From the NCBI RefSeq assembly GCF_004011835.1, contig NZ_RKLN01000001.1:930001-994000 (forward strand): a stretch of DNA of 64,000 nucleotides, in the 5' to 3' direction. This stretch comes from Rhodococcus spongiicola (GTDB lineage Bacteria > Actinomycetota > Actinomycetes > Mycobacteriales > Mycobacteriaceae). Every line of letters begins with the position of its first letter. Within the stretch, counting starts at the first letter, position 1. Below are positions 1 to 64,000 of the stretch, in pieces. The translations under genes and the position numbers were made by a program. Below the pieces are notes generated by a model that did not search any database, had not been told where the DNA came from, and saw only the letters and a program-made list of their open reading frames with translations.

Positions 1-1
1 C

Positions 2-634
2 TCGACGCTTCGGATGATCCGCGGCATCAAGAACCGATTCGGCGCGGCCGACGAGGTGGGCTGCTTCGAACTACGCGAGGACGGCATCGCCGGAGTCAGC
101 GACCCGTCCGGACTGTTTCTGCATCATCAAGCCGACGAGGTGTCCGGCACCGCGGTCACCGTGACGATGGACGGGAAGCGCCCGCTGCTCGGCGAGGTAC
201 AGGCGCTGGTCGCCCCCACGCACAACCCTTCGCCCCGTCGCGCAGTGAGTGGACTCGACTCGGCCCGGGTGTCGATGGTGCTGGCGGTCCTCGAACGTCG
301 TCACGGCATCAAGCTGTCCGACCGGGAGGTCTATGCCGCGACCGTCGGCGGGATGCGGATGACCGATCCGTCATGCGACCTCGCGCTGGCCGTCGCCGTC
401 GCGTCGGCGGGTAAGGACCGGCCGATCCCAGCGGGGACGATCGTGCTCGGCGAGGTGGGACTGGCCGGCGAGGTCCGCCGAGTCACCGGCGTCGGCCGCA
501 GGCTCGGCGAGGCAGCGCGGATGGGGTTCACCCGAGCGGTGGTACCGGTCGATCCCGGAGACCTCCCGAAGGGCATACGCCCCGTCGAGGTCTCGAACGT
601 GGGTGACGCCCTGCGAGCGTTGCATCTTCGCTGA
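2..634 (+). CDS. radA: DNA repair protein RadA, C-terminal part (truncated by window edge)
   Basis: RadA (Sms) is a RecA-like ATPase that helps process branched recombination intermediates. The frame is open from base 2, so the zinc finger and Walker-motif half lie upstream of the window. The visible part begins with the RadA signature KNRFG (residues 10-14 of the open frame), followed by the Lon-protease-like C-terminal domain, with blocks such as GLDSARVSMVL and GEVGLAGEVRR. It ends at TGA 634, four bases before the convergent thioesterase gene. Position ahead of disA matches the usual actinobacterial order. The partial 5' end is a window effect, not decay. Confidence 0.94.
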   Translation, partial: STLRMIRGIKNRFGAADEVGCFELREDGIAGVSDPSGLFLHHQADEVSGTAVTVTMDGKRPLLGEVQALVAPTHNPSPRRAVSGLDSARVSMVLAVLERRHGIKLSDREVYAATVGGMRMTDPSCDLALAVAVASAGKDRPIPAGTIVLGEVGLAGEVRRVTGVGRRLGEAARMGFTRAVVPVDPGDLPKGIRPVEVSNVGDALRALHLR

Positions 635-637
635 ATG

Positions 638-1198
638 TCAGACCGCGGAGGTGCCGAACGGCGACGTCGGGACCCCGTCGACGAAAGCGGCCGTCGGTTC
701 GAAGTGCTCGGACGTGACCGTCAGGAACAGGCCCCGCGACGTCGCGACCGGGGTGTCGGGGTCTGCGCCCGGACCCTCGACGATGTACGCCTCCGAGGAG
801 GTGTACACCTTGCGTCGGACCGTGCCTTCCAGACGGGCCCGGAACTCGAGCACCGTGCCGAGTGGGATGGGACGCGCGAAGTCGATCTCGAGGTGCGCGG
901 TCACGACCGGGACGCCGAGAATCATGCACGCCGTGCCCTGCACCTCGTCGAACGCAGACGAGAGAATGCCGCCGTGGATCACGCCCGGACCGCCCTGGTA
1001 TCGCTTGGCGACCTCCAGTCGACCTGTCACGGAGCAGTTCTCGCCGGCGGTGAAGCTCATCGCCATGCCCCCGGGCTGGTCGTCACCACAACCGAAACAC
1101 TTCGACCAGTGCTGGGGTAGCGGGTCGCCGGGAGCCGGGAAAAAGTCCGGCACCTTCGGCATGACGAGGTCATCGGGCAAGGTCCAAGTACTGCTCAC
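638..1198 (-). CDS. PaaI-type hotdog thioesterase
   Basis: A 186-residue single-domain hotdog protein of the PaaI acyl-CoA thioesterase superfamily. The family active-site segment is visible as HGG at residues 75-77 in [15 protein letters not shown], where the loop ahead of the long hotdog helix binds the CoA thioester. A Cys-pair segment CFGCG (residues 34-38) sits before the fold, a feature of one actinobacterial PaaI subgroup. Family members hydrolyse medium or aromatic acyl-CoA in the cytoplasm; the substrate here cannot be read from sequence. The GTG start at 1198 is divergent from disA, with about 140 bases of shared upstream DNA. Confidence 0.85.
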
Positions 1199-1335
1199 AA
1201 CTAGGTAATGTAGAGCCGTCCAGACCGCGGCCCGAATACGGCTCGGCCAGATGTGACGTCGAACTCAGTCGGATCACGCGGATCGAATTCGAAGTGCAGA
1301 CTGCCACGCACCAACCGCACCAGGGGGATCCCGCG

Positions 1336-2421
1336 ATGAACGATGCCACGCCAGAGGCTGTGCTCCGCGGCACCATCGCCCGCCTAGCCCCCGGAACCAG
1401 CCTCCGTGACGCGCTCGAACGCATTCTCCGCGGCCGCACCGGTGCACTGATCGTCCTCGGGCACGACGAACAGGTAGAGGCCCTGTGCGACGGCGGATTC
1501 GAGCTCGACGTCGAATTCGCGCCCACCCGCCTGCGCGAGCTGTCCAAGATGGACGGTGCCGTCGTGCTGTCTACCGATGGCACCCGCATCCTGCGCGCCA
1601 ATGTGCAGTTGGTACCCGACCACAAGATCCCCACCGTCGAGTCCGGCACCCGGCACCGTGCCGCCGAGCGCACCGCGATCCAGACCGGCTACCCGGTCGT
1701 GTCGGTGAGTCAATCGATGAGCATCGTGAGCGTGTACGTCCGGGGGATCCGACACGTCATCAAACCGTCGGAAACCATCTTGTCGCGGGCGAACCAGGCC
1801 GTCGCGACGCTCGAGCGGTACACGTCCCGGCTCGACGAGGAGACGCGACGGCTCTCGGTAGTCGAGATCGAGGATTTCGTGACGCTGCGTGACGCGCTCA
1901 CCGTCGTACAGCGGCTCGAGATGGTGCGACGCACGTCCGCCGAGATCGAGCAGGACGTGCTCGAGCTCGGCACCGACGGACGGCAGCTCGCGTTGCAGCG
2001 CGAAGAACTGGTCGGCGACAACCACGCTGTCCGCAACCTCATGGTTCGCGACTACCTGGCAGGGTCCGAGCCGGCGGCGACGGCGGCGGTCGAACGCACT
2101 CTCACCGCGCTCGACGAGCTCACCGACGTCGACCTGTTGAACCTGACGATCCTGGCCCGCACGTTCGGATACCCCGACACCATCGAGGCGCTGGACGAAC
2201 CGATGAGTCCCCGTGGCTACCGGATCCTGACCCGGGTTCCACGACTGCAGTTCATGCAGATCAACCGGCTGGTTAGCTCGTTCGGCACGCTGCAGGCGCT
2301 GCTCGCCGCGACCTCCGCGGACCTGCAGTCGGTGGACGGCATCGGGGGTCTTTGGGCGCGGCACATCCGCGAGGGACTCTCCCGTCTTGCGGAGGCTTCG
2401 ATCACCGGCCCCTACGACTGA
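1336..2421 (+). CDS. disA: DNA integrity scanning diadenylate cyclase DisA
   Basis: DisA makes cyclic di-AMP from two ATP and slows when it meets branched DNA. The 361-residue length fits the family. The DAC domain (about residues 1-140) has the catalytic DGA at 73-75 ([10 protein letters not shown]) and RHR at 106-108 (GTRHRAAER). A helical linker follows, and the C-terminal helix-hairpin-helix DNA-binding domain ends the protein (...[13 protein letters not shown]). ATG 1336 is chosen over an upstream in-frame start because GGGGGA lies at the right distance before it and the protein then starts as in mycobacterial DisA. It lies directly downstream of radA, separated by one opposing gene. Confidence 0.95.
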
Positions 2422-2467
2422 GAAGACCTGAGCCTGAGAAGGCGTGAGTGGGAACCAGGGCGGATCG

Positions 2468-3127
2468 TCAGGCGAGGTTGAAGGGCTCAGGCGAACTACG
2501 CAGCTCGCCAAGCTGGGCGACCAGCGTGTAGGCGCCGGCCGGAACCTGGTTGCGTACGGTTAGGCAGCCCGGGTCCGACGTCGTGCCGGACCATCTGATC
2601 GTGAAGAACCTCTGCCCACCTGGCTCGAGCACCTCCACGGCCGGATCGCCGTACGGGTAGCAGTCGATGTTCGACCACAACCGCCGGTTCCCATCGAGGG
2701 TGTACACGAGCACCTGTTGCAGACCAGAACCGAGGTCGCGTTCACACGTCACGGTGCCGATGTTGGTGATCGCGATCGTGAAGCTGGGCTCCTCGCCGAC
2801 CCGGTACTGAGGCTGGTCGGGCGTCGCCTTGATCGCCAAGGACTGGTCGGTGCAGTAGGCGGGCTCGGCATCTGACGTCGCCGCGGCCGGTTCGGCAGCG
2901 TCGTCCTCCGAAGCCTCGGCCGTCGCATCCGACGGCTCGGAGGGCGGGGCGTTGGTCTCGGTGGTTTCGGAGGTGTCAGCTGCAGCCGCCGGTTCCGAGG
3001 CGCCCCCGCCGGTGACTGCCGTGATGATCCAAACGATCAGCGCGATCACGACGACGAGCACGCCGAGAGCGACCAGGCGCCGACGCCAGTAGACCTCGGG
3101 GGGCAGCGGGCCGGTCGGTTGAAACAC
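2468..3127 (-). CDS. Membrane-anchored extracytoplasmic protein, Rv3587c-like
   Basis: A 219-residue protein with a short cytoplasmic N-terminus, one hydrophobic helix at about residues 18-38 (LVALGVLVVVIALIVWIITA), and a low-complexity Ala/Glu/Thr/Ser/Pro linker to about residue 88. A folded outer domain follows, containing four cysteines (YCTDQS, VTCERD, IDCYPY, PGCLTV) that could form two disulfides. The outer domain looks beta-rich and Ig-like. Function unknown. The place between disA and the carbonic anhydrase gene matches Rv3587c of M. tuberculosis, also an uncharacterised membrane protein. The ATG start lies just upstream of the hydrophobic segment. Confidence 0.8.
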   Translation of the reverse strand: MFQPTGPLPPEVYWRRRLVALGVLVVVIALIVWIITAVTGGGASEPAAAADTSETTETNAPPSEPSDATAEASEDDAAEPAAATSDAEPAYCTDQSLAIKATPDQPQYRVGEEPSFTIAITNIGTVTCERDLGSGLQQVLVYTLDGNRRLWSNIDCYPYGDPAVEVLEPGGQRFFTIRWSGTTSDPGCLTVRNQVPAGAYTLVAQLGELRSSPEPFNLA

Positions 3128-3178
3128 GAATCAACGGTAGTTGCAAGCGACTGGCGCTTGCCTCAGGGGTCCCGGCGT

Positions 3179-3225
3179 GTCGCCCGGCGCGCACGGTCGG
3201 CTTCGCCACCGTGCGCCCGGGCGAC
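3179..3225 (-). terminator. Hairpin terminator after the carbonic anhydrase gene
   Basis: A long inverted repeat: GTCGCCCGG plus GCGCACGGT on the left pairs with ACCGTGCGC plus CCGGGCGAC on the right, with one bulged C and a small GGC-ttc-GCC top. It lies 28 bases past the stop of the carbonic anhydrase gene (minus strand). There is no U-run, which is common for actinobacterial terminators. Confidence 0.65.
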
Positions 3226-3253
3226 CCGGTTCGACCGGGGCAGCCGGGAGGTC

Positions 3254-3895
3254 TCAGGCGACGGAGTCTCCGACGTCGCCGACGACGCTCTGCAGCTTGA
3301 TGTCCCCGTCAGACAGGCTGTAGGTGACGCCCACGATCGCGCACCTGCCGGCCTCGACCGCCTCGGAGATGATCCGCGACCGCTGCATCAACTGCGAACC
3401 GGTCTCGACGACGTGCCGTCCTTCGAGCTCGTCGACGGTGGTCAGGCCCTCGCGACGGCCCGCCAGGATCGACGGCGAGACGCGCTCGACGACATCACGG
3501 ATGAAACCGGGGGGGATGGTTCCGTTGTCGAGGGCATCGATCGTTGCCTTGACCGCGCCGCAGCTGTTGTGTCCGAACACGACGACGAGTGGGACGCCAA
3601 GGACACCGACGGCGTACTCGAGGGAGCCGAGTACTGCGCTGTCGATCACCTGACCGGCGGTACGGACGACGAACATGTCGCCGAGACCCTGGTCGAAGAT
3701 GATCTCGGCGGCGGTTCGGGAGTCGCCGCAGCCGAAGATCGCGGCGGTTGGGTGCTGGCCGTCGACCAGCTTCGCGCGGTCAGCTATACCCTGGCTCGGG
3801 TGCATAGGGGTACCACTGACGAAACGCTCGTTACCCTGCTTGAGGGCTTTCCAAGCGGAGATCGGGTTGGAGTTGGGCATGGGGCAATTGTGCAC
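3254..3895 (-). CDS. Beta-class carbonic anhydrase
   Basis: Interconverts CO2 and bicarbonate in the cytoplasm. Zinc ligands are visible as C56 in CGDSR (C56, D58, R60), H109 and C112 (FGHNSCGAV), the standard Cys-His-Cys set of beta carbonic anhydrases, and length (213 aa) is typical. The GTG start at 3895 is preferred over the ATG five codons on, because GGAGG lies seven bases upstream of the GTG and nothing useful precedes the ATG. Its place next to mutY matches M. tuberculosis canB (Rv3588c). It is followed by its own hairpin terminator. Confidence 0.93.
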   Translation of the reverse strand: MHNCPMPNSNPISAWKALKQGNERFVSGTPMHPSQGIADRAKLVDGQHPTAAIFGCGDSRTAAEIIFDQGLGDMFVVRTAGQVIDSAVLGSLEYAVGVLGVPLVVVFGHNSCGAVKATIDALDNGTIPPGFIRDVVERVSPSILAGRREGLTTVDELEGRHVVETGSQLMQRSRIISEAVEAGRCAIVGVTYSLSDGDIKLQSVVGDVGDSVA

Positions 3896-3978
3896 GCCCG
3901 AACCTCCACCGTCTCGTCGGACGCGACAAATCCGGCAGTGGATGCCCGTGCAGGATGCGGGGAAGGGTGAGGGTGTCG

Positions 3979-4857
3979 ATGTCGGTGGACAGCTCGACGC
4001 TACTGCGGTGGTACGGCGAGACGGCCCGGGATCTACCGTGGCGCCGCGAGGGCGTGACGGCCTGGCAGATCCTGATGAGCGAAGTCATGCTGCAACAGAC
4101 CCCAGTCACCCGCGTCGTCCCAGTCTGGGCGGATTGGGTTCGCCGCTGGCCGGTGCCGTCACTGATGGCAACATCGAGCCAGGCCGACGTCCTACGGGCT
4201 TGGGGCAAGCTGGGGTACCCGCGACGCGCCCTGCGGCTACACGAGTGCGCGGGCGTGCTGGCCACCGAGCACGGTGACGAAGTCCCCTCCGACATCGACG
4301 TGCTACTCCGCCTGCCCGGCATCGGCGACTACACCGCTCGCGCGGTCGCATGCTTCGCGTATGGACAGCGAGTCCCGGTGGTGGATACCAATGTTCGACG
4401 TGTCGTAGCCCGCGCCGTGCACGGCCGGGCCGATCAGGGCAACCCTTCGGCCAGGCGTGACATGGCCGACGTCTACGCGCTGCTTCCTCGCACCCGGGAG
4501 CGGGCGGCCCGATTCTCGGCGGCGCTCATGGAACTCGGCGCGACCGTCTGTACCGCCCGAACGCCCGACTGCGACGGTTGCCCCCTGACTCGCTGCGCCT
4601 GGGTGGAGGCGGGTCGGCCCGCGTTCGAGGGCGAGCCGCGCAAGGTGCAGAAATTCGCCGGAACAGATCGTCAAGTCCGCGGAAAGCTCCTGGACGTCCT
4701 GCGGGGCAGCCCGCACCCCGTCGAGCGCGCGCGGCTCGACCTCGTGTGGCTCAGCGACCCCGGCCAGCGGGACCGCGCGCTGGACTCACTATTGGTGGAC
4801 GGGTTGATCGAGCAGACCGAAGACGGTCTGTTTGCACTGGCCGGAGAAGGCGGATAA
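3979..4857 (+). CDS. mutY: A/G-specific adenine DNA glycosylase MutY
   Basis: MutY removes adenine mispaired with 8-oxoguanine. Catalytic Glu35 is in MSEVMLQQT, the helix-hairpin-helix reads LPGIGDYTARA (112-122), and catalytic Asp136 is in VVDTNVRR. The 4Fe-4S loop has C191-x6-C198-x2-C201-x4-C206, one residue shorter in the last interval than E. coli MutY. A C-terminal winged segment follows; at 292 aa it is shorter than E. coli MutY because most of the 8-oxoG-reading C-terminal domain is reduced, as in mycobacteria. ATG 3979 follows a GGAAGGGTGAGGG purine run; starts at 3955 and 3973 are possible. Confidence 0.93.
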   Translation: MSVDSSTLLRWYGETARDLPWRREGVTAWQILMSEVMLQQTPVTRVVPVWADWVRRWPVPSLMATSSQADVLRAWGKLGYPRRALRLHECAGVLATEHGDEVPSDIDVLLRLPGIGDYTARAVACFAYGQRVPVVDTNVRRVVARAVHGRADQGNPSARRDMADVYALLPRTRERAARFSAALMELGATVCTARTPDCDGCPLTRCAWVEAGRPAFEGEPRKVQKFAGTDRQVRGKLLDVLRGSPHPVERARLDLVWLSDPGQRDRALDSLLVDGLIEQTEDGLFALAGEGG

Positions 4858-4863
4858 CGCCAG

Positions 4864-5625
4864 TCATTCGAGGGATTCGAGGAACTCCTCGACAGCGTCG
4901 CGGTATCGCTCGGGCTGGTCGTCGTGGACGAGATGCCCGGCCTGGGCCACCCACACGTAGCGGGCGTCGTGGCCTTCTAGCATGCGGCGCATCTGCCCCT
5001 CGGGGGTGATCGTGTACTCACCTTCGATGAGCAGCGCGGGCGCGCGTACGGCGTCCCACTGTGCCCAGAAGTCGCGGGTTCCCCACTCCTCCGAGATGTC
5101 GCGGAACGTCTCGACGTCGCCGTGCAGGTACCAGCCGTCGGCGCGCCGTTCGAACGAGTCGAGGAAATAGCGGCCGGCGACCTCACCGAAGTATTCGAGA
5201 ACCGACTCCTCGGTGGGGAACGGCTGCGGCCAAGCGGAAATCATTGTCGCCCAGTCCTGTGCGGTGCGACCGCGGAAGTCGGGTGCCATGTCCTCGAGTA
5301 CGAGTGCCCGGACCCGGTCCGGATAGGCTGCCGCGAAACACCACGCGTGCAGGGCACCCATCGAGTGCCCGATCACGGCGAGCGGCTCGTCGAGTCCGTC
5401 CAGGGCCGCAGCGAGGTCTTCGACGAACAGCTCGGTCGTCGGAAGGCTGGCGATCGGCCGCCCATGCCCCGCCGCGTCGAACGTGTAGACGCGGCCGTGC
5501 TCGCGCAGCCACGACACGTGCCGCGACCACGTCCGTGCGCTCCCCATCAGCCCGTGCAGCAGCAGTATCGGTCGTCCGGTCCCACCCTCGTCGTGCAACA
5601 CGGAATCGACGGTAGCCGAACGCAC
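4864..5625 (-). CDS. Alpha/beta-hydrolase
   Basis: A 253-residue soluble alpha/beta-hydrolase. The oxyanion-hole motif HGLMGSART follows strand 3, the nucleophile elbow is GHSMG with Ser88, and the catalytic His is in QAGHLVHDD near the C-terminus. The acid is probably an Asp/Glu in the ALLIEGEY region. No signal peptide is seen, so it is cytoplasmic. The substrate is unknown; the family includes C-C hydrolases, esterases and haloalkane dehalogenases. It converges on mutY with only six bases between the stops, at the place of Rv3591c in M. tuberculosis. The start is GTG. Confidence 0.87.
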   Translation of the reverse strand: MRSATVDSVLHDEGGTGRPILLLHGLMGSARTWSRHVSWLREHGRVYTFDAAGHGRPIASLPTTELFVEDLAAALDGLDEPLAVIGHSMGALHAWCFAAAYPDRVRALVLEDMAPDFRGRTAQDWATMISAWPQPFPTEESVLEYFGEVAGRYFLDSFERRADGWYLHGDVETFRDISEEWGTRDFWAQWDAVRAPALLIEGEYTITPEGQMRRMLEGHDARYVWVAQAGHLVHDDQPERYRDAVEEFLESLE

Positions 5626-5666
5626 GCACCCCGGAGAACACGCATCCCGGGAGTACTCTCACACCC

Positions 5667-5978
5667 ATGGCAGTCGTGAAGATAAACGCAATCGAGGTTC
5701 CCGAGGGCGCGGGCCCCGAACTCGAGAAGCGGTTCGCCAATCGCGCGCACGCCGTCGGAAACTCCCCCGGATTCCTCGGGTTCCAGCTGCTGCGTCCGGT
5801 GAAGGGCGATGACCGCTACTTCGTTGTGACGCAGTGGGAATCCGAAGAGGCGTTCCAGGCGTGGGCGAGCGGCCCGGCCCGTGAGGCCCACGCCGGCGGG
5901 AACAAGCCCGTCGCTACCGGCGCGTCGCTGCTCGAGTTCGAGGTGGTGCTCGACGTCAACGCGGCGGGCGAATCCTGA
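5667..5978 (+). CDS. mhuD: Heme-degrading monooxygenase, MhuD type
   Basis: A 103-residue antibiotic-biosynthesis-monooxygenase-fold protein that is almost superimposable on M. tuberculosis MhuD (Rv3592), which degrades heme to mycobilin and frees iron. The residues that hold and ruffle heme are present at the same numbers: Asn7 (VVKINAIEV), Trp66 (EAFQAW) and the heme ligand His75 (REAHAGG). It is a cytoplasmic dimer in the family. Close conservation of the surrounding blocks (NSPGFLGFQLLRPV) makes a general Abm oxygenase unlikely. Divergent from the hydrolase gene. Confidence 0.92.
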   Translation: MAVVKINAIEVPEGAGPELEKRFANRAHAVGNSPGFLGFQLLRPVKGDDRYFVVTQWESEEAFQAWASGPAREAHAGGNKPVATGASLLEFEVVLDVNAAGES

Positions 5979-6071
5979 CTTCCGACCTGTGCGGGAGACC
6001 CGAAAGGGAACGGAAACGTCCGATATTTCGTGGCGATGTTTGACTGCTCAATTGACACCGCGACCTGAAGG

Positions 6072-6192
6072 GTGCCAAAGTTCGCTCGACAGAGCGATGG
6101 ATCGACGGTAATCCGGTGCCATTCCGGAGCGGTCGCGCCACTGTGTTCGAGGTCCCACTGTGTTCGGGGCTGCCCTCGAGAGCCAGACACCC
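6072..6192 (+). promoter_or_regulatory. Cobalamin (AdoCbl-type) riboswitch ahead of cbtBA
   Basis: The leader carries the core blocks of the short actinobacterial cobalamin riboswitch in order: GGTAATCCGGTGCC, then ATTCCGGAGCGGTCGC, the B12-box-like GCGCCACTGT at 6135-6144, and the closing GAGAGCCAGACACC at about 6178-6191. Edges are approximate. In the family, bound cobalamin stops expression of downstream cobalt/B12 genes, and the next gene here is a cobalt transporter, which fits. A TTGACA at 6052-6057 is a possible -35. The 3' end lies about 40 bases before the cbtB ribosome binding site. Confidence 0.85.
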
Positions 6193-6239
6193 CGGCCATC
6201 GCATGGACCTAGCGGGACGCGAAATCCCAGGAGGCACCG

Positions 6240-6434
6240 ATGGCATTCGTCTATTCGCCCGACAAGTCGACCGAGTCGGCCGCTGTCGCACTCATCGCCG
6301 CGGCAGTGGTACTGCTTGCAATGGTCGCCCTGTACTTGGTCGGATTCGACCAGGGCGCAATCTCCCGTAGTGGCGTGTTCATGCACGAGCTCATGCATGA
6401 CGGTCGCCATCTGCTGGGCCTGCCGTGCCACTAG
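6240..6434 (+). CDS. cbtB: Cobalt transporter subunit CbtB
   Basis: A 64-residue membrane protein with one transmembrane helix (AAVALIAAAVVLLAMVALYLV) and the CbtB C-terminal histidine-rich tail HELMHDGRHLLGLPCH, which ends in a Cys-His pair and probably handles the metal. CbtB with CbtA forms a predicted cobalt uptake system found under B12 riboswitches. The start is fixed by a clean AGGAGG at 6229-6234. The end overlaps the cbtA start by ten bases, so the two are translationally coupled. The riboswitch upstream supports a role in cobalt supply for cobalamin. Confidence 0.92.
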   Translation: MAFVYSPDKSTESAAVALIAAAVVLLAMVALYLVGFDQGAISRSGVFMHELMHDGRHLLGLPCH

Positions 6435-7240
6435 CAACAGTCACCGAAAGCCTGAAGACCCTACTCGTCCGCGGCCTGCTCGCCGGCCTGATCGCCGGCC
6501 TTCTGGGCGGCGTCGTCGCGTTCACGCTCGGCGAGCCGCACGTACAGGCGGCCATCGAGATCGAGGAATCGATGGCGGCAGCACCGGATCATCACGCCGG
6601 CGAGAGCTCGACTGCGGCGCACGACCACACCGCGGTGGCCACGGACGACACGGAAGCATCCGGGGGCCATTCGCACGGCGACGACGCCCTTGTCAGCCGC
6701 ACCGGACAACGGATCGGACTGTTCCTCGCAACCGGCTTTGCCGGGGTGGCACTCGGCGCGATCTTCGCCGTCGTCGTGCACTACGCACGCCGTTCGACCA
6801 CGTTGCCCATGTCGCTGCTCGCCGTGGCGGTGGCCGGATGCGGTTGGCTTGCAATCCAAGCCGTGCCGTTCTTCAAGTATCCGGCCAACCCTCCGGCGGT
6901 CGGCGATCCGGACACGGTGAACGAGCGGACCCTGCTCTGGCTCGCGTCGGTGATCGTCGGCCTCGCAGCGGTCGCGGCCGCGGTATACGTCGGCCGACGG
7001 CTCGCCGGCCAGCAGATGGTGTCCGTCCGGGTCATCGGGCCGATCGCAGCCTTCCTCCTCGTTGTCGCGATCGGCTACATTGCGCTGCCCGGCGTCAACG
7101 AGGTCGGCGAGGACTTCCCCGCCACGCTGCTTTGGGAGTTCCGCATCTCGTCGTTCGCGACTCAGACAGCGCTGTGGCTCGGACTGGGGTTGGCCTTCGC
7201 CTTCCTCACCGAACGTGCCCGGCGGCGCGCGATCCGGTAG
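6425..7240 (+). CDS. cbtA: Cobalt transporter subunit CbtA
   Basis: A 271-residue polytopic protein with an N-terminal helix (LLVRGLLAGLIAGLLGGVVAF), then a His/Asp-rich outer loop of about 50 residues (DHHAGES, AAHDHTAV, GGHSHGDD) and about five more helices. This is the CbtA layout; the histidine loop is a likely metal-collecting segment. GTG 6425 lies inside the last codons of cbtB. The stop codon TAG sits in the loop of a perfect 14-bp hairpin. It acts with CbtB in the cell membrane to bring in cobalt for B12. Confidence 0.92.
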   Translation: MPLATVTESLKTLLVRGLLAGLIAGLLGGVVAFTLGEPHVQAAIEIEESMAAAPDHHAGESSTAAHDHTAVATDDTEASGGHSHGDDALVSRTGQRIGLFLATGFAGVALGAIFAVVVHYARRSTTLPMSLLAVAVAGCGWLAIQAVPFFKYPANPPAVGDPDTVNERTLLWLASVIVGLAAVAAAVYVGRRLAGQQMVSVRVIGPIAAFLLVVAIGYIALPGVNEVGEDFPATLLWEFRISSFATQTALWLGLGLAFAFLTERARRRAIR

Positions 7241-7255
7241 GCCGGATCGCGCGCC
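7224..7255 (+). terminator. Perfect hairpin whose loop holds the cbtA stop codon
   Basis: GGCGCGCGATCCGG (7224-7237) pairs perfectly with CCGGATCGCGCGCC (7242-7255) around the four-base loop TAGG, in which TAG is the cbtA stop. The frnE-like gene converges from the other side and ends at 7269, so the hairpin can serve both strands. No U-run on either side. Confidence 0.8.
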
Positions 7256-7268
7256 ATCGTCAGGGCGG

Positions 7269-8024
7269 TCAGTTGCAGGTCTCGGCATCCACGCCGAGAC
7301 CTGCACTGCTTTCCCGGGTTTCGCCCTGGACCTGCTCGACCGCCTGACGGAGCAGCTCCGTGAAGACCTCCTTCGGCTGCGCGCCCGAGACCGCAAGGCT
7401 CCGATTCGCGACGAAGAACGGCACGCCCGAGATTCGCAGCTGCCGGGCCGCTTCGAGATCGGCGCGCACCAGATCCGCGCCGGCATTGCCGTCCAGCGCC
7501 GCGGCCGCCTCCTCGGCGTCCATTCCGACGCTCGCCGCAATCTCGACCAGCACCGCGCGGTCGTCGAGCACCTTCCTTTCCGTGAAGTGTGCCCGGAACA
7601 GCGCCTCGAGCAGCGCTTCCTGCCGCTCCCCTGCCACATGCAGCAGGCGGTGCGCGTCGAACGTGTTCGCCGCGAACGCGTTCTCGAAGTCCATGACCAA
7701 CCCGTCCGCGGCGGCGATGCCCGCAACGTGCCGGAACATCTGACGGACCTGATCGCCCGACATGCCCTTGTGCTCGACGAGAGCCTCGAGTTCGGTGCGA
7801 CGCGCTCCCACGGGGGTGTCCGGCGCGATCTGGTACGAACGCCACACCACAGCGACCCGATCCCGCTGCGGGAACTCGTCGAGTGCCGCCGCGAACCGGT
7901 GCTTGCCGATGTAGCACCACGGGCAGCCAACGTCCGACCACACTTCGATCGGGACCGTCCCAGGCGGAAGTTCAGTAGACGGTGCTTCGGTGTTTCTCTC
8001 GATGGTCACGAGACATTCGAACAC
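7269..8024 (-). CDS. DsbA-family oxidoreductase, FrnE-like
   Basis: A 251-residue cytoplasmic thioredoxin-fold protein of the FrnE/DsbA group. The redox-active CPWC is at residues 34-37 (VGCPWCYIG), followed by the long helical insertion typical of FrnE (GDQVRQMFRHVAGIAAADGL) and the cis-Pro region SGVPFFVANR, which closes the active site. In the family these proteins are disulfide oxidoreductases/isomerases linked to oxidative stress; some were first named 2-hydroxychromene-2-carboxylate isomerase-like. The GTG at 8024 has GGAGGGG just upstream; a second in-frame GTG at 8009 is possible. No signal peptide. Confidence 0.88.
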   Translation of the reverse strand: MFECLVTIERNTEAPSTELPPGTVPIEVWSDVGCPWCYIGKHRFAAALDEFPQRDRVAVVWRSYQIAPDTPVGARRTELEALVEHKGMSGDQVRQMFRHVAGIAAADGLVMDFENAFAANTFDAHRLLHVAGERQEALLEALFRAHFTERKVLDDRAVLVEIAASVGMDAEEAAAALDGNAGADLVRADLEAARQLRISGVPFFVANRSLAVSGAQPKEVFTELLRQAVEQVQGETRESSAGLGVDAETCN

Positions 8025-8116
8025 ACACCCCTCCGGCGTTGTTCCGGACCCGGCGCTGACTCAGCTACGGCAGAGCAAGCGTCTCAGCCGCGGGCCTCGG
8101 GTCCCCGTCGGACGAG

Positions 8117-8551
8117 TTACTCGAGTGCGGCGTCGAGCGTAATGGCGACACCGGTGAGGGCCTTGCTCACCGGGCAGGACTCCTTGGCCGCTTGAGCGGC
8201 GCGGACGAACCCGTCGGCGTCCAGTCCGTCAACCTCCGCCCGAACGGTAAGGGCGATACCCGTGAGCTTGAAGCCCGGCTTGTCCGGGCCGAGGGATACA
8301 TCGGCACGGACGTCGAGGCTCTGCGGCGTTCCCCCCGCCTCCCCGATCAGGGCCGACAACTGCATCGCGTAGCAGGACGAGTGGGCTGCCGCGATCAACT
8401 CCTCTGGGCTGGTCGTTCCGCCGGCGTCCTCGGCGGCCCGCTTGGGAAACGACACCTCGTACGTTCCGACCCCCGAGCTGGTGAGTTCGACCTGCCCGGA
8501 ACCCTTCTCGAGGGTTCCATTCCAAGCGGTGCGCGCGGTGCGTGTGGGCAT
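8117..8551 (-). CDS. OsmC-family peroxiredoxin
   Basis: A 144-residue OsmC/Ohr-fold protein that reduces organic peroxides using a Cys pair: C60 in AAHSSCYAMQLS and C126 in AKESCPVSKAL. The neighbourhood around the second Cys (ESCPVSK) is the OsmC rather than Ohr form. It acts in the cytoplasm as a dimer and is usually induced by osmotic or stationary-phase stress. The ATG start is followed by the common N-terminus PTRTARTAWNGTLEKGSG. Its neighbour is the FrnE-like gene in the same direction, so this may be a small redox-defence pair, although about 90 bases separate them. Confidence 0.92.
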   Translation of the reverse strand: MPTRTARTAWNGTLEKGSGQVELTSSGVGTYEVSFPKRAAEDAGGTTSPEELIAAAHSSCYAMQLSALIGEAGGTPQSLDVRADVSLGPDKPGFKLTGIALTVRAEVDGLDADGFVRAAQAAKESCPVSKALTGVAITLDAALE

Positions 8552-8590
8552 TGCACGTCCTCTCGTGGTTGTTCGGGTTACGCCTCGAAC

Positions 8591-8758
8591 CTACTCGTAG
8601 AGATCGGCCACCCGCCGCGCCCGAGACTCCATCGCGACCCGCAGGTGTTCCGGCGCCAACACTTTGGCGTTCTCCCCCCCCATAGCCCACAACACTTCAG
8701 CCCACAACACTTCGCCGGCGTGGGGGTCCCCGCCGAACGCCACCTCGATGCGCACCAT
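8591..8758 (-). pseudogene. Remnant of a WYL-domain (YafY-type) regulator
   Basis: A 55-codon reading frame resembles only the last part of a WYL-domain transcriptional regulator: VRIEVAFGG, then NAKVLAPEHLRVAMESRARRVADLY, the usual C-terminal WYL block. No helix-turn-helix or WYL core is found upstream in any frame, and an exact in-frame 15-bp duplication repeats EVLWA. I read it as a decayed gene, left divergent from the DinB/mycothiol-type gene; such regulators often sit beside DinB-like enzymes. It could also be a short functional protein, which is less likely. Confidence 0.5.
8684..8713. repeat. Exact 15-bp tandem duplication
   Basis: AGCCCACAACACTTC occurs twice head to tail (8684-8698 and 8699-8713). 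On the minus strand it repeats five codons (EVLWA) inside the WYL remnant. The core CCCACAACAC also occurs twice at 9432-9459. Confidence 0.9.
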
Positions 8759-8834
8759 TCGCTGTCGAACGGCGACTCGGACAGCACCCCAATGCGCGAC
8801 ACGAAATGTTATGAATTTCGCCGATAGTTTCCTC

Positions 8835-9416
8835 ATGCCCCAAGCGACACCGGATCCGCGTCCCCTCTACCGCGAAGCGCTGGCCTGGACCACCGGGCTC
8901 ATCGCCGGTGTTCGCCGGGACCAGTTGGCGGCGCCGACCCCCTGCCCCGAATTCGACGTCCGCACCCTTCTCGGTCACCTCGTGGCCGGCGTGGAACGTG
9001 TCCGGATCATCGGGGAAGGCGGCGACCCGTCCACCAGCCCAACAGTTGTCACCGGCATCTCCGACGACGGCTATGGGGCCGCATATCGGTCCGCCACCGA
9101 TCGCGTGTGGCCCGCTTGGACCGACGGCCGGCTGGACGCCGACGTGACCGCGCCGTGGGGCACCGTCCCCGGCCGGGTCGCGATCTGGGTCTACTCGATG
9201 GAGACTCTGGTGCACGGCTGGGACCTCGCGACCGCCACGGGCCAGCCCGCCGAGACCCGTCCCGAACTGGCCGAGTCGGTGCTCGCTGCCGTCCGCCATG
9301 CGATCCCGCCGGAACGGCGCGGCGAGAAGATGCCATTCGGCCCCGTCATCACCCCCTCGGCGCATGCCGGCCCCACCGAAAAGCTGGCCAACTGGTCCGG
9401 ACGAGCCAGCTCCTGA
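8835..9416 (+). CDS. TIGR03086/DinB-type, probable mycothiol-dependent metalloprotein
   Basis: A 193-residue protein of the maleylpyruvate-isomerase-N/DinB fold. It begins with a helix, then PTPCPEFDVRTLLGHLVAGVER with His48 and a later METLVHGWDLATATG with His127, the histidines that bind a divalent metal in this fold. Family members use mycothiol, or are of unknown activity in the TIGR03086 branch. ATG 8835 is chosen because similarity starts just after it; ATG 8811 (MNFADSF) is an alternative, and neither has a clear Shine-Dalgarno. A remnant WYL regulator lies divergently upstream. Confidence 0.75.
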   Translation: MPQATPDPRPLYREALAWTTGLIAGVRRDQLAAPTPCPEFDVRTLLGHLVAGVERVRIIGEGGDPSTSPTVVTGISDDGYGAAYRSATDRVWPAWTDGRLDADVTAPWGTVPGRVAIWVYSMETLVHGWDLATATGQPAETRPELAESVLAAVRHAIPPERRGEKMPFGPVITPSAHAGPTEKLANWSGRASS

Positions 9417-9425
9417 CCGAAACGC

Positions 9426-9460
9426 CGGCACCCCACAACACGGCGGCACCCCACAACACG
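9426..9460. repeat. 17-bp direct repeat, period 18
   Basis: CGGCACCCCACAACACG occurs at 9426-9442 and again at 9444-9460, starting ten bases after the stop of the DinB-type gene and directly before a terminator hairpin. Confidence 0.9.
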
Positions 9461-9462
9461 AC

Positions 9463-9494
9463 GACGCCCCGGACGCGATTGCGTCCGGGGCGTC
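9463..9494. terminator. Bidirectional hairpin between the DinB-type gene and clpC
   Basis: GACGCCCCGGACGC (9463-9476) pairs perfectly with GCGTCCGGGGCGTC (9481-9494) around loop GATT. The two flanking genes converge on it, so it can end transcripts from both strands. Confidence 0.85.
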
Positions 9495-9495
9495 G

Positions 9496-9530
9496 CTGCG
9501 CTGGAACCGGCTACCCTGCGCTGGAACCGG

Positions 9531-9534
<4 letters not shown>
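9496..9534. repeat. 19-bp direct repeat across the clpC stop
   Basis: CTGCGCTGGAACCGGCTAC occurs at 9496-9514 and 9516-9534, period 20. The right-hand copy contains the clpC stop codon (CTA at 9531-9533 on the plus strand), so the stop and the bases after it are duplicated downstream. Confidence 0.92.
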
Positions 9535-12077
<2,543 letters not shown>

Positions 12078-12407
12078 CGCTCTCCCTCACATTTTCCGGT
12101 GGTCCAGGTACGAGGCCCCGCCTCTCTCGGTGTCTCGCACCTTCCCGCCGAGTTTCGCTCCGGCACAACAGGCTGACGGCCTCCGGAACCGAAGGTTCCA
12201 CGACCCCACTTCACACTCTAGTGGGCCACTCTTCGGCCTGCCGCTCCTCCGCCCGTCGAGCGAGTGGAGCGAACCTGCATGAACTCCTCAACGTCGCAGG
12301 TCGCGGAATCGTTTCCCGCCGCCTGTACGCCTGAAGCGAACACGGCGTCGAGCGGCCGGGATGCCGACGATCTTGCGACCGATTTCTGAGCTTGTCGACG
12401 CTCTCTG
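12078..12407. other. Non-coding leader region of clpC
   Basis: About 330 bases between the clpC start and the end of the acyltransferase gene. It must hold the clpC promoter and the end of the upstream transcript. I see no convincing ClgR- or HspR-type palindrome and no coding frame with real protein character. Confidence 0.6.
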
Positions 12408-13604
12408 TCAGTCAGCTCGGGTGGGAGTAAGCGCGGCCTTCTCGTCGACGGCACTGGTCTCGCGCCAGGACACCTTCATCGGTCGACGCTCTTGCCGGGG
12501 ACCGCTGTCGATGAAACGCAACAGGGTTCGGTGCAGCGCCCAGGCAATCGGGACGGAGAACGCGACCGTGACGACGAAGACACCGACCGTCGAGCCCTGG
12601 AACGTCTGGTAGCCGAGCATGTCGACGACGAATTCCAGCACCACGAGGTGCACGAGGAAGATCTCGTAGGAGATCTCGCCGAGCCACACCATCGGGGCCG
12701 ACGAGGACAGGCGACCGAGCGGTCCCGGCCGGTCACCGATGACGAGCGGCGCTATCAATGCCGTCGCGAACAGCAGGTACAGCATCGACTTGGTGACCGC
12801 CTCGGTGGCGTCCATGGGCACGATGGTCGCTTCCCCCGCCAGGGGTGTGCACACGAGTAGCAGGAAGTAGATCGCCAGCAGACCCATCCCGTACGGGTTG
12901 CAGCGCTTCAGCGTTACGGAGGCCAGCGCGAGCAACATGCCGCCGGCGAACCAGGCGATGAACCCCGGCAGCCAAAGCCGGGCCGTGAAGTCGATGTCGG
13001 TGTTGTGGGTGATCAGCGTCCACAGCGGCGTGATCGCAACGAGAACGAGCAGGGCGACCGCGAGGCGGACGGGATGCCACCGCCGGCGGCAGACGACCAC
13101 CACCAGGAACCACCCGATCACCGGCAGCAAGAGGTAGAAGGCCACCTCGACCGCGAGGCTCCACATCTGGGTCAGCCCGGTGTGCATGTGCCCGGCCCCG
13201 TAGATCTGGGTGAAGGTCATGTTCCGCAGGAACCCGGACCAGCCCTTCCCCGTTTCTCCAGGGTCCTCCCGGAACAGGAAGATCGCGTAGGTCGCGATGA
13301 TGGTGATCCAGTACGCCGGCAGGATTCGTCGCACCCGGCGCCACGCGTAGATCCGCGTCGACGGCAACTCCCCCTGCCCCGCGGCAGCCTTCAGCCAAGG
13401 TCGCGCCAGCAGGAATCCCGACAGCACCATGAACATCGTGACGCCGACCTCGAGCCGGGAGAACGCGGCACCGGCGAGATCGGGCGTGTACCGACCGGTC
13501 CAGAACCCGGCGTGCGCAAAGATCACCATCAGCGCCGCGATCGCGCGCAGGCCGGTCAGCGACTTCACGTATCCGGCCGTCGCCTCACCGGTGGGGGCCG
13601 TCAC
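12408..13604 (-). CDS. Membrane acyltransferase, family 3 (OafA/YrhL type)
   Basis: A 398-residue polytopic protein of the acyltransferase-3 family, which moves acetyl or other acyl groups onto cell-surface sugars. It begins with the family motif GYVKSLTGLRAIAALMVIFAHAG, whose Arg and His are the catalytic signature, and has about ten transmembrane helices plus the conserved RRVRRILPAYW loop. GTG 13604 overlaps the stop of the upstream membrane gene as GTGA, so the two are translationally coupled and presumably act on the same glycoconjugate. The tail after about residue 370 is cytoplasmic and charged. The acceptor is unknown. Confidence 0.88.
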   Translation of the reverse strand: MTAPTGEATAGYVKSLTGLRAIAALMVIFAHAGFWTGRYTPDLAGAAFSRLEVGVTMFMVLSGFLLARPWLKAAAGQGELPSTRIYAWRRVRRILPAYWITIIATYAIFLFREDPGETGKGWSGFLRNMTFTQIYGAGHMHTGLTQMWSLAVEVAFYLLLPVIGWFLVVVVCRRRWHPVRLAVALLVLVAITPLWTLITHNTDIDFTARLWLPGFIAWFAGGMLLALASVTLKRCNPYGMGLLAIYFLLLVCTPLAGEATIVPMDATEAVTKSMLYLLFATALIAPLVIGDRPGPLGRLSSSAPMVWLGEISYEIFLVHLVVLEFVVDMLGYQTFQGSTVGVFVVTVAFSVPIAWALHRTLLRFIDSGPRQERRPMKVSWRETSAVDEKAALTPTRAD

Positions 13605-15499
13605 GATCCCGCCTCCGGCGCCGGCGCAACGGCCCCGACGGGGCCGGCACCGATGCACATCTCCAGCCCCGGAGTCACCGGGCTGATCCGAATTCCGTCA
13701 CCCGCCCCCAACAGTCTCACGAACGCCTGGTTGAGCCCGGCCTGTACCGGAACCGTCACCGTGTCCCCGCTCCGATTCAAGCTGACTTCGATGGTGCCGT
13801 CGGTGCTCGCGAAATAGTTGAGCTGGGCCGTCCACTCCCAGTCGATGAGCGGGCCGTCGAGCGGCAGATCTACCATGTCGTTCTCGATGCGATAGCCGCA
13901 TTCGGGGACGGGACCCTGCCCGATGCTGCGGATCCGCACGACGGCGCCCGGGATCAAATGCCCGGAGTCATCGAAAACCTGCAGATCGTCCGTCGACCGC
14001 CCGAACTCGGGGCGATCGTGCAGCGGGCCGAAGATGCGGCTCGCCAGGTTGTGCGGGTACGCGACGGGAAGCAGGACATAGATCGACGCGGGCTGATCCA
14101 GCAACGGGGTCTCCTGATTCGCAGCGAGTGCGGCGCGGCCGTTCGCAAGGTAGTCCACGGTCGGGTTGTCGCGCCAGCGCTGCACGAAGGTCGCCGTCGA
14201 CCACAGGCTGCTCGCGATGAACAGGGCCACCAAGCCGACGACGAGAACGGGCCGAGGCCGCGGGAGCGGACGCACCGCTCGTTTGCGAGGCGCCCGCACG
14301 ATCAGCGCCCAGCCGATCGCGATCACGACCGCACTGTCGGCGACGTAGCGCAGTGTCTGGGCCAACTCGTACGCGGTGTCGGGGCCGGAGCGGGTCAGGA
14401 TCATCGCCGCCTCGGACACCGCGACGTACGCCGCCATCGACACCCAGACGCCGACCGTGCGCTGCCGATACCGCAGCGACCACACGAGCGCCGCCGCCAC
14501 CGCCGTCCAGCCGAGGACGACGAGAACCGTAGGCGGCGTGGCCCACGGCGGGCTCGGAGGCCAGCGATCCCAGCTCCATGGCCCGCCGAGCAACGTCGGC
14601 ACCAGGCCCAGCGAGGTGCCGTGGTGAGCAAGCCCCGCAGTCTGGGAGGCGCTGGGCACCACGAACCGAGAGTCCGTGAAGTACAAGTACGCCGCCGCCC
14701 ACAGCGCGACCACCACCGCGAGGGGGATCCACAGCGACTTCCCTCGGTTCAGTGCTGTGTGGATCGGACGCTCGATACCGTCGACTCGGTATGCGAGCGT
14801 GACCGCCACGAAAGCGACCACCGGTACCAGAATCGACTTCTCGAAGAACGCCAACGACAGCGCCGTCACGACAGCGCCCGACACCGCGAACCGGGCACGT
14901 CCGGTCCGGCACAGCCGGATCGCGTCACCCGCCACCCAGGCCAGCGCGATCTGCATCGGCAAGGAGTTGAGTCCTGCCGCCCACCACGCGAACGACGGCA
15001 GCGTGAGCGGGGAGAACAGGTAGAACGCCAACGGCAGCAGCAGCACCGGCCGGGTGCCCAGCAGCAGGCGCAGGATCCGCAGCACCGCAAGCGACGCGAG
15101 CGCCTGCCCCACGACCAGCGTCACCGCCGGCACCGTCCAGCTCAGCGGTGCCGCCGCCGTCGACAGCCACGCGACCAGGAAGGCCGCCGGCATGAAATGA
15201 CCGTCGTGGTCGTAGAAGAGTAAGTCAGCCGACAGCGCAGGAAACTCGCCTGAGCGGCTGATCAGGATGAGGTCGTCCCAGTAGAAGTCGCCCGAGAACG
15301 CTACGGCGGATCGAACCACGATCTGCAGGGCGATGAGTGCCAGCGCCGCGACGAGCACCTTCCGGGTGGTCAGTGACCACTGCCGACTTCTAGTCAGTGA
15401 CGGCCATCGACTCCTAGTCGGTGACGACTGCCGACTCCCAGGCGAACGGGGGTCGGACTCGACGACCTCGTTCGCGCCGACGTCCGGAACCGCTCGCAC
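13601..15499 (-). CDS. Large integral membrane protein, GT-C glycosyltransferase-like
   Basis: A 632-residue protein with a short basic cytoplasmic start, about ten to eleven transmembrane helices, and a C-terminal outer domain of about 180 residues that looks beta-rich. After the first helix comes FYWDDLILISRSG; an acidic pair in the first outer loop is the hallmark of GT-C glycosyltransferases, which use lipid-linked sugars. I infer a role in envelope glycan assembly, supported by the coupled acyltransferase. The family is not certain. GTG 15499 is chosen since AAGGAG lies eight bases before it; the GTG at 15505 is too close. Codons 12-45 hold degenerate TRSR-containing repeats. Confidence 0.68.
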   Translation of the reverse strand: MRAVPDVGANEVVESDPRSPGSRQSSPTRSRWPSLTRSRQWSLTTRKVLVAALALIALQIVVRSAVAFSGDFYWDDLILISRSGEFPALSADLLFYDHDGHFMPAAFLVAWLSTAAAPLSWTVPAVTLVVGQALASLAVLRILRLLLGTRPVLLLPLAFYLFSPLTLPSFAWWAAGLNSLPMQIALAWVAGDAIRLCRTGRARFAVSGAVVTALSLAFFEKSILVPVVAFVAVTLAYRVDGIERPIHTALNRGKSLWIPLAVVVALWAAAYLYFTDSRFVVPSASQTAGLAHHGTSLGLVPTLLGGPWSWDRWPPSPPWATPPTVLVVLGWTAVAAALVWSLRYRQRTVGVWVSMAAYVAVSEAAMILTRSGPDTAYELAQTLRYVADSAVVIAIGWALIVRAPRKRAVRPLPRPRPVLVVGLVALFIASSLWSTATFVQRWRDNPTVDYLANGRAALAANQETPLLDQPASIYVLLPVAYPHNLASRIFGPLHDRPEFGRSTDDLQVFDDSGHLIPGAVVRIRSIGQGPVPECGYRIENDMVDLPLDGPLIDWEWTAQLNYFASTDGTIEVSLNRSGDTVTVPVQAGLNQAFVRLLGAGDGIRISPVTPGLEMCIGAGPVGAVAPAPEAGS

Positions 15500-15594
15500 G
15501 CACACACTCCTTCCACAGAACGCGGCGCCGGGACGGAACCCCGTCCGCGCAGATCATTCCAAGCGGACGGTCCGAGTGAGACAGCGGGTGAAGC

Positions 15595-16539
15595 TCAGCC
15601 GCCCACGATCGGCACCACGAACTGGCACGGTACCGAACGTTGGTTGTCCGGATCCAGAGCGTTCAGAACGTGCGCGGCTGCGACGGAATCCGCGGCAACA
15701 GCAAGATGCTCACCGAAGTTCGTGCTGCAGTCGTCCTGCAAGACGATGTTGGTCGCGTTGGGCCCCTCGAGATACCCGCTGGTGTAGGGGACGATCACTT
15801 GGTCGTAGCGAGTCAGGATGTTGGTGTAGGTCACCTCGGGCGCGTAGATTCCGTTCGCCTGCAGCGCCTGCAAGAACTCCGAGCCTGTCGCCATCTGCGG
15901 GCACGCCAGGCAGAACTCGCCGCTTCCGTCATCGATCAGGGCGCTCATGGCATCCATCAGAGTGTCCATCGAACTGTCTCCACCGGACCCGTCTGTGCCG
16001 TCCCACAGCGGCGCCAGCGACACGTACTTGTCGATCTTGTCGGCACCGCCGAGTTGCTGGACGTAGTAGGTCGGCATCAGGGTGCCCTGGGAATGGCCGA
16101 TCAGATCGACCTTCTCCGCGCCGGTCTCCTGCAGGACGCGGTCGACGAACTCACGGAGTTGCTCGGCGCTCTCTTCGATGGGCTTCAATCCGCCGATCGC
16201 TGAAATCGGCCACGGCTGATCCTCGAGTGCGCCGTAAGTGAGCGCGAAGACGCAATACCCCTCGTTCGCGAGAAGCGGAGCAAACGAACCCCAATTGTCT
16301 TGGCGGTTGCCAAAGGTTCCGTGCACCAACACCACGGGATTCGGGCGCTCATCGGACGGTTTGCATGACCAGTCGTTCGAGCCGGGCGCGGACCCGCCCG
16401 GATTACTCAATTCCAGCGAAATTCCTGCAAGGAAGTTGTAGGGCACCGGGTAGGCCTCCTGGGCCGTTGCCGGCACCGCCACACCAAGCAGTGTCAACGC
16501 AGAAAGAAGTACGCCCGCAATGAATCGTCTCAGCTGCAC
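15595..16539 (-). CDS. Secreted lipase/esterase, class-2-lipase like
   Basis: A 314-residue exported alpha/beta-hydrolase. The signal peptide covers about residues 1-26 (RRFIAGVLLSALTLLGVAVP, cut after ATA). The oxyanion loop is VLVHGTFGN (70-78) and the nucleophile Ser150 is in GHSQG. A late GEHLAVA segment supplies the catalytic His. Cysteines at FCLACPQ and at DDCS/PCQF suggest disulfides. The layout matches actinobacterial triacylglycerol lipases of the LipA/EstA class-2 group. It would act outside the membrane on lipid esters; the substrate is unproved. Confidence 0.85.
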   Translation of the reverse strand: MQLRRFIAGVLLSALTLLGVAVPATAQEAYPVPYNFLAGISLELSNPGGSAPGSNDWSCKPSDERPNPVVLVHGTFGNRQDNWGSFAPLLANEGYCVFALTYGALEDQPWPISAIGGLKPIEESAEQLREFVDRVLQETGAEKVDLIGHSQGTLMPTYYVQQLGGADKIDKYVSLAPLWDGTDGSGGDSSMDTLMDAMSALIDDGSGEFCLACPQMATGSEFLQALQANGIYAPEVTYTNILTRYDQVIVPYTSGYLEGPNATNIVLQDDCSTNFGEHLAVAADSVAAAHVLNALDPDNQRSVPCQFVVPIVGG

Positions 16540-16604
16540 GGGGCGTGATGTTAGCAGACCCCTTTACAGAGGGAGCGATCCCCGAGCCGTGTTGCGACCG
16601 TGAT

Positions 16605-16949
16605 TCAGTGAGCCTGGTTGTACGCCTCGGTAATTTCGGCGGAGATCCGACCGCGCGTGGAGACGTTGAGCCCCTGGTTCTTGGCCCATTCGCGAACCTT
16701 TGCACTGTGCTCTCGGTCGGCGCCGCCGCGGGACCCCGCACGAGTCCCCCCTCTGCCACCACGGCGACGACTCGTCACCTTGCGTGCATGCGAAACCCAC
16801 ATGTCGAGTTCCTCGCGCAACCTTGCTGCGTTCTCGGAGGACAGATCGATCTCGTACGCAACCCCGTCCAGGCCGAACTCGACTGTTTCATCGGCGGTGG
16901 TATCCGGATCGACGTCATCGATGAGCGTTTCAATGACCTTCTTTGCCAT
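16605..16949 (-). CDS. lsr2: Nucleoid-associated silencer Lsr2
   Basis: Lsr2 is the actinobacterial H-NS analogue that binds AT-rich DNA, bridges it and silences acquired genes. The 114 residues show the N-terminal dimerisation domain ([14 protein letters not shown], about 1-58), a basic Gly/Arg linker (RRRGGRGG), and the C-terminal DNA-binding domain with the AT-hook-like RGR at 99-101 ([11 protein letters not shown]). Its place downstream of lysS and near clpC matches M. tuberculosis Rv3597c. The upstream leader carries two palindromes that may be control sites. Confidence 0.97.
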
Positions 16950-16984
16950 GGGGCCGATTCCTTCCGAATGACGCGTCGTCGCTC

Positions 16985-17059
16985 GGACGCAAAGCGTCCC
17001 AGCCGGGGCAACTCGAAAGCAATAGTACCCTGAATCCTCGAAAATGATGGCTCATCATT
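16985..17059 (-). promoter_or_regulatory. lsr2 upstream region with two palindromes
   Basis: Reading toward lsr2: AATGATG-AGC-CATCATT (17059-17043), a TACTAT -10 candidate (17027-17022), then GGACGC-TTT-GCGTCC (16999-16985) in the presumed leader. The first palindrome is AT-rich compared with its surroundings and lies at about -35 to -50 of the candidate start, a plausible operator or Lsr2 autoregulation site. Assignment is by eye only. Confidence 0.45.
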
Positions 17060-17080
17060 AACCAGGGTTTTGAACTCAGG

Positions 17081-18592
17081 TCAACGAGTCGATGGTCGGA
17101 CAATTGGGAACAAGATGGTTTCCCTGATTCCCAATCCAGTAAGTGCCATCAGAAGGCGATCGATTCCCATACCGGTTCCGGTGGTAGGCGGCATACCCTG
17201 CTCCATCGCAGCGAGGAACTCCTCGTCGAGAATCATCGCCTCGTCGTCGCCGGCCGCGGCGAGGCGCGCCTGATCCATGAAACGCTCACGTTGAATGATC
17301 GGGTCGACCAACTCCGAATACCCCGTCGCGAGTTCGAATCCGCGGATGTAGAGATCCCACTTCTCCGTCACACCCGGCAGGCTCCGGTGCTGACGGGTGA
17401 GTGGCGACGTCTCGACCGGGTAGTTCCGCACGAAGGTGGGCTCGTACAGCTGGTCGCCGCACTGGTGTTCCCACAGTTCCTCGACGAGCTTGCCGTGCCC
17501 GTATCCCTTGTCCTTGGGGATCTCGAGGCCGACCTTCGCAGCCAGTGCCAACAGGTCCTCGACGGGGGTGTCCGGGGTGACCTCGACGCTGATCGCCTCG
17601 GACAGCGACGGATACATCTCCATCGTTTTCCATTCGCCGCTGAGGTCGTATTCGGAGCCGTCGGCGAGCGTGACGACCTGGGAGCCGAACGCGCCCTGCG
17701 CAACCTCCTGGACGAGTTCGCGGATCATCTTCGCGGAATCGTCGTAAGTGCCGTACGCCTCGTACGTCTCGAGCATCGCGAACTCCGGTGAGTGCGTCGA
17801 GTCCACACCCTCGTTGCGGAAGTTTCGGTTGACCTCGAAGACCTTTTCGATACCGCCGACGACGCAGCGCTTGAGGAACAATTCCGGCGCGATTCGCAGA
17901 TACAAATCGATGTCGAGGGCGTTCGAGTGAGTCACAAACGGCCGCGCCGCCGCACCGCCGTGCAGTGTCTGCAGCATCGGCGTCTCGACCTCGAGGAAGC
18001 CGCGACGCTCGAGCGCGTTGCGCAACTCCCGAACGACCTCGACCCGCTTGCGCGCCATCTCGCGGGCTTGTGGACGGACGATGAGATCCGCGTAGCGCTG
18101 CCGCACCCGGGACTCCTCGTTCATCTCCTTGTGCGCGACCGGCAGCGGACGCAGTGCCTTGGCCGCGATCTGCCACGCGTCGGCCATCACGCTCAGCTCT
18201 CCGCGCCGCGAGCTGATGACCTCGCCGTGGATGAACACGAAATCGCCGAGATCGACGTCGGACTTCCACGCCGCAAGGGCGTCCTCGCCGATCTTCGCGA
18301 GGCTCAACATCGCCTGCAGCTGAGTTCCGTCCCCCTCTTGCAGGGTCGCGAAGCACAGCTTGCCGGTGTTACGGAGGAAGATGACACGGCCGACCACGCC
18401 GACCATGTCGCCGGTGCTCGAGTCCGCCTCCAGTTCGGGGTACTTGGCGCGGATCTCCGAGAGCGAATGAGTGCGCGGAACCGATACCGGGTACGGCTCC
18501 TGGCCTTGGGCGAGCAGACGCTCCCGCTTCTCGCGGCGGATCCGGAGCTGCTCGGGGGTGTCGTCGACTGGCTGGGAAGGTGCATCACTCAC
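17081..18592 (-). CDS. lysS: Lysyl-tRNA synthetase, class II
   Basis: Charges tRNA-Lys with lysine. The N-terminal OB-fold anticodon-binding domain (about 50-165) is followed by the class II catalytic core with motif 2 ([14 protein letters not shown]) and motif 3 (GMGIDRLLM). Length (503 aa) is usual. GTG 18592 is preferred to an upstream in-frame start because a TATAGT -10 box sits ten bases upstream, so the message would start about four bases before this GTG, i.e. nearly leaderless. Lies upstream of lsr2 in the same direction with 131 bases between. Confidence 0.96.
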
Positions 18593-18602
18593 GGGGTACA
18601 AG

Positions 18603-18608
18603 ACTATA
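18603..18608 (-). promoter_or_regulatory. -10 box of lysS
   Basis: TATAGT on the minus strand, ten bases ahead of the GTG 18592. It places the transcript start within a few bases of the start codon. No matching -35 hexamer is obvious. Confidence 0.55.
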
Positions 18609-18676
18609 GGGCCGCATTCGCCGAGCGTGTGAGCCGGTAGCACGGCGGCCCCGAAGGGCGTCGAACGGGGATCCGG

Positions 18677-19099
18677 TCAGTGCGCCGAAACCGTGGCCAA
18701 GTCCCGGACGCAGTGCCGCTGCCCGAGCAGGGCACCCTGCAGGCCGGCCGCCTTGATGGCCTTGTAGCCGCCGACAAGGTCGGTGGCCTTGTGCAGCCCG
18801 AGCTGCCGAAGGGCAGCGGCCGCGAGGCTCGAGGTGTACCCCTCGGAGCACACGATCACCCACTCCACGTCGTGGTCGACAGCGAGCGCAAGGTGGGCGC
18901 TGCTGGTCGGGTCCAGGCGCCACTCGAGCACGTTTCGCTCGACCGCGAGCGCGCCCGGCAGCGTGCCCTCGAGCGCCCGCTGGGCCTGGGGTCGGATGTC
19001 CACGAAGATCGCGCCGCGTCGGACGGCCTCGGCGATCTCGAAGACGTACATGCGATCGATGTGGGTGCGGGCGTCGTCGAGCATTTGGTCGATGGTCAC
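18677..19099 (-). CDS. Rhodanese-domain sulfurtransferase
   Basis: A 140-residue single-domain rhodanese. The catalytic loop is C84-S-E-G-Y-T-S, the six-residue cradle typical of active rhodaneses, preceded by the usual FVDIRPQAQR block at about 32-41. It carries a persulfide and moves sulfur in the cytoplasm. The ATG overlaps the stop of the small upstream frame (ATGA), so the two are coupled, and a cysteine-rich leader peptide lies further upstream. Both suggest that sulfur supply controls it. The exact acceptor is not visible. Confidence 0.9.
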   Translation of the reverse strand: MTIDQMLDDARTHIDRMYVFEIAEAVRRGAIFVDIRPQAQRALEGTLPGALAVERNVLEWRLDPTSSAHLALAVDHDVEWVIVCSEGYTSSLAAAALRQLGLHKATDLVGGYKAIKAAGLQGALLGQRHCVRDLATVSAH

Positions 19100-19254
19100 T
19101 TCAGGCTTCCTTCGAGCAGATCGGTCAGCTCGGCGCGAGCGCGACGCAACGCCCCGTGCCCGGCGACCTCGTAGTAGTTCATGGCTGCGTAGTAGGACAC
19201 AGCGGCGAGCGGCAGTGAATGCGCATGCGCGTCCGAGGCGCCGTGATCGGTCAT
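19096..19254 (-). CDS. Small protein of unknown function coupled to the rhodanese gene
   Basis: A 52-codon frame (start MTDHGASDAHAHS) whose stop overlaps the rhodanese start as ATGA. The frame stays open upstream to GTG 19410, but that part overlaps the leader-peptide gene and has no ribosome site, so ATG 19254 is preferred; only a weak GGCGG precedes it. The segment AAVSYYAAMNYYEVAGHGALRRARAELTDLL looks helical. I do not recognise the family. The overlap suggests it is translated with the rhodanese. Confidence 0.5.
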   Translation of the reverse strand: MTDHGASDAHAHSLPLAAVSYYAAMNYYEVAGHGALRRARAELTDLLEGSLK

Positions 19255-19384
19255 CCGCCGCAGATCAGCGGGAAGCAGTGGCGTGGGCAGCGAGGCCGCA
19301 ACGTGTGCAGACGTGCGGACGCCTAAAGAATATGCAGAATGCACGAGTAGAGCTCCAGGAGAGTGAAAACGATCGAGGCAGCGT

Positions 19385-19435
19385 TCAGCCTCGACAACAC
19401 TCCTGGGCACTCATGCAACGGAACACGTCGAGCAT
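19385..19435 (-). CDS. Cysteine-rich leader peptide (putative attenuator ORF)
   Basis: A 16-residue frame MLDVFRCMSAQECCRG lies about 130 bases ahead of the small gene and rhodanese. Three of the last ten residues are Cys, including a Cys-Cys pair near the end. Known mycobacterial attenuators use leaderless, polycysteine-ending short ORFs to sense cysteine ahead of sulfur genes, and rhodanese is such a gene. A hairpin (CCGCACGT / ACGTTGCGG, one bulge, about 19299-19320) follows and could be the switched structure. The -10 is poor (TGTTGT), so expression is inferred. Confidence 0.5.
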   Translation of the reverse strand: MLDVFRCMSAQECCRG

Positions 19436-19497
19436 TCTGACACAACATCGACGTCGGGGGAACCCCCTCGTTCGAGTGACGCCGGCTACTCGGGTGG

Positions 19498-20310
19498 TCA
19501 GAGCTCGCTGCGGCGCGACTTCCTCCGTGCGAGATTTCGCTCGTAGACCAGGCGAAGACCTTCGAGCGTGAGGTCGGGCTCGTGATGCTCGATGGTCTCG
19601 CACTCGGGCATGATCAGCGGCGCACTGTCCCCCGTCGCGATCACCGCGACGTCCGGACCGCTGAAGGCTCCGAGTTCGCGCCGAACTCGGCACACCAAAC
19701 CGTCTACCAGACCAGCGAATCCGAAGACGGCGCCCGACTGCATGCACTCGACCGTGTTCTTGCCGACCACCGACCGGGGCCGGAGCAGTTCGACCTTGCG
19801 CAATGCCGCGGACTGCGACGCCAATGCGTCCGTAGAGATCTCGAGGCCGGGCGCGATGGCGCCGCCGAGGAATTCACCCTTCGCGGATACCACGTCGACA
19901 CACGTCGACGTGCCGAAATCTACTACGATGCAGGCACTCTCGTACATGTGGTGTACTGCAAGGGCGTTGACGATGCGGTCGGCGCCCACTTCCTTGGGAT
20001 TGTCCACCAGCAGTGGGACCCCGGTGCGCACGCCGGGTTCCACGACCACATGCGGGACGTGATCCCAGTACCGGCCGAGCATTACGCGTATCTCGCGCAG
20101 CACCGACGGCACCGTCGAGAGTGCGGAGACACCGGTGATCTGATCGACGTGCCGGCCGAGCAGTCCGCGGAACTTGAGCGCCAACTCGTCGGCGGTCAGC
20201 CGCGCATCGGTCCGCATTCGCCAGTCCTGCACCAACTTCGAGTTGGAGCCGGTGCCGGTGAAGAGTCCAAGAACGATGTTGGTGTTCCGGACATCGACGG
20301 TGAGAAGCAC
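19498..20310 (-). CDS. coaX: Type III pantothenate kinase CoaX
   Basis: Phosphorylates pantothenate, the first step of CoA synthesis. The ASKHA-fold blocks are [13 protein letters not shown] (5-17), [12 protein letters not shown] (109-120) and [12 protein letters not shown] with the catalytic Asp131. Length (270 aa) is typical. The GTG start is four bases after the panD stop, so panC, panD and coaX form one run from pantoate and beta-alanine to phosphopantothenate. Type III kinases are not inhibited by CoA. Confidence 0.95.
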
Positions 20311-20314
20311 CGCC

Positions 20315-20737
20315 CTACACCAGACTGGAGAGCATCCGCGGCGTGACCAGACCGGAGCCCTCGGGCGCGTGCGCCGGGTCCGATCCGAGGTCGACCGGCT
20401 TGTTGTCGCCGTCGACGAACACGACTCGTGGCGAGTACTCGCGGATCTCTTGTTCGTCCATCACGCCGTATGCGATGAGGATGACCAGATCACCCGGGTT
20501 GACCAGATGTGCTGCAGCACCATTGATCCCGATGACACCCGAGCCCCGCTGACCAGTGATCACGTAGGTCTCGAGGCGGGCGCCGTTGTCGATGTCGACG
20601 ATCGTGACCTGCTCACCCTCGAGCAGGTCGGCGGCCTCCATCAGGTCCTGGTCGACGGTCACCGAGCCGACGTAGTGCAGGTCGGCGTGCGTGACCGTGG
20701 CACGGTGGATCTTCGACTTCATCATGGTGCGCAGCAT
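20315..20737 (-). CDS. panD: Aspartate 1-decarboxylase PanD (proenzyme)
   Basis: Makes beta-alanine from aspartate using a pyruvoyl group formed by self-cleavage at Gly24-Ser25, visible in YVGSVTVD. The 140 residues cover the usual double-psi barrel; Lys9, Arg54 and Tyr58-type residues lie in KSKIHRATV and ARLETYVI. The C-terminal 20 residues are a low-complexity tail seen in mycobacterial PanD too. It lies between panC and coaX with 17- and 4-base gaps. Confidence 0.96.
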
Positions 20738-20754
20738 GTTCGGCCCTTCGGTAT

Positions 20755-21714
20755 TCAGTGGGAGAGGAGGTCGTCGACTGGGTAGGAGGACGTGGCGGGG
20801 TCGGTGGTGTCTCGCTCGAGGAACCCGGTACCGACCGCTACACCGACGTTGTCGATCAGTCGGGTGTCGCCGAACCGCGCCGCGACGAGGAGCCGGCCGT
20901 CGCCGCGCTCGGGCGCCGGACCGAGATCCACACCGCGGACCTCGAGGTAGTCCACCTCGACCTCGGGCGCGGAGGCGAGCACCTCGCGTGCGGCGGCGAG
21001 GATCCCCTCCGCCCCGCCGGACGCGGCGTGTGCGCCGGCGACCAGCGCAGCCGACAGCGTGGTGGCCAGCTGCCTCTGCTCCGGGTCGAGGTAGCGATTC
21101 CTCGAGGACAGTGCCAGACCGTCCTGCTCACGGACCGTGGGAACGCCGACGATCCGCACGTCGAAGTTGAGATCGCGCACCATCTGCCTGATCAGTGCGA
21201 GCTGCTGGTAATCCTTCTCGCCGAAGAACGCGGCGTTGGGCGCCGCGATCTGGAGCAGCTTGGCGACGACCGTGAGCATGCCCGCGAAGTGCGTCGGTCG
21301 GCTCTTGCCCTCGAGGTCGGCACCGAGCGGTCCCGGGAGGACGGTGGCACGGGGGCCGTCGGGGTACATCGTGGAGGCCGTCGGAGCGAAGACCAGCTCG
21401 ACCCCGACCTCGCGCAGCAGTTCCAGATCCGCCTCGAGGGTGCGCGGGTAGGCGTCCAGATCCTCGCCCGCACCGAACTGCAGCGGATTGACGAAGATCG
21501 ACACGATCACGACGGCGCCGGTCAGCTTCGCCTGTCGCACCAGCTCGAGGTGACCGGCATGCAGGGCACCCATGGTGGGGACCAGCGCCACCTGGCGCCC
21601 GACACCGCGCAGCGCCTTCGACACCCGCGTCATGACCTCGGGGTCGTGGTGCACGGTCAGTTCGCCGCGCTTGAATCCGCCCTGCACTGCAGGAGCATCG
21701 TTCCCAGTGCTCAT
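20755..21714 (-). CDS. panC: Pantothenate synthetase PanC
   Basis: Joins pantoate and beta-alanine with ATP. The nucleotidyltransferase HIGH-like motif is in [14 protein letters not shown]. The pantoate/ATP-binding stretch [14 protein letters not shown] and the KMSKS-like SSRNRYL are present, with [15 protein letters not shown] between. ATG 21714 is preferred because the GGAGG at 21730-21726 lies 11 bases before it; the ATG at 21732 would overlap that site. The start overlaps or touches the end of the DUF2520 gene, so the two are coupled. About 320 aa, normal length. Confidence 0.94.
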
Positions 21715-21721
21715 CCTCGGC

Positions 21722-22648
21722 TCATCCTCCATCTTCGAGCATGTCCATCAGTTCCGGCTTCGCCCCCGCGCGCTGCGCAGTCCGCAGTGCAAAGGCCCGG
21801 TATCCCGCGGCCAGCCTCGGGTCGACGTCCTCGAGCACCTCGAGGTGCTTCGCAACGGCGTCCGCGTCACCGCGCGCCACGGGTCCGGTCAGCGCAGACT
21901 GCCCGCGCCGCAGGGCGTTGTCGAGGGCCGCCGACAGCAGCGGACCCAGCACCCGTTCCGGCAGCCCGTTCGGGTCGTCACCGACGAGTTCCTGGCCCAG
22001 CAGTTCCTGCCCCTCGAGCGCGACCCGCAGCGCCGCGACCGCGTCGACGACGAGCGTCACGAGGTGGTTGCTGCCGTGCGCGAGGGCTGCGTGATAGAGC
22101 GGGCGGACGTCCTCGCGGACCCGTACCGGCTCGCCACCGATCTCCAGGACGAGCGACTGCCCGATCGCATAGCCGATGTCGTCGGCCGCTGTGATCCCGA
22201 AACACGCGTCGGACAGCCGGACGGTGTCCTCGATGTGGCCGGTGAAGGTCATCGCGGGATGGATCGCCAGCGGCACGATGCCCTGCTCGGAGAGCGGTGC
22301 GAGAATGCCGATGCCGTTAGCGCCGGAAGTGTGGACGACGATCGTGCCGCGGCGAACCGACTCGGTTGCCGCCAGTCCGCCCACCAGTCCGGCGAGTTCG
22401 TCGTCGGGAACCGCGAGGATCAGCAGCTCTGCGCGGGCCGCGACCTCGGGAACGGGCAGGATCTCAGTGTCAGGGAGTCGTGTCTGCGCACGATGAACGG
22501 AGGCGCCGGAAACGGCTGAGCAGGCGACAACGACGTGCCCGACTCGCTCCAGCGCGGCGCCGATTGCTGTCCCGACCCGTCCCGCCGAGACGATACCGAT
22601 CGTCAGTCGTGCAGGCGCGGGACCGTTGGCGATCCCAAAGGAGGCCAC
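21722..22648 (-). CDS. Rossmann-like DUF2520 protein of the pantothenate operon
   Basis: A 308-residue dehydrogenase-like protein. The N-terminal dinucleotide fold reads [22 protein letters not shown] (16-37), with Ser where the first glycine is usual. A DUF2520-type all-helical C-terminal domain follows, with [17 protein letters not shown] at the domain junction, reminiscent of the helix that carries catalytic residues in 6-phosphogluconate/ketopantoate-reductase relatives. Function unproved; it matches Rv3603c of M. tuberculosis. Being the first gene before panC-panD-coaX suggests a role in pantoate supply. Confidence 0.83.
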
Positions 22649-22808
22649 TTTCGTCCTCTCGTTCGTTCCAGTCCCGCACGGCGGGTACCAGACGTCCTGC
22701 GGAGAGAATAGCGCGTGGGAAGACGCGGACCACTGGCCACCGACGTGATCTACGGCTCACTTGGCGGCGAGAGCGAGTTCGATCTCGCCGGCGCTACCCT
22801 GCGGTGGG

Positions 22809-23939
22809 CTACTCGGCGCGATGACGTGTGTGCGGGGGCACCGCGCCCTCCCCCGTGTCGTCGGATTTGAGGTTCGCCATGATCTCGGCAACCGAAAGGC
22901 CGTTCGTGTGCGCGCCACCGGAGTCCTCGGCCAGCCGGCGCGCGCGACGCGACACCGGCCGCGGCGTCTCGGAGTGAGAAACCCTGAACTGTCCCTGTTC
23001 GTCCCGTTCCGGTGTGTGTGACGGGGCGGCGGGCGTGGGCGGCTCGGCCTTCGGCTCAGCGGTCTCGCCCATCGGACCAAGGCCGTACTCGGGCGCCAGT
23101 CTCGCAACAAGAGGCTCTTCCAGCGGAGTCTCCGGGCCGCCGAGGACAATGTCCGCGGCGGTGCTCTCGGCGGCCGCACCGGCTCTGTGGTTGGCCATAG
23201 GGCTGTCGAGGTGGTTGACGGCGGATCTGTCGAAGTCGTTGACGACAAGACCGTCAACGGCCTCGACGTCTATCGCCGGAATCACGGCAGTCGTCTCCGC
23301 CGTGACCGGGTCGTCGTACGGGGTTGCGAAACCGGGACCCTGGGGCGTCGGGTGCCGCGTCAGATCGGGGCTGGGAACCTGAGCATCGGGGCCGGACAGG
23401 TGAGCATTGGGGCCGGGAGGCTGAGCGCCCGGAACGAATAGGCCGGACGCGGCGGGGTGGTAGCTACCCGCCAACTCCTGGACTCGTGTCGACTCCGCGC
23501 GCAACGCCACGCGGTCCTCCGGTAGCCGACCGTCGAAGAGCATCTCGAGGTTCCGGCGAAGTGCAGAGAGCTCGTCGCGAAGCGCCTTGATGGTCTCGGC
23601 TTCGGCAGCCATCTCGCCCCGAACCCGGACCTCTACCCCGAGCTCGTACTCGCGGCGTGCGCTGATCTCGCGCTCCAGCTGTAGTTCGTACACCTTCTGC
23701 AGGTCACGAACCTTCGCCTTTTCCCGAGCGGACTCGCGCCGGTACTTGGTCATCGCTATCGCACCCAACGTTGCGGCCCACAACGCGACGACCAGGCCTA
23801 CCCGAAGCAGTTTGACGCTGTCGCTGAAGATCATGAACAGTGACGCCGCAACGGCGAGCGACACAAGCCCGGCACTTATCATCTGGCTCGTAGTGCGTCG
23901 ATTGCGGCGTACCGACTTGGCGCGACCCGAAACCGTCAT
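22809..23939 (-). CDS. Membrane protein with coiled coil and Pro-rich tail, Rv3604c-like
   Basis: A 376-residue protein. Two hydrophobic helices (about 20-60, MISAGLVSLAVAASLFMIF and LLRVGLVVALWAATLGAI) are followed by a strong charged coiled coil (about 66-140, YRRESAREKAKVRDLQK) and a long low-complexity Pro/Ala/Glu/Thr tail with short repeats such as GPNAHLSGPDAQ. It ends in a basic segment. The layout suggests a membrane-tethered scaffold. No enzymatic motif is visible. It corresponds by position to Rv3604c. ATG 23939. Confidence 0.78.
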   Translation of the reverse strand: MTVSGRAKSVRRNRRTTSQMISAGLVSLAVAASLFMIFSDSVKLLRVGLVVALWAATLGAIAMTKYRRESAREKAKVRDLQKVYELQLEREISARREYELGVEVRVRGEMAAEAETIKALRDELSALRRNLEMLFDGRLPEDRVALRAESTRVQELAGSYHPAASGLFVPGAQPPGPNAHLSGPDAQVPSPDLTRHPTPQGPGFATPYDDPVTAETTAVIPAIDVEAVDGLVVNDFDRSAVNHLDSPMANHRAGAAAESTAADIVLGGPETPLEEPLVARLAPEYGLGPMGETAEPKAEPPTPAAPSHTPERDEQGQFRVSHSETPRPVSRRARRLAEDSGGAHTNGLSVAEIMANLKSDDTGEGAVPPHTRHRAE

Positions 23940-24020
23940 GCAAATCAGGGTAGCCGCACGCGCCCGTAACCCAATCCGGATACAATAGTAGGTACAATCT
24001 GTCTGGGCCGCCCGGAGAGA

Positions 24021-24488
24021 TCAGGGAGCTGGCTCGTCGGGCGGCACGTCGGGCGTCCGGCAACAGCGCTCGAGCCAAAGGGCCGCCAGCACCAGCAGGA
24101 CCGCCGCGACCAGACCGACGATCGCACCCGGACTGTCGGACACCGCGGCCCGCAGCTGTGAGCGCTGCGGCCACAGATAGACGAGCAATCCCGCCCATAC
24201 GCCCGCACTGGCGGCACCGACCAGCGCCGACGCCTTCGCCAGCGCTGCTGTGCGCGCGGCCGTGATCGGATGCAACTGTCGGGGACCAGGACCGATCGCG
24301 TGGTCGCGAATCCTCGCCCGGATCACGAACGCCAGCACCGCCTCGATGAGGGCAACCGGGTACAGCGACGCCCCGGCGTAGACGGGAATCGGGGGAATGG
24401 ACCCGTACGCGACACGGACCAGCAACCAGGTCGCCACCGCGGCGAGCAGTGCCAGCGATAACAAGTCCCAGATCCGGGTCGGTTTCAT
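24021..24488 (-). CDS. DUF3180 membrane protein, Rv3605c-like
   Basis: A 155-residue integral membrane protein with about four helices (LSLALLAAVATWLLVRVAYG, VYAGASLYPVALIEAVLAFVI, ASALVGAASAGVWAGLLVYLW, IVGLVAAVLLVLAALWLE). The N-terminus MKPTRIWDLL and the polar loop IGPGPRQLHPITAARTAALAKASA are typical of DUF3180. It always sits beside folK in mycobacteria and relatives; its function is unknown. ATG 24488 lies five bases after the folK stop, so it is likely co-translated with the folate genes. The longer open frame upstream is rejected, as it runs across folK. Confidence 0.85.
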   Translation of the reverse strand: MKPTRIWDLLSLALLAAVATWLLVRVAYGSIPPIPVYAGASLYPVALIEAVLAFVIRARIRDHAIGPGPRQLHPITAARTAALAKASALVGAASAGVWAGLLVYLWPQRSQLRAAVSDSPGAIVGLVAAVLLVLAALWLERCCRTPDVPPDEPAP

Positions 24489-24493
24489 CACAG

Positions 24494-25000
24494 CTACCGT
24501 AGTTCCAGTTGCCGCGTCGTCCGTCGAACTCCGGCCCTTTCGGCCACGTCGAGACGTCCGAGCAAGTCGTCGACCCGCACTTCGGTCCCATCGACGTCGA
24601 GGGTCGCATCCGGTTCGACATCGAGCCACGGAACCAACACGAACGCCCGCTCGAGGGCGCGTGGATGAGGCAGCGTCAGCTCGGGATCATCGCTGCAGAT
24701 CCCGTCGCACGTCACGACGTCCACATCCAATGTGCGTGGGCCCCAACGTTGCTCCCGCACCCGCTCCGCCGCGGCCTCGAGTTGCTGTCCGCGCCGCAAC
24801 CAGTTCCGACAGTCGGCGCCGGGATCGTCCACGATCAGGATGGCATTGAGGAAGTCCTGCTGTTCGACGCCACCCCACGGCGCCGTCGCATAAACGGGTG
24901 AGATCGCGACGATCCACTCACGCAGGCCGTCCACCACCGTCTGCAGATACGCGAGGCTGTCCCCGATGTTGGAACCGATGGACAGCACCGCCCGGCTCAA
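24494..25000 (-). CDS. folK: HPPK, 2-amino-4-hydroxy-6-hydroxymethyldihydropteridine diphosphokinase
   Basis: Transfers pyrophosphate from ATP to hydroxymethyl-dihydropterin, between FolB and FolP in folate synthesis. Visible motifs: SIGSNIGD at the N-terminus and the signature [16 protein letters not shown] with the two metal-binding Asp residues (DVD), then [15 protein letters not shown]. Length 168 aa. The start is TTG 25000, overlapping the folB stop as TTGA, a coupled start supported by the position of the first conserved residues. Confidence 0.95.
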
Positions 25001-25389
25001 CAGGTGGCCTCGGCAGCGGTGCGCGACCGTGTAGCAACCACAGCGACGTCCGCGAACGTCAACGGAATCGGTGCGGACGGCTTGTGCAGCACCACCTCGA
25101 CACGCTGGACGCGCGCATCACGCATGACGTCGTCGGCGACCTCCCCGGCGACGGTCTCGATGAGATCCCGCGACGGTCCCGCGACGATCGCGGCCGCGCG
25201 CCGGGCGAGATCACCGTAGTCGAAGGTGTCCTCGAGGTTGTCGGACGCCGCGGCCGGCGCGAGATCCATCCACAGAGTCACGTCGACGAAAAACTCCTGC
25301 CCGTCCCGCTTCTCATGATCGAAGACGCCATGGTTGCCGCGGACCTTCAGTCCCCGCAACTCGATTCGATCGCCACAGATGTCATTCAT
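24997..25389 (-). CDS. folB: Dihydroneopterin aldolase FolB
   Basis: Cleaves dihydroneopterin to the hydroxymethylpterin used by FolK. The 130-residue T-fold shows [25 protein letters not shown] at the start, the pterin-binding Glu in [14 protein letters not shown], and the catalytic Lys in [13 protein letters not shown]. Forms a tunnelling octamer in the family. Three bases separate it from folP; the end overlaps folK. Confidence 0.95.
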
Positions 25390-25392
25390 CCG

Positions 25393-26253
25393 TCACCTCC
25401 CGGCTCCCGAACGTTGACTACCCCGCTCCCAGGCACCCGCGACGGCTATCGCGTCGAGCGACGCCTGGGCGTCGTGGACCCGCACACCCCAGGCGCCGTT
25501 CGTGACCGCCAGGGCCGAGATCACTGCGGTCGCGACTTCGCGGCCGGACGGCGGCCGGTCGGTTCCGTCCGCACTTGCCAGCAGCGACCCGAGGAACCGC
25601 TTGCGGGACGCCCCGATGAGGACCGGGAACCCCAGTTCGGCCAGTTCGGGAAGTCGGTGCAGAAGCTGCCAGTTGTGGTCGGCGGCCTTGACGAAACCGA
25701 GGCCCGGATCGAGCACGAGCGCTCTCGGGTCCACGCCGGCCGCCACCGCGGCGTCCACCTGAACCATCAACTCGTCGCGCACCTCACGGACCACGTCGTC
25801 GTAATGCGACGATCCACCGGCGTGAACGAACTCGCCCGCGGGACGCCAGTGCATCAGTATCCAGGGCACGTGGGCCTCCGCGACGACGCGTGCCATGTCG
25901 ACATCCGCGCGGCCACCGGAGACGTCGTTGACTATCGATACTCCGGCTTCGATCGCCGCTCGAGCCACCGACGCCCGCATCGTGTCGACGCTGACGGTTA
26001 CACCCTCGGCAGCGAGTGCGGCGATTACCGGTACAACCCGTCCCGCCTCGACCTCGGGATCGACACGGGTAGCACCCGGGCGAGTCGACTCGCCACCGAC
26101 GTCGACGACGTCGACCCCGAGTCGCTGCAGGTGCAGGCCGTGCTCGACAGCGGCGTCGCGGTCGAGGAATTTGCCGCCGTCGGAAAACGAATCGACAGTC
26201 ACGTTGAGGACTCCCATGACGATGGGACGTCCGAGGTCAGGTAGGGCGATCAC
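25393..26253 (-). CDS. folP: Dihydropteroate synthase FolP
   Basis: Joins the activated pterin with p-aminobenzoate; the sulfonamide target. TIM-barrel signatures: [18 protein letters not shown] (12-29), [11 protein letters not shown] (51-61), NDVSGG, and the phosphate/pterin-binding [10 protein letters not shown]. The 286 aa and ESTRPG loop fit the functional FolP1 group. GTG 26253 overlaps the folE stop as GTGA. The order folE-folP-folB-folK gives most of the dihydropteroate branch in one operon. Confidence 0.96.
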
Positions 26254-26867
26254 CTGCGGAGGATCAGATCGAGAGCCTCGGCGCGGGAGGCGGAGCTCGT
26301 CTGAAACTGCCCACGCACCGCTGACGTCGTGGTGCTCGCGCCCGGCTTACGGATGCCGCGCATCGCCATGCACAGATGCTCGGCCTCGACCACGACGATC
26401 ACACCACGCGGATCGAGTTTGCTCATGAGGGCGTCCGCGATCTGGCTGGTGAGCCGTTCCTGCACCTGCGGGCGCTTGGCGTACAGATCCACCAGCCGCG
26501 CCAGCTTCGACAGTCCCGTCAGCCGGCCCGTCGGCCCGGGAATGTAGCCGATGTGCGCGACCCCGTGGAACGAGACGAGGTGATGCTCGCATGTCGAGTA
26601 CAACGGGATGTCTCGGACCAGCACGAGTTCTTGATGGCCCTCGTCGAACGTCGTGTCGAGGACGTCGTCAGGATCGGTATAGAGGCCGGCGAATACTTCG
26701 CGGTAGGCGCGGGCCACCCGAGCCGGAGTGTCGAGGAGCCCCGGACGATCGGGATCCTCGCCTACCGCGATCAGCAGCTCGCGCACGGCCGCCTCGGCGC
26801 GCGCCTGATCGAACGGCCTCCCAGTCATGAGCGCTACCGACTCACTCCCCAGCTGATTCACCGACAA
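26250..26867 (-). CDS. folE: GTP cyclohydrolase I FolE
   Basis: Opens GTP to dihydroneopterin triphosphate, the first folate step. The zinc site is C93, H96 ([13 protein letters not shown]) and C166 (HLCMAMRG); [11 protein letters not shown] and [24 protein letters not shown] are further signatures, ending with [12 protein letters not shown]. The start is TTG 26867, eight bases after GGAGG; the GTG two codons on lies too far from it. Downstream of ftsH with 77 bases between, so it may share the ftsH transcript, as in mycobacteria. Confidence 0.96.
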
Positions 26868-26944
26868 CCGACGTACCTCCAGTATTGGGGCTCAGCGCCC
26901 CGGACCATACGGGTGTGCCGAGTCTGAGCCTAGCTGTGGGCCGA

Positions 26945-29380
26945 TTACTGCGGGCCGGTCGGCCCCTCCCAGACCTGCGTCGGAGTATCACTGTCGGACC
27001 GTCCGCTCCCCCTATCGCCAGGTGGACGGCCCGAGCCGTCCTCGGGCCCGGCAGGGCGCTGGTGGGACGGATCCCACTGCGGGTGCTGGTGCCGTCCACC
27101 TTGCTGACCGTGGCCACTGTCAGCCCGCTGACCATGACCGCCGTCAGCCCGCTGACCATGACCACTGTCAGCCCGCTGACCATGACCGCCGTCGGCCGGT
27201 TCGCGGGGCGGCCAACCCGGAGCGGACCAGCCCGCCGGAGCGCCGTAGTCGGGACGGGTCCCCTGAACCGGCGGCACGGGAGGCTGCGCAGGACCCTGTT
27301 GCGCAGGACCCGGTTGTGCTGGTCCCGGTTGTGACGGAGGCCGGCCGTAGGAAGGCTCTGCGGTGGCGTTCCCGTTGAACGGAGGCGCCGTTTGGCGCTG
27401 CGCGAACGTCGGCTGTGCCTCCCGCACCGGCTCGGGCGCCGGCGGCCACGTATCGCCCCGCTCGATCGCAAGCTCTCGCGGCGTCTTGATCGGCGGCTTG
27501 TCGGACGGCGTGCGGTCACCGAAAACGTCGAACTCAGTGATCCGTGGGCGCTTCTCCACCGTCGTGAAGATCTTCTCGAGGTCCTTGCGCGTCAGGGTCT
27601 CATGCTCGAGCAGCTGGCCGGCCAGCTCGTCCAGGACGTCGCGGTACTCGTTCAGGATCGACCACGCTTCCGTGTGCGCGGCCTCGATGAGCTTGCGTAC
27701 TTCCTCGTCGATCTCCCGAGCGATCTCGTGCGAGTAGTCGGAGTTCATGCCCATCGTGCGGCCCAGGAACGGGTCGCCCTGTTCTTGCCCGTAGCGGACC
27801 GCACCGAGCTTGGCGCTCATGCCGTACTCGGTCACCATGGCCCGGGCGATCTTGGTGGCTTGGTCGATGTCGGACGAGGCACCGGTCGTCGGCTCGTGGA
27901 ATACGAGTTCCTCGGCGGCGCGACCACCCATCGCCATGACCAGGCGCGCAATCATCTCCGACCGCGTCATCAGGCCCTTGTCGTCCTCGGGAACGGTCAT
28001 CGCGTGACCCCCGGTGCGTCCTCGCGCAAGGATCGTGACCTTGTAGATCGGCTCGATGTCGGGCATCGCCCACGCCGCGAGCGTGTGACCACCTTCGTGG
28101 TACGCGGTGATCTTCTTCTCGTGCTCGGAGATGATCCGGCTCTTGCGGCGCGGACCGCCGATCACCCGGTCGACGGACTCCTCGAGCGAGGTCTCCGTGA
28201 TCACGGTCCCATTCTCGCGAGCCGTTAGCAGCGCGGCCTCGTTGATCACGTTCGCCAGGTCGGCACCCGACATACCGACGGTGCGCTTGGCGAGGCCCTC
28301 GAGATCGGCATTGGGGTCGAGCGGCTTGCCCTGCGAGTGCACCGCGAGGATCGCCCGTCGCCCTGCCAGGTCGGGGGCGCTGACCGGGATCTGACGGTCG
28401 AAGCGCCCAGGGCGCAGTAGTGCCGGGTCGAGGATGTCGGGGCGGTTCGTCGCGGCGATCAGGATGATGCCGGTGCGGTCACCGAAGCCGTCCATCTCGA
28501 CGAGCAGCTGGTTGAGGGTCTGCTCACGCTCGTCGTGTCCGCCGCCCAGGCCCGCGCCGCGCTGCCGACCGACGGCGTCGATCTCGTCGACGAAGATGAT
28601 GCACGGGCTGTTCTGCTTCGCCTGTTCGAACAGGTCACGCACACGCGAGGCGCCGACACCGACGAACATTTCGACGAAGTCCGAACCCGAAATCGTGAAG
28701 AAGGGGACACCGGCCTCGCCTGCGACGGCCCGCGCGAGCAGCGTCTTACCCGTGCCGGGCGGGCCATAGAGCAGCACACCCTTCGGAATCTTGGCGCCCA
28801 GTGCCTGGTAGCGCGCGGGATGCTGCAGGAAGTCCTTTATCTCGTAGAGTTCCTCGACCGCCTCGTCGGCGCCCGCGACGTCCGCGAAGGTGGTGCTGGG
28901 CAGATCCTTCGACAGTTGCTTGGCCTTGGACTTGCCGAAGCCCATCATTCCGCCGCGGCCACCGCCCTGCATGCGGTTCATCACGAACAAGAAGATGCCC
29001 AGCAGGATGATCATCGGCAGCACGAAGAGCAGCATCGAGGTCAGCCAGCTCTCCTGCGTGACGCTGGTGTTGAACTCCTGCAGTCCCGAACCCGAGACCT
29101 TGTCGAAGATCTGCTCGGACGCCGCTTCCGGATACTTGGCGATGATCTCGGTGCTGCCCTCGGTGGCGTCGTTACCGCTCTTGAGCCACAGGCGGACCTG
29201 CTGTTCGCGGTCGTCGATCTGCGCCTTGTCGACATTGTTGGCGTCGAGTTGCGCGATCGCCACCGAGGTGTCGACCGACTTGAACCCCCGCGTGTCGTTG
29301 CCGAAGAAGCTGAAGGCGTAAATGACCAACAGGACACCGGCGACTATCGCCAGGTTGCGGAACACAGTCTTGCGGTTCAT
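26945..29380 (-). CDS. ftsH: ATP-dependent zinc metalloprotease FtsH
   Basis: Membrane-bound AAA protease that removes damaged membrane proteins. Transmembrane helices lie at about 7-25 and 112-135, with the outer domain between. AAA module: Walker A GPPGTGKT (206-213), Walker B IIFVDEID (261-268), [20 protein letters not shown]. The protease has HEGGH at 428-432 and the third ligand in [12 protein letters not shown]. From about residue 640 the tail is Pro/Gly/Gln-rich and ends with four GHGQRAD(S/G) repeats, making this 811-residue protein longer than most FtsH (about 640-760). ATG 29380. Likely cotranscribed with folE onward. Confidence 0.97.
27104..27199. repeat. Four 24-bp tandem units in the ftsH tail
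   Basis: Four head-to-tail copies of a 24-bp unit (CTGACCATGACC...CAGCCCG on the plus strand; units start at 27104, 27128, 27152 and 27176). They encode [16 protein letters not shown]. Units differ at a few bases, alternating between two versions, so the array has grown by duplication of pairs. Confidence 0.92.
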
Positions 29381-29646
29381 ACAGGTTCGGCCACCGCGGC
29401 CGGTCCTTTCGATAGTGCGGGCGGTCGTGCAGGTACGTGATCACCGTTCCGGCTGGCCAGACGAGCGGATGTCCCACTGTCCGGACACCTCAGATTACCG
29501 CGGACGAAGATGCTCGATGCCTGGTAGCAGCCAGCTGTCCCGGTTACGTCCCCTGGAAGTATCGTCATCAGTTTCAACGCGCTTCACCCCCGTCTCGGTT
29601 CCCGGTCTGGGACGTACGCCACCCGCCCGGGACGAACGTGCGCATC

Positions 29647-31029
29647 TCACACAGGCGAGTGACGCAACCAGCCCTGCCGATGTTCGATCTCGGCCGCCAC
29701 CGCGAGCACAGTCCGCTCCCCGCCGGGCGGCGCGACGATCTGCACCGCCAGCGGTGTCCGGGACGCGGAGTGCATACCGACCGGAACGCTTGCTGCCGGC
29801 CAGCCGAGAACGTTCCACATCGCACTGAACGGCGCATACCGGACGTTTGCGACAACGTTGGACAGCCAGGACTTCTCGCTCCACGAAAGTGCCGCGACCG
29901 GGGGCTGCGCGAGAGACGGCGTCACCACGACGTCGTAGGCCGAGAAGAACGACCGCATCTTGGCCTCGATGCGGTCCACCTGCGACTGCCGCACCAGCCC
30001 TGCCCGTTTGATCATCCGACCGACCGCGGCGTGCCTGCGGGTGCGTCGTTGCAGCAGGGCCGGATCGAGTTCGGCAGCGTCGTCTGCGGTCCCGGCCATC
30101 CAGCGCGCGAACGCCGCCGTCATGTTGGGCGGATACGGCACCCGCGTCTGCGACGTACGGTGCCCGGCCTCGGCGAGCAGCGCCGCAGTTTTCTCGACGC
30201 CGCTCGCCCACTGGCCGTCGACCCGCAAGATCGGCGACGGCGCGTTGACAGCCACGCCGACCCGCAGCGGCCGCGACTGAGGGATCCGACCGAGGTCGGG
30301 CTCGTCGGCCAGCACCGAGAGCATCAGGGCCGCGTCCTCGACGGTCGACGCGATCGGCCCGTTCTCCGACATCCCGAACCACGAGTGCTCGCCCAGCTCG
30401 GACGGCACAACACCGCGCCCGGGCTTGATGCCGAAGACACCACATGCGGCCGACGGAATCCTGATCGAACCCATGCCGTCAGCGGCCAACGCGATCGGCA
30501 CCATGCCGGCAGCGACGGCGGCGGCGGAACCACCGGACGATCCTCCGGGCACACGGTCCGGGTTCCACGGATTGCGGGTGATCACACCCGGCGAGTCGAC
30601 GGCACCCCACACGCAGAGTTCCGGGACTGCGGTCAAACCGACCGGGATGGCGCCGGCCGCCCGCAACCTGGCGACGGTCGGATGGTCGCTCGCGGACGGG
30701 TTCGGATCCGTCGCAACCGAACCGTCACGCATGGGTTCGCCCTGAACCTGAACATTGTCCTTGATCGCGACGGGAACCCCGGCGAGGGGCAGGCTCGAGA
30801 GGTCGGGGCGGCCGGCGAGCGCCTCGGCTTCAGCCCGGGCCCGCTCCCTCAGCACGCGCACGAACGCGTGGATCCTCGAATCACGCTGTTCGATGCGGGC
30901 GAGGGCATCGTCGACGGCAGCGACCGGAGACAGCGCCCCGGCACGCACTCGACTGGCGATGGAAACGGCAGTGAACTCGTCGACTGTGGACTTCTCAGCA
31001 GTAGGCCCCTCGGCACCCGGATCTCGCAC
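29647..31029 (-). CDS. Amidase-signature hydrolase
   Basis: A 460-residue amidase of the Ser-Ser-Lys class. Catalytic Lys90 is in VAIKDNV, the cis-Ser is in the glycine-rich PGGSSGGSAAA (161-171), and the nucleophile Ser188 is in GMGSIRIPSA. These enzymes hydrolyse amides in the cytoplasm; relatives include GatA, but no gatB/gatC neighbour is present and the C-terminal part is that of a stand-alone amidase. The start is GTG 31029; a CATACT -10 box six bases upstream suggests leaderless translation. Divergent from the kinase across 95 bases that hold a perfect palindrome. Confidence 0.9.
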   Translation of the reverse strand: MRDPGAEGPTAEKSTVDEFTAVSIASRVRAGALSPVAAVDDALARIEQRDSRIHAFVRVLRERARAEAEALAGRPDLSSLPLAGVPVAIKDNVQVQGEPMRDGSVATDPNPSASDHPTVARLRAAGAIPVGLTAVPELCVWGAVDSPGVITRNPWNPDRVPGGSSGGSAAAVAAGMVPIALAADGMGSIRIPSAACGVFGIKPGRGVVPSELGEHSWFGMSENGPIASTVEDAALMLSVLADEPDLGRIPQSRPLRVGVAVNAPSPILRVDGQWASGVEKTAALLAEAGHRTSQTRVPYPPNMTAAFARWMAGTADDAAELDPALLQRRTRRHAAVGRMIKRAGLVRQSQVDRIEAKMRSFFSAYDVVVTPSLAQPPVAALSWSEKSWLSNVVANVRYAPFSAMWNVLGWPAASVPVGMHSASRTPLAVQIVAPPGGERTVLAVAAEIEHRQGWLRHSPV

Positions 31030-31067
31030 CTGCCGAGTATGACGCCAACGGCGATATCATTTCGAGT

Positions 31068-31079
31068 ACCCCTAGGGGT
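31068..31079. promoter_or_regulatory. Perfect 12-bp palindrome between amidase and kinase genes
   Basis: ACCCCTAGGGGT, in the context GTACCCCTAGGGGTGA, lies between the divergent starts (31029 and 31125). It sits about 40 bases upstream of the amidase start. The TACCCC...GGGGT form recalls operators of CsoR-type metal sensors, but no such regulator is in the window. Confidence 0.5.
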
Positions 31080-31124
31080 GAGTTGGCCCCACCTTGCCGC
31101 ACTCCCCATCTTCGGACGTGACGT

Positions 31125-33407
31125 GTGATGGACGGCACAACCGCATCGACCCCGACCGCCGCCTCGACGATCGACGGCGGGCCGCCGCCGGATCTCGGCG
31201 CGCGAACGGTGTCCTTCCTCGCCGACGTCGTCGCCCGGTTCGCCGACCGGTGGGCGGCGGCCGACGACCCCCCGCAGATCGAATCGTTCCTGCCAGGTGG
31301 GATGCCCGTCCGCGATGCGCTGCGCCGTGCCGCAATCGTCGAGCTGATCAAGGTGGATCTCGAGTACCGACTACTGCATGCGAACCGACCGAAACCGCTC
31401 TCGGAGTACCGCGCCGAGTTCCCCGAACTGCGGTCGAAGCCGCTTCCGGTAGACCTCATCTACGAGGACTTCCACCTACGCCGTCGCGGCGGTCACGCCG
31501 TCGACGCCGAAGCGTACGTGCGGGAGTTCCCCGAGAACGCGGAGCAGGTGACGGCCCTGCTCGCGCCCGACGACTACCGCAGCACCCTGGTTGCACAACC
31601 GGGCGCACAGCGGGCCCTCGAGCAGGTCAACGTCGGCGACCGGGTCGACGACTTCGACCTGCTCACCGAGCTGGGCCGCGGATCGTTCGCACGGGTGTTC
31701 CTCGCCAGGCAGCGGTCGATGCAGCGGATTGTCGCCGTGAAGGTCTCGCACGACCACGGCACCGAACCGCAGACCCTGGCCCAACTCGACCACGACTACA
31801 TCGTCCGGGTGTTCGACCAGCGACTACTGCCCGATCGCGAACTGAAGCTGCTGTACATGCAGTACGTGCCGGGTGGCACCCTGCTCGACGTCCTGCGCCG
31901 CGTTCGCGAGCATCCCGCCGATCCGGAGCATCCCCGAACCGGTCAGCTTCTGCTCGACTCGATCGACGCTGTCCTGGAACGTAAGGGCGAGATCCGGCCG
32001 AGCGATTCGAGTGTGCGCGCCGAGATAGCGGGGCTCAGCTGGCCCGAAACGGTCGCGTGGCTGGGCCGTCGTCTCGCCGACGCCCTCGAGTACGCCGACC
32101 AGCACGGCGTCCTGCATCGCGACATCAAACCCGCGAACGTCCTGTTGACGTCGGAGGGCGTTCCCAAGCTGGCGGACTTCAACATCAGCTTCAGCGACCG
32201 TGTCACAGGGACCAGTCCAGTCGCGTACTTCGGTGGATCCCTGGCTTACATGTCGCCCGAGCAACTCGAGGCCTGCCACCCGGATCTGTCCGGCACGGCC
32301 ACCGACCTCGACGCCCGGAGCGACATCTACGCGCTCGGGGTGATGTTGTGGGAACTGCTGACCGGGCGGCGTCCGTTCGCGGACGAACGCGACGCCGGCG
32401 AATCAGCGACATCGCTCGAACGCATGCTGGCGCTGCGACGACACGAGATCGATACGCGGTTCCAGGAGGATCTGCCCGACGACTGCCCTGCTGCGCTGCG
32501 CCGCGTTCTACTGACGTGCCTGGCACCGAATCCCGAGGATCGCTGGTCGACGGGTGCGGAACTGGCGCAGCAGTTGGATCTGTGCCTCGATGCTCGGGCC
32601 CGTGACCTCGTCGACCCACCACCGCACAGCTGGCGACACCGTCTGTTGCCGTGGATGATTCCGATCGTCGCACTCGGTGTGGGTGTTCCGAACACCCTCG
32701 CGGCGATCTACAACTACAACCACAACCAGACGCTGATCATCAATGAGCTGTCTGCCGATGCACAGCAGCGATTCGTCGAGATCTCGCAGGTGATCAACAG
32801 CATCGTGTTCCCGCTCGGGTTCGTGTTGATCGTGTACTTCTGCCGTTACGTCATCTACGTGCCCTTGGGTCTCCGGAGGGGAAGAAGCTACGACGCTGCC
32901 ACCCTCTCTCGTGCCCGCGCCGACACCCTGCTGATGGGTGACCGGATCGTCGCAGTGGTGTTCGCGCTGTGGCTCATCGCGGGAATCGCCTTTCCGGTCA
33001 TGCTGCAGATCGCCGCCGGGGCCCTTCCACAGGGCGTCTATTTGCACTTCCTGGGTTCGCAGATCGTGTGTGGGGCGATCGCGGTCGCATACCCGTTCTT
33101 CCTGGTCACGTTCTACGCTGTGCGGTGCCTGTATCCATCGCTGTTGCCTCACGGCATCACCAGCAGCAGCGACGAGCGCCGGCTACGAGGTCTCGACCGC
33201 CGCAGCACCATGTACCTCGCGGTGGCCGCGTCGGTGCCGTTGGTCGGGGTCGCCGGGGCGACGTTCCTGCCTCCCGACGAGATCTCTTCCGTCATAGTCG
33301 CGGTGCGAGTGCTGTGCGTCGGCGGCGTGGTCGCGTTCGTGTTCGTGTACTGGCTCTTCCGCCTGCTCGAGGAGGACCTCCGGGCGCTCGAGCGCGTCGT
33401 GTCGTAG
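31125..33407 (+). CDS. Membrane Ser/Thr protein kinase with polytopic C-terminus
   Basis: A 760-residue protein. Residues 30-150 hold two helical blocks (FLPGGMPVRDALRRAAIVELIKVDLEYR; AYVREFPENAEQV) like the N-terminal regions of planctomycete-type kinases. The kinase domain is 174-490: Gly loop GRGSFARV (184-191), Lys206, catalytic HRDIKPANV with Asp333, metal-binding DFN (351-353) where DFG is usual, and SPEQ at 377-380. Then come about six membrane helices (about 508-745) and a short tail. Actinobacterial Pkn kinases normally have one helix and a sensor outside. The start may be GTG 31125 or ATG 31128; no ribosome site is clear. Confidence 0.85.
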   Translation: MMDGTTASTPTAASTIDGGPPPDLGARTVSFLADVVARFADRWAAADDPPQIESFLPGGMPVRDALRRAAIVELIKVDLEYRLLHANRPKPLSEYRAEFPELRSKPLPVDLIYEDFHLRRRGGHAVDAEAYVREFPENAEQVTALLAPDDYRSTLVAQPGAQRALEQVNVGDRVDDFDLLTELGRGSFARVFLARQRSMQRIVAVKVSHDHGTEPQTLAQLDHDYIVRVFDQRLLPDRELKLLYMQYVPGGTLLDVLRRVREHPADPEHPRTGQLLLDSIDAVLERKGEIRPSDSSVRAEIAGLSWPETVAWLGRRLADALEYADQHGVLHRDIKPANVLLTSEGVPKLADFNISFSDRVTGTSPVAYFGGSLAYMSPEQLEACHPDLSGTATDLDARSDIYALGVMLWELLTGRRPFADERDAGESATSLERMLALRRHEIDTRFQEDLPDDCPAALRRVLLTCLAPNPEDRWSTGAELAQQLDLCLDARARDLVDPPPHSWRHRLLPWMIPIVALGVGVPNTLAAIYNYNHNQTLIINELSADAQQRFVEISQVINSIVFPLGFVLIVYFCRYVIYVPLGLRRGRSYDAATLSRARADTLLMGDRIVAVVFALWLIAGIAFPVMLQIAAGALPQGVYLHFLGSQIVCGAIAVAYPFFLVTFYAVRCLYPSLLPHGITSSSDERRLRGLDRRSTMYLAVAASVPLVGVAGATFLPPDEISSVIVAVRVLCVGGVVAFVFVYWLFRLLEEDLRALERVVS

Positions 33408-33412
33408 GGGCT

Positions 33413-34015
33413 TCAGCTGTTCCCGAAGAGAGAACTCGGCGCTGCGGGAAACAGCCGCTCGACCGCGGTGACGATAGCTGCTCGACGGTCTGCCAGGAAC
33501 TGCTCACGCGCACCGCTTTCGACGGACGTCAGGCCTGGTTGGTCGGCCCAGGCCATCGCCAGCTGGTTGACGAACACGAGGATGTCGAGCGGGTCCCACG
33601 AAGGATCGAGCAGTCCTTCCCGCTGCGCGCGGCGAAGCTTTTCCGCCTTGCGGCTGACCGTGTCTCGAGCGGCGCCATCAGAGCCGGTGTCGGCGAATTC
33701 GAGCTGCCCCCAACGCATCAGACGTAGGTTGTCGGGGTTGGCGACGAAGTAGTCGTGGACTCGTCCGGCGTAGCCGGGCAGATCAGCGGGATCCATCTGC
33801 GTTGCTTCGGCGACCGCGTCGAGTTCACGGGCGGCGACGAACCCATAGAGCTCTTCTTTGCTGCGAAAGTACGCGTAGACCCGCTCCTTACTGGTCCTGG
33901 CAGACTTCGCGATCCGATCGATGCGCGCACCGGCAACCCCGTGTCGCGCGAATTCGGCGGTGGCCGCTTCGACGATGCGGCCACGGGTCGAATCGGTACG
34001 AGGCGAAGGCGACAC
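33413..34015 (-). CDS. TetR-family repressor of the aldo-keto reductase locus
   Basis: A 200-residue TetR regulator. The N-terminal helix-turn-helix spans about 12-55 (RIVEAATAEFARHGVAGARIDRIAKSA, then SKERVYAYFRSKEELYGFV), followed by an all-helical ligand domain. It lies divergent from an aldo-keto reductase gene, and two near-identical 17-bp palindromes sit between the starts, one close to each. This is the classic local-repressor layout. The ligand is unknown, probably an aldehyde or ketone handled by the reductase. GTG start at 34015. The end lies six bases from the kinase stop on the other strand. Confidence 0.9.
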   Translation of the reverse strand: MSPSPRTDSTRGRIVEAATAEFARHGVAGARIDRIAKSARTSKERVYAYFRSKEELYGFVAARELDAVAEATQMDPADLPGYAGRVHDYFVANPDNLRLMRWGQLEFADTGSDGAARDTVSRKAEKLRRAQREGLLDPSWDPLDILVFVNQLAMAWADQPGLTSVESGAREQFLADRRAAIVTAVERLFPAAPSSLFGNS

Positions 34016-34030
34016 CCGGCCACCCTACCA

Positions 34031-34047
34031 AGCCAAACTAGTTGGTT
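34031..34047 (-). promoter_or_regulatory. TetR operator, copy 1
   Basis: On the minus strand AACCAACTAGTTTGGCT, an imperfect inverted repeat 16 bases ahead of the tetR start. It matches the copy at 34078 at 14 of 17 positions, including AACCAA and AGTTTGG at the same spacing. Confidence 0.65.
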
Positions 34048-34077
34048 TGACCGAGTCAGCAAGCGCGTGTAGCGTCG

Positions 34078-34094
34078 AACCAAACAGTTTGGTT
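34078..34094 (+). promoter_or_regulatory. TetR operator, copy 2
   Basis: AACCAAACAGTTTGGTT, a perfect inverted repeat (arms AACCAAAC/GTTTGGTT, one central base), 24 bases ahead of the aldo-keto reductase start. Pair with copy 1. Confidence 0.75.
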
Positions 34095-34117
34095 TGACTC
34101 TGAGAGAGGGCTTGTTC

Positions 34118-35071
34118 ATGCAGCACAGGGCATTGGGAACGCAAGGACTGACCGTCTCGGCGATAGGTTACGGATCGATGGGCACCGTGGTCGGATACGG
34201 AGCCAGCGACGACACCGAATCGGTCGCCGCGATCCGCCGTGCACACGACCTTGGCGTGACCTTCTTCGACACCGCCGAGATGTACGGCTGGGGAGAAGGC
34301 GAGAAACTACTCGGCCGCGCGGTGGCACCGTTTCGCCATGAGGTGGTGATCGCCACCAAGTTCGGATTCACCCCCCGCTTCGGCACCGACTCGCGCCCCG
34401 AGCACATCCGCGAGGTGGTCGACGCCAGCCTGCGCAACCTGGGAGTCGACAACATCGACCTGCTCTATCAGCACAGAGTCGACCCCGCCGTGCCGATCGA
34501 GGACGTCGTCGCGACCATGGCCGAGTTCGTCGACGTCGGCAAGGTGAAGTACCTCGGCCTTTCCGAGGCGACACCCGAGGTCATCCGCAAAGCCCATGCC
34601 GTGCACCCGATCTCAGCGCTGCAAACCGAGTATTCGATCTTTGCCCCGGACGCCGAACCACTGTTCCCACTATTGGAAGAGCTCGGAATCGGGTTCGTCG
34701 CCTACTCCCCGCTGGCGCGCGGATTCCTCACCGACACAGCGAAGCCGGCCCACGACTACGATCCGACCGACTTCCGTACCCTCATGCCCTGGTGGAACGC
34801 CGACAACTACGACGCCAACGCGCACATCATCGGTCAGCTCACCGAACTCGCCCACGCCAAAGGCATCACTGTCTCGCAGCTGGCGCTGGCCTGGACTCTC
34901 GCGCAACGCGACAACATCGTCCCGATTCCAGGCTCACGCAACCCCGACCGCGTCGCTCGAAATGTCGCAGCCAGCGACATCGCGCTCACCACCGAGGATC
35001 TCGAGCGCATCGCCGCCATCGCTCCCGCCGGCGGCCAGGGGGGCCGCGGCACCCCCTCGCCATGGCTATAG
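34118..35071 (+). CDS. Aldo-keto reductase
   Basis: A 317-residue NADPH-dependent (beta/alpha)8 aldo-keto reductase. The catalytic tetrad is visible: Asp51 (FFDTAEMYG), Tyr56, Lys81 (ATKFGF) and His119 (LLYQHRVDP). The late block PIPGSRNPDRVARNVAA binds the NADPH phosphate. It looks like the AKR13/YajO-like group acting on aldehydes or ketones, but the substrate is not readable. ATG 34118 follows GAGAGAGGG; the upstream ATG at 34094 lies inside the operator and is rejected. Regulated by the divergent TetR, by inference. Confidence 0.92.
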   Translation: MQHRALGTQGLTVSAIGYGSMGTVVGYGASDDTESVAAIRRAHDLGVTFFDTAEMYGWGEGEKLLGRAVAPFRHEVVIATKFGFTPRFGTDSRPEHIREVVDASLRNLGVDNIDLLYQHRVDPAVPIEDVVATMAEFVDVGKVKYLGLSEATPEVIRKAHAVHPISALQTEYSIFAPDAEPLFPLLEELGIGFVAYSPLARGFLTDTAKPAHDYDPTDFRTLMPWWNADNYDANAHIIGQLTELAHAKGITVSQLALAWTLAQRDNIVPIPGSRNPDRVARNVAASDIALTTEDLERIAAIAPAGGQGGRGTPSPWL

Positions 35072-35146
35072 GGGGCAGCCGCCGTGTGCAGACCGATGCA
35101 CTGAGATGCCGCGACCCGCGCTTTCTCCTTACTCCCACCACCTGAA

Positions 35147-36523
35147 TCAGACCACGATGGCCAGAAGCATCGCCGATGCGATCAGCATGTCCGGCCCGCG
35201 TAGCTTCTGCCGGATCAGGTCGACAGGAAGTTGTCCTACTCCTGTTTCGAGGATGAGCCCGTCGTAGGCGGTCGGTAGCCGGGTGCGCAGACGGTACGCC
35301 GCAAGGCACGCACCGCCCGCGGCGATCAATGTAGGGGCGGCAGTCCAACCCACGAACGGTGCCGTCGTCGCAGTCACCGCCGCTGCTGCACACGCCGGGA
35401 CCACCATCATCGGACGGTGCAGTGCCCGGTCGGCCATGCCGAGCATCCCCAACAGCTCTCGGCTGTTGGACATCTCTCGAAACCCGGTGCTGAACACCAC
35501 CGCGGTAATGAACACCGCCGCGAGTTGCGTCCACGCCGCTGCAATTGGCGAGACCGCGCCGCCGACCGTCCAGGTGGCAGCAACAACCACGCCGACAATG
35601 GCGAAGGTTGACGGTCGGCGCAGGTGCCGAAGGAGATCCGAGCGGATCAGCGCGCGCGTACGTCTGCGAGGCAGCGATCGAGAGGGACAGCGAGCGACCC
35701 GTCGCCACGCATTGTCGTCGGCTACGCCCGTCAGAATCGATAGATCCAAGCCGATGATCGAGACCCGCATCGCCACTGCGATGTCGGCTCCCTCGTTCAG
35801 ATCGGCGGCTGTGATCCGCCTGCATACACACAGCGCTGCGATCACGAGCGGGGCCGTCAGGGCCGAGAGGACAACGACTGGAGTCCATGTCGTGAAAACC
35901 GGGACCACGGCGCCGGCAACCGCAGCCACCACCGCAGCAACGCCTACCGCCGAGAACAGGATCCGCACGCTCGAGACTATCGGGGCTGGAAGCACTTTGC
36001 CCTGTTCGAGTACGGCGACGGCGGCAACGCCCGCACAGCCGGCGGCGGCACCAGCTGTCAGGGGTGCCCACTGCTCGACAGCCCCAGCGAACGCTGCCAA
36101 CCGACCGCCGGCCGCCCCTGCCACGGCGGCACCCATGAGCGTTACGAGAAGTCTCGGCCGTAGCAGCGTGGCGCGGTCGATTGGTGTCGACAACACCCAA
36201 AAGGTGCATTCGGGGCTGGCGGTCAGGGGTCCGATGGCACGTGCCGTAGACCCAACCACCACCATCGCGGCGGCGGCAACCGCCCACGCCCACGTGGGGT
36301 TCCACCCCTGGACGGTCGGCAACAGCCCCGAGTCCAACAGCGCGGTCGCAGGTCTGGTCGCCAGCCACCACACGGTTCCGACGACGACATACGTTCCGAG
36401 TGCCGCGACAACAATTGCGCCGACTCGGTCAGCGCCGGGGGCGTTGGAGCGAGCCAACCGACGCTGCATCGCTCGGATGGTACGCGCGGACGGAACGGTC
36501 GAGGCGGGGCTGATCAACGCCAT
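35147..36523 (-). CDS. DUF6297-type membrane protein, probable ABC permease
   Basis: A 458-residue polytopic protein with about twelve hydrophobic segments, many Ala/Val-rich (AIVVAALGTYVVVGTVWWLA; AWAVAAAAMVVVGSTARAIG). The start overlaps the end of an ABC ATPase gene by ten bases, so it is probably its membrane partner; the middle loop RTRALIRSDLLRHLRRPSTF looks like a coupling region. I recall this as the DUF6297 family of actinobacterial exporters of unknown cargo. No periplasmic binding protein is present, so export is more likely than import. ATG 36523. Confidence 0.7.
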   Translation of the reverse strand: MALISPASTVPSARTIRAMQRRLARSNAPGADRVGAIVVAALGTYVVVGTVWWLATRPATALLDSGLLPTVQGWNPTWAWAVAAAAMVVVGSTARAIGPLTASPECTFWVLSTPIDRATLLRPRLLVTLMGAAVAGAAGGRLAAFAGAVEQWAPLTAGAAAGCAGVAAVAVLEQGKVLPAPIVSSVRILFSAVGVAAVVAAVAGAVVPVFTTWTPVVVLSALTAPLVIAALCVCRRITAADLNEGADIAVAMRVSIIGLDLSILTGVADDNAWRRVARCPSRSLPRRRTRALIRSDLLRHLRRPSTFAIVGVVVAATWTVGGAVSPIAAAWTQLAAVFITAVVFSTGFREMSNSRELLGMLGMADRALHRPMMVVPACAAAAVTATTAPFVGWTAAPTLIAAGGACLAAYRLRTRLPTAYDGLILETGVGQLPVDLIRQKLRGPDMLIASAMLLAIVV

Positions 36524-37167
36524 GAGTCACCGTCCACCGTGTCGTCGGCGACCGCCGAGACCAGGGTCGAGTCGTGCGAGACGACCAGGACCGCGGTCCC
36601 GAGCTCCTTCTCGGCGTTGATGCGGGTAACGAGCCACGCTCGCCCGGCCGCATCGAGGTGTTGTTCGGGCTCGTCGAGCACCAGCAGCCGCCGAGGCCTG
36701 ACAAAGGCCGATGCCACCGCGAGGCGGCGGCGTTGGCCGCTGGACAGTGTCACCGGGAGTTGGTCCGCGGCCCCTGAGAGCCCGACGTCGGCCAGTGTCT
36801 GCGTCGCCAGTTCGTACGGTTCAGGCATGCCGTGGGCGGTCGCGACGAGTTGCAGGTGCTCGTGCGCGGTCAAGTGAGCGAATGTGGCCACGTCTCCGAC
36901 TACAGCAGCCACCGCGGACCGGAATGCGGGTGAGGATTCGTCGACAACGTCACCGTCGACACTGATTGTGCCGCCGTCGAGTCGGTCGACGCCGATCACG
37001 CAGCGGAGCAACGTGGACTTGCCGACACCGTTCGCGCCGACGATCGCGCAACACCGGCCGGCCGTGACATCGAAGGTGACGGCGGAGAACACGAGCTGAT
37101 CGCCGAAATGGCGCTCGGCATCGCGTACGGACAAGACACGGCCGTCCGGCTGAGAAGGGCTGAGCAT
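36514..37167 (-). CDS. ABC transporter ATP-binding protein
   Basis: A 217-residue ATPase with Walker A GANGVGKS (about 44-51), the ABC signature LSSGQRRRLAVA, Walker B LLVLDEPEQHLD and the switch His in VVSHDS. It has the short single-domain form seen in exporter systems with unusual permeases. It sits between a DUF6412-type small membrane protein and the DUF6297 permease, with 56 bases and a 10-base overlap respectively. Substrate unknown. ATG 37167. Confidence 0.93.
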   Translation of the reverse strand: MLSPSQPDGRVLSVRDAERHFGDQLVFSAVTFDVTAGRCCAIVGANGVGKSTLLRCVIGVDRLDGGTISVDGDVVDESSPAFRSAVAAVVGDVATFAHLTAHEHLQLVATAHGMPEPYELATQTLADVGLSGAADQLPVTLSSGQRRRLAVASAFVRPRRLLVLDEPEQHLDAAGRAWLVTRINAEKELGTAVLVVSHDSTLVSAVADDTVDGDSWR

Positions 37168-37223
37168 GGGGTACCCCCGTGGTTCCTCGGAGAGATCGTT
37201 TGTCGCGAGGAAGCAGGGACCGG

Positions 37224-37571
37224 TCAGATTGATGCAGGAAGAGCGGCCCCTGCGAAGAGGCCCGGTGCTCGAGGTTGCGGACGGCCGGGAGTATCAGGGT
37301 GGGAATGGCGGCGGAAGGCGCCTCGCAGGCGCTGCTCCTCGCTCGTCGGGCCGCGGGTGGTCCGGCACAGCCCGAACATCAGGTCCTCGGAGCGCCAGAC
37401 GAGAACCAGCACAGCAACAGCGACGACCGCTGCGAACAGGCCAGCGAACAACGATGTTGTGTCGCCGGCGAAGGTGAGATCGACCGTGAGTAGCCAGACG
37501 GCGGCCCACGACAGCAGGAAGACCAGCACATCAGCGCCTCGCCGCCAGCCGTGTCTCATGCCACGCAGCAT
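37224..37571 (-). CDS. Small membrane protein, DUF6412-like
   Basis: A 115-residue protein with two helices (VLVFLLSWAAVWLLTVDL and LFAGLFAAVVAVAVLVLVW) and a basic, Pro-rich cytoplasmic tail (TSEEQRLRGAFRRHSHPDTPGR). It is first in the run with the ABC ATPase and DUF6297 permease, and I recall this trio recurring in actinobacteria. ATG 37571 or ATG 37559 could be the start; neither has a good ribosome site. Function unknown, perhaps an accessory subunit of the exporter. Confidence 0.65.
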   Translation of the reverse strand: MLRGMRHGWRRGADVLVFLLSWAAVWLLTVDLTFAGDTTSLFAGLFAAVVAVAVLVLVWRSEDLMFGLCRTTRGPTSEEQRLRGAFRRHSHPDTPGRPQPRAPGLFAGAALPASI

Positions 37572-37696
37572 ATCCGGACCGAAACACCGATCATGGTCGG
37601 CACACCCACGAAGATGAACGATTACAGGCGCTGCAGCCAGGAATGGCCGAAGGGAGGACCTGCGGGCCCTCGAGCGCGGGTCGTGTCGCGGGGAAG

Positions 37697-38251
37697 CTAT
37701 CCGCCGTACACCTTGGGGTCGAGGGTGCCGATATAGGGCAGATCCCGATAGCGCTCGGCGTAGTCGAGGCCATAGCCGACGACGAACTCGTCGGGGATGT
37801 CGAAGCCGACGTGCGCGACCTCGACGTCGACCTTGATCGCCTCCGGCTTCCGTAGCAACGTGACGACCTCGAGTGACGCCGGGTTGCGCGTCCTCAGGTT
37901 GCGCATCAGCCATGACAGCGTCAGACCCGAGTCGATGATGTCCTCGACGATCAGCACGTGGCGACCGGCAATGTCCTTGTCGAGGTCCTTGAGGATCCGC
38001 ACGACGCCCGACGACGACGTCGATGATCCGTACGAACTGACAGCCATGAACTCCATTTGCGTGGGGATCGGCAGCGCCCGTGCGAAGTCGGTCATGAAGA
38101 AGATCGCGCCCTTGAGGACACCGACCAGCAGCAAGTCGCCCTCAGGGGCGCCGGTCGGATATCGCTCGGCAACTTTCGCGGCGAGTTCCGCCGTCCGCTG
38201 CTTGATCTGCTCCTCGGAGATCAGTACCGATGCGATGTCGCCCTCGTACAC
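37697..38251 (-). CDS. hpt: Hypoxanthine(-guanine) phosphoribosyltransferase
   Basis: Salvages hypoxanthine and guanine to IMP and GMP using PRPP. The PRPP motif is [14 protein letters not shown] with Glu103-Asp104. The flexible-loop [11 protein letters not shown] and the purine-binding [30 protein letters not shown] are typical. 184 aa. GTG 38251 follows GAAGGG at eight bases. Twelve bases after tilS in the same direction, the same order as M. tuberculosis mesJ-hpt. Confidence 0.95.
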
Positions 38252-38263
38252 GAAGCATTCCCT

Positions 38264-39235
38264 TCAATCGTTCACGAAGTCCGCCGACAGCCTGCCACGG
38301 CTTCGGGACGCGACCAACCTGACACCTGGACCGCCGCCACCGACAGCGACTCCGCCTTGCCCGCGCCAGTGGCCGATCAGGTCGTCGACTGCCCGTAACT
38401 GCTTGTCGGTCAGGGCTTTCGCGCCACGGTCGAGGAGCCAGGCCCGCAAGACCCGGCGGCGCACCGCGACGGGAATCTCGCGCAGGCTCTCGACGAGGAG
38501 ATCGTCTCCGTCCCGCGCCGACGCGAGTGCCTGGCGGGCGAGGGTGTCGAGCACCTCACCATCCTCACGGAGCTGTCCCGCGGTGCGGGCCAGTGCAGCC
38601 GCCACCCCGCCACCGAGGGTGTCCTCGAGCAGCGGCAGCACCTCGGTGCGCAGCCGTACCCGAGCGAAACCCGGATCGGAGTTGTGGGGGTCCTCGTACG
38701 GCTCGAGCGCGAGTTCGGCGCAGGCGCGGCGGGTCGTCTCACGCCGGACTGTGAGCAGGGGCCGGCCCCAGGGCGCGTCGTATTCGGCCATGCCTCGGAT
38801 CGACCGCCCACCGGAGCCGCGGGCCAGACCCAGTAGCACCGTCTCGGCTTGGTCGTCGAGGGTGTGTCCGAGCAGGACAGGGTGCCCACCGCGGCCCGCA
38901 TCGAGGGCCGCGTACCGGGCGCTGCGCGCGGCAGCCTCGAGTCCACCGGACGCGGCGACGTCTACCGGCACGACGTCCGCCCGGGCACATCCGAGGTCCA
39001 GTGCCCGCGTGGCCGCGGTGGCGGCGACGAGGCCCGAGCCGTCCTGGAGTTGGTGGTCGACGACCAGCGCACGCACCGAGGGCGCCTCGACGACCGCGGC
39101 CGCCGTGAGTGCGAGGGAGTCGGCGCCACCAGAAAGCGCGACGACGACCGTTCCGGCCGGCTCGTATTGCGCCAGCCACGCCCGAACCGCATGCCGCACC
39201 TCGAGGATCGCGGGTGCTTCCGGGAGGCGCCTCAC
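38264..39235 (-). CDS. tilS: tRNA(Ile)-lysidine synthase TilS
   Basis: Converts C34 of the CAU-anticodon tRNA-Ile to lysidine so that it reads AUA. The PP-loop is VALSGGADSLAL (Ser35-Ser40), followed by VVDHQLQDGS and the active-site GHTLDDQAETVLLGLARGSG. The C-terminal part is the short actinobacterial form (323 aa). GTG 39235 overlaps the DUF2342 stop as GTGA. Adjacent to hpt, as usual in this order. Confidence 0.95.
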   Translation of the reverse strand: MRRLPEAPAILEVRHAVRAWLAQYEPAGTVVVALSGGADSLALTAAAVVEAPSVRALVVDHQLQDGSGLVAATAATRALDLGCARADVVPVDVAASGGLEAAARSARYAALDAGRGGHPVLLGHTLDDQAETVLLGLARGSGGRSIRGMAEYDAPWGRPLLTVRRETTRRACAELALEPYEDPHNSDPGFARVRLRTEVLPLLEDTLGGGVAAALARTAGQLREDGEVLDTLARQALASARDGDDLLVESLREIPVAVRRRVLRAWLLDRGAKALTDKQLRAVDDLIGHWRGQGGVAVGGGGPGVRLVASRSRGRLSADFVND

Positions 39236-40287
39236 CCCAGCACCCGCGCTATCCAGGCGTCGGGATGCTCGATCTCGTCGAGGGTCGGCATCGTTTCGGG
39301 GCCGGTCCAGATCGTGTTGAACCGATCCATCCCGACTCGGCCGACGACGGCGTCCACGAAGCGCTTGCCGCGCACGTACTGCGCCATCTTGGCGTCCACA
39401 CCGAGCAGCGCACGCAGGATTCGCTGCACGGGGGTGGTCCGGCGACGACGGCGCGCATCGAATGCCCGCCGAATGCGCACCACCGACGGCACCACGTCGG
39501 GTCCGACGGCATCCATCACGTGGTCGGCGTGGCCCTCGAGCACGGTGCCGAGCACGAGCATCCGGTCGAGCGCCGCACGCTGGGGTTCGGCCTGGGTGGC
39601 GCGCACCAGTCCGATGATGCCCCGCTGGTCGACGGGTAGGTCCTCGCCGCGGCGCCGATCTCGCAATGCCGAAGAGAGTCGTGAGACGAACTCAGCCATC
39701 GTCTCCTTCGACGACTCGCCGAGTGTGGCGACGGAGCTGCGCATGTAGTCACCCATCCAGGGCGCCGACGAGAACTGTACTCGGTGGGTGACCTCGTGCA
39801 GACATACCCACAACCGGAAGTCTCTGGCCGGCACCGCCAGCGTCCGCTCCACCTGCAGCACATTGGGCGCGACGAGCAGCAGCGTTCCGTGCTCACCGGT
39901 GAACGGGTCGTACTGGCCGAGAATCGCCGACGAAAGGTACGCGAGCATCGCACCCGCCTGCACACCACCCGTCTTTCCTGCCAACGCTGAACGCTGCGGA
40001 TCGACGTCCGATCCCGTGAGGTGTGCCATGGACTGCGCCGCGGCGCGGACCCAACCGGCCCGGTCGACGACCCGCGCGGAAGGGGTCGGCAGCCCGTCGG
40101 CCAGCCCGGTGACACCGCGGACTGGCGCTTCCGCGCGGAACGAGGCGCTCTCGAGGTCGGCGACCACGGCCTCTGCGGTGTACCGCGACGTGACAGGTCC
40201 GGCGGGCGCCAGACGCACGCCCGTCCGAGCAGCCAGGCCCCAATCCACCGCGCCGCCGAATCGGCTGTCCGAGTCTGCCGTAGTCAC
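39232..40287 (-). CDS. Zinc-dependent metalloprotease-like DUF2342 protein
   Basis: A 351-residue protein with the zinc-protease motif HEVTH (164-168, in LWVCLHEVTHRVQF) and a later EGHADHVMD helix that may give the third ligand. It matches the actinobacterial DUF2342 family, sometimes labelled coenzyme-F420-biosynthesis-associated, with no proven activity. The GTG 40287 start follows a GAGGTAGTGAGG run; the frame is open further upstream but there it only translates a 19-bp tandem repeat. It sits between dacB and tilS as Rv3626c does. Confidence 0.85.
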   Translation of the reverse strand: MTTADSDSRFGGAVDWGLAARTGVRLAPAGPVTSRYTAEAVVADLESASFRAEAPVRGVTGLADGLPTPSARVVDRAGWVRAAAQSMAHLTGSDVDPQRSALAGKTGGVQAGAMLAYLSSAILGQYDPFTGEHGTLLLVAPNVLQVERTLAVPARDFRLWVCLHEVTHRVQFSSAPWMGDYMRSSVATLGESSKETMAEFVSRLSSALRDRRRGEDLPVDQRGIIGLVRATQAEPQRAALDRMLVLGTVLEGHADHVMDAVGPDVVPSVVRIRRAFDARRRRRTTPVQRILRALLGVDAKMAQYVRGKRFVDAVVGRVGMDRFNTIWTGPETMPTLDEIEHPDAWIARVLG

Positions 40288-40311
40288 CCTCACTACCTCA
40301 TCTCGCCGCAA

Positions 40312-40368
40312 CTCACCTGCACCCACACTGCTCACCTGCGCCCACACTGCTCACCTACACCCACACTG
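40312..40368. repeat. Three 19-bp tandem units at the dacB stop
   Basis: CTCACCTGCACCCACACTG at 40312-40330, with two more copies at 40331-40349 and 40350-40368 that each differ by one base. The copy at 40350-40368 holds the last codons and TGA stop of dacB (40351-40353), so the stop region has been triplicated downstream. Confidence 0.95.
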
Positions 40369-41754
40369 CCGCAGCGCTCCGGCGACCGCGTCGAGCGCGG
40401 GCCGGCTCACCATCGGCAGACGATCGTTGGACATCAGTGTGAACGTCAGCACGCGCCCATCCGCATCTACGACATATCCGGTCAACACGCTAGCGATCGA
40501 GAGCGTTCCCGTCTTGGCCCGAACCCACCCGGCGCCCGTCCGGTCGCCGGACACGTACCGGTCGGCCAGGGTGCCGGTGGCACCAGCGACGGGCAGGTCG
40601 TCGAGCATTGGACGCAGTTGCGGCTTCGAGTCACCGGCCGCCGCGTTCAGGACGTTGTCGAGTAGAAGGGCCGAGACCCGGTTGTCGACGGACAGGCCGC
40701 TGCCGTCGTGCAGGATTAGCCCGTCCATCTTGAACCCGGCGTCGTAGAGGACCTGCGCGACGGACGCGGTGGCGCCCGCGAACGATCTATCGACGTTCTT
40801 CGCGCCGGCGACCTCGCGTGCGATTGTCTCGGCGAGCACGTTGTCGGACATGCGCATCATCTGGCCCAATCGATCACGCAGCGGCGCCGACTGCACGCTC
40901 GCGACGGTGGCCGCGTCTGGCTCGGCCTTACCGAGCGCCACCCGGGCCGGGTCGATGCCGAGTGCCTGCGCCAGGGTGCGGCCGGCGTCGAGCGCCGGCG
41001 TGGCGCTGCGTGGCGACTCGTCGATGAGCGGTTCGATCCGCGCGCCGTCGATCATGACTGGCTCGACTGGCGCGATGAAACCGGCGGCGATGTCGTCGGG
41101 CACCCACCCCGGCGCCATCGCGGGGCCGATGTATGCACTGGTGTCGACGACAATCCTGTCCACCTCGACGCCCGCACGCCGGATCTGTTCGACGAGGTCC
41201 GCGACGTGCGGCGCACCCGGGTAGTAGTTCGGTTGCCCGGGCGGCTGCGCGGTGAGCGTCGGATCGCCCTCGCCGACGAGCACCAGTTCACCCGCGCTCG
41301 AGCCCTGCACCACCCGTGTTTCGACGCGATGGTCCGGGGGCAGGGTCAGCATTGCTGCGGCCGCAGTGAGGATCTTGGTCGCCGACGCGGGCGTCATCAG
41401 AGTGTCGGGGTCCTTGGCCCACAACACGGTGCCGGTTTGCGCGTCGGACACCACACCGGTGAAGACGCCCAGGTCGGGGTTCGACACGACCGGGGCGAGG
41501 GCCGCCTCGAGAGCCTGACGAGTTGGCATGGGGGCATCGTCGGGCAGCGGCGCGACCTGGGGGGTGGCGGTGATCAGCTGCGGCGAGGTTGCGGCCACGT
41601 CCTGGGCCGCGGTCGCGCTCCCGCGTTGCACCAGCACGACGGCGGCGCCGCCGACGACGAGTGCGAGAACGGCGACGAGCGAGAGCAGGATCCGAACATT
41701 TCGACGTCGACGCTCGGCCAGGATGCCGACCTTCTTCTTTCCGTCGCTCCCCAA
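40351..41754 (-). CDS. dacB: D-alanyl-D-alanine carboxypeptidase DacB (PBP4, S13)
   Basis: Trims or cuts peptidoglycan cross-links outside the membrane. One N-terminal membrane helix (about 21-43) is followed by the S13 domain with SxxK as S124-A-T-K127, SDN at 303-305 and KTG at 414-416, the full penicillin-binding triad. The large insertion between SxxK and SxN marks the PBP4 family. 467 aa. The stop lies in a tandem repeat. ATG 41754; divergent from ppa across 220 bases. Confidence 0.94.
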   Translation of the reverse strand: MGSDGKKKVGILAERRRRNVRILLSLVAVLALVVGGAAVVLVQRGSATAAQDVAATSPQLITATPQVAPLPDDAPMPTRQALEAALAPVVSNPDLGVFTGVVSDAQTGTVLWAKDPDTLMTPASATKILTAAAAMLTLPPDHRVETRVVQGSSAGELVLVGEGDPTLTAQPPGQPNYYPGAPHVADLVEQIRRAGVEVDRIVVDTSAYIGPAMAPGWVPDDIAAGFIAPVEPVMIDGARIEPLIDESPRSATPALDAGRTLAQALGIDPARVALGKAEPDAATVASVQSAPLRDRLGQMMRMSDNVLAETIAREVAGAKNVDRSFAGATASVAQVLYDAGFKMDGLILHDGSGLSVDNRVSALLLDNVLNAAAGDSKPQLRPMLDDLPVAGATGTLADRYVSGDRTGAGWVRAKTGTLSIASVLTGYVVDADGRVLTFTLMSNDRLPMVSRPALDAVAGALRQCGCR

Positions 41755-41974
41755 CTTCCCTCCGAATCGCCCAAATTTCCCACCGAAGCGCCCAGCGCTC
41801 CGACCGCGGATTCCGCGGACCGCTCAGATCGTTCCGAACGAGGGCCGGAGGCGTTCCAGCACCTGCACCACCCGCATCACACAGTATCGCCGACCCGCTA
41901 CTCTTTTCCCGAACCGTCTACTCGGGCGGCAGTCGCAGATGCAGACAGTCAGACGCAGACAGTGAGGACAAGAC

Positions 41975-42466
41975 GTGGAGTTCGACGTCACCATCGAAAT
42001 CCCCAAGGGCCAGCGCAATAAGTACGAGGTCGATCACGAGACCGGCCGCGTGAAGTTGGACCGCTACCTCTACACCTCGTTCGGCTATCCGGCCGACTAC
42101 GGCTACATCGACAACACCCTCGGTGAGGACGGCGACCCGCTGGACGCGATGGTGCTGCTGCCCGAACCGGTGTTTCCCGGCGTCATCGTCGAGGCTCGCC
42201 CGGTCGGCATGTTCAACATGGTCGACGAGGCCGGCGGCGACGACAAGGTACTGTGCGTACCCGCGGGCGACCCGCGCTGGGATCACATCCAGGACATCGC
42301 GGACGTCCCCCAGTTCGAGCTCGATGCGATCAAGCACTTCTTCGTGCATTACAAGGATCTCGAGCCGAACAAGTACGTCACCGGAGCCGACTGGGTCGGC
42401 CGCGCGGAGGCCGAGAAGGTCATCTCGGAGGCCATCGAACGCCTGAAGGCGAACGGCGGACACTGA
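41975..42466 (+). CDS. ppa: Inorganic pyrophosphatase
   Basis: Hydrolyses pyrophosphate, pulling biosynthetic reactions forward. The 163 residues fit the family I enzyme: [17 protein letters not shown] at the start, [25 protein letters not shown] with the metal-binding Asp cluster, and [11 protein letters not shown] toward the end. GTG 41975 has GAGGA six bases upstream. Followed by a very strong hairpin terminator. Divergent from dacB, as in M. tuberculosis (Rv3627c/Rv3628). Confidence 0.97.
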
Positions 42467-42475
42467 AGTAGTTGC

Positions 42476-42520
42476 CGGTGAAGGTGTGGGAGCGCATGTG
42501 CTGCTCCCACACCTTCACCG
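42476..42520 (+). terminator. Strong hairpin terminator after ppa
   Basis: CGGTGAAGGTGTGGGAGC (42476-42493) pairs perfectly over 18 bp with GCTCCCACACCTTCACCG (42503-42520), loop of nine, followed by TTTCC. The TTTCC also looks like the -35 of the next gene. Confidence 0.9.
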
Positions 42521-42549
42521 TTTCCAGGGCCCACCTACCCCACTACGAT
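42521..42549 (+). promoter_or_regulatory. Promoter of the lexA-type gene
   Basis: TTTCCA (42521-42526), a 17-base spacer and TACGAT (42544-42549), then seven bases to GTG 42557. This geometry puts the transcript start at the start codon, so translation would be leaderless. No CGAAC-N4-GTTCG box is present. Confidence 0.6.
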
Positions 42550-42556
42550 TCGCCGG

Positions 42557-43219
42557 GTGACCGGTTACGACGATCTCGACATGTTCGGTGGCCTCGACCC
42601 CTCCACCCTGCCGCCAACCCAGCAGCGGATCCTGGTAGCGATCCACGACTGGGTGTCGGCGCACGGGTGCCCGCCGAGTACTCGAGAGATCGCGCATGCA
42701 GTGGGCCTACGGTCGACGTCGTCGGTGTCGAAGCACCTGAAGAGCCTGGAACACAAGGGGTTTCTCCGTCGCGGCGGATCGATGACCCGGCAACTCGATG
42801 TGCGTCCATTCCTCACCGGGTCGGCGCCGGAGCAGTCGCCGGAGAACGCAGTGACGGTGCCCGTGGTCGGTGACATCGCGGCCGGCACGCCAATCCTTGC
42901 CGATGAGCACACCGACGAGGTGCTGGCGCTGCCGCGTGAGATCGTCGGCTCGGGCACCGTATTCGCGCTGCGGGTTCGCGGCGACTCGATGGTCGACGCT
43001 GCGATCTGCGACGGCGACCTCGTCGTGGTGCGGCAACAGCAGGAAGCGCACTCGGGACAGATCGTCGCCGCGATGATCGACGGCGAAGCCACCGTCAAAG
43101 TGTTCCGGCGCCGCGGCGGGCACGTCTACCTGGAGCCCCGCAACGACTCCTATCCGGTCATCGACGGCGACGAAGCCGTGGTCCTCGGCCGGGTGGTGTC
43201 GGTGATGCGGCGAATCTGA
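42557..43219 (+). CDS. lexA: LexA-type self-cleaving repressor
   Basis: A 220-residue repressor with an N-terminal winged helix-turn-helix (about 20-74; STREIAHAVGLRSTSSVSKHLKSLE) and a C-terminal S24 peptidase domain. The cleavage site is Ala109-Gly110 (GDIAAGTPIL), with catalytic Ser144 (RGDSMVD) and Lys181 (EATVKVF). All LexA functional parts are there. The recognition helix (SVSKHLKSL) differs from the usual actinobacterial SVAHQLRTL form as I remember it, no SOS box lies upstream, and lexA usually sits near nrdR, so this may be a paralogue. The gene symbol is therefore tentative. Confidence 0.85.
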   Translation: MTGYDDLDMFGGLDPSTLPPTQQRILVAIHDWVSAHGCPPSTREIAHAVGLRSTSSVSKHLKSLEHKGFLRRGGSMTRQLDVRPFLTGSAPEQSPENAVTVPVVGDIAAGTPILADEHTDEVLALPREIVGSGTVFALRVRGDSMVDAAICDGDLVVVRQQQEAHSGQIVAAMIDGEATVKVFRRRGGHVYLEPRNDSYPVIDGDEAVVLGRVVSVMRRI

Positions 43220-43249
43220 CCGGGCTCCCCCAACCGCCGTTCACACGGC

Positions 43250-43290
43250 GCCTTACGTTCACCGCCTTACGTTCACCGCCTTACGTTCAC
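43250..43290. repeat. Three 14-bp tandem units at the MFS stop
   Basis: GCCTTACGTTCACC at 43250-43263 and 43264-43277, then GCCTTACGTTCAC at 43278-43290. The last copy contains the TGA stop (43287-43289) of the minus-strand MFS gene, so the stop is repeated downstream. Confidence 0.95.
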
Positions 43291-44999
43291 ACTGTGTCGG
43301 CTGCTGCGCCGTCGGTGTCGTCGGTGACGGTGTCTTCGGCGTTTTCGGCGAGGCCCGACTTCTTCCGCAGCGGCACCTCCCGCCAGATCAGGATCAGCAC
43401 CAGCGCGGCGACGGCCAGTACCACGATCGGTGGGTAGATGGCCTCGAACGCGACCGCGAAGCCGTTCTTGAACGGTTCCGCGAGGGTCGCGTTGAGGTGC
43501 TCGATGAACGAGGTGTCCTGCATCGCGGCATGCGTGGCACTGGGGTCTCCGGTCGCCAGCGCGCGGGCGATTCCCGCCTCCGCTGGGTCCGGGCTCTGCA
43601 ACCCGGCCGCAACCGCCTGCCGGAACTCCGGTGACTGCGCCGCGTCCTCCAGCTGGGTTGTGATCGCGGGCGTCAGCTTCGCGAAGAGAATCGACAGAAA
43701 CAGCGCCACACCCATCGTGCCGCCGATCTGCCGGAAGAACGTCGCGGCAGCGGTCGAGACACCCATGTTCTTCGGCGGCAGCGCGTTCTGGATCGCGAGG
43801 GTCAGCGGCTGCAACAGATTTCCCAGGCCCAGGCCGAGCACGAAGATGAACACCATGAAGACCGGCAGGCTGGTGTCGGCTGTCACCGAGTGCAGCAGCA
43901 CCGCCGCGACCGCGGTCAGCACAGCGCCGAGGATGGTGAAGATCCGGTAGCGGCCCGTCCTGGAAATCAGCTGTCCCGACAGAATCGACCCGATCGCGAT
44001 ACCGAGCACCGCGGGCAGCATCTGGAAGCCGGACATCGTCGGACTCGACCCCTTCACCACCTGCAGGTACTGCGGGACGATGATGATCGCACCGAACATG
44101 ACTGCGCCGACGAGGAAGCTGATCACCACGCCCAGCGCGAACGTCTGGTTCCGGAAGAAGCGCAGCGGGAACAGTGCCGAGTCCCCCATGAAGTACTCCA
44201 CCACGACGAAGGCGGAGATTCCCACGACACCAATGGCGTAGCAGGTCAGCGATCGGGGGCTGCCCCATCCCCAGGACTGCCCCTGCTCGGCGACCACCAG
44301 CAGCGGAACCAGACCGATGGTCAGGGTCAGCGCACCCCACCAGTCGATCCGCACGAGACGGTGCACCGGGGGCAGGTGCAGCACGCGCCACACGACGGCG
44401 AGCGCGAGCAGTCCGATCGGGGCGTTCACCAGGAACACCCACCGCCAACCAGCGATTCCGAAGATCGATTCCTGTCCGGCCAGCAGGCCACCGATCACGG
44501 GACCGAGCACACTCGACGTGCCGAACACCGCCATGAAGTAGCCCTGATAGCGGGCGCGCTCGCGGGGCGGGACGATGTCTCCGATGATCGCGAGCGCCAG
44601 TGAGAACAGGCCACCGGCACCGAGACCCTGGATCGCGCGGAACACCGCGAGCATGGGCATCGACTGCGCGAAAGTACACAGGACCGAACCGAACACGAAC
44701 AGCGCGATCGCCGCCATGAAGAACGACTTGCGGCCGTAGATGTCGGAGAGCTTGCCGTAGAGCGGGGTGACGATCGTCGCGGTGATCAGGTACGCAGTCG
44801 TCACCCACGCCTGCAGGGAGTAGCCGTTGAGGTCGTCGGCGATCGTGCGCATGGCCGTCGCCACGATGGTCTGGTCGAGCGCGGCGAGGAACATCCCGAG
44901 CAGCAGGCCTGTCAGGATCGCCAAAATCTGGCGATGCGTGAACGTGGCCTGCTGCTCAGGCGCGACGGTGGACTCGGTGTCCTTGTAATCCTGTGCCAT
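43287..44999 (-). CDS. DHA2-family (EmrB/QacA-type) drug:H+ antiporter
   Basis: A 570-residue major facilitator with about 14 membrane helices. Motif D1 region LGMFLAALDQTIVATAMRTIADDL, motif A YGKLSDIYGRKSFF, motif B RAIQGLGAGGL and the antiporter motif C VLGPVIGGLLAG are all visible. A large outer loop before the last helix (about 450-510) is usual for this mycobacterial group. It exports drugs or lipids using proton entry; the cargo is unknown. ATG 44999 follows GAGGAG. The acidic C-terminal tail ends in a repeated stop region. No local regulator is adjacent. Confidence 0.93.
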   Translation of the reverse strand: MAQDYKDTESTVAPEQQATFTHRQILAILTGLLLGMFLAALDQTIVATAMRTIADDLNGYSLQAWVTTAYLITATIVTPLYGKLSDIYGRKSFFMAAIALFVFGSVLCTFAQSMPMLAVFRAIQGLGAGGLFSLALAIIGDIVPPRERARYQGYFMAVFGTSSVLGPVIGGLLAGQESIFGIAGWRWVFLVNAPIGLLALAVVWRVLHLPPVHRLVRIDWWGALTLTIGLVPLLVVAEQGQSWGWGSPRSLTCYAIGVVGISAFVVVEYFMGDSALFPLRFFRNQTFALGVVISFLVGAVMFGAIIIVPQYLQVVKGSSPTMSGFQMLPAVLGIAIGSILSGQLISRTGRYRIFTILGAVLTAVAAVLLHSVTADTSLPVFMVFIFVLGLGLGNLLQPLTLAIQNALPPKNMGVSTAAATFFRQIGGTMGVALFLSILFAKLTPAITTQLEDAAQSPEFRQAVAAGLQSPDPAEAGIARALATGDPSATHAAMQDTSFIEHLNATLAEPFKNGFAVAFEAIYPPIVVLAVAALVLILIWREVPLRKKSGLAENAEDTVTDDTDGAAADTV

Positions 45000-45031
45000 T
45001 TCGGCTCCTCACCGTCGCCATCACATGGCGG

Positions 45032-45862
45032 TCAGCGCCCCTTGAACTCGGGAGGACGCTTCTGGAACACCGCCGTGATGGCCTCGGTGAGGTCCTGTGA
45101 CGGCAGGAAGGCCGCGTTCCACGCGGCCACGTAACGCAGGCTGTCGTTCACCGCCGCGGAACGGCTGTGGTCGAGCACATCCTTGATGCCATGCACCACG
45201 AGCGGCGGGTTCGCCGCAATCTCGGCGGCGGTCGCGTGGGCCGCGGCAAGCACCGCGTCCGCATCGTCGAACACCTCATTGACAAGCCCGATCTTCTCGG
45301 CGCGGGCCGCATCGATGTCCTTGCCGGTCAGCGCGAGTTCACGCAGATGCCCATCGCCGATGATTGCGGGCAGACGAGCGAAACTGCCCATGTCGGCGAC
45401 GATGGCAACCTTGACCTCGCGGATGCTGAACTTGGCGTCGGCGCTCGCGTAGCGGACGTCGGCGGCCGAGATCAGGTCGACGCCACCGCCGATGCACCAA
45501 CCCTGGATCGCCGCAACGACGGGCTTTCGGCAGTCGGCGACGGCATTGATGCCGGACTGCATGCGTTTGATCATTTCGTGGAAGTCCGTGCGAGGGCCGG
45601 CCTGCGCGTTCTCCGCGAGCACTTCGCCCAACCTTCCGCTCATCGCCGGTAGGTCGAGCCCGAAGGAGAAATGCTTGCCGGACCCGGCGAGCACCACGGC
45701 GCGGACCTCGGGGTCGGCGTCGAGGTCGGCGAAGACGCCTGGGAGTTCGTCCCAGAAGTCCGGCCCCATCGCATTGCCCCTGCCCGGGCCTATCAAGGTG
45801 ACCTGGGCGACGTGGTCCTTGCGTTCGACCGTGAACGCATTCCAACTCTGCTGTTCCGTCAT
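45032..45862 (-). CDS. Crotonase-fold protein, probable dienoyl-CoA isomerase
   Basis: A 276-residue crotonase-superfamily enzyme. The oxyanion hole is in GKHFSFGLDLPAM and GWCIGGGVDLISAADVRY. It has Asp129 (GGGVD), Glu149 (SIREV) and Asp157 (VADMG), which match the three acidic residues of mammalian delta3,5-delta2,4-dienoyl-CoA isomerase (ECH1), rather than the Glu-Glu pair of enoyl-CoA hydratase. I infer it moves double bonds in unsaturated fatty acyl-CoA. An echA21-like annotation is also possible. ATG 45862; upstream of a TetR gene in the same direction with 55 bases between the TetR stop and this start. Confidence 0.85.
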   Translation of the reverse strand: MTEQQSWNAFTVERKDHVAQVTLIGPGRGNAMGPDFWDELPGVFADLDADPEVRAVVLAGSGKHFSFGLDLPAMSGRLGEVLAENAQAGPRTDFHEMIKRMQSGINAVADCRKPVVAAIQGWCIGGGVDLISAADVRYASADAKFSIREVKVAIVADMGSFARLPAIIGDGHLRELALTGKDIDAARAEKIGLVNEVFDDADAVLAAAHATAAEIAANPPLVVHGIKDVLDHSRSAAVNDSLRYVAAWNAAFLPSQDLTEAITAVFQKRPPEFKGR

Positions 45863-45917
45863 TACTGGAGAGTAACCTTTCGATCCGACCTCGCCCTTAC
45901 CGAGCGTCGGTCGCCTT

Positions 45918-46541
45918 CTAACCGGCGCGAGCGACAGCGCCGGCGAACAATGCGGTGACGGCAGCCCCTATCGCCTGCTCGTCCACTTCCTCGGGATCGA
46001 CGGCGTGCTCGAGCACCAGACCCGAGATCAAGGCGGTCAGCGACAGGGCGGTGGTGTGCACGTCCATGTCCACGCCCCACTCGCGGGCGCGGTCGGCAAT
46101 CAGTTCGATGAGCTTGCCGCGCAGGAGACGCCGCTCACGTTGATACGCCTGTCTGACCTGGGGATCGCGTACGGCCTGGACTCCGAACTCGAGGACCAGA
46201 AGCGACCACTCGGGGTCGGCGACGAGGGCCGATGCGATGGCTGCCCCACCCTTGCCCACGGCGTCGGCGAGACCGAGGCCTGCGATCTCACCGGCCACAC
46301 GGCCCATGAGGTCGAGCCAACGTTGCTCGAACAGTTCGACGAACAGGTCCTGCTTCGACTCGAAGTTCGAGTACACCGCACCCTTGGTGAAGCCCGCCCG
46401 GCGTGCGATCTCCGCAAGACGCGCGCCTTGGAATCCCCTGTCGACGAACTCCTCGGCGGCCGCGGCCAGAATGCGCGCCCGCACAACGTCTCGCCCCGGA
46501 CGCACGGTCGAGGGCACCCCGTCTTGGCGGACTTCGGACAC
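45918..46541 (-). CDS. TetR-family regulator
   Basis: A 207-residue TetR protein. Helix-turn-helix in residues about 20-65 (RARILAAAAEEFVDRGFQGARLAEIARRAGFTKGAVYSNFESKQDLF). The frame is open for 100 codons upstream, but GTG 46541 is chosen because a TTGTCA-17-TACCGT promoter places the transcript start on this codon (leaderless). A palindrome ATACC-n3-GGTAT overlaps the -10, as expected for self-repression. The crotonase gene lies downstream in the same direction, so it may control fatty-acid catabolism. Confidence 0.88.
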   Translation of the reverse strand: MSEVRQDGVPSTVRPGRDVVRARILAAAAEEFVDRGFQGARLAEIARRAGFTKGAVYSNFESKQDLFVELFEQRWLDLMGRVAGEIAGLGLADAVGKGGAAIASALVADPEWSLLVLEFGVQAVRDPQVRQAYQRERRLLRGKLIELIADRAREWGVDMDVHTTALSLTALISGLVLEHAVDPEEVDEQAIGAAVTALFAGAVARAG

Positions 46542-46932
46542 GATACCTACGGTATTCACCACCTGCCGTGTTGACAACCCGTTCGGGTCCCGCGAGATCG
46601 AGCGCGGGGATGTGATCGACCCGAGCAGCACGGACATGCTGACGACGGCCCGTGCGGGCGGCAGTTCGTACGGGCCGATCTCCCGAGTCGGATCGGGCGC
46701 AGTCTGCCCACTTGTCACGATCCACGTTCTGGGAACCTTTGCCGGACATTGGCTCCCGCTGTCGCTGCTGGGTACGGGCGTTGCGCTCGGTCCGGTCGGC
46801 TCCAGCCCTCCCGCTGTACGCCGCCGTAGCGCCGGTCTACTGATCGGTTTCATCGCGGGGCCAGTCGGTTACTCCCGCAGATCGAGCGCGAATATCCCTG
46901 CCCCCGCCACGATCTAGATTTACTCTGAGTTC
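46542..46932. other. Intergenic region between tetR and ybaK
   Basis: About 390 bases between divergent genes. Apart from the tetR promoter it holds an open plus-strand frame near 46614-46919 with a segment (FAGHWLPLSLLGTGVALGPVG) that looks like a transporter membrane helix, but without a start signal or recognisable family. No other structure seen. Confidence 0.5.
46543..46577 (-). promoter_or_regulatory. tetR promoter with overlapping palindrome
   Basis: Minus strand: TTGTCA (46577-46572), 17-base spacer, TACCGT (46554-46549), seven bases to GTG 46541. The 13-bp palindrome ATACCGTAGGTAT (46555-46543) covers the -10, a natural position for autorepression. Confidence 0.6.
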
Positions 46933-47406
46933 ATGCCCAGGCTGCTGCACCCCAATGCGGCGCACGTCGCCGACACGTTGATCGCTCGCGGCCACCACGG
47001 GGTGATCGTCAGCCAGCCCGCTCCGACACGCAGCTCGACCGAGGCCGCGACCGCGCTGGGCGCCGATCTCGGTTCCATCGTCAAGTCACTGGTGTTCCTC
47101 CTCGACGACGAACCGGTGCTGCTGCTGGTCTCCGGAGCGCACGAGGTGAACGTGGTTGCCACCGGCGCGCGCCTCCAAGGCACGCTCACGCGGGCACCGC
47201 TAGACGTCGTCCGTGAGGTGACCGGACAGCCGATCGGCGGGGTTGCGCCGCTGGGTCACCCCACCAACCTGCCCACCTACCTCGACAGCGCTCTCGACGA
47301 GTTCCCGGAGCTGTGGGCGGCGGCAGGGCACCCCGATACCGTTTTCCGCACCACGTTCCCGGAACTGCTGCGGGTGACGGCGGGCCTGGCAATCGACATG
47401 GACTGA
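46933..47406 (+). CDS. YbaK/EbsC-family aminoacyl-tRNA deacylase-like protein
   Basis: A 157-residue single-domain YbaK/ProX fold. The family hydrolyses mischarged tRNA, e.g. Cys-tRNA(Pro). Visible features are the conserved Lys in LGSIVKSLVFLLDDEPVLLLVSG and the glycine-rich VTGQPIGGVAPLGHPTNLPTYLD, which binds the 3' end of tRNA. The end (VFRTTFPELLRVTAG) is usual. Which aminoacyl-tRNA it edits cannot be told. ATG start; 114 bases before the flavin reductase in the same direction. Confidence 0.9.
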   Translation: MPRLLHPNAAHVADTLIARGHHGVIVSQPAPTRSSTEAATALGADLGSIVKSLVFLLDDEPVLLLVSGAHEVNVVATGARLQGTLTRAPLDVVREVTGQPIGGVAPLGHPTNLPTYLDSALDEFPELWAAAGHPDTVFRTTFPELLRVTAGLAIDMD

Positions 47407-47455
47407 CCCGCCTTTCCCGCCCGGAATGCCCGTGCCCGATTGATGAATGCGATTC

Positions 47456-47484
47456 CTGACTGGCCGGTGCAGCTGGCCTATAGT
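47456..47484 (+). promoter_or_regulatory. Promoter of the flavin reductase gene
   Basis: CTGACT (47456-47461), 17-base spacer, TATAGT (47479-47484). It excludes the upstream in-frame ATG 47443 as the start and leaves a leader of about 30 bases with GGAG at 47511. Confidence 0.6.
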
Positions 47485-47520
47485 GGCGGACAGCCGTCCA
47501 GGTTCGAATCGGAGAATCCC

Positions 47521-48072
47521 TTGCCGCAGTCCGTCGAGAATGCACCCGAACTTGCCGTCCCCTTCGCCGAGGGAGGCATCGGCAACGACGAGTACAAGGC
47601 CGCGATGCGACGCCATCCGGCCGGTGTCACGATCGTGACCCTCGATTCGAAGGACGGGCCGGTCGGCTTCACGGCGACATCGTTCGCGTCGCTGTCGATG
47701 AACCCGCCGCTGATCTCGTTCAACATCGCTCTCACCTCGTCGAGCATCAAGGCGCTCCACGCGGCCGACTCGATCGTCGTGCACCTACTCGGCGAGCACC
47801 AACAGCACCTGGCGCAGCGGTTCTCGCGCAGTGCCGATCAGCGCTTCAGCGACGAGTCCCTGTGGGGTCGCCTCGAGACGGGTGAGCCCGTCCTGCACGG
47901 AACCCCGATCTGGATGCGCGCCACCATCCACCGCCTGATTCCGGCCGGCGACCACACACTTGTCATCGGTCTGGTCACGCGAATGCACAACGACAACGAC
48001 GACGAGGCCTCTTCAGCCCCGCTGCTGTACCACGAGGGCAGCTACCACCGGCCGACACCGCTCGGCCCGTAG
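47521..48072 (+). CDS. Flavin-reductase-domain protein
   Basis: A 183-residue FMN-binding split-barrel protein. Typical flavin reductase blocks: [37 protein letters not shown] (binds the flavin phosphate) and [22 protein letters not shown]. Such proteins supply reduced flavin to two-component monooxygenases, but no oxygenase is next to it. The start is set at TTG 47521: a TATAGT -10 box at 47479 rules out the earlier ATG, and GGAG lies six bases before the TTG. The end is [11 protein letters not shown], common to the family. Confidence 0.88.
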
Positions 48073-48111
48073 CACGGACTTCTGCCGGCCTCGACGCTGG
48101 CAGCATCCTGT

Positions 48112-48786
48112 TCATTCGCGGCGGAACACCAGCATGCGATCGGCTCCCCGCTGGAACTCGTAGTCGACGACGTGGACTCGGCCGCGGATGCCGTGCTTGC
48201 GCAGGTCGGAGAGCATATCGTCGAGTCCGGCATACGGCGTGGACGATCCCGCGGCCACCAACGGGAAGATGCGCAGTTCTCGGGTCACCCGCATCAGTTC
48301 CCGAATCGCCTCGACGTGGAAGCCGTAGTCGAGACCGTCGGAGTAGCTGAAGAGCAGATGCGAGCTGAGGGTCAGATCGAAGCCTTCGTCAACGAACGGG
48401 AGCACGGGCAGGCGGCTGGCGACATAGCGGCCCGGGTGTTGTCCAAGGTGGCCGGCGAACCGTTCGACCGCCTGTCGGCGGACCCGTTCGTGCTCATCGG
48501 GATCGGCGAAATACGTCCACCGATACTGCTCGCGACGGTCACCGACGTATCGGGCCCCCCGAGCTGCTTCCTGTTCCGCAAGTACGACAAGCGCTTCGGC
48601 GCTGTGCCCGAAATAGGCAATGTCACAGGCGATCACATCGCCACCACGGTCGCTAACCTCGGCGGTGAAGCTCGCCGCTCCGGCGGGACAGTCGAGGATC
48701 TTTCGGCGGAGGTCATTGTCGGTGAGCCCGAACATGGCTCGGTACTCGTCGAGTGAGCGGTCCTGGACCTCGATATCGCTGTTCAC
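48112..48786 (-). CDS. Class I SAM-dependent methyltransferase-like protein
   Basis: A 224-residue protein with a Rossmann SAM-binding motif ILDCPAGAASFTAEVSDRGGDVIACDIAYFG (about 30-60), an acidic end of strand 2 (CDIAY), then LPVLPFVDEGFDLTLSSHLLFSY as motifs II/III and a late helix-strand pair ending in a short basic tail. DCPAGA in place of DLGCG is a known variant. No substrate domain is recognised. GTG 48786 is chosen as similarity begins near it; no strong ribosome site is seen. Confidence 0.8.
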   Translation of the reverse strand: MNSDIEVQDRSLDEYRAMFGLTDNDLRRKILDCPAGAASFTAEVSDRGGDVIACDIAYFGHSAEALVVLAEQEAARGARYVGDRREQYRWTYFADPDEHERVRRQAVERFAGHLGQHPGRYVASRLPVLPFVDEGFDLTLSSHLLFSYSDGLDYGFHVEAIRELMRVTRELRIFPLVAAGSSTPYAGLDDMLSDLRKHGIRGRVHVVDYEFQRGADRMLVFRRE

Positions 48787-48955
48787 GGGACATTCGCCCG
48801 CTACTTCCCGGTCGCGAGGCCGGACGTGCCACCGCAAACACGGTCCTGAACCTCGACATCGCGAACGCGAGCGAATGTCCCTTGAACAGCGAAGGTTTCC
48901 CGCGAACTACCGAACGTGTCGGCGACCACGAACTCACGTCGTTCGGTGCCGGCTC

Positions 48956-48988
48956 TCCGTGGGGTGGACGATCCGCCCACCCCACGGA
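48956..48988 (-). terminator. Hairpin terminator after the hemophore-like gene
   Basis: TCCGTGGGGTGG (48956-48967) pairs perfectly with CCACCCCACGGA (48977-48988), loop of nine. It lies 11 bases past the stop of the minus-strand secreted protein. Confidence 0.8.
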
Positions 48989-48998
48989 CAGTGGTGCG

Positions 48999-49415
48999 TC
49001 AGTAGTTGCCGCAGGTGTCCGCGATAACCTGTGCCTTCTCGCTCATTACGGACCGCTGGCTTGTCGACGGCTTCCCGGGACGGTCGCGGTTCTCGCTCAT
49101 GGCCTGCCGTTCCTCGGGCGACATCGCCCTGAACGCCTCGCGCTTCTCGTCGCGATTGTCCATCACGCCCTGCCGTTCCTCGGGCGACTTCGCCCAGAAC
49201 GCCTCACGCTTCTCCTTCGCTTCAGGATTTTCGTCCAGCCACGCGGCGAGCTGCGGGGCCTCGGCGCGGATCGCCGCGTCGATCTGGTCGGCACTGCATG
49301 TGGTGCTCGCGAGGGGCCCCGGCTGGGCCGAGGCCACGCCGGGAACGAGGACGGCGGCGGCGACAGCACCGGCTGCCGCGATGCCGAGCTTCAGTCGTGT
49401 TCGTGAGATACTCAT
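48999..49415 (-). CDS. Hemophore-related secreted protein with an internal duplication
   Basis: A 138-residue exported protein: signal peptide about 1-30 (LGIAAAGAVAAAVLVPGVASA), then the start of the actinobacterial haemophore family, TTCSADQIDAAIRAEAPQLAAWLDENPE, and a closing IADTCGNY. Cys40 and Cys135 probably form the single disulfide. The middle holds two nearly identical 21-22-residue units (69-90 and 91-111; KREAF.A.SPEERQ). This family includes the mycobacterial heme-binding Rv0203. The repeats lengthen the helix region. It may shuttle heme, which would fit the MhuD gene elsewhere in the window. Confidence 0.82.
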   Translation of the reverse strand: MSISRTRLKLGIAAAGAVAAAVLVPGVASAQPGPLASTTCSADQIDAAIRAEAPQLAAWLDENPEAKEKREAFWAKSPEERQGVMDNRDEKREAFRAMSPEERQAMSENRDRPGKPSTSQRSVMSEKAQVIADTCGNY

Positions 49416-49597
49416 GCAGGTTCCTCTCGTAGTGTGGGTCGAACGGCATCGACACTACGATCGCGATCTGCACGTTGACTGTGTTGCGCCTCCGTACTTC
49501 CTGTGAATCCACTTGCACCGAAGATGCATTCACGGCATTCGTGCCGTACCCGGAATGTCCGGCCGGGCGACCTCGTGACGGATATCCCCCGAGGAGA

Positions 49598-50917
49598 TCA
49601 CACGCACTTTGAGGCGCCGGCGATGCGCTCGGTGAAACCGCGGGTCTCGGGAACCGGGTTCCACAGACCATCCGTCTTGCCGTAATTCCAGGTCGCCTCG
49701 CCGGCGACCAGTTTCCGAATAGCGCTCACGAGCCGATCGACGTCGTCGGAGCCGGTGCCCAGGCCGAGGCTCGCGCGCACGGCACCATCGGCGTGGCCGA
49801 TACGGTGCAGTAGCGGATGGGCGCAGAACCGACCGTCACGCACGCCGATGCCGTGCTCGGCCGACAGGTATGCCGCGATGTGGCCGGGTTCGAAGCCGTC
49901 AATCGTGAAGGTCACGATGCCGAGACTGTCGGGGGCGTCCGACCACAGACGCAGCAGGTGCACGCCGTCGATCTCTGCGAGCCCCTCCGTCAGCCGTGTC
50001 GACAGGACGCGCTCGTGCTCGACGATCTCCGCGAAATCCAACGCGGACAACGCATCACACGCCGCAGCCAGTGCGGCGACACCGAGGACGTTGGGACTAC
50101 CTGCCTCGTGACGGGCTGGGGCCGGAGCCCAGCAGGTCTCGTCGATCGTCACCTCACGCACGGCGCCACCGCCCGCGAGGTAGGGCTCGGCCTCGTCGAG
50201 CCAGTCGCGACGGCCGACGAGCACCCCGGCACCGAACGGCGCGTACAGCTTGTGGCCGGAGAAGGCCAAGTAGTCGACCCCCGTATCGGCCAGGTTGACG
50301 CGGCGGTGCGGGGCCAGTTGCGCACCATCGACGAGGATGCGCGCACCGCAGCGATGTGCAGCCTCGGCCAGCTCGGCGATCGGCAGGACCTCACCGGTGA
50401 CGTTGGAGGCACCGGTGACCGCGAGCAGCGCGGCAGGCTTGGCGCACAGTTCGGCAACCAGGCGGCGGACAGTCTCGGTGACGGTGTCGGCGGCCTCGAC
50501 GATGCGGGAATTCTTCCACGGCAACAGATTTGCATGGTGTTCGATATCCAGGACGACCACGTCACCGGGCACGCAGCCCGCGAGGAGGTTGAGCGAGTCG
50601 GTGGTGTTGCGGGTGAACACCACGACCTGGTCGTCGTCGGCACCAACGAAGCGCTCGACGCTGCCACGGGCGTTCTCATACGCGTCGGTGCTCACCCGGG
50701 ACGCGTAACCGGCGCCGCGGTGGACGCTGGCGTAGAACGGCAGCAATCCGTGGACGCGGTCGGTGACCTGCGCCAAGGCGGGCGCGCTGGCGGCGTAGTC
50801 GAAGTTCGCGTAGGTACAGGTCCCACCCCCGACGAGAGGAACCTGCAGGTCACAGCCGGACACCCGGGCGAGCGGGGCGGTGGCACAGTCGACGGCAGTC
50901 AGTACGGCGGTCATCAC
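49598..50917 (-). CDS. SufS-like class V aminotransferase / cysteine desulfurase homologue
   Basis: A 439-residue PLP enzyme of the class V/SufS group. Internal aldimine Lys223 is in FSGHKLYAPFG, PLP phosphate region TRNTTDSLNLLA, and ILVDGAQLAPH holds the PLP-binding Asp. A cysteine, C360, sits in VRDGRFCAHPLL, the place of the SufS catalytic Cys (RxGxxCA), so sulfur removal from cysteine is plausible. A SAM-IV riboswitch upstream ties it to sulfur amino acid metabolism. No suf genes are near. ATG 50917 follows AAGGAT. Similar to Rv3778c, by memory. Confidence 0.85.
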   Translation of the reverse strand: MMTAVLTAVDCATAPLARVSGCDLQVPLVGGGTCTYANFDYAASAPALAQVTDRVHGLLPFYASVHRGAGYASRVSTDAYENARGSVERFVGADDDQVVVFTRNTTDSLNLLAGCVPGDVVVLDIEHHANLLPWKNSRIVEAADTVTETVRRLVAELCAKPAALLAVTGASNVTGEVLPIAELAEAAHRCGARILVDGAQLAPHRRVNLADTGVDYLAFSGHKLYAPFGAGVLVGRRDWLDEAEPYLAGGGAVREVTIDETCWAPAPARHEAGSPNVLGVAALAAACDALSALDFAEIVEHERVLSTRLTEGLAEIDGVHLLRLWSDAPDSLGIVTFTIDGFEPGHIAAYLSAEHGIGVRDGRFCAHPLLHRIGHADGAVRASLGLGTGSDDVDRLVSAIRKLVAGEATWNYGKTDGLWNPVPETRGFTERIAGASKCV

Positions 50918-50964
50918 AACATCCTTCGAGTCCAGGGACTCGTCGGCTGACGGTTGGCGCCATC

Positions 50965-51082
50965 GGAGTCCGCGCTTGTCATGTCCTTGTGGACCATGAC
51001 CCGGTCGTCACCCGGAGCACCCCACCGCGGTTGGAGGGTTGCCGACCAGCTAGCCGGGGCTTGACGCTGGTACTCGTGACCT
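50965..51082 (-). promoter_or_regulatory. SAM-IV riboswitch
   Basis: Read on the minus strand, the region has the full SAM-IV core in order: GGTCACGAGTACCAGCGTC, then GCCCCGGCTAGCTGG, TCGGCAACCCTCCAACCGCG, GTGGGGTGCTCCGGGTGACG, ACC and the 3' pseudoknot part AAGCGCGGACTCC. It is very close to the mycobacterial SAM-IV RNA I remember. It would sense S-adenosylmethionine and reduce expression of the SufS-like gene 48 bases further on. Boundaries are good to within a few bases. Confidence 0.92.
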
Positions 51083-51089
51083 GGGGACG

Positions 51090-51119
51090 AGGATTGCAGA
51101 GCGATTCCGGTGATGTCAA
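51090..51119 (-). promoter_or_regulatory. Promoter driving the SAM-IV leader
   Basis: TTGACA (51119-51114) on the minus strand with AATCCT (51095-51090) 18 bases downstream. The transcript would start just before the riboswitch. The -35 is perfect, the -10 weak. Confidence 0.55.
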
Positions 51120-51131
51120 CCCCGGGCGCCG

Positions 51132-51692
51132 TCAGTGTTGGACTTCCAGGTTGGATCCCAAGGACTTCAGTCCATTGATGACGGCCGCCTCGAGGGCTTC
51201 GAAGTCCGTCTTGCGAGTCATTCTGCCCGTTGCCTTTTCGAGTCGACGCAGCTCCGCGAGTGGGCCGAGCAGAACCGCGGCGACCACCTGAGCGGGAGCG
51301 TCGATGGCCAACCGCCGAGAATCGAGCCAGGCGCGTAGGCCGATCCCGAAGTCCCGAGCGGCCGGCCCCAACTCGCCCCGCTGTCCATTGCGTTCAATCA
51401 GGGCGGCGAGCCCTGGATGCGCGCGACTCCAGGTTCGGTCCGCGGCTGCCGCGGCGGCATATCCGCCTCGTTCGAGTGCAGCGAGAAACGCGGCTGACCA
51501 GGCTCTGATGGCCTCGTCGGCTGCGGCCGCCTCCACCCGGTCCAGAGAGCCGACGTGGTGATACACGCTGCCGTTGCTGACTCCGGACTCGGCGACCAGG
51601 GAGCGCACGGTCAGAGCATCGATGCCGTCGCGATCGATGATCGCTAACGCCGCTTCCAGCAGGCGTTTCGCCGTTGCCGATGATGACTCCAC
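51132..51692 (-). CDS. TetR-family repressor of the thioesterase locus
   Basis: A 186-residue TetR protein with a helix-turn-helix at about 8-50 (RLLEAALAIIDRDGIDALTVRSLVAESGVSNGSVYHHVGSLDRV). The C-terminal domain is of the small-ligand TetR_C type (AAVLLGPLAELRRLEKA). It is divergent from a hotdog thioesterase, and two 15-bp GAGCA-n-TGCTC palindromes lie between the starts, so local control is likely, perhaps by an acyl-CoA. GTG 51692. The stop is 50 bases upstream of the SAM-IV leader. Confidence 0.9.
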   Translation of the reverse strand: MESSSATAKRLLEAALAIIDRDGIDALTVRSLVAESGVSNGSVYHHVGSLDRVEAAAADEAIRAWSAAFLAALERGGYAAAAAADRTWSRAHPGLAALIERNGQRGELGPAARDFGIGLRAWLDSRRLAIDAPAQVVAAVLLGPLAELRRLEKATGRMTRKTDFEALEAAVINGLKSLGSNLEVQH

Positions 51693-51712
51693 GGCGGAAG
51701 CCTAGACGAGGC

Positions 51713-51727
51713 TGGAGCATTGTTCTA
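51713..51727. promoter_or_regulatory. TetR operator, copy 1
   Basis: TGGAGCATTGTTCTA, one mismatch from a perfect GAGCA-T-TGCTC inverted repeat, 21 bases ahead of the tetR start. Centre is 31 bases (three helical turns) from copy 2. Confidence 0.65.
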
Positions 51728-51743
51728 CTCTCCCATGACGGAC

Positions 51744-51758
51744 TAGAGCATTGCTCCA
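51744..51758. promoter_or_regulatory. TetR operator, copy 2
   Basis: TAGAGCATTGCTCCA with a perfect GAGCA-T-TGCTC core, 36 bases ahead of the thioesterase start. Pairs with copy 1. Confidence 0.7.
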
Positions 51759-51793
51759 ACCGCCGCGCGGCTTGGAAAGAGAAGGGAAGTTCA

Positions 51794-52234
51794 GTGGCAG
51801 CAACCGAAGCGATGACGGCGATGCCGTGGATTCAATGGCTCGATCTCGACACAGAGCTGGGCTCCGACGGGTCCGTGCGAGCGACGTTGTCTCGCACCAA
51901 GGCCGAACACGTGAACCACAACGGCCACGTCAACGCGCCAGTCGTATACGGCGTGGCCGAAGTGGCCGGTGCGGGTGCCGCGGTGGTGGCGGCGGGGAGC
52001 GCAGGCAGTGGCGCGTACACCGTGATCAAGAGTGCCGCCATCGAGTACAGACGCCCGGCTCGCGGAGGAATTTCCGCGGAGAGCCGGGTCGACACGGAGA
52101 CGGTCGCTGAAATCCAACGAGCTCTCGAAGCTGGGGGCCGTTGTGACATCGATGTCGACGTCGAATTGACGGACGCCGACGGCGCTACGGCCGGTACCTG
52201 CCGGTTCGTCGTCAGCTTCCGGCCGTCGAGGTAG
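51794..52234 (+). CDS. Hotdog-fold thioesterase-like protein
   Basis: A 146-residue hotdog protein related to PaaI/DUF4442. VNHNGHVNAPVVYGVAEVAGAGAAVVAA holds the turn and long helix that in the family bind acyl-CoA, with Asn-Gly-His in place of HGG. AIEYRRPARGGISAESRV and TAGTCRFVVSF form the last strands. It may cleave or only bind acyl-CoA. GTG 51794 is chosen for GAAGGGAAG five bases upstream. Divergent TetR with twin operators suggests substrate-induced expression. Confidence 0.78.
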   Translation: MAATEAMTAMPWIQWLDLDTELGSDGSVRATLSRTKAEHVNHNGHVNAPVVYGVAEVAGAGAAVVAAGSAGSGAYTVIKSAAIEYRRPARGGISAESRVDTETVAEIQRALEAGGRCDIDVDVELTDADGATAGTCRFVVSFRPSR

Positions 52235-52320
52235 TCACGAGGCCGACCCCACGGTGAGCTGGGCGGGTCAGCGGGCGCCAGGAAGCCACGGCTCGCGGCG
52301 TGATCAGACCCTCCATAAGA

Positions 52321-52360
52321 CAGGCGGCCGATGCCCCGTCAACTGGGCATCGGCCGCCTG
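52321..52360. terminator. Bidirectional hairpin between thioesterase and betA
   Basis: CAGGCGGCCGATGCCC (52321-52336) pairs perfectly with GGGCATCGGCCGCCTG (52345-52360), loop of eight. The flanking genes converge on it. Confidence 0.88.
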
Positions 52361-52390
52361 CGACCATTTCCGATCCGACCCGAAGGGGTG

Positions 52391-53971
52391 TCAGCCTCGG
52401 TCGGCCTTGATCAGATCCGCGCACCGCTCGCCGACCATCATCACGGTGATGTTCGGGTTCACGGTGGTGTGCTCCGGGAACACCGAGGCGTCGGCGACGC
52501 GCAGGCCCTGCACACCCTTGACACGCAGTTGCGGGTCGAGCGGCGACATGTCGTCAGCGTCCGCGCCCATCCGAACGGTGCCGATGGGGTGATAGACGGT
52601 GTTGTGGGTGCGGCGAATGTAGTCGGCCAGTTCCTCGTCGGACTGCACGTCCTTTCCGGGGAACAACTCCTTGCCGGTCCATTCACTCATCGCCGGCTGA
52701 GCGGCGATCTCACGCGCGCGCCGGATTCCGGCGATCATGATCCGCATGTCGTAGCCCTCGGGATCGGTGAAGTACCGCGGATCGACGCGCGGCTTGTCCC
52801 GGAAGTCCCGGGACCGTAGGCGCACCGTGCCACGTGAACGCGCATGCGTGATGTTGGGGGTGAGGCAGAAGACGTTCTCAGCCGTGGGGTAGCCCTGACG
52901 CAGAGTGTGCATGTCGAACGGCACCGACCCGTAGTGCATCATCAGGTCCGGCCGGTCCAGGCCCTCGTCCACCGTCGTGAAGACGCCGATCTCCCACCAC
53001 TGGGTGGAGGATTCGACCATGGGCTGCATCGCCTCCCACGAGATGACGCCCTCCGGATGATCCTGCAGGTTGGCACCGACTCCGGGAGAATCGACGAGCA
53101 CGTCGATGCCGTGCTCGCGCAGATGCTCGGTGGGGCCGATTCCCGAGAGCATCAGCAGCTTCGGCGAGTCGATGGCTCCGGCCGACAAGACCACTTCGCT
53201 CGTTGCCCGGATGACTCGCGGACGCCCGAACTGGTTGTCCACCACCTCGACCCCGACGCACCGGGTGCCGTCGAACACCAGTCGGGTGGCACGTCGACCC
53301 GTCAGCAGTGTGAAGTTCTCCCGATCGGCGATCGGGTGAATGTACGACACCGAAGACGAGGCCCGGGTGCCGTCGGCGCGCCGGTTGATCTGCAGGAAGT
53401 TGGCCCCGTTGATCACGGTGCTGCCGGTGTTGAACTGCGTTGTGGGGATGCCGTCCTGCTCGCACGCCTCGAGTAGCGCCACCCCGCAGGGATCGGCCGG
53501 CGGGACGTTCATCAGATGCACGGGGCCGCTGTCACCGTGATGCGGTGCATCCGGGCCGGCGTCTACGTTGGTCTCGAGACGCTTGAGCACCGGCCAGAGC
53601 GTGTCCTGGTTCCAGCCGGTGGCACCGTGCTCCGACTCCCACTCGTTCAGGTCTTCGGCGGGAGGCCAGAACGCGATGCACGAATTGTGCGAGGAGCATC
53701 CGCCCATCACCTTGGCTCGGGCGTGACGCAGGAACGAGTTGCCGTTCTCCTGCGGTTCCACGGGATAGTCCCAGTCGTAACCGGATTCGAGCAACTCCAT
53801 CCACCGGTCGAGTTGCAGCACCTCGGGGATGTTGCGGTCGTCGGGGCCGGCTTCGATCAGCGCGACCGTGACGGCGGGATCCTCCGACAGTCGCGCCGCG
53901 ACGGCCGAACCTGCCGAGCCCCCGCCGATCACGACGTAGTCAAAGGTGCTGCCGGCAGCCGATTCGTTCAT
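52391..53971 (-). CDS. betA: Choline dehydrogenase (GMC oxidoreductase)
   Basis: A 526-residue GMC flavoenzyme that would oxidise choline to betaine aldehyde. FAD fold: DYVVIGGGSAGSAVAARLSE (11-30) and IEAGPDD; GMC signature 1 HARAKVMGGCSSHNSCIAFW, signature 2 SAGAIDSPKLLMLSGIGP. The catalytic His is in TVYHPIGTVRMG and the second active-site His/Asn in TTVNPNITVMM. Assignment as choline dehydrogenase comes mostly from the coupled betB and betT genes. The ATG overlaps the betB stop as ATGA. Downstream terminator hairpin at 52321. Confidence 0.9.
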   Translation of the reverse strand: MNESAAGSTFDYVVIGGGSAGSAVAARLSEDPAVTVALIEAGPDDRNIPEVLQLDRWMELLESGYDWDYPVEPQENGNSFLRHARAKVMGGCSSHNSCIAFWPPAEDLNEWESEHGATGWNQDTLWPVLKRLETNVDAGPDAPHHGDSGPVHLMNVPPADPCGVALLEACEQDGIPTTQFNTGSTVINGANFLQINRRADGTRASSSVSYIHPIADRENFTLLTGRRATRLVFDGTRCVGVEVVDNQFGRPRVIRATSEVVLSAGAIDSPKLLMLSGIGPTEHLREHGIDVLVDSPGVGANLQDHPEGVISWEAMQPMVESSTQWWEIGVFTTVDEGLDRPDLMMHYGSVPFDMHTLRQGYPTAENVFCLTPNITHARSRGTVRLRSRDFRDKPRVDPRYFTDPEGYDMRIMIAGIRRAREIAAQPAMSEWTGKELFPGKDVQSDEELADYIRRTHNTVYHPIGTVRMGADADDMSPLDPQLRVKGVQGLRVADASVFPEHTTVNPNITVMMVGERCADLIKADRG

Positions 53972-55476
53972 CGGTTCTCCTGCTGTGATGCGTTCTCGAA
54001 CCAGCCGGTGACGGCAGGTTCGATGTTCTGATAGACGTGCTTGGCCTCGCGGTATTCGTCGAGGCCGGTGGGCCCGAGTTCACGACCCACCCCGGACTGG
54101 CCGAATCCACCCCACTCCGCCTGCGGCAGGTAGGGGTGGAAATCGTTGATCCAGATGGTGCCGTGACGCAACCGGTTCGCCACCCGCTGCGCCCGTCCGG
54201 CGTCCTGAGTCCATACGGCGCCGGCGAGGCCGTAGTGAGTGTCGTTACCGATTCGCACGGCATCGTCCTCGTCGGTGAACGTCTCAACCGTGACGACGGG
54301 CCCGAAGGCCTCGTCGACCACTACGGACATCCCGCTACGCACCTGGTCGAGCACGGTCGGCAGGTAGTAGTAGCCGGCGTCGAGATCGGTGTCCCCGGAC
54401 GTGCCGGTGGCGAATGCGCCGCCGCAGCGGACCCGCGCCCCCTCGGCGACACCGGCCTTCACGTAGGCGTCCACCTTGTCGCGGTGCGCCGCCGAGATGA
54501 GCGGGCCGGTCTCGGCCCGCTCATCGAACGGACCACCGAGCCGAATCTGCTGTGCACGGGCCACGAGCGCATCGGTGAACTTCTCTGCGATCGACTCCTG
54601 CACGACGATCCGGGCACCCGCGGAGCACACCTGCCCCGAGTGAACGAACGCGCCGTTGAGCGCATTGTCGACAGCAGCATCGAAGTCGGCATCGGCGAAG
54701 ATCACATTCGGGTTCTTGCCACCGAGCTCGAGTGCCACCTTCTTCACTGTCGCGGCAGCGGCCGCGGCCACGACCCGGCCGGTCACCAGCCCGCCGGTGA
54801 ACGAGACCAGGTCGACGTCCGGGTGCTCACTCAGGGGAGCGCCGGCATCCGGGCCGTTGCCGGTGACGAGGTTGGCGACGCCCGCGGGCAGACCGAGCTC
54901 GTCGAGCACCTCCATCATGAGGATCGAGGTGTGCGGGGTGAGCTCGGCCGGTTTGAGCACGAACGTGCAGCCCGCGGCCAGAGCGGGCCCGATCTTCCAT
55001 GCGGCCTGGAGCAGCGGATAGTTCCAGGGGGTGATCATCCCGCACACGCCGACCGGCTCGTACTGGATGCGGCTGACGACGCTGGCGCTGCCCGCGTCGA
55101 CGAGTCGCCCCGCATCCTGTGCGGCCACGCGGCCGAAGTACTCGAAGCACGCCGTGATGTCGTCCATGTCGATCTCGGACTCGACGAGCCGCTTCCCGGT
55201 GTCGAGGGATTCGGCGCGGGCGAACTCGGCCTTGCGTTCGCGCAACCGCTGCGCCACCCGAAGCAGGAAGGCGCCGCGTTCGCTTGCCGGGACACCGGAC
55301 CAGCGGCCATCGTCGAAGGCGCTGCGCGCCGCGGCGATGGCCTTTTCCGTGTCGACGCGGGTGGCCTCGCTGACCGTCCCGACAAGCTCACGGGTGGCGG
55401 GACACTCGATGTCCCGGACACCTCCGTCCGCAGCGGCCTGCCACGTGCCGTCGATGAACAGGGTGCGAGCGCTCAC
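53968..55476 (-). CDS. betB: Betaine aldehyde dehydrogenase
   Basis: A 502-residue NAD-dependent aldehyde dehydrogenase. Catalytic Cys284 is in HSGQVCSAGAR, general base Glu250 in ALELGGKNPNV, and the cofactor region is in TPWNYPLLQAAWKIGPALAAGC and SFTGGLVTGR. Makes glycine betaine, the osmoprotectant. GTG 55476 overlaps the betT stop as GTGA, and the end overlaps betA as ATGA, so the three genes form a tightly coupled operon. The final residues (VTGWFENASQQENR) are slightly longer than in E. coli BetB. Confidence 0.93.
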   Translation of the reverse strand: MSARTLFIDGTWQAAADGGVRDIECPATRELVGTVSEATRVDTEKAIAAARSAFDDGRWSGVPASERGAFLLRVAQRLRERKAEFARAESLDTGKRLVESEIDMDDITACFEYFGRVAAQDAGRLVDAGSASVVSRIQYEPVGVCGMITPWNYPLLQAAWKIGPALAAGCTFVLKPAELTPHTSILMMEVLDELGLPAGVANLVTGNGPDAGAPLSEHPDVDLVSFTGGLVTGRVVAAAAAATVKKVALELGGKNPNVIFADADFDAAVDNALNGAFVHSGQVCSAGARIVVQESIAEKFTDALVARAQQIRLGGPFDERAETGPLISAAHRDKVDAYVKAGVAEGARVRCGGAFATGTSGDTDLDAGYYYLPTVLDQVRSGMSVVVDEAFGPVVTVETFTDEDDAVRIGNDTHYGLAGAVWTQDAGRAQRVANRLRHGTIWINDFHPYLPQAEWGGFGQSGVGRELGPTGLDEYREAKHVYQNIEPAVTGWFENASQQENR

Positions 55477-57704
55477 CTGGGCTCCATCTCGAGCCGCACC
55501 TCGTCGGCGCCCCGTTCCGCCTTGGGCTGGTCACCGATATGGAGGGCCTCGAAATCGTGCGACCAGTCGATGATCGGATCGCCGTCGACAGCCGTGGAGT
55601 CGATGCCGTGGCTGCGGTGCAGGAATTCGAGTTGCCGCTCGTAGTGGTCGAGAACGTTGCTGATGAGCTGTTCCTTGGTGAACCCGAACACGTCGAACCC
55701 GTTACTGCCGTCAGCCGAGAACACCTCGAGGCGGAAGTAGTTGTCCAGTTTCTGTGCGCCCTGACCGTAGCTGGGTGTCTGGTGTTCGGTGGGATAGACC
55801 TGGTAGTGGAACGAACGCTCCCCCTCGAACAGGACGTTGAGGTGGTAGGAGTGGATTCCGCAGGATTCGACCACCTGTTCGCCGACTGAAGCGTCAGCGC
55901 CCTGGCTTCGGAGCTCGGCCGCGACCTCGGCAAGGGCCGGTCCGACGACCGTCGTCGCATAGCGTTCGGTGGCTTCGGCACCGGGGAAGCGCATAGACCG
56001 CTCGACGCGCTGGCGCCAGTGCAGTGTGGTGCCACCGGCACTACGGCTGGACAGCGCGTTCGGCAGCGACTTCCGCAGAGACTCGGCCCAGTTCTTTTCC
56101 ACCTGAAGTGCCTTGAACAGGCCGAGCATGATGAACATGATGACGACCGCGAACGGCAGACCCATGATGATCGTGGCGTTCGTCAACGTGGTGACGCCGC
56201 CGATCATGAGTGCTACCAGGGTCAGCACGCCGGTGGCGACGGCCCAGAAGATCCGCACCCAGGCGGGGCCGTCGGATTCGTTGTCCTGGATTCGCGAGCT
56301 GAAGCGAGCCATCACCAGTGCGCCGGAGTCGGCGCTGGTGACATAGAACAGCAGACCGGTGAACGTAGCGATCCCCGCGAGGATTGGCGCTCCCGGGTAC
56401 TGCTCGAGCAGGGAGTAGAACGCCCGCTCGGGAGATGCCATGGCGGTCTCGCCGAACTCGCTGTCGCCACCGCGAACGATGCCGATGGCGCTGTTTCCGA
56501 AGATCGAGATGTAGACCAGGATGAACAGGAACGGGATGGTCAGCGTGCCGACCACGAACTGACGGATGGTCCGGCCACGGGAAATGCGGGCGAGGAACAG
56601 ACCGACGAACGGCGCCCAGGCAATCCACCACGCCCAGAAGAACAGCGTCCACGCCGACATCCACTCCTCTTGCGAGTCGTAGGCGAACGTGTCGAGCGTC
56701 ATGCCGGGGAAGCGGCTGGCGAAGTCGCCCATGTTCTGAACCATGCCGTTGAACAGGAACGATGTGGATCCTGTAACGAGTATGTACACCAGCAGGCCGA
56801 TGGCCGCGACCACACTGATCTCCGAGAGCCGTCGCACACCACGGTTCACGCCGGACACTGCCGACAGAGTTGCGATGATCACGGCGACAGCGACCAGTCC
56901 CGCCTGCGCGGGTGTCCCCTCAGGCAGCCCGAACAAATCGCTCAGCCCGTAGTTGAGCTGAGCAACGCCGATCCCGAGGCTGGTGGCGAGCCCGAAGATG
57001 GCACCGAGCAGTGCGGCGATGTCCACGAAGTTGCCCAGCGGGCCGTTGATCCGCTTACCGAAGATCGGGTAGAGGGCCGAACGGATGCTCAGCGGGAGGT
57101 TGTGACGGTAGGCGAAGTAGCCCAGAGCCAGGCCCATCAGGGCGTACAGACCCCAACCGATGATGCCGTAGTGGAAAAGGGTCCACACCAGTGCCTGCCG
57201 GGCCGCCTCGTTGGTCTCACCGGCCCCGGTGGGTGGCTGGAGGAACTGCGTGACCGGTTCCGCCACCGAGAAGAACATCAAATCGATACCGATTCCGGCG
57301 GCGAAAAGCATTGCTGTCCACGAGAACAGGCCGAAAACAGGTTTCGAGTGGTCGGGTCCGAGCTTGGTTTTACCCACGCTGGACATGGCCGCCCAGACGA
57401 CAAATCCCAGCACAACAGTGACCAGCAGGATGTAGAACCAGCCCAGGTTGCTGGCGACCCAGGAAACCCCTGTGCCGATTACGGATTCCGCGTTGTCCTG
57501 ATTGATCCACGCCCACAGAATGATGCCGACGATGCCGACGCTGGCGCCGACGAAGACCGGCCAGTTCACCGAAACCGGTGGCCCGGATTTTCCTTCGGGC
57601 TTTTTCGGTGGTGGAGGTGGCCCATCATGGAGTAGATCGGTACTACTCGATCCCGTCGGGCTCGCATTGTTTTCACTTTTAGTCGGTTTCACCAGAATCC
57701 TCAT
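55473..57704 (-). CDS. betT: BCCT-family choline transporter
   Basis: A 743-residue betaine/choline/carnitine transporter with 12 predicted helices after a Pro-rich cytoplasmic start. Choline-binding Trp box: WTLFFWAWWIAWAPFVGLFLARISRGRTIR. The long C-terminal cytoplasmic domain of about 200 residues (from SLPNALSSRSAGG) is the BetT-type osmosensing tail. It imports choline with protons or sodium, feeding BetB and BetA. ATG 57704 is preferred; the frame opens at ATG 57746 without a ribosome site. About 110 bases upstream lies an inverted repeat TTTCGTCA-n9-TGACGAAA. Confidence 0.93.
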   Translation of the reverse strand: MRILVKPTKSENNASPTGSSSTDLLHDGPPPPPKKPEGKSGPPVSVNWPVFVGASVGIVGIILWAWINQDNAESVIGTGVSWVASNLGWFYILLVTVVLGFVVWAAMSSVGKTKLGPDHSKPVFGLFSWTAMLFAAGIGIDLMFFSVAEPVTQFLQPPTGAGETNEAARQALVWTLFHYGIIGWGLYALMGLALGYFAYRHNLPLSIRSALYPIFGKRINGPLGNFVDIAALLGAIFGLATSLGIGVAQLNYGLSDLFGLPEGTPAQAGLVAVAVIIATLSAVSGVNRGVRRLSEISVVAAIGLLVYILVTGSTSFLFNGMVQNMGDFASRFPGMTLDTFAYDSQEEWMSAWTLFFWAWWIAWAPFVGLFLARISRGRTIRQFVVGTLTIPFLFILVYISIFGNSAIGIVRGGDSEFGETAMASPERAFYSLLEQYPGAPILAGIATFTGLLFYVTSADSGALVMARFSSRIQDNESDGPAWVRIFWAVATGVLTLVALMIGGVTTLTNATIIMGLPFAVVIMFIMLGLFKALQVEKNWAESLRKSLPNALSSRSAGGTTLHWRQRVERSMRFPGAEATERYATTVVGPALAEVAAELRSQGADASVGEQVVESCGIHSYHLNVLFEGERSFHYQVYPTEHQTPSYGQGAQKLDNYFRLEVFSADGSNGFDVFGFTKEQLISNVLDHYERQLEFLHRSHGIDSTAVDGDPIIDWSHDFEALHIGDQPKAERGADEVRLEMEPR

Positions 57705-57813
57705 GTGATCGGCCTTACGCGACCGGCAAGTGAGGTCTGAGACCATCGCCGACGCTAGGGGCTGGGAGACCGTATCACCCGGCTACAACCAACTTTTGTC
57801 CGGATTGGGTTGA

Positions 57814-57838
57814 TTTCGTCACACTTCCGGTGACGAAA
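57814..57838. promoter_or_regulatory. Inverted repeat upstream of betT
   Basis: TTTCGTCA (57814-57821) and TGACGAAA (57831-57838), perfect 8-bp arms with nine bases between, about 110 bases ahead of the betT start. A candidate operator for choline or osmotic control; no betI gene is in the window. Confidence 0.5.
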
Positions 57839-57890
57839 CGCGATGTTTACATCTCTAGCGGCAGATGGCGGTGTGAGTATGTGCGCATAG

Positions 57891-57904
57891 CGAACGATCG
57901 TTCG
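57891..57904. promoter_or_regulatory. CGAAC-N4-GTTCG palindrome (SOS-box-like)
   Basis: CGAACGATCGTTCG is a perfect 14-bp palindrome that contains the LexA-box core CGAAC-N4-GTTCG. The flanking bases are G and T, not the T and A of a full mycobacterial SOS box. Could equally be a TetR-type operator. It lies between betT and the Pls-type gene. Confidence 0.5.
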
Positions 57905-58028
57905 TATAGCACGCGGCATCGCGATGCTCGCCGGGTTTCGGATCCGACGATCCTCCCCGTCCTGATCGCATCGCTCCGCCTTGTTTCTCGCCAGCCGAAT
58001 TCGGGACAGAAGCTCTCAGTTCTTTCGG

Positions 58029-58040
58029 AGAGATATCTCT
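58029..58040. promoter_or_regulatory. 12-bp palindrome ahead of the Pls-type gene
   Basis: AGAGATATCTCT, perfect, in a locally AT-rich stretch unusual for this DNA. Probably part of the synthetase promoter region or an operator. Confidence 0.4.
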
Positions 58041-58220
58041 ATTGGCTGCGGTGCGGTCTGCGGTGTGGTCAATAGACGTGTTGCCGAATGTTATTTGGCG
58101 ATCGCATATATCCGCAGGAACCAGGCCGTGTTCGGATAGCCGTGGTCGGAAATCGACCGAGAATCCTTCGGTAAGAACACCACATCCGCATGTCGCCGCA
58201 CTCCGCAGCAGCGATGACGT

Positions 58221-58249
58221 CGATACTCGAGACGGTCGATACTCGAGAC
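58221..58249. repeat. 13-bp direct repeat, period 16
   Basis: CGATACTCGAGAC at 58221-58233 and at 58237-58249, each holding a CTCGAG palindrome. In the leader of the Pls-type gene. Confidence 0.85.
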
Positions 58250-58345
58250 TTGGGGGCACGCCGCCTCCGCGCCACGTTCACCAACACACAACCCAGGAAC
58301 GACAGACTGCTCAACAGCACAGACGACCAGGACAGGACTTCGGAA

Positions 58346-61300
58346 TTGCCCCTCTCCCCGCACGCGGACACAGGCCACCGATCGACCGCGGTTCCGGCCG
58401 AACTCCTGCGGTCCGCCCTGGCCCCCGCCCCGCGCACACTCATCGACATCCTCGAGGCCACCGCGGCGGCCCATCCGGACGCTGCGGCGATCGACGACGG
58501 CACCGCGCCCCTCACCTACCGGGAACTGCTCGACCACGTCGCGGCCGGGACCCGTCGGCTGTCTCACGCGGGCGTCGTCAGTGGTGACCGCGTCGGGGTA
58601 CGCATGCCGTCCGGCTCGCGCGAGCTGTACATCGCGATCCTGTCGGTTCTGGCGGCCGGTGCGGCGTACGTGCCGGTCGACGCGGACGATCCCGACGAGC
58701 GCGCCGAACTGGTGTTCGCGGAGGCGCGGGCGGCGGCGATCCTCACCGCCGACGGCATCCTGCCCGGCACCGCGCCACGCCGCCCTGCAGCTGCCGCCGT
58801 CCACCCGCCGACTCCCGACGACGACGCCTGGATCATCTTCACCTCCGGATCGACCGGCACCCCCAAAGGTGTCGCGGTCACGCACCGCAACGCAGCCGCG
58901 TTCGTCGACGCGGAAGCCCGTATGTTTCTGCAGGAGAACCCGATCGGACCGGGGGACCGCGTGCTTGCGGGCCTGTCGGTCGCGTTCGACGCGTCGTGCG
59001 AGGAGATGTGGCTCGCGTGGCGGCACGGCGCGACGCTGGTTCCCGCCCCACGGTCACTGGTGCGTAGCGGCGTGGACCTCGGGCCCTGGCTTGTATCTCG
59101 CTCCGTCACTGTCGTGTCCACCGTCCCGACGCTCGCGGCGCTGTGGCCGGCAGTGGCGCTCGAGGCGCTGCGGCTGCTGATCTTCGGTGGCGAGGCATGC
59201 CCACCGGAACTGGCCGAACGACTCGCTGTCCCCGGCCGTGAGGTGTGGAACACCTACGGCCCGACCGAGGCCACCGTCGTCGCCTGCGGCGCGCTGATGG
59301 ACCGCACCGGACCGGTACGGATCGGGCTGCCGCTCGACGGCTGGGATCTCGCGGTGGTCGACGCGCGCGGTGAGCCGGTCGCCGACGGCGAGATCGGCGA
59401 ACTCGTCATCGGCGGCGTCGGTCTGGCGCGGTATCTCGACCCCGCGAAGGACGCCGAGAGGTACGCGCCCATGCCGACGCTCGGCTGGGACCGCGCCTAC
59501 CGCAGCGGCGACCTGGTGCGTCTCGACCCCGCCGGGCTGATCTTCGAGGGCCGCGCCGACGACCAGGTCAAGCTCGGCGGGCGGCGCATCGAGCTGGGCG
59601 AAGTCGACAGTGCACTCCAGAACCTGCCCGGCGTGGGTGCTGCCGCCGCCGCGGTCCGCAAGACACCCTCCGGAACCCCGATCCTCGTCGGCTACCTCGC
59701 CGGCACCGATCCGAACTTCGACCTCGTGGCGGCGCGGACGCGACTGTCCGAGCACCTGCCCGGTGCCCTCGTTCCTCGCCTGGCGCTCCTCGACGAGCTG
59801 CCCACCCGCACCTCGGGCAAGGTCGACCGAGAAGCGCTGCCCTGGCCCCTGAACACCGCGGGCTCGGAAGGGACTGCTCCAGACCCCGACCTCGACGGCA
59901 CCGCCGCCTGGGTCGCCCGGTTGTGGGCGTCGATCCTGGGTACTCGGATCACCGGACTCGATGACGACTTCTTCGGGATGGGCGGCGGATCGCTGTCGGG
60001 TGCCCAGCTCGTGACGGCGCTGCGCGAGCGCTTCCCGGAGGTGACCGTCGCGCAGCTGTACGACCATCCCCGCCTCGGATCCCTCGCCGATTTCCTCGAC
60101 GAGCTATCCCCCGCCGACACCGCCGCGCCCCGTCGCGTCGAACCCACTCCGCGGCGGGCGCAGGTTGCGCAGATCGCGGCGACGGTGCCACTGACGACGC
60201 TCACCGGCCTGCAGTGGGTGACGTGGCTGGCGATCGCCGGCAACGTGCTGTCCTGGTTCGAAGTCCCCTGGGCCCCGACGCTGTCGTGGTGGTGGGTGGC
60301 GCTCGCCTTCGTCCTCTTCGTCACACCGCCGGGCCGCATGGCGATCGCCGTCGCCGGCGCCCGCCTGTTGCTACGGGGACTGAAGGCTGGAACCTATCCA
60401 CGCGGCGGACCAGAGCACCTGCGGCTGTGGATCACGCTGCGACTCGTCGAGGCCAGCGGCGCCGACAATCTGTCCGGTGCCCCGTGGATGCTCTACTTCG
60501 CTCGCGCGCTCGGCGCCAGGGTGGGCCGACGCGTCGACCTGCACACGCTGCCACCCGTAACCGGGATGCTCGACCTCGGCGACGGCTGCGCCGTCGAACC
60601 CGAGGTCGACCTGTCCGGGCACTGGATCGACGGGGACGTCGTGCACATCGGCAGGATCCGCATCGGTGACGGCGCCACGATCGGCGCGCGGTCGACGCTG
60701 CTGCCGGGCGCCCGCATCGGCCGTGGCGCCGAAGTCGCGCCGGGCTCTGCGGTATTCGGGAAGGTCAAGGCCGGCCAGCATTGGGCCGGCTCACCCGCCA
60801 CCAAGGTCGGCAAGGCCACGCACTCCTGGCCGGACCATCCCCCGCGTCGCGCCGCGCACTGGGTTCCGGTGTTCGGCGCGACGTCCGTCGTCCTGGCGAG
60901 CATGCCGGTTCTCGGTCTCGCCGCCGGCCTGATCCTGATCGGGTGGCGGGTGCGCGACGCCGCCGATCTCGGCGACGCCTTCCTGCGCGCGTTGGCGGTC
61001 CTGCCCGTCGCTACCCTGCTGAGCCTGTTCGTGTTCGCGGCGCTCACGGTGATCGCGGTGCGCCTGCTGTCGATTGGTCTCACCGAGGGCTACCACCCGG
61101 TCCGCAGCCGAGTCGGCTGGCAGGCTTGGGCCACCGAGCGTCTCATGGACTCGGCTCGAACCTTCCTGTTCCCTCTGTACGCGAGCCTTCTCACGCCGCT
61201 GTGGCTACGTCTGCTGGGCGCCAAGGTGGGACGCGACACCGAGATCTCCACCGTCCTCGTACTTCCGAAATTCACGACGGTCGCCAACGGTGCGTTCCTC

Positions 61301-62257
61301 GCCGACGACACCATGGTCGCGAGCTACGAACTAGGCGGCGGCTGGATGCGCATCGAACCCGCCAAGGTCGGCAAGCGCGCGTTCCTCGGCAACTCCGGGA
61401 TGGCCGGTCCGGGCCGACGTGTCCCCAAGAACGGACTGGTCGCGGTGTTGTCGGTGGCACCGAACAAGGCGAAGTCGGGATCGTCATGGCTGGGCAGCCC
61501 ACCGGTGCGGCTGCGCCGGGCTGCAACCGAGTCCGATGCCACCCGCACGTTCGATCCACCGCTGCAGTTGAAGATCGCCCGCGCCGTGATCGAGACGTGC
61601 CGGCTGTTCCCCGTGATGGTCACGTTCGGCATCGGCCTCGGCGTGCTGTTCACCCTGGCATGGCTGGTCTCGGTCGGCGGGTTCGGGCTCGCGGCACTCA
61701 GCGGCGGCGTGGTGCTGCTGATCGCGGGTGCCGTTGCGGGTGCAGTGTCCGTGGCGGCGAAGCGACTCGTCGTCGGACGGATCCGCGCAAGCGAACACCC
61801 GCTGTGGAGTTCGTTCGTGTGGCGCAACGAGGTGTCGGACGCGTTCGTCGAGACCGTCGCCGCGCCGTGGTTCGCCCGCGCCGCGACCGGCACCGCCGTG
61901 ATGAACGTGTGGCTGCGTGGGCTCGGCGCGACGATCGGCCGCGGCGTGTGGTGCGAGACCTACTGGCTACCCGAAGCCGACCTGGTGACCCTCGACGACG
62001 GCGCGACCGTCGAACGCGGGTGCGTCGTGCAAACACACCTATTCCATGATCGGATCATGTCCATGGACACCGTCACGTTGGGAGCCGGCGCCACCCTGGG
62101 TCCGCACTGCGTCGCGCTGCCCGCCGCCGGACTCGGCGCCGGCGCCACCGTCGGGCCCGCATCCCTGGTGATGCGCGGCGACGTCGTCCCACCGTCGACA
62201 CGGTGGCAGGGGAATCCGATTGCCCCGTGGAACGACTCGGACGGGGGACCACGGTGA
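58346..62257 (+). CDS. Pls/PosA-type nonribosomal peptide synthetase (A-PCP-membrane)
   Basis: A single-module membrane synthetase (1303 aa from TTG 58346). The adenylation domain (58.4-59.85 kb) has A3 FTSGSTGTPKG, A4 FDASCEEMW, A5 NTYGPTEATV, A7 YRSGDL, A8 GRADDQVKLGGRRIELGEV and A10 RTSGKVDREALP. The carrier domain (59.88-60.1 kb) reads DDFFGMGGGSLSG with the phosphopantetheine Ser. Then about six membrane helices alternate with three left-handed-beta-helix-like segments (near 60.6, 61.3 and 62.0 kb). This is the layout of epsilon-poly-lysine synthetase Pls. It likely polymerises one amino acid, possibly basic. Start uncertain; the frame is open from 58190. Confidence 0.88.
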   Translation: MPLSPHADTGHRSTAVPAELLRSALAPAPRTLIDILEATAAAHPDAAAIDDGTAPLTYRELLDHVAAGTRRLSHAGVVSGDRVGVRMPSGSRELYIAILSVLAAGAAYVPVDADDPDERAELVFAEARAAAILTADGILPGTAPRRPAAAAVHPPTPDDDAWIIFTSGSTGTPKGVAVTHRNAAAFVDAEARMFLQENPIGPGDRVLAGLSVAFDASCEEMWLAWRHGATLVPAPRSLVRSGVDLGPWLVSRSVTVVSTVPTLAALWPAVALEALRLLIFGGEACPPELAERLAVPGREVWNTYGPTEATVVACGALMDRTGPVRIGLPLDGWDLAVVDARGEPVADGEIGELVIGGVGLARYLDPAKDAERYAPMPTLGWDRAYRSGDLVRLDPAGLIFEGRADDQVKLGGRRIELGEVDSALQNLPGVGAAAAAVRKTPSGTPILVGYLAGTDPNFDLVAARTRLSEHLPGALVPRLALLDELPTRTSGKVDREALPWPLNTAGSEGTAPDPDLDGTAAWVARLWASILGTRITGLDDDFFGMGGGSLSGAQLVTALRERFPEVTVAQLYDHPRLGSLADFLDELSPADTAAPRRVEPTPRRAQVAQIAATVPLTTLTGLQWVTWLAIAGNVLSWFEVPWAPTLSWWWVALAFVLFVTPPGRMAIAVAGARLLLRGLKAGTYPRGGPEHLRLWITLRLVEASGADNLSGAPWMLYFARALGARVGRRVDLHTLPPVTGMLDLGDGCAVEPEVDLSGHWIDGDVVHIGRIRIGDGATIGARSTLLPGARIGRGAEVAPGSAVFGKVKAGQHWAGSPATKVGKATHSWPDHPPRRAAHWVPVFGATSVVLASMPVLGLAAGLILIGWRVRDAADLGDAFLRALAVLPVATLLSLFVFAALTVIAVRLLSIGLTEGYHPVRSRVGWQAWATERLMDSARTFLFPLYASLLTPLWLRLLGAKVGRDTEISTVLVLPKFTTVANGAFLADDTMVASYELGGGWMRIEPAKVGKRAFLGNSGMAGPGRRVPKNGLVAVLSVAPNKAKSGSSWLGSPPVRLRRAATESDATRTFDPPLQLKIARAVIETCRLFPVMVTFGIGLGVLFTLAWLVSVGGFGLAALSGGVVLLIAGAVAGAVSVAAKRLVVGRIRASEHPLWSSFVWRNEVSDAFVETVAAPWFARAATGTAVMNVWLRGLGATIGRGVWCETYWLPEADLVTLDDGATVERGCVVQTHLFHDRIMSMDTVTLGAGATLGPHCVALPAAGLGAGATVGPASLVMRGDVVPPSTRWQGNPIAPWNDSDGGPR

Positions 62258-63570
62258 AGCCCGGCAAGGCTCCGGACGAGCCGATCGACCCGTACCTGCC
62301 GGGACACGGCAACGGTGGGTACCGAGTGTCCCGGTACGACCTCGCGCTGGTCTACAAGGTCCACAGCAACCGACTCACCGGGAAGGCGTCGATCACCGCC
62401 ACCACCACCGACGTCCGGAGCAGGTTCTCCCTCGACCTCGCCCAGGCGATGCAAGTGTCGAAGGTGTCGGTGAACGGCCGTCGCAGTGCGAAGTTCACTC
62501 ACCGTGGCGGCAAGCTGACGATCACTCCCGCGCAGAAGATCCCCGCCGGCGGCATCCTCGCGATCACCGTCCAGTACGCCGGTAATCCCCAGCCGATCGC
62601 GAGCATGTGGGGCGACGTCGGTTGGGAGGAACTGACCGAAGGGTCGCTCGTCGCGAGCCAGCCCAACGGTGCATCGTCCTGGTTCCCCTGCGACGACCAC
62701 CCGAGTTGCAAAGCCAGCTACCGCATCTCGATCACCACCGATTCGCCGTACTACGCGGTGGCAAACGGCAAGCTGGTCGGCAGGCAGGCCAAGGCTAGCC
62801 AGAACACCAGGGTGTACGAGCAGACCGAACCGATGGCGAGCTATCTGGCCACCGTCCAGATCGGCCCGTACGTGCGCCGACGCGTGGACGGCGGCCGGGT
62901 CCCGATGTACGCGCTGCACCCGGCCGAGCTACGCACTCGATTCGACCACGACTTCGAACGCCAGCCCCGGATGATGGAGGTCTTCGAAAAACTCTTCGGC
63001 CCCTACCCCTTCGCGGACTACTCGGTCGTCATCACCGGCGACGATCTCGAGATCCCGATCGAGGCGCAGCGTATGTCGATCTTCGGGGCCAACCATTGTG
63101 ACGGACGACGCGGCTCGGAACGCCTTGTCGCACATGAACTTGCGCACCAGTGGTTCGGCAACAGCCTGACCGTGGGGATGTGGAAGGACATCTGGCTGCA
63201 CGAGGGTTTCGCGTGCTACGCGGAATGGCTGTGGTCCGAGAACTCCGGCGGACCCGATGCCAATACCCACGCGCTCGAGGCGCATCGCGGCCTCCTCTGC
63301 AAGCCGCAGGACATCGTCCTCGGTGACCCCGGCCCGGAGATGATGTTCGACGACCGCATCTACAAGCGTGGAGCCCTCGCGCTGCACGCGCTGCGGCAGA
63401 CGATCGGCGATGACGCCTTCTTCGCCTTGCTGCGGAAGTGGACCGCCAAGTACCGGCACTCGACGGTATCCACCGAACAGTTCACGTCCCTGGCAGCGCA
63501 TTTCAGCGACAAACCCCTGCACTCCCTGTGGGTTGCTTGGCTCGCGGACAAAGCACTACCCAAGCCCTGA
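62254..63570 (+). CDS. M1-family zinc metallopeptidase coupled to the Pls-type gene
   Basis: A 438-residue M1 peptidase. The N-terminal beta domain (about 15-190) precedes the catalytic domain with HELAHQW (His294, Glu295, His298) and the third ligand Glu317 in WLHEGFACYAE. The usual GAMEN exopeptidase loop is replaced by IEAQRMSIF. The short C-terminal domain makes it smaller than PepN. GTG 62254 overlaps the synthetase stop as GTGA, with GGGGGA before it. No signal peptide. Epsilon-poly-lysine-degrading enzymes are, as I recall, M1-type aminopeptidases, so it may trim the polymer. The stop overlaps the convergent MFS gene by 15 bases. Confidence 0.9.
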   Translation: MKPGKAPDEPIDPYLPGHGNGGYRVSRYDLALVYKVHSNRLTGKASITATTTDVRSRFSLDLAQAMQVSKVSVNGRRSAKFTHRGGKLTITPAQKIPAGGILAITVQYAGNPQPIASMWGDVGWEELTEGSLVASQPNGASSWFPCDDHPSCKASYRISITTDSPYYAVANGKLVGRQAKASQNTRVYEQTEPMASYLATVQIGPYVRRRVDGGRVPMYALHPAELRTRFDHDFERQPRMMEVFEKLFGPYPFADYSVVITGDDLEIPIEAQRMSIFGANHCDGRRGSERLVAHELAHQWFGNSLTVGMWKDIWLHEGFACYAEWLWSENSGGPDANTHALEAHRGLLCKPQDIVLGDPGPEMMFDDRIYKRGALALHALRQTIGDDAFFALLRKWTAKYRHSTVSTEQFTSLAAHFSDKPLHSLWVAWLADKALPKP

Positions 63571-64000
63571 CGCGGCGTCCGTCGCGGGCTCGGGCAGGTA
63601 CCGACGCCACTTGACGAGGACGAGCGCCAGGCTCGCCAACGCGGCCACCGCTCCGACGACGAACATCAGCGGGTAGGTCAACGCAGGGTTTGCCTCCGTG
63701 ATCATCGCCATCACCGCCGGCACCGCGAAGCCCAGGTAGCTGAGGGAGTAGAAGACCGCAGTGAGACCGGCCAGATCGTCCGGTCCGGCGATGCGTTGGA
63801 CCTCCAGCAAGCCCGATACCAGCGCGAGACCGTAGCCACACCCGAGGACCGCGGCCGCGATCATCGACATGGGCACCGTTAGGACTCCCGATGCGACAGC
63901 CGCAATGGACATGCCTGCCACGAGCACTCCGAAGGCCACGGCGACCGCCCGGCCGTTGCGTGGAGTATCGATCCTGCGCCCGAGTGCCTGGATCGCGAAT
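63556..64000 (-). CDS. MFS transporter, C-terminal part (truncated by window edge)
   Basis: The last about 148 codons of a major facilitator protein; the frame is open to base 64000, so the start lies beyond the window. At least four hydrophobic helices are visible (VAFGVLVAGMSIAAVASGVLTV, MIAAAVLGCGYGLALVSGLLEVQ, AVFYSLSYLGFAVPAVMAMI, PLMFVVGAVAALASLALVLV). The segment LGRRIDTPRNGR fits an MFS loop between helices. It is probably a YcaD/AraJ-like efflux protein; the cargo is unknown. Its last 15 bases overlap the end of the M1 peptidase gene on the other strand. Confidence 0.82.
   Translation of the reverse strand, partial: FAIQALGRRIDTPRNGRAVAVAFGVLVAGMSIAAVASGVLTVPMSMIAAAVLGCGYGLALVSGLLEVQRIAGPDDLAGLTAVFYSLSYLGFAVPAVMAMITEANPALTYPLMFVVGAVAALASLALVLVKWRRYLPEPATDAASGLG

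Follow-up and report, generated by a model that had tools for sequence, protein, structure and literature searches.

Does a membrane protein of Rhodococcus spongiicola whose kinase domain carries DFN in place of DFG still act as a kinase, and from where did the lineage acquire it? We addressed this question for a gene within a 64,000-nucleotide stretch of the genome (contig NZ_RKLN01000001.1, positions 930,001 to 994,000), here called the window, whose own numbering is used for all coordinates. The gene extends from 31125 to 33407 on the + strand, as do all features described below unless stated otherwise, and it is complete, with 760 codons and a product of 759 to 760 amino acids. An in-frame TGA is present at 31119 and only CGT separates it from the GTG at 31125; translation starts at this GTG or at the ATG at 31128, with the ATG more likely, and orthologues begin at the same start and conserve the initial VMDG. 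The open reading frame is real and did not arise by chance, since orthologues with 80 to 96% identity occur throughout the genus and relatives in the Planctomycetota, mostly 40 to 47% identical, are nearly full length. The orthologues were found in 11 of the 13 same-genus relatives sampled. Named records with an orthologue include those of Rhodococcus xishaensis (L021, 96% identity) and Prescottella equi DSM 20307 (L023).

The protein begins with an N-terminal helical module (31206 to 31568) made of two EFPE-type blocks, with the EFPE motifs at residues 98 to 101 and 134 to 137 and the helices visible in an AlphaFold model. In four members (L012 and L029 to L031) this module has been naturally lost and the kinase and tail have been retained. 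The module is followed by a protein kinase domain with a PknB-like fold (residues 172 to 490, by the bounds of a family HMM; 31638 to 32594), which matched the Pfam profile PF00069 (Pkinase) with an E value of 1.3e-36 and 126.8 bits versus a gathering score of 31.7. The beta-3 lysine of the VAVK motif is Lys206 (31740 to 31742), HRD occupies residues 331 to 333 (32115 to 32123), and DFN replaces DFG at residues 351 to 353 (32175 to 32183). The original prediction had described two EFPE blocks, intact VAVK and HRD motifs, DFN at 351 to 353, and about six membrane helices, and all of these were confirmed by the sequence, Pfam, hydropathy, and structural models.

We then considered whether the loss of the DFG glycine is peculiar to this copy. 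Among 74 distinct family members with K206, D333, and D351 intact, 72 carried DFN (56 actinobacterial and 16 planctomycete), and the other two, both planctomycete, carried DFS and DFI. DFG was present in all 24 canonical actinobacterial kinases sampled and in 11 of 12 other, generic planctomycete kinases. The surrounding LADFNIS is nearly invariant in the subfamily, and the window kinase fits the pattern LADFN[IV]S. By this residue tally, DFN is a family signature across two phyla and no quirk of the window copy. A literature search found no paper on a DFN six-helix subfamily, and the subfamily has no name in the libraries searched. What appears to be new here is an unnamed kinase subfamily, of a kind already known, that spans two phyla and has an altered canonical motif.

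A kinase with this motif might be inactive. The pseudokinase or scaffold explanation holds that DFN blocks proper handling of Mg and ATP, leaving the protein to signal solely through binding or its conformation. It draws on the plant RLCK-VIII proteins MAZ and CARK7, which carry DFN and are reported to be inactive, although a MAZ variant with DFG restored was inactive as well, so DFN has not been demonstrated to be the cause (PMC11981891). From general kinase knowledge, a glycine-to-asparagine change would also restrict the backbone where the activation loop begins. Against this, K206, E214, the HRD aspartate, N338, and D351 have been kept in nearly all members in two phyla. The window kinase itself retains K206, the alpha-C glutamate E214, H331-R332-D333, N338, D351, the SPE motif, and E379. 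The three residues by which Hanks-type kinases are defined, the beta-3 lysine, the HRD aspartate, and the metal-binding aspartate, are thus present as K206, D333, and D351; the DFG glycine, which is typical of Hanks-type kinases and lies outside the catalytic-triad definition, is the residue that is missing. Pseudokinases are defined by loss of the lysine, the HRD aspartate, or the DFG aspartate, and all three are retained. The loop between beta-3 and alpha-C is short in the alignment, with 7 residues from K206 to E214 versus 18 in PknB, which may keep alpha-C in its inward position.

A contrast to these intact members is found within the family itself. In many Nocardia genomes (L172, 3966 to 9097, and L137 to L161), including N. 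farcinica NCTC11134, a tandem paralogue lies beside the intact kinase; the genus of G091 was assigned to Nocardia on the strength of this arrangement, which the N. farcinica record shares. The paralogues have arginine at the position of K206, the alpha-C glutamate is usually gone, and HRD is often HHD, HQD, or absent. None of the 25 paralogues without K206 carried DFN; 18 had DFA, 4 had DFT, 2 had DFS, and 1 had DFG, although these are not 25 independent observations, since they probably derive from one or a few lineages or events. Paralogues that lost K206 have lost DFN and usually E214 too, which indicates that the asparagine is kept or lost along with the other catalytic features and which runs counter to the pseudokinase explanation for the intact members, an explanation that we consider unlikely. 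The K-to-R, DFN-less paralogue is likely the pseudokinase of the two, judging from these substitutions. The family thus offers a natural test of the role of the DFG glycine, in that intact members retain the asparagine and their lysine-less sister copies lose it. A bolder proposal, which we offer only tentatively, is that the active site has been re-engineered so that catalysis requires the asparagine and that, in Nocardia, the active DFN kinase works as one half of an obligate membrane pair, its partner, a K-to-R, DFA-type pseudokinase, serving to gate or relay the signal. For the window protein, the best reading is that of a probably active Ser/Thr kinase. The suggestion in the original prediction that DFN might still permit activity, as the aspartate is kept, is consistent with the retained D351 and with the indirect evidence, which favors predicted activity.

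The distribution of the subfamily was determined next, with the membrane tail as the query for the Mycobacteriaceae (in the GTDB sense). Relatives were present in 123 of 401 Mycobacteriaceae genomes and in 13 of 31 genera, with at most five matches per genome. Outside this family, sampling at the class, order, and phylum levels gave no reliable match; the two matches that did appear had interrupted frames and E values no better than 3e-4. Strong relatives were found in 19 of 246 Planctomycetota genomes (approximately 8%), most of them 40 to 47% identical and thirteen nearly full length, and below these 19 the matches dropped to the level of generic kinases. Named planctomycete records of the subfamily include L032 and L033. 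These full-length distant relatives bear out the kinship to planctomycete kinases that had been proposed from the sequence of the window. At one locus, three kinase copies (L089, L091, and L092) follow one another in head-to-tail order, with overlaps or near overlaps between them.

A kinase-domain tree of 98 rows, rooted on canonical actinobacterial kinases, was used to examine the direction of descent. All 51 actinobacterial subfamily rows, including the query, formed one clade (100/96) nested among the planctomycete members, and the next branch joined this clade with three planctomycete rows (98/91). The deeper planctomycete forks had moderate support, and some branches were long. In AU tests, placing the actinobacterial members with canonical actinobacterial Pkn kinases was rejected (p-AU 0.0007), and a planctomycete clade excluding the actinobacterial members was rejected more weakly (p-AU 0.024). 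The phylogeny called for in the original prediction therefore places the gene outside ordinary actinobacterial Pkn kinases. The EFPE N-terminal motif was found in 11 of 12 Prescottella rows, in 11 of 18 planctomycete members, and in none of the 24 canonical actinobacterial kinases. The nested tree and this planctomycete-type N terminus together support one transfer from a planctomycete.

We infer that the subfamily arose in the Planctomycetota and was passed, in one old transfer, to an ancestor shared by part of the Mycobacteriaceae, and the distribution, tree, and locus suggest subsequent vertical inheritance with duplications and losses. Because the subfamily is present in 123 of the genomes, spread over 13 genera, and often keeps the same locus, the transfer would predate the genera. 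The GC3 of the kinase gene (0.83, versus 0.82 to 0.83 for its neighbors) gives no sign of foreign base composition, as expected of an old transfer. Thus, the proposal that the gene was acquired from or shared with distant bacteria holds as a planctomycete transfer, but the same distribution and conserved locus argue against a recent acquisition. Wide vertical presence in the order, which had been named as evidence against foreign origin, was observed within the Mycobacteriaceae but not across the order.

Two other histories were weighed against this one. Birth of the subfamily in the Mycobacteriaceae and spread to planctomycetes would fit the greater frequency of actinobacterial members among the sampled genomes and the weakness of some planctomycete forks, but the actinobacterial clade lies among the planctomycete members, which are also the more divergent, the closest outgroup kinases come from planctomycetes, and canonical actinobacterial kinases lack the N-terminal EFPE module; we therefore find such a reversal quite improbable. 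There is likewise a slim chance that a third, unsampled phylum was the true source of both sets of copies. Wide, systematic genome sampling covered Actinomycetota and Planctomycetota, with uneven coverage of other phyla, which leaves room for such a source, yet a scan of contigs from 84,980 species, using peptide patterns of weak conservation, returned only Prescottella/Rhodococcus, two planctomycete metagenome-assembled genomes, and one remote generic kinase, and plasmid records with members came from Rhodococcus, Nocardia, and Paludisphaera and no others. In the plasmid member from Rhodococcus pseudokoreensis (L173, 4707 to 6188), the frame of the tail is broken and no gene is listed. Viral contigs contained generic DFG kinases only, so no phage vehicle was seen.

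Hydropathy, two AlphaFold models (mean pLDDT of 72 and 74, with low confidence in the N-lobe), and loop charges agree on six predicted membrane helices in the C-terminal part of the protein, between residues 507 and 741. These are helix 1 (32643 to 32708), helix 2 (32799 to 32855), helix 3 (32946 to 33002), helix 4 (33051 to 33119), helix 5 (33213 to 33269), and helix 6 (33291 to 33347), the last followed by a cytoplasmic C terminus. Lysine and arginine residues number 6 and 6 in the inner loops and 3 in the C terminus, versus 1, 0, and 0 in the outer loops, a positive-inside pattern, and the predicted topology puts both ends of the protein in the cytoplasm. Helix 1 carries the conserved P522 and N523 and, at its outer end, N530 and N534; the conserved N558 lies just before helix 2, and the conserved G565 lies inside it. 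The asparagines N523, N530, N534, and N558 of this first hairpin are conserved in both phyla and make up a candidate ligand or packing site. Sequence comparison showed the tail to be homologous across Mycobacteriaceae and planctomycete members. Among solved structures, Foldseek gave no match to it at an E value of 0.001 or below, Pfam matches were weak and inconsistent, and the best structural match, none of which stood out, was a designed helical bundle (VIA Z of 10.8, rmsd of 6.4, 169 aligned). An internal triplication of hairpins, suspected from the helix pattern, was rejected at an hhalign probability below 7%.

The surroundings of the gene were compared for possible partners. An amidase gene (PF01425, E value of 1.1e-81; 29647 to 31029, - strand) diverges from the kinase gene in the window and recurs beside it in several other genera. 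Between the two lies a 12-bp perfect palindrome, ACCCCTAGGGGT (31068 to 31079), and in most related species of the genus the shared upstream region keeps this ACCCC-N2-GGGGT repeat, a candidate operator. In several genera the kinase gene occupies the hpt-ftsH interval, often beside the same amidase, and in N. farcinica NCTC11134 it adjoins hpt-tilS. The window differs from most genera in that a TetR regulator, an aldo-keto reductase, and a DUF6297 ABC-type cluster (33413 to 37167) separate the kinase from hpt. The amidase and the TetR regulator are its direct neighbors, with no ECF sigma gene beside it, and neither an ECF sigma nor an FHA-GGDEF partner was found beside the actinobacterial gene at the loci compared. 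Planctomycete kinases have an ECF sigma factor as a neighbor at six loci (five from related genomes) and an FHA-GGDEF protein at five. The kinases adjoining FHA-GGDEF genes (L120 to L123 and L125) mostly lack the N-terminal module. These neighbors are plausible substrates or phosphorylation readers in planctomycetes, and the FHA-GGDEF neighborhood suggests a link between phosphorylation and c-di-GMP.

Taken together, the above-described results are consistent with a Hanks-type Ser/Thr kinase subfamily distinguished by DFN, a short beta-3 to alpha-C loop, a hinge insert, and a C-terminal membrane domain of six helices. Sensing within the membrane, as suggested in the original prediction, is plausible. 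The six-helix domain would most likely read a signal in the membrane or at its outer face, with the conserved asparagines of the first hairpin as the candidate site, and the reading would alter the activity of the kinase domain, predicted to lie on the cytoplasmic side, so that a cytoplasmic effector becomes phosphorylated; in planctomycetes this effector might be the neighboring ECF sigma factor or FHA-GGDEF protein. The whole of this, a catalytically competent DFN kinase of planctomycete origin that arrived by one old transfer and reads signals through six helices, strikes us as reasonably likely. It would represent an old planctomycete-to-actinobacteria transfer of an entire membrane signaling protein, in a subfamily that Rhodococcus (Prescottella) equi and Nocardia farcinica both carry.

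Among known systems, mycobacterial PknB is the best solved-structure match of the window kinase domain and has the catalytic triad in common with it. PknB has a single membrane helix plus PASTA domains. It differs in carrying DFG rather than DFN and, in alignments, in lacking the insert, peculiar to this family, that separates the hinge from the helix preceding the catalytic loop (approximately residues 254 to 308; 31884 to 32048) and is kept in both phyla; the window protein has no PASTA domain and scored 147 bits against the cutoff of 450 for the PknB/Stk1 PASTA class (NCBIfam NF033483). The pseudokinase families ActPs1-3, DYD, and DLHK are likewise membrane-associated actinobacterial kinase-fold proteins and share a Lys-to-Arg change with the Nocardia tandem paralogues, but the window protein, unlike them, retains the lysine, the HRD aspartate, and D351, and no DFN family appears in the consulted passages of the review that describes these bacterial pseudokinases (PMC12599244). 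The plant proteins MAZ and CARK7 have DFN in common with the window protein, yet they form an unrelated plant subfamily (PMC11981891). Planctomycetes have a large repertoire of membrane Ser/Thr kinases, and most of these are single-helix proteins (PMC11032199). The subfamily is a minority among them, the generic kinases being mostly DFG, but some planctomycete kinases are full-length homologues that share the EFPE N terminus, the kinase insert, LADFNIS, and the six-helix tail.
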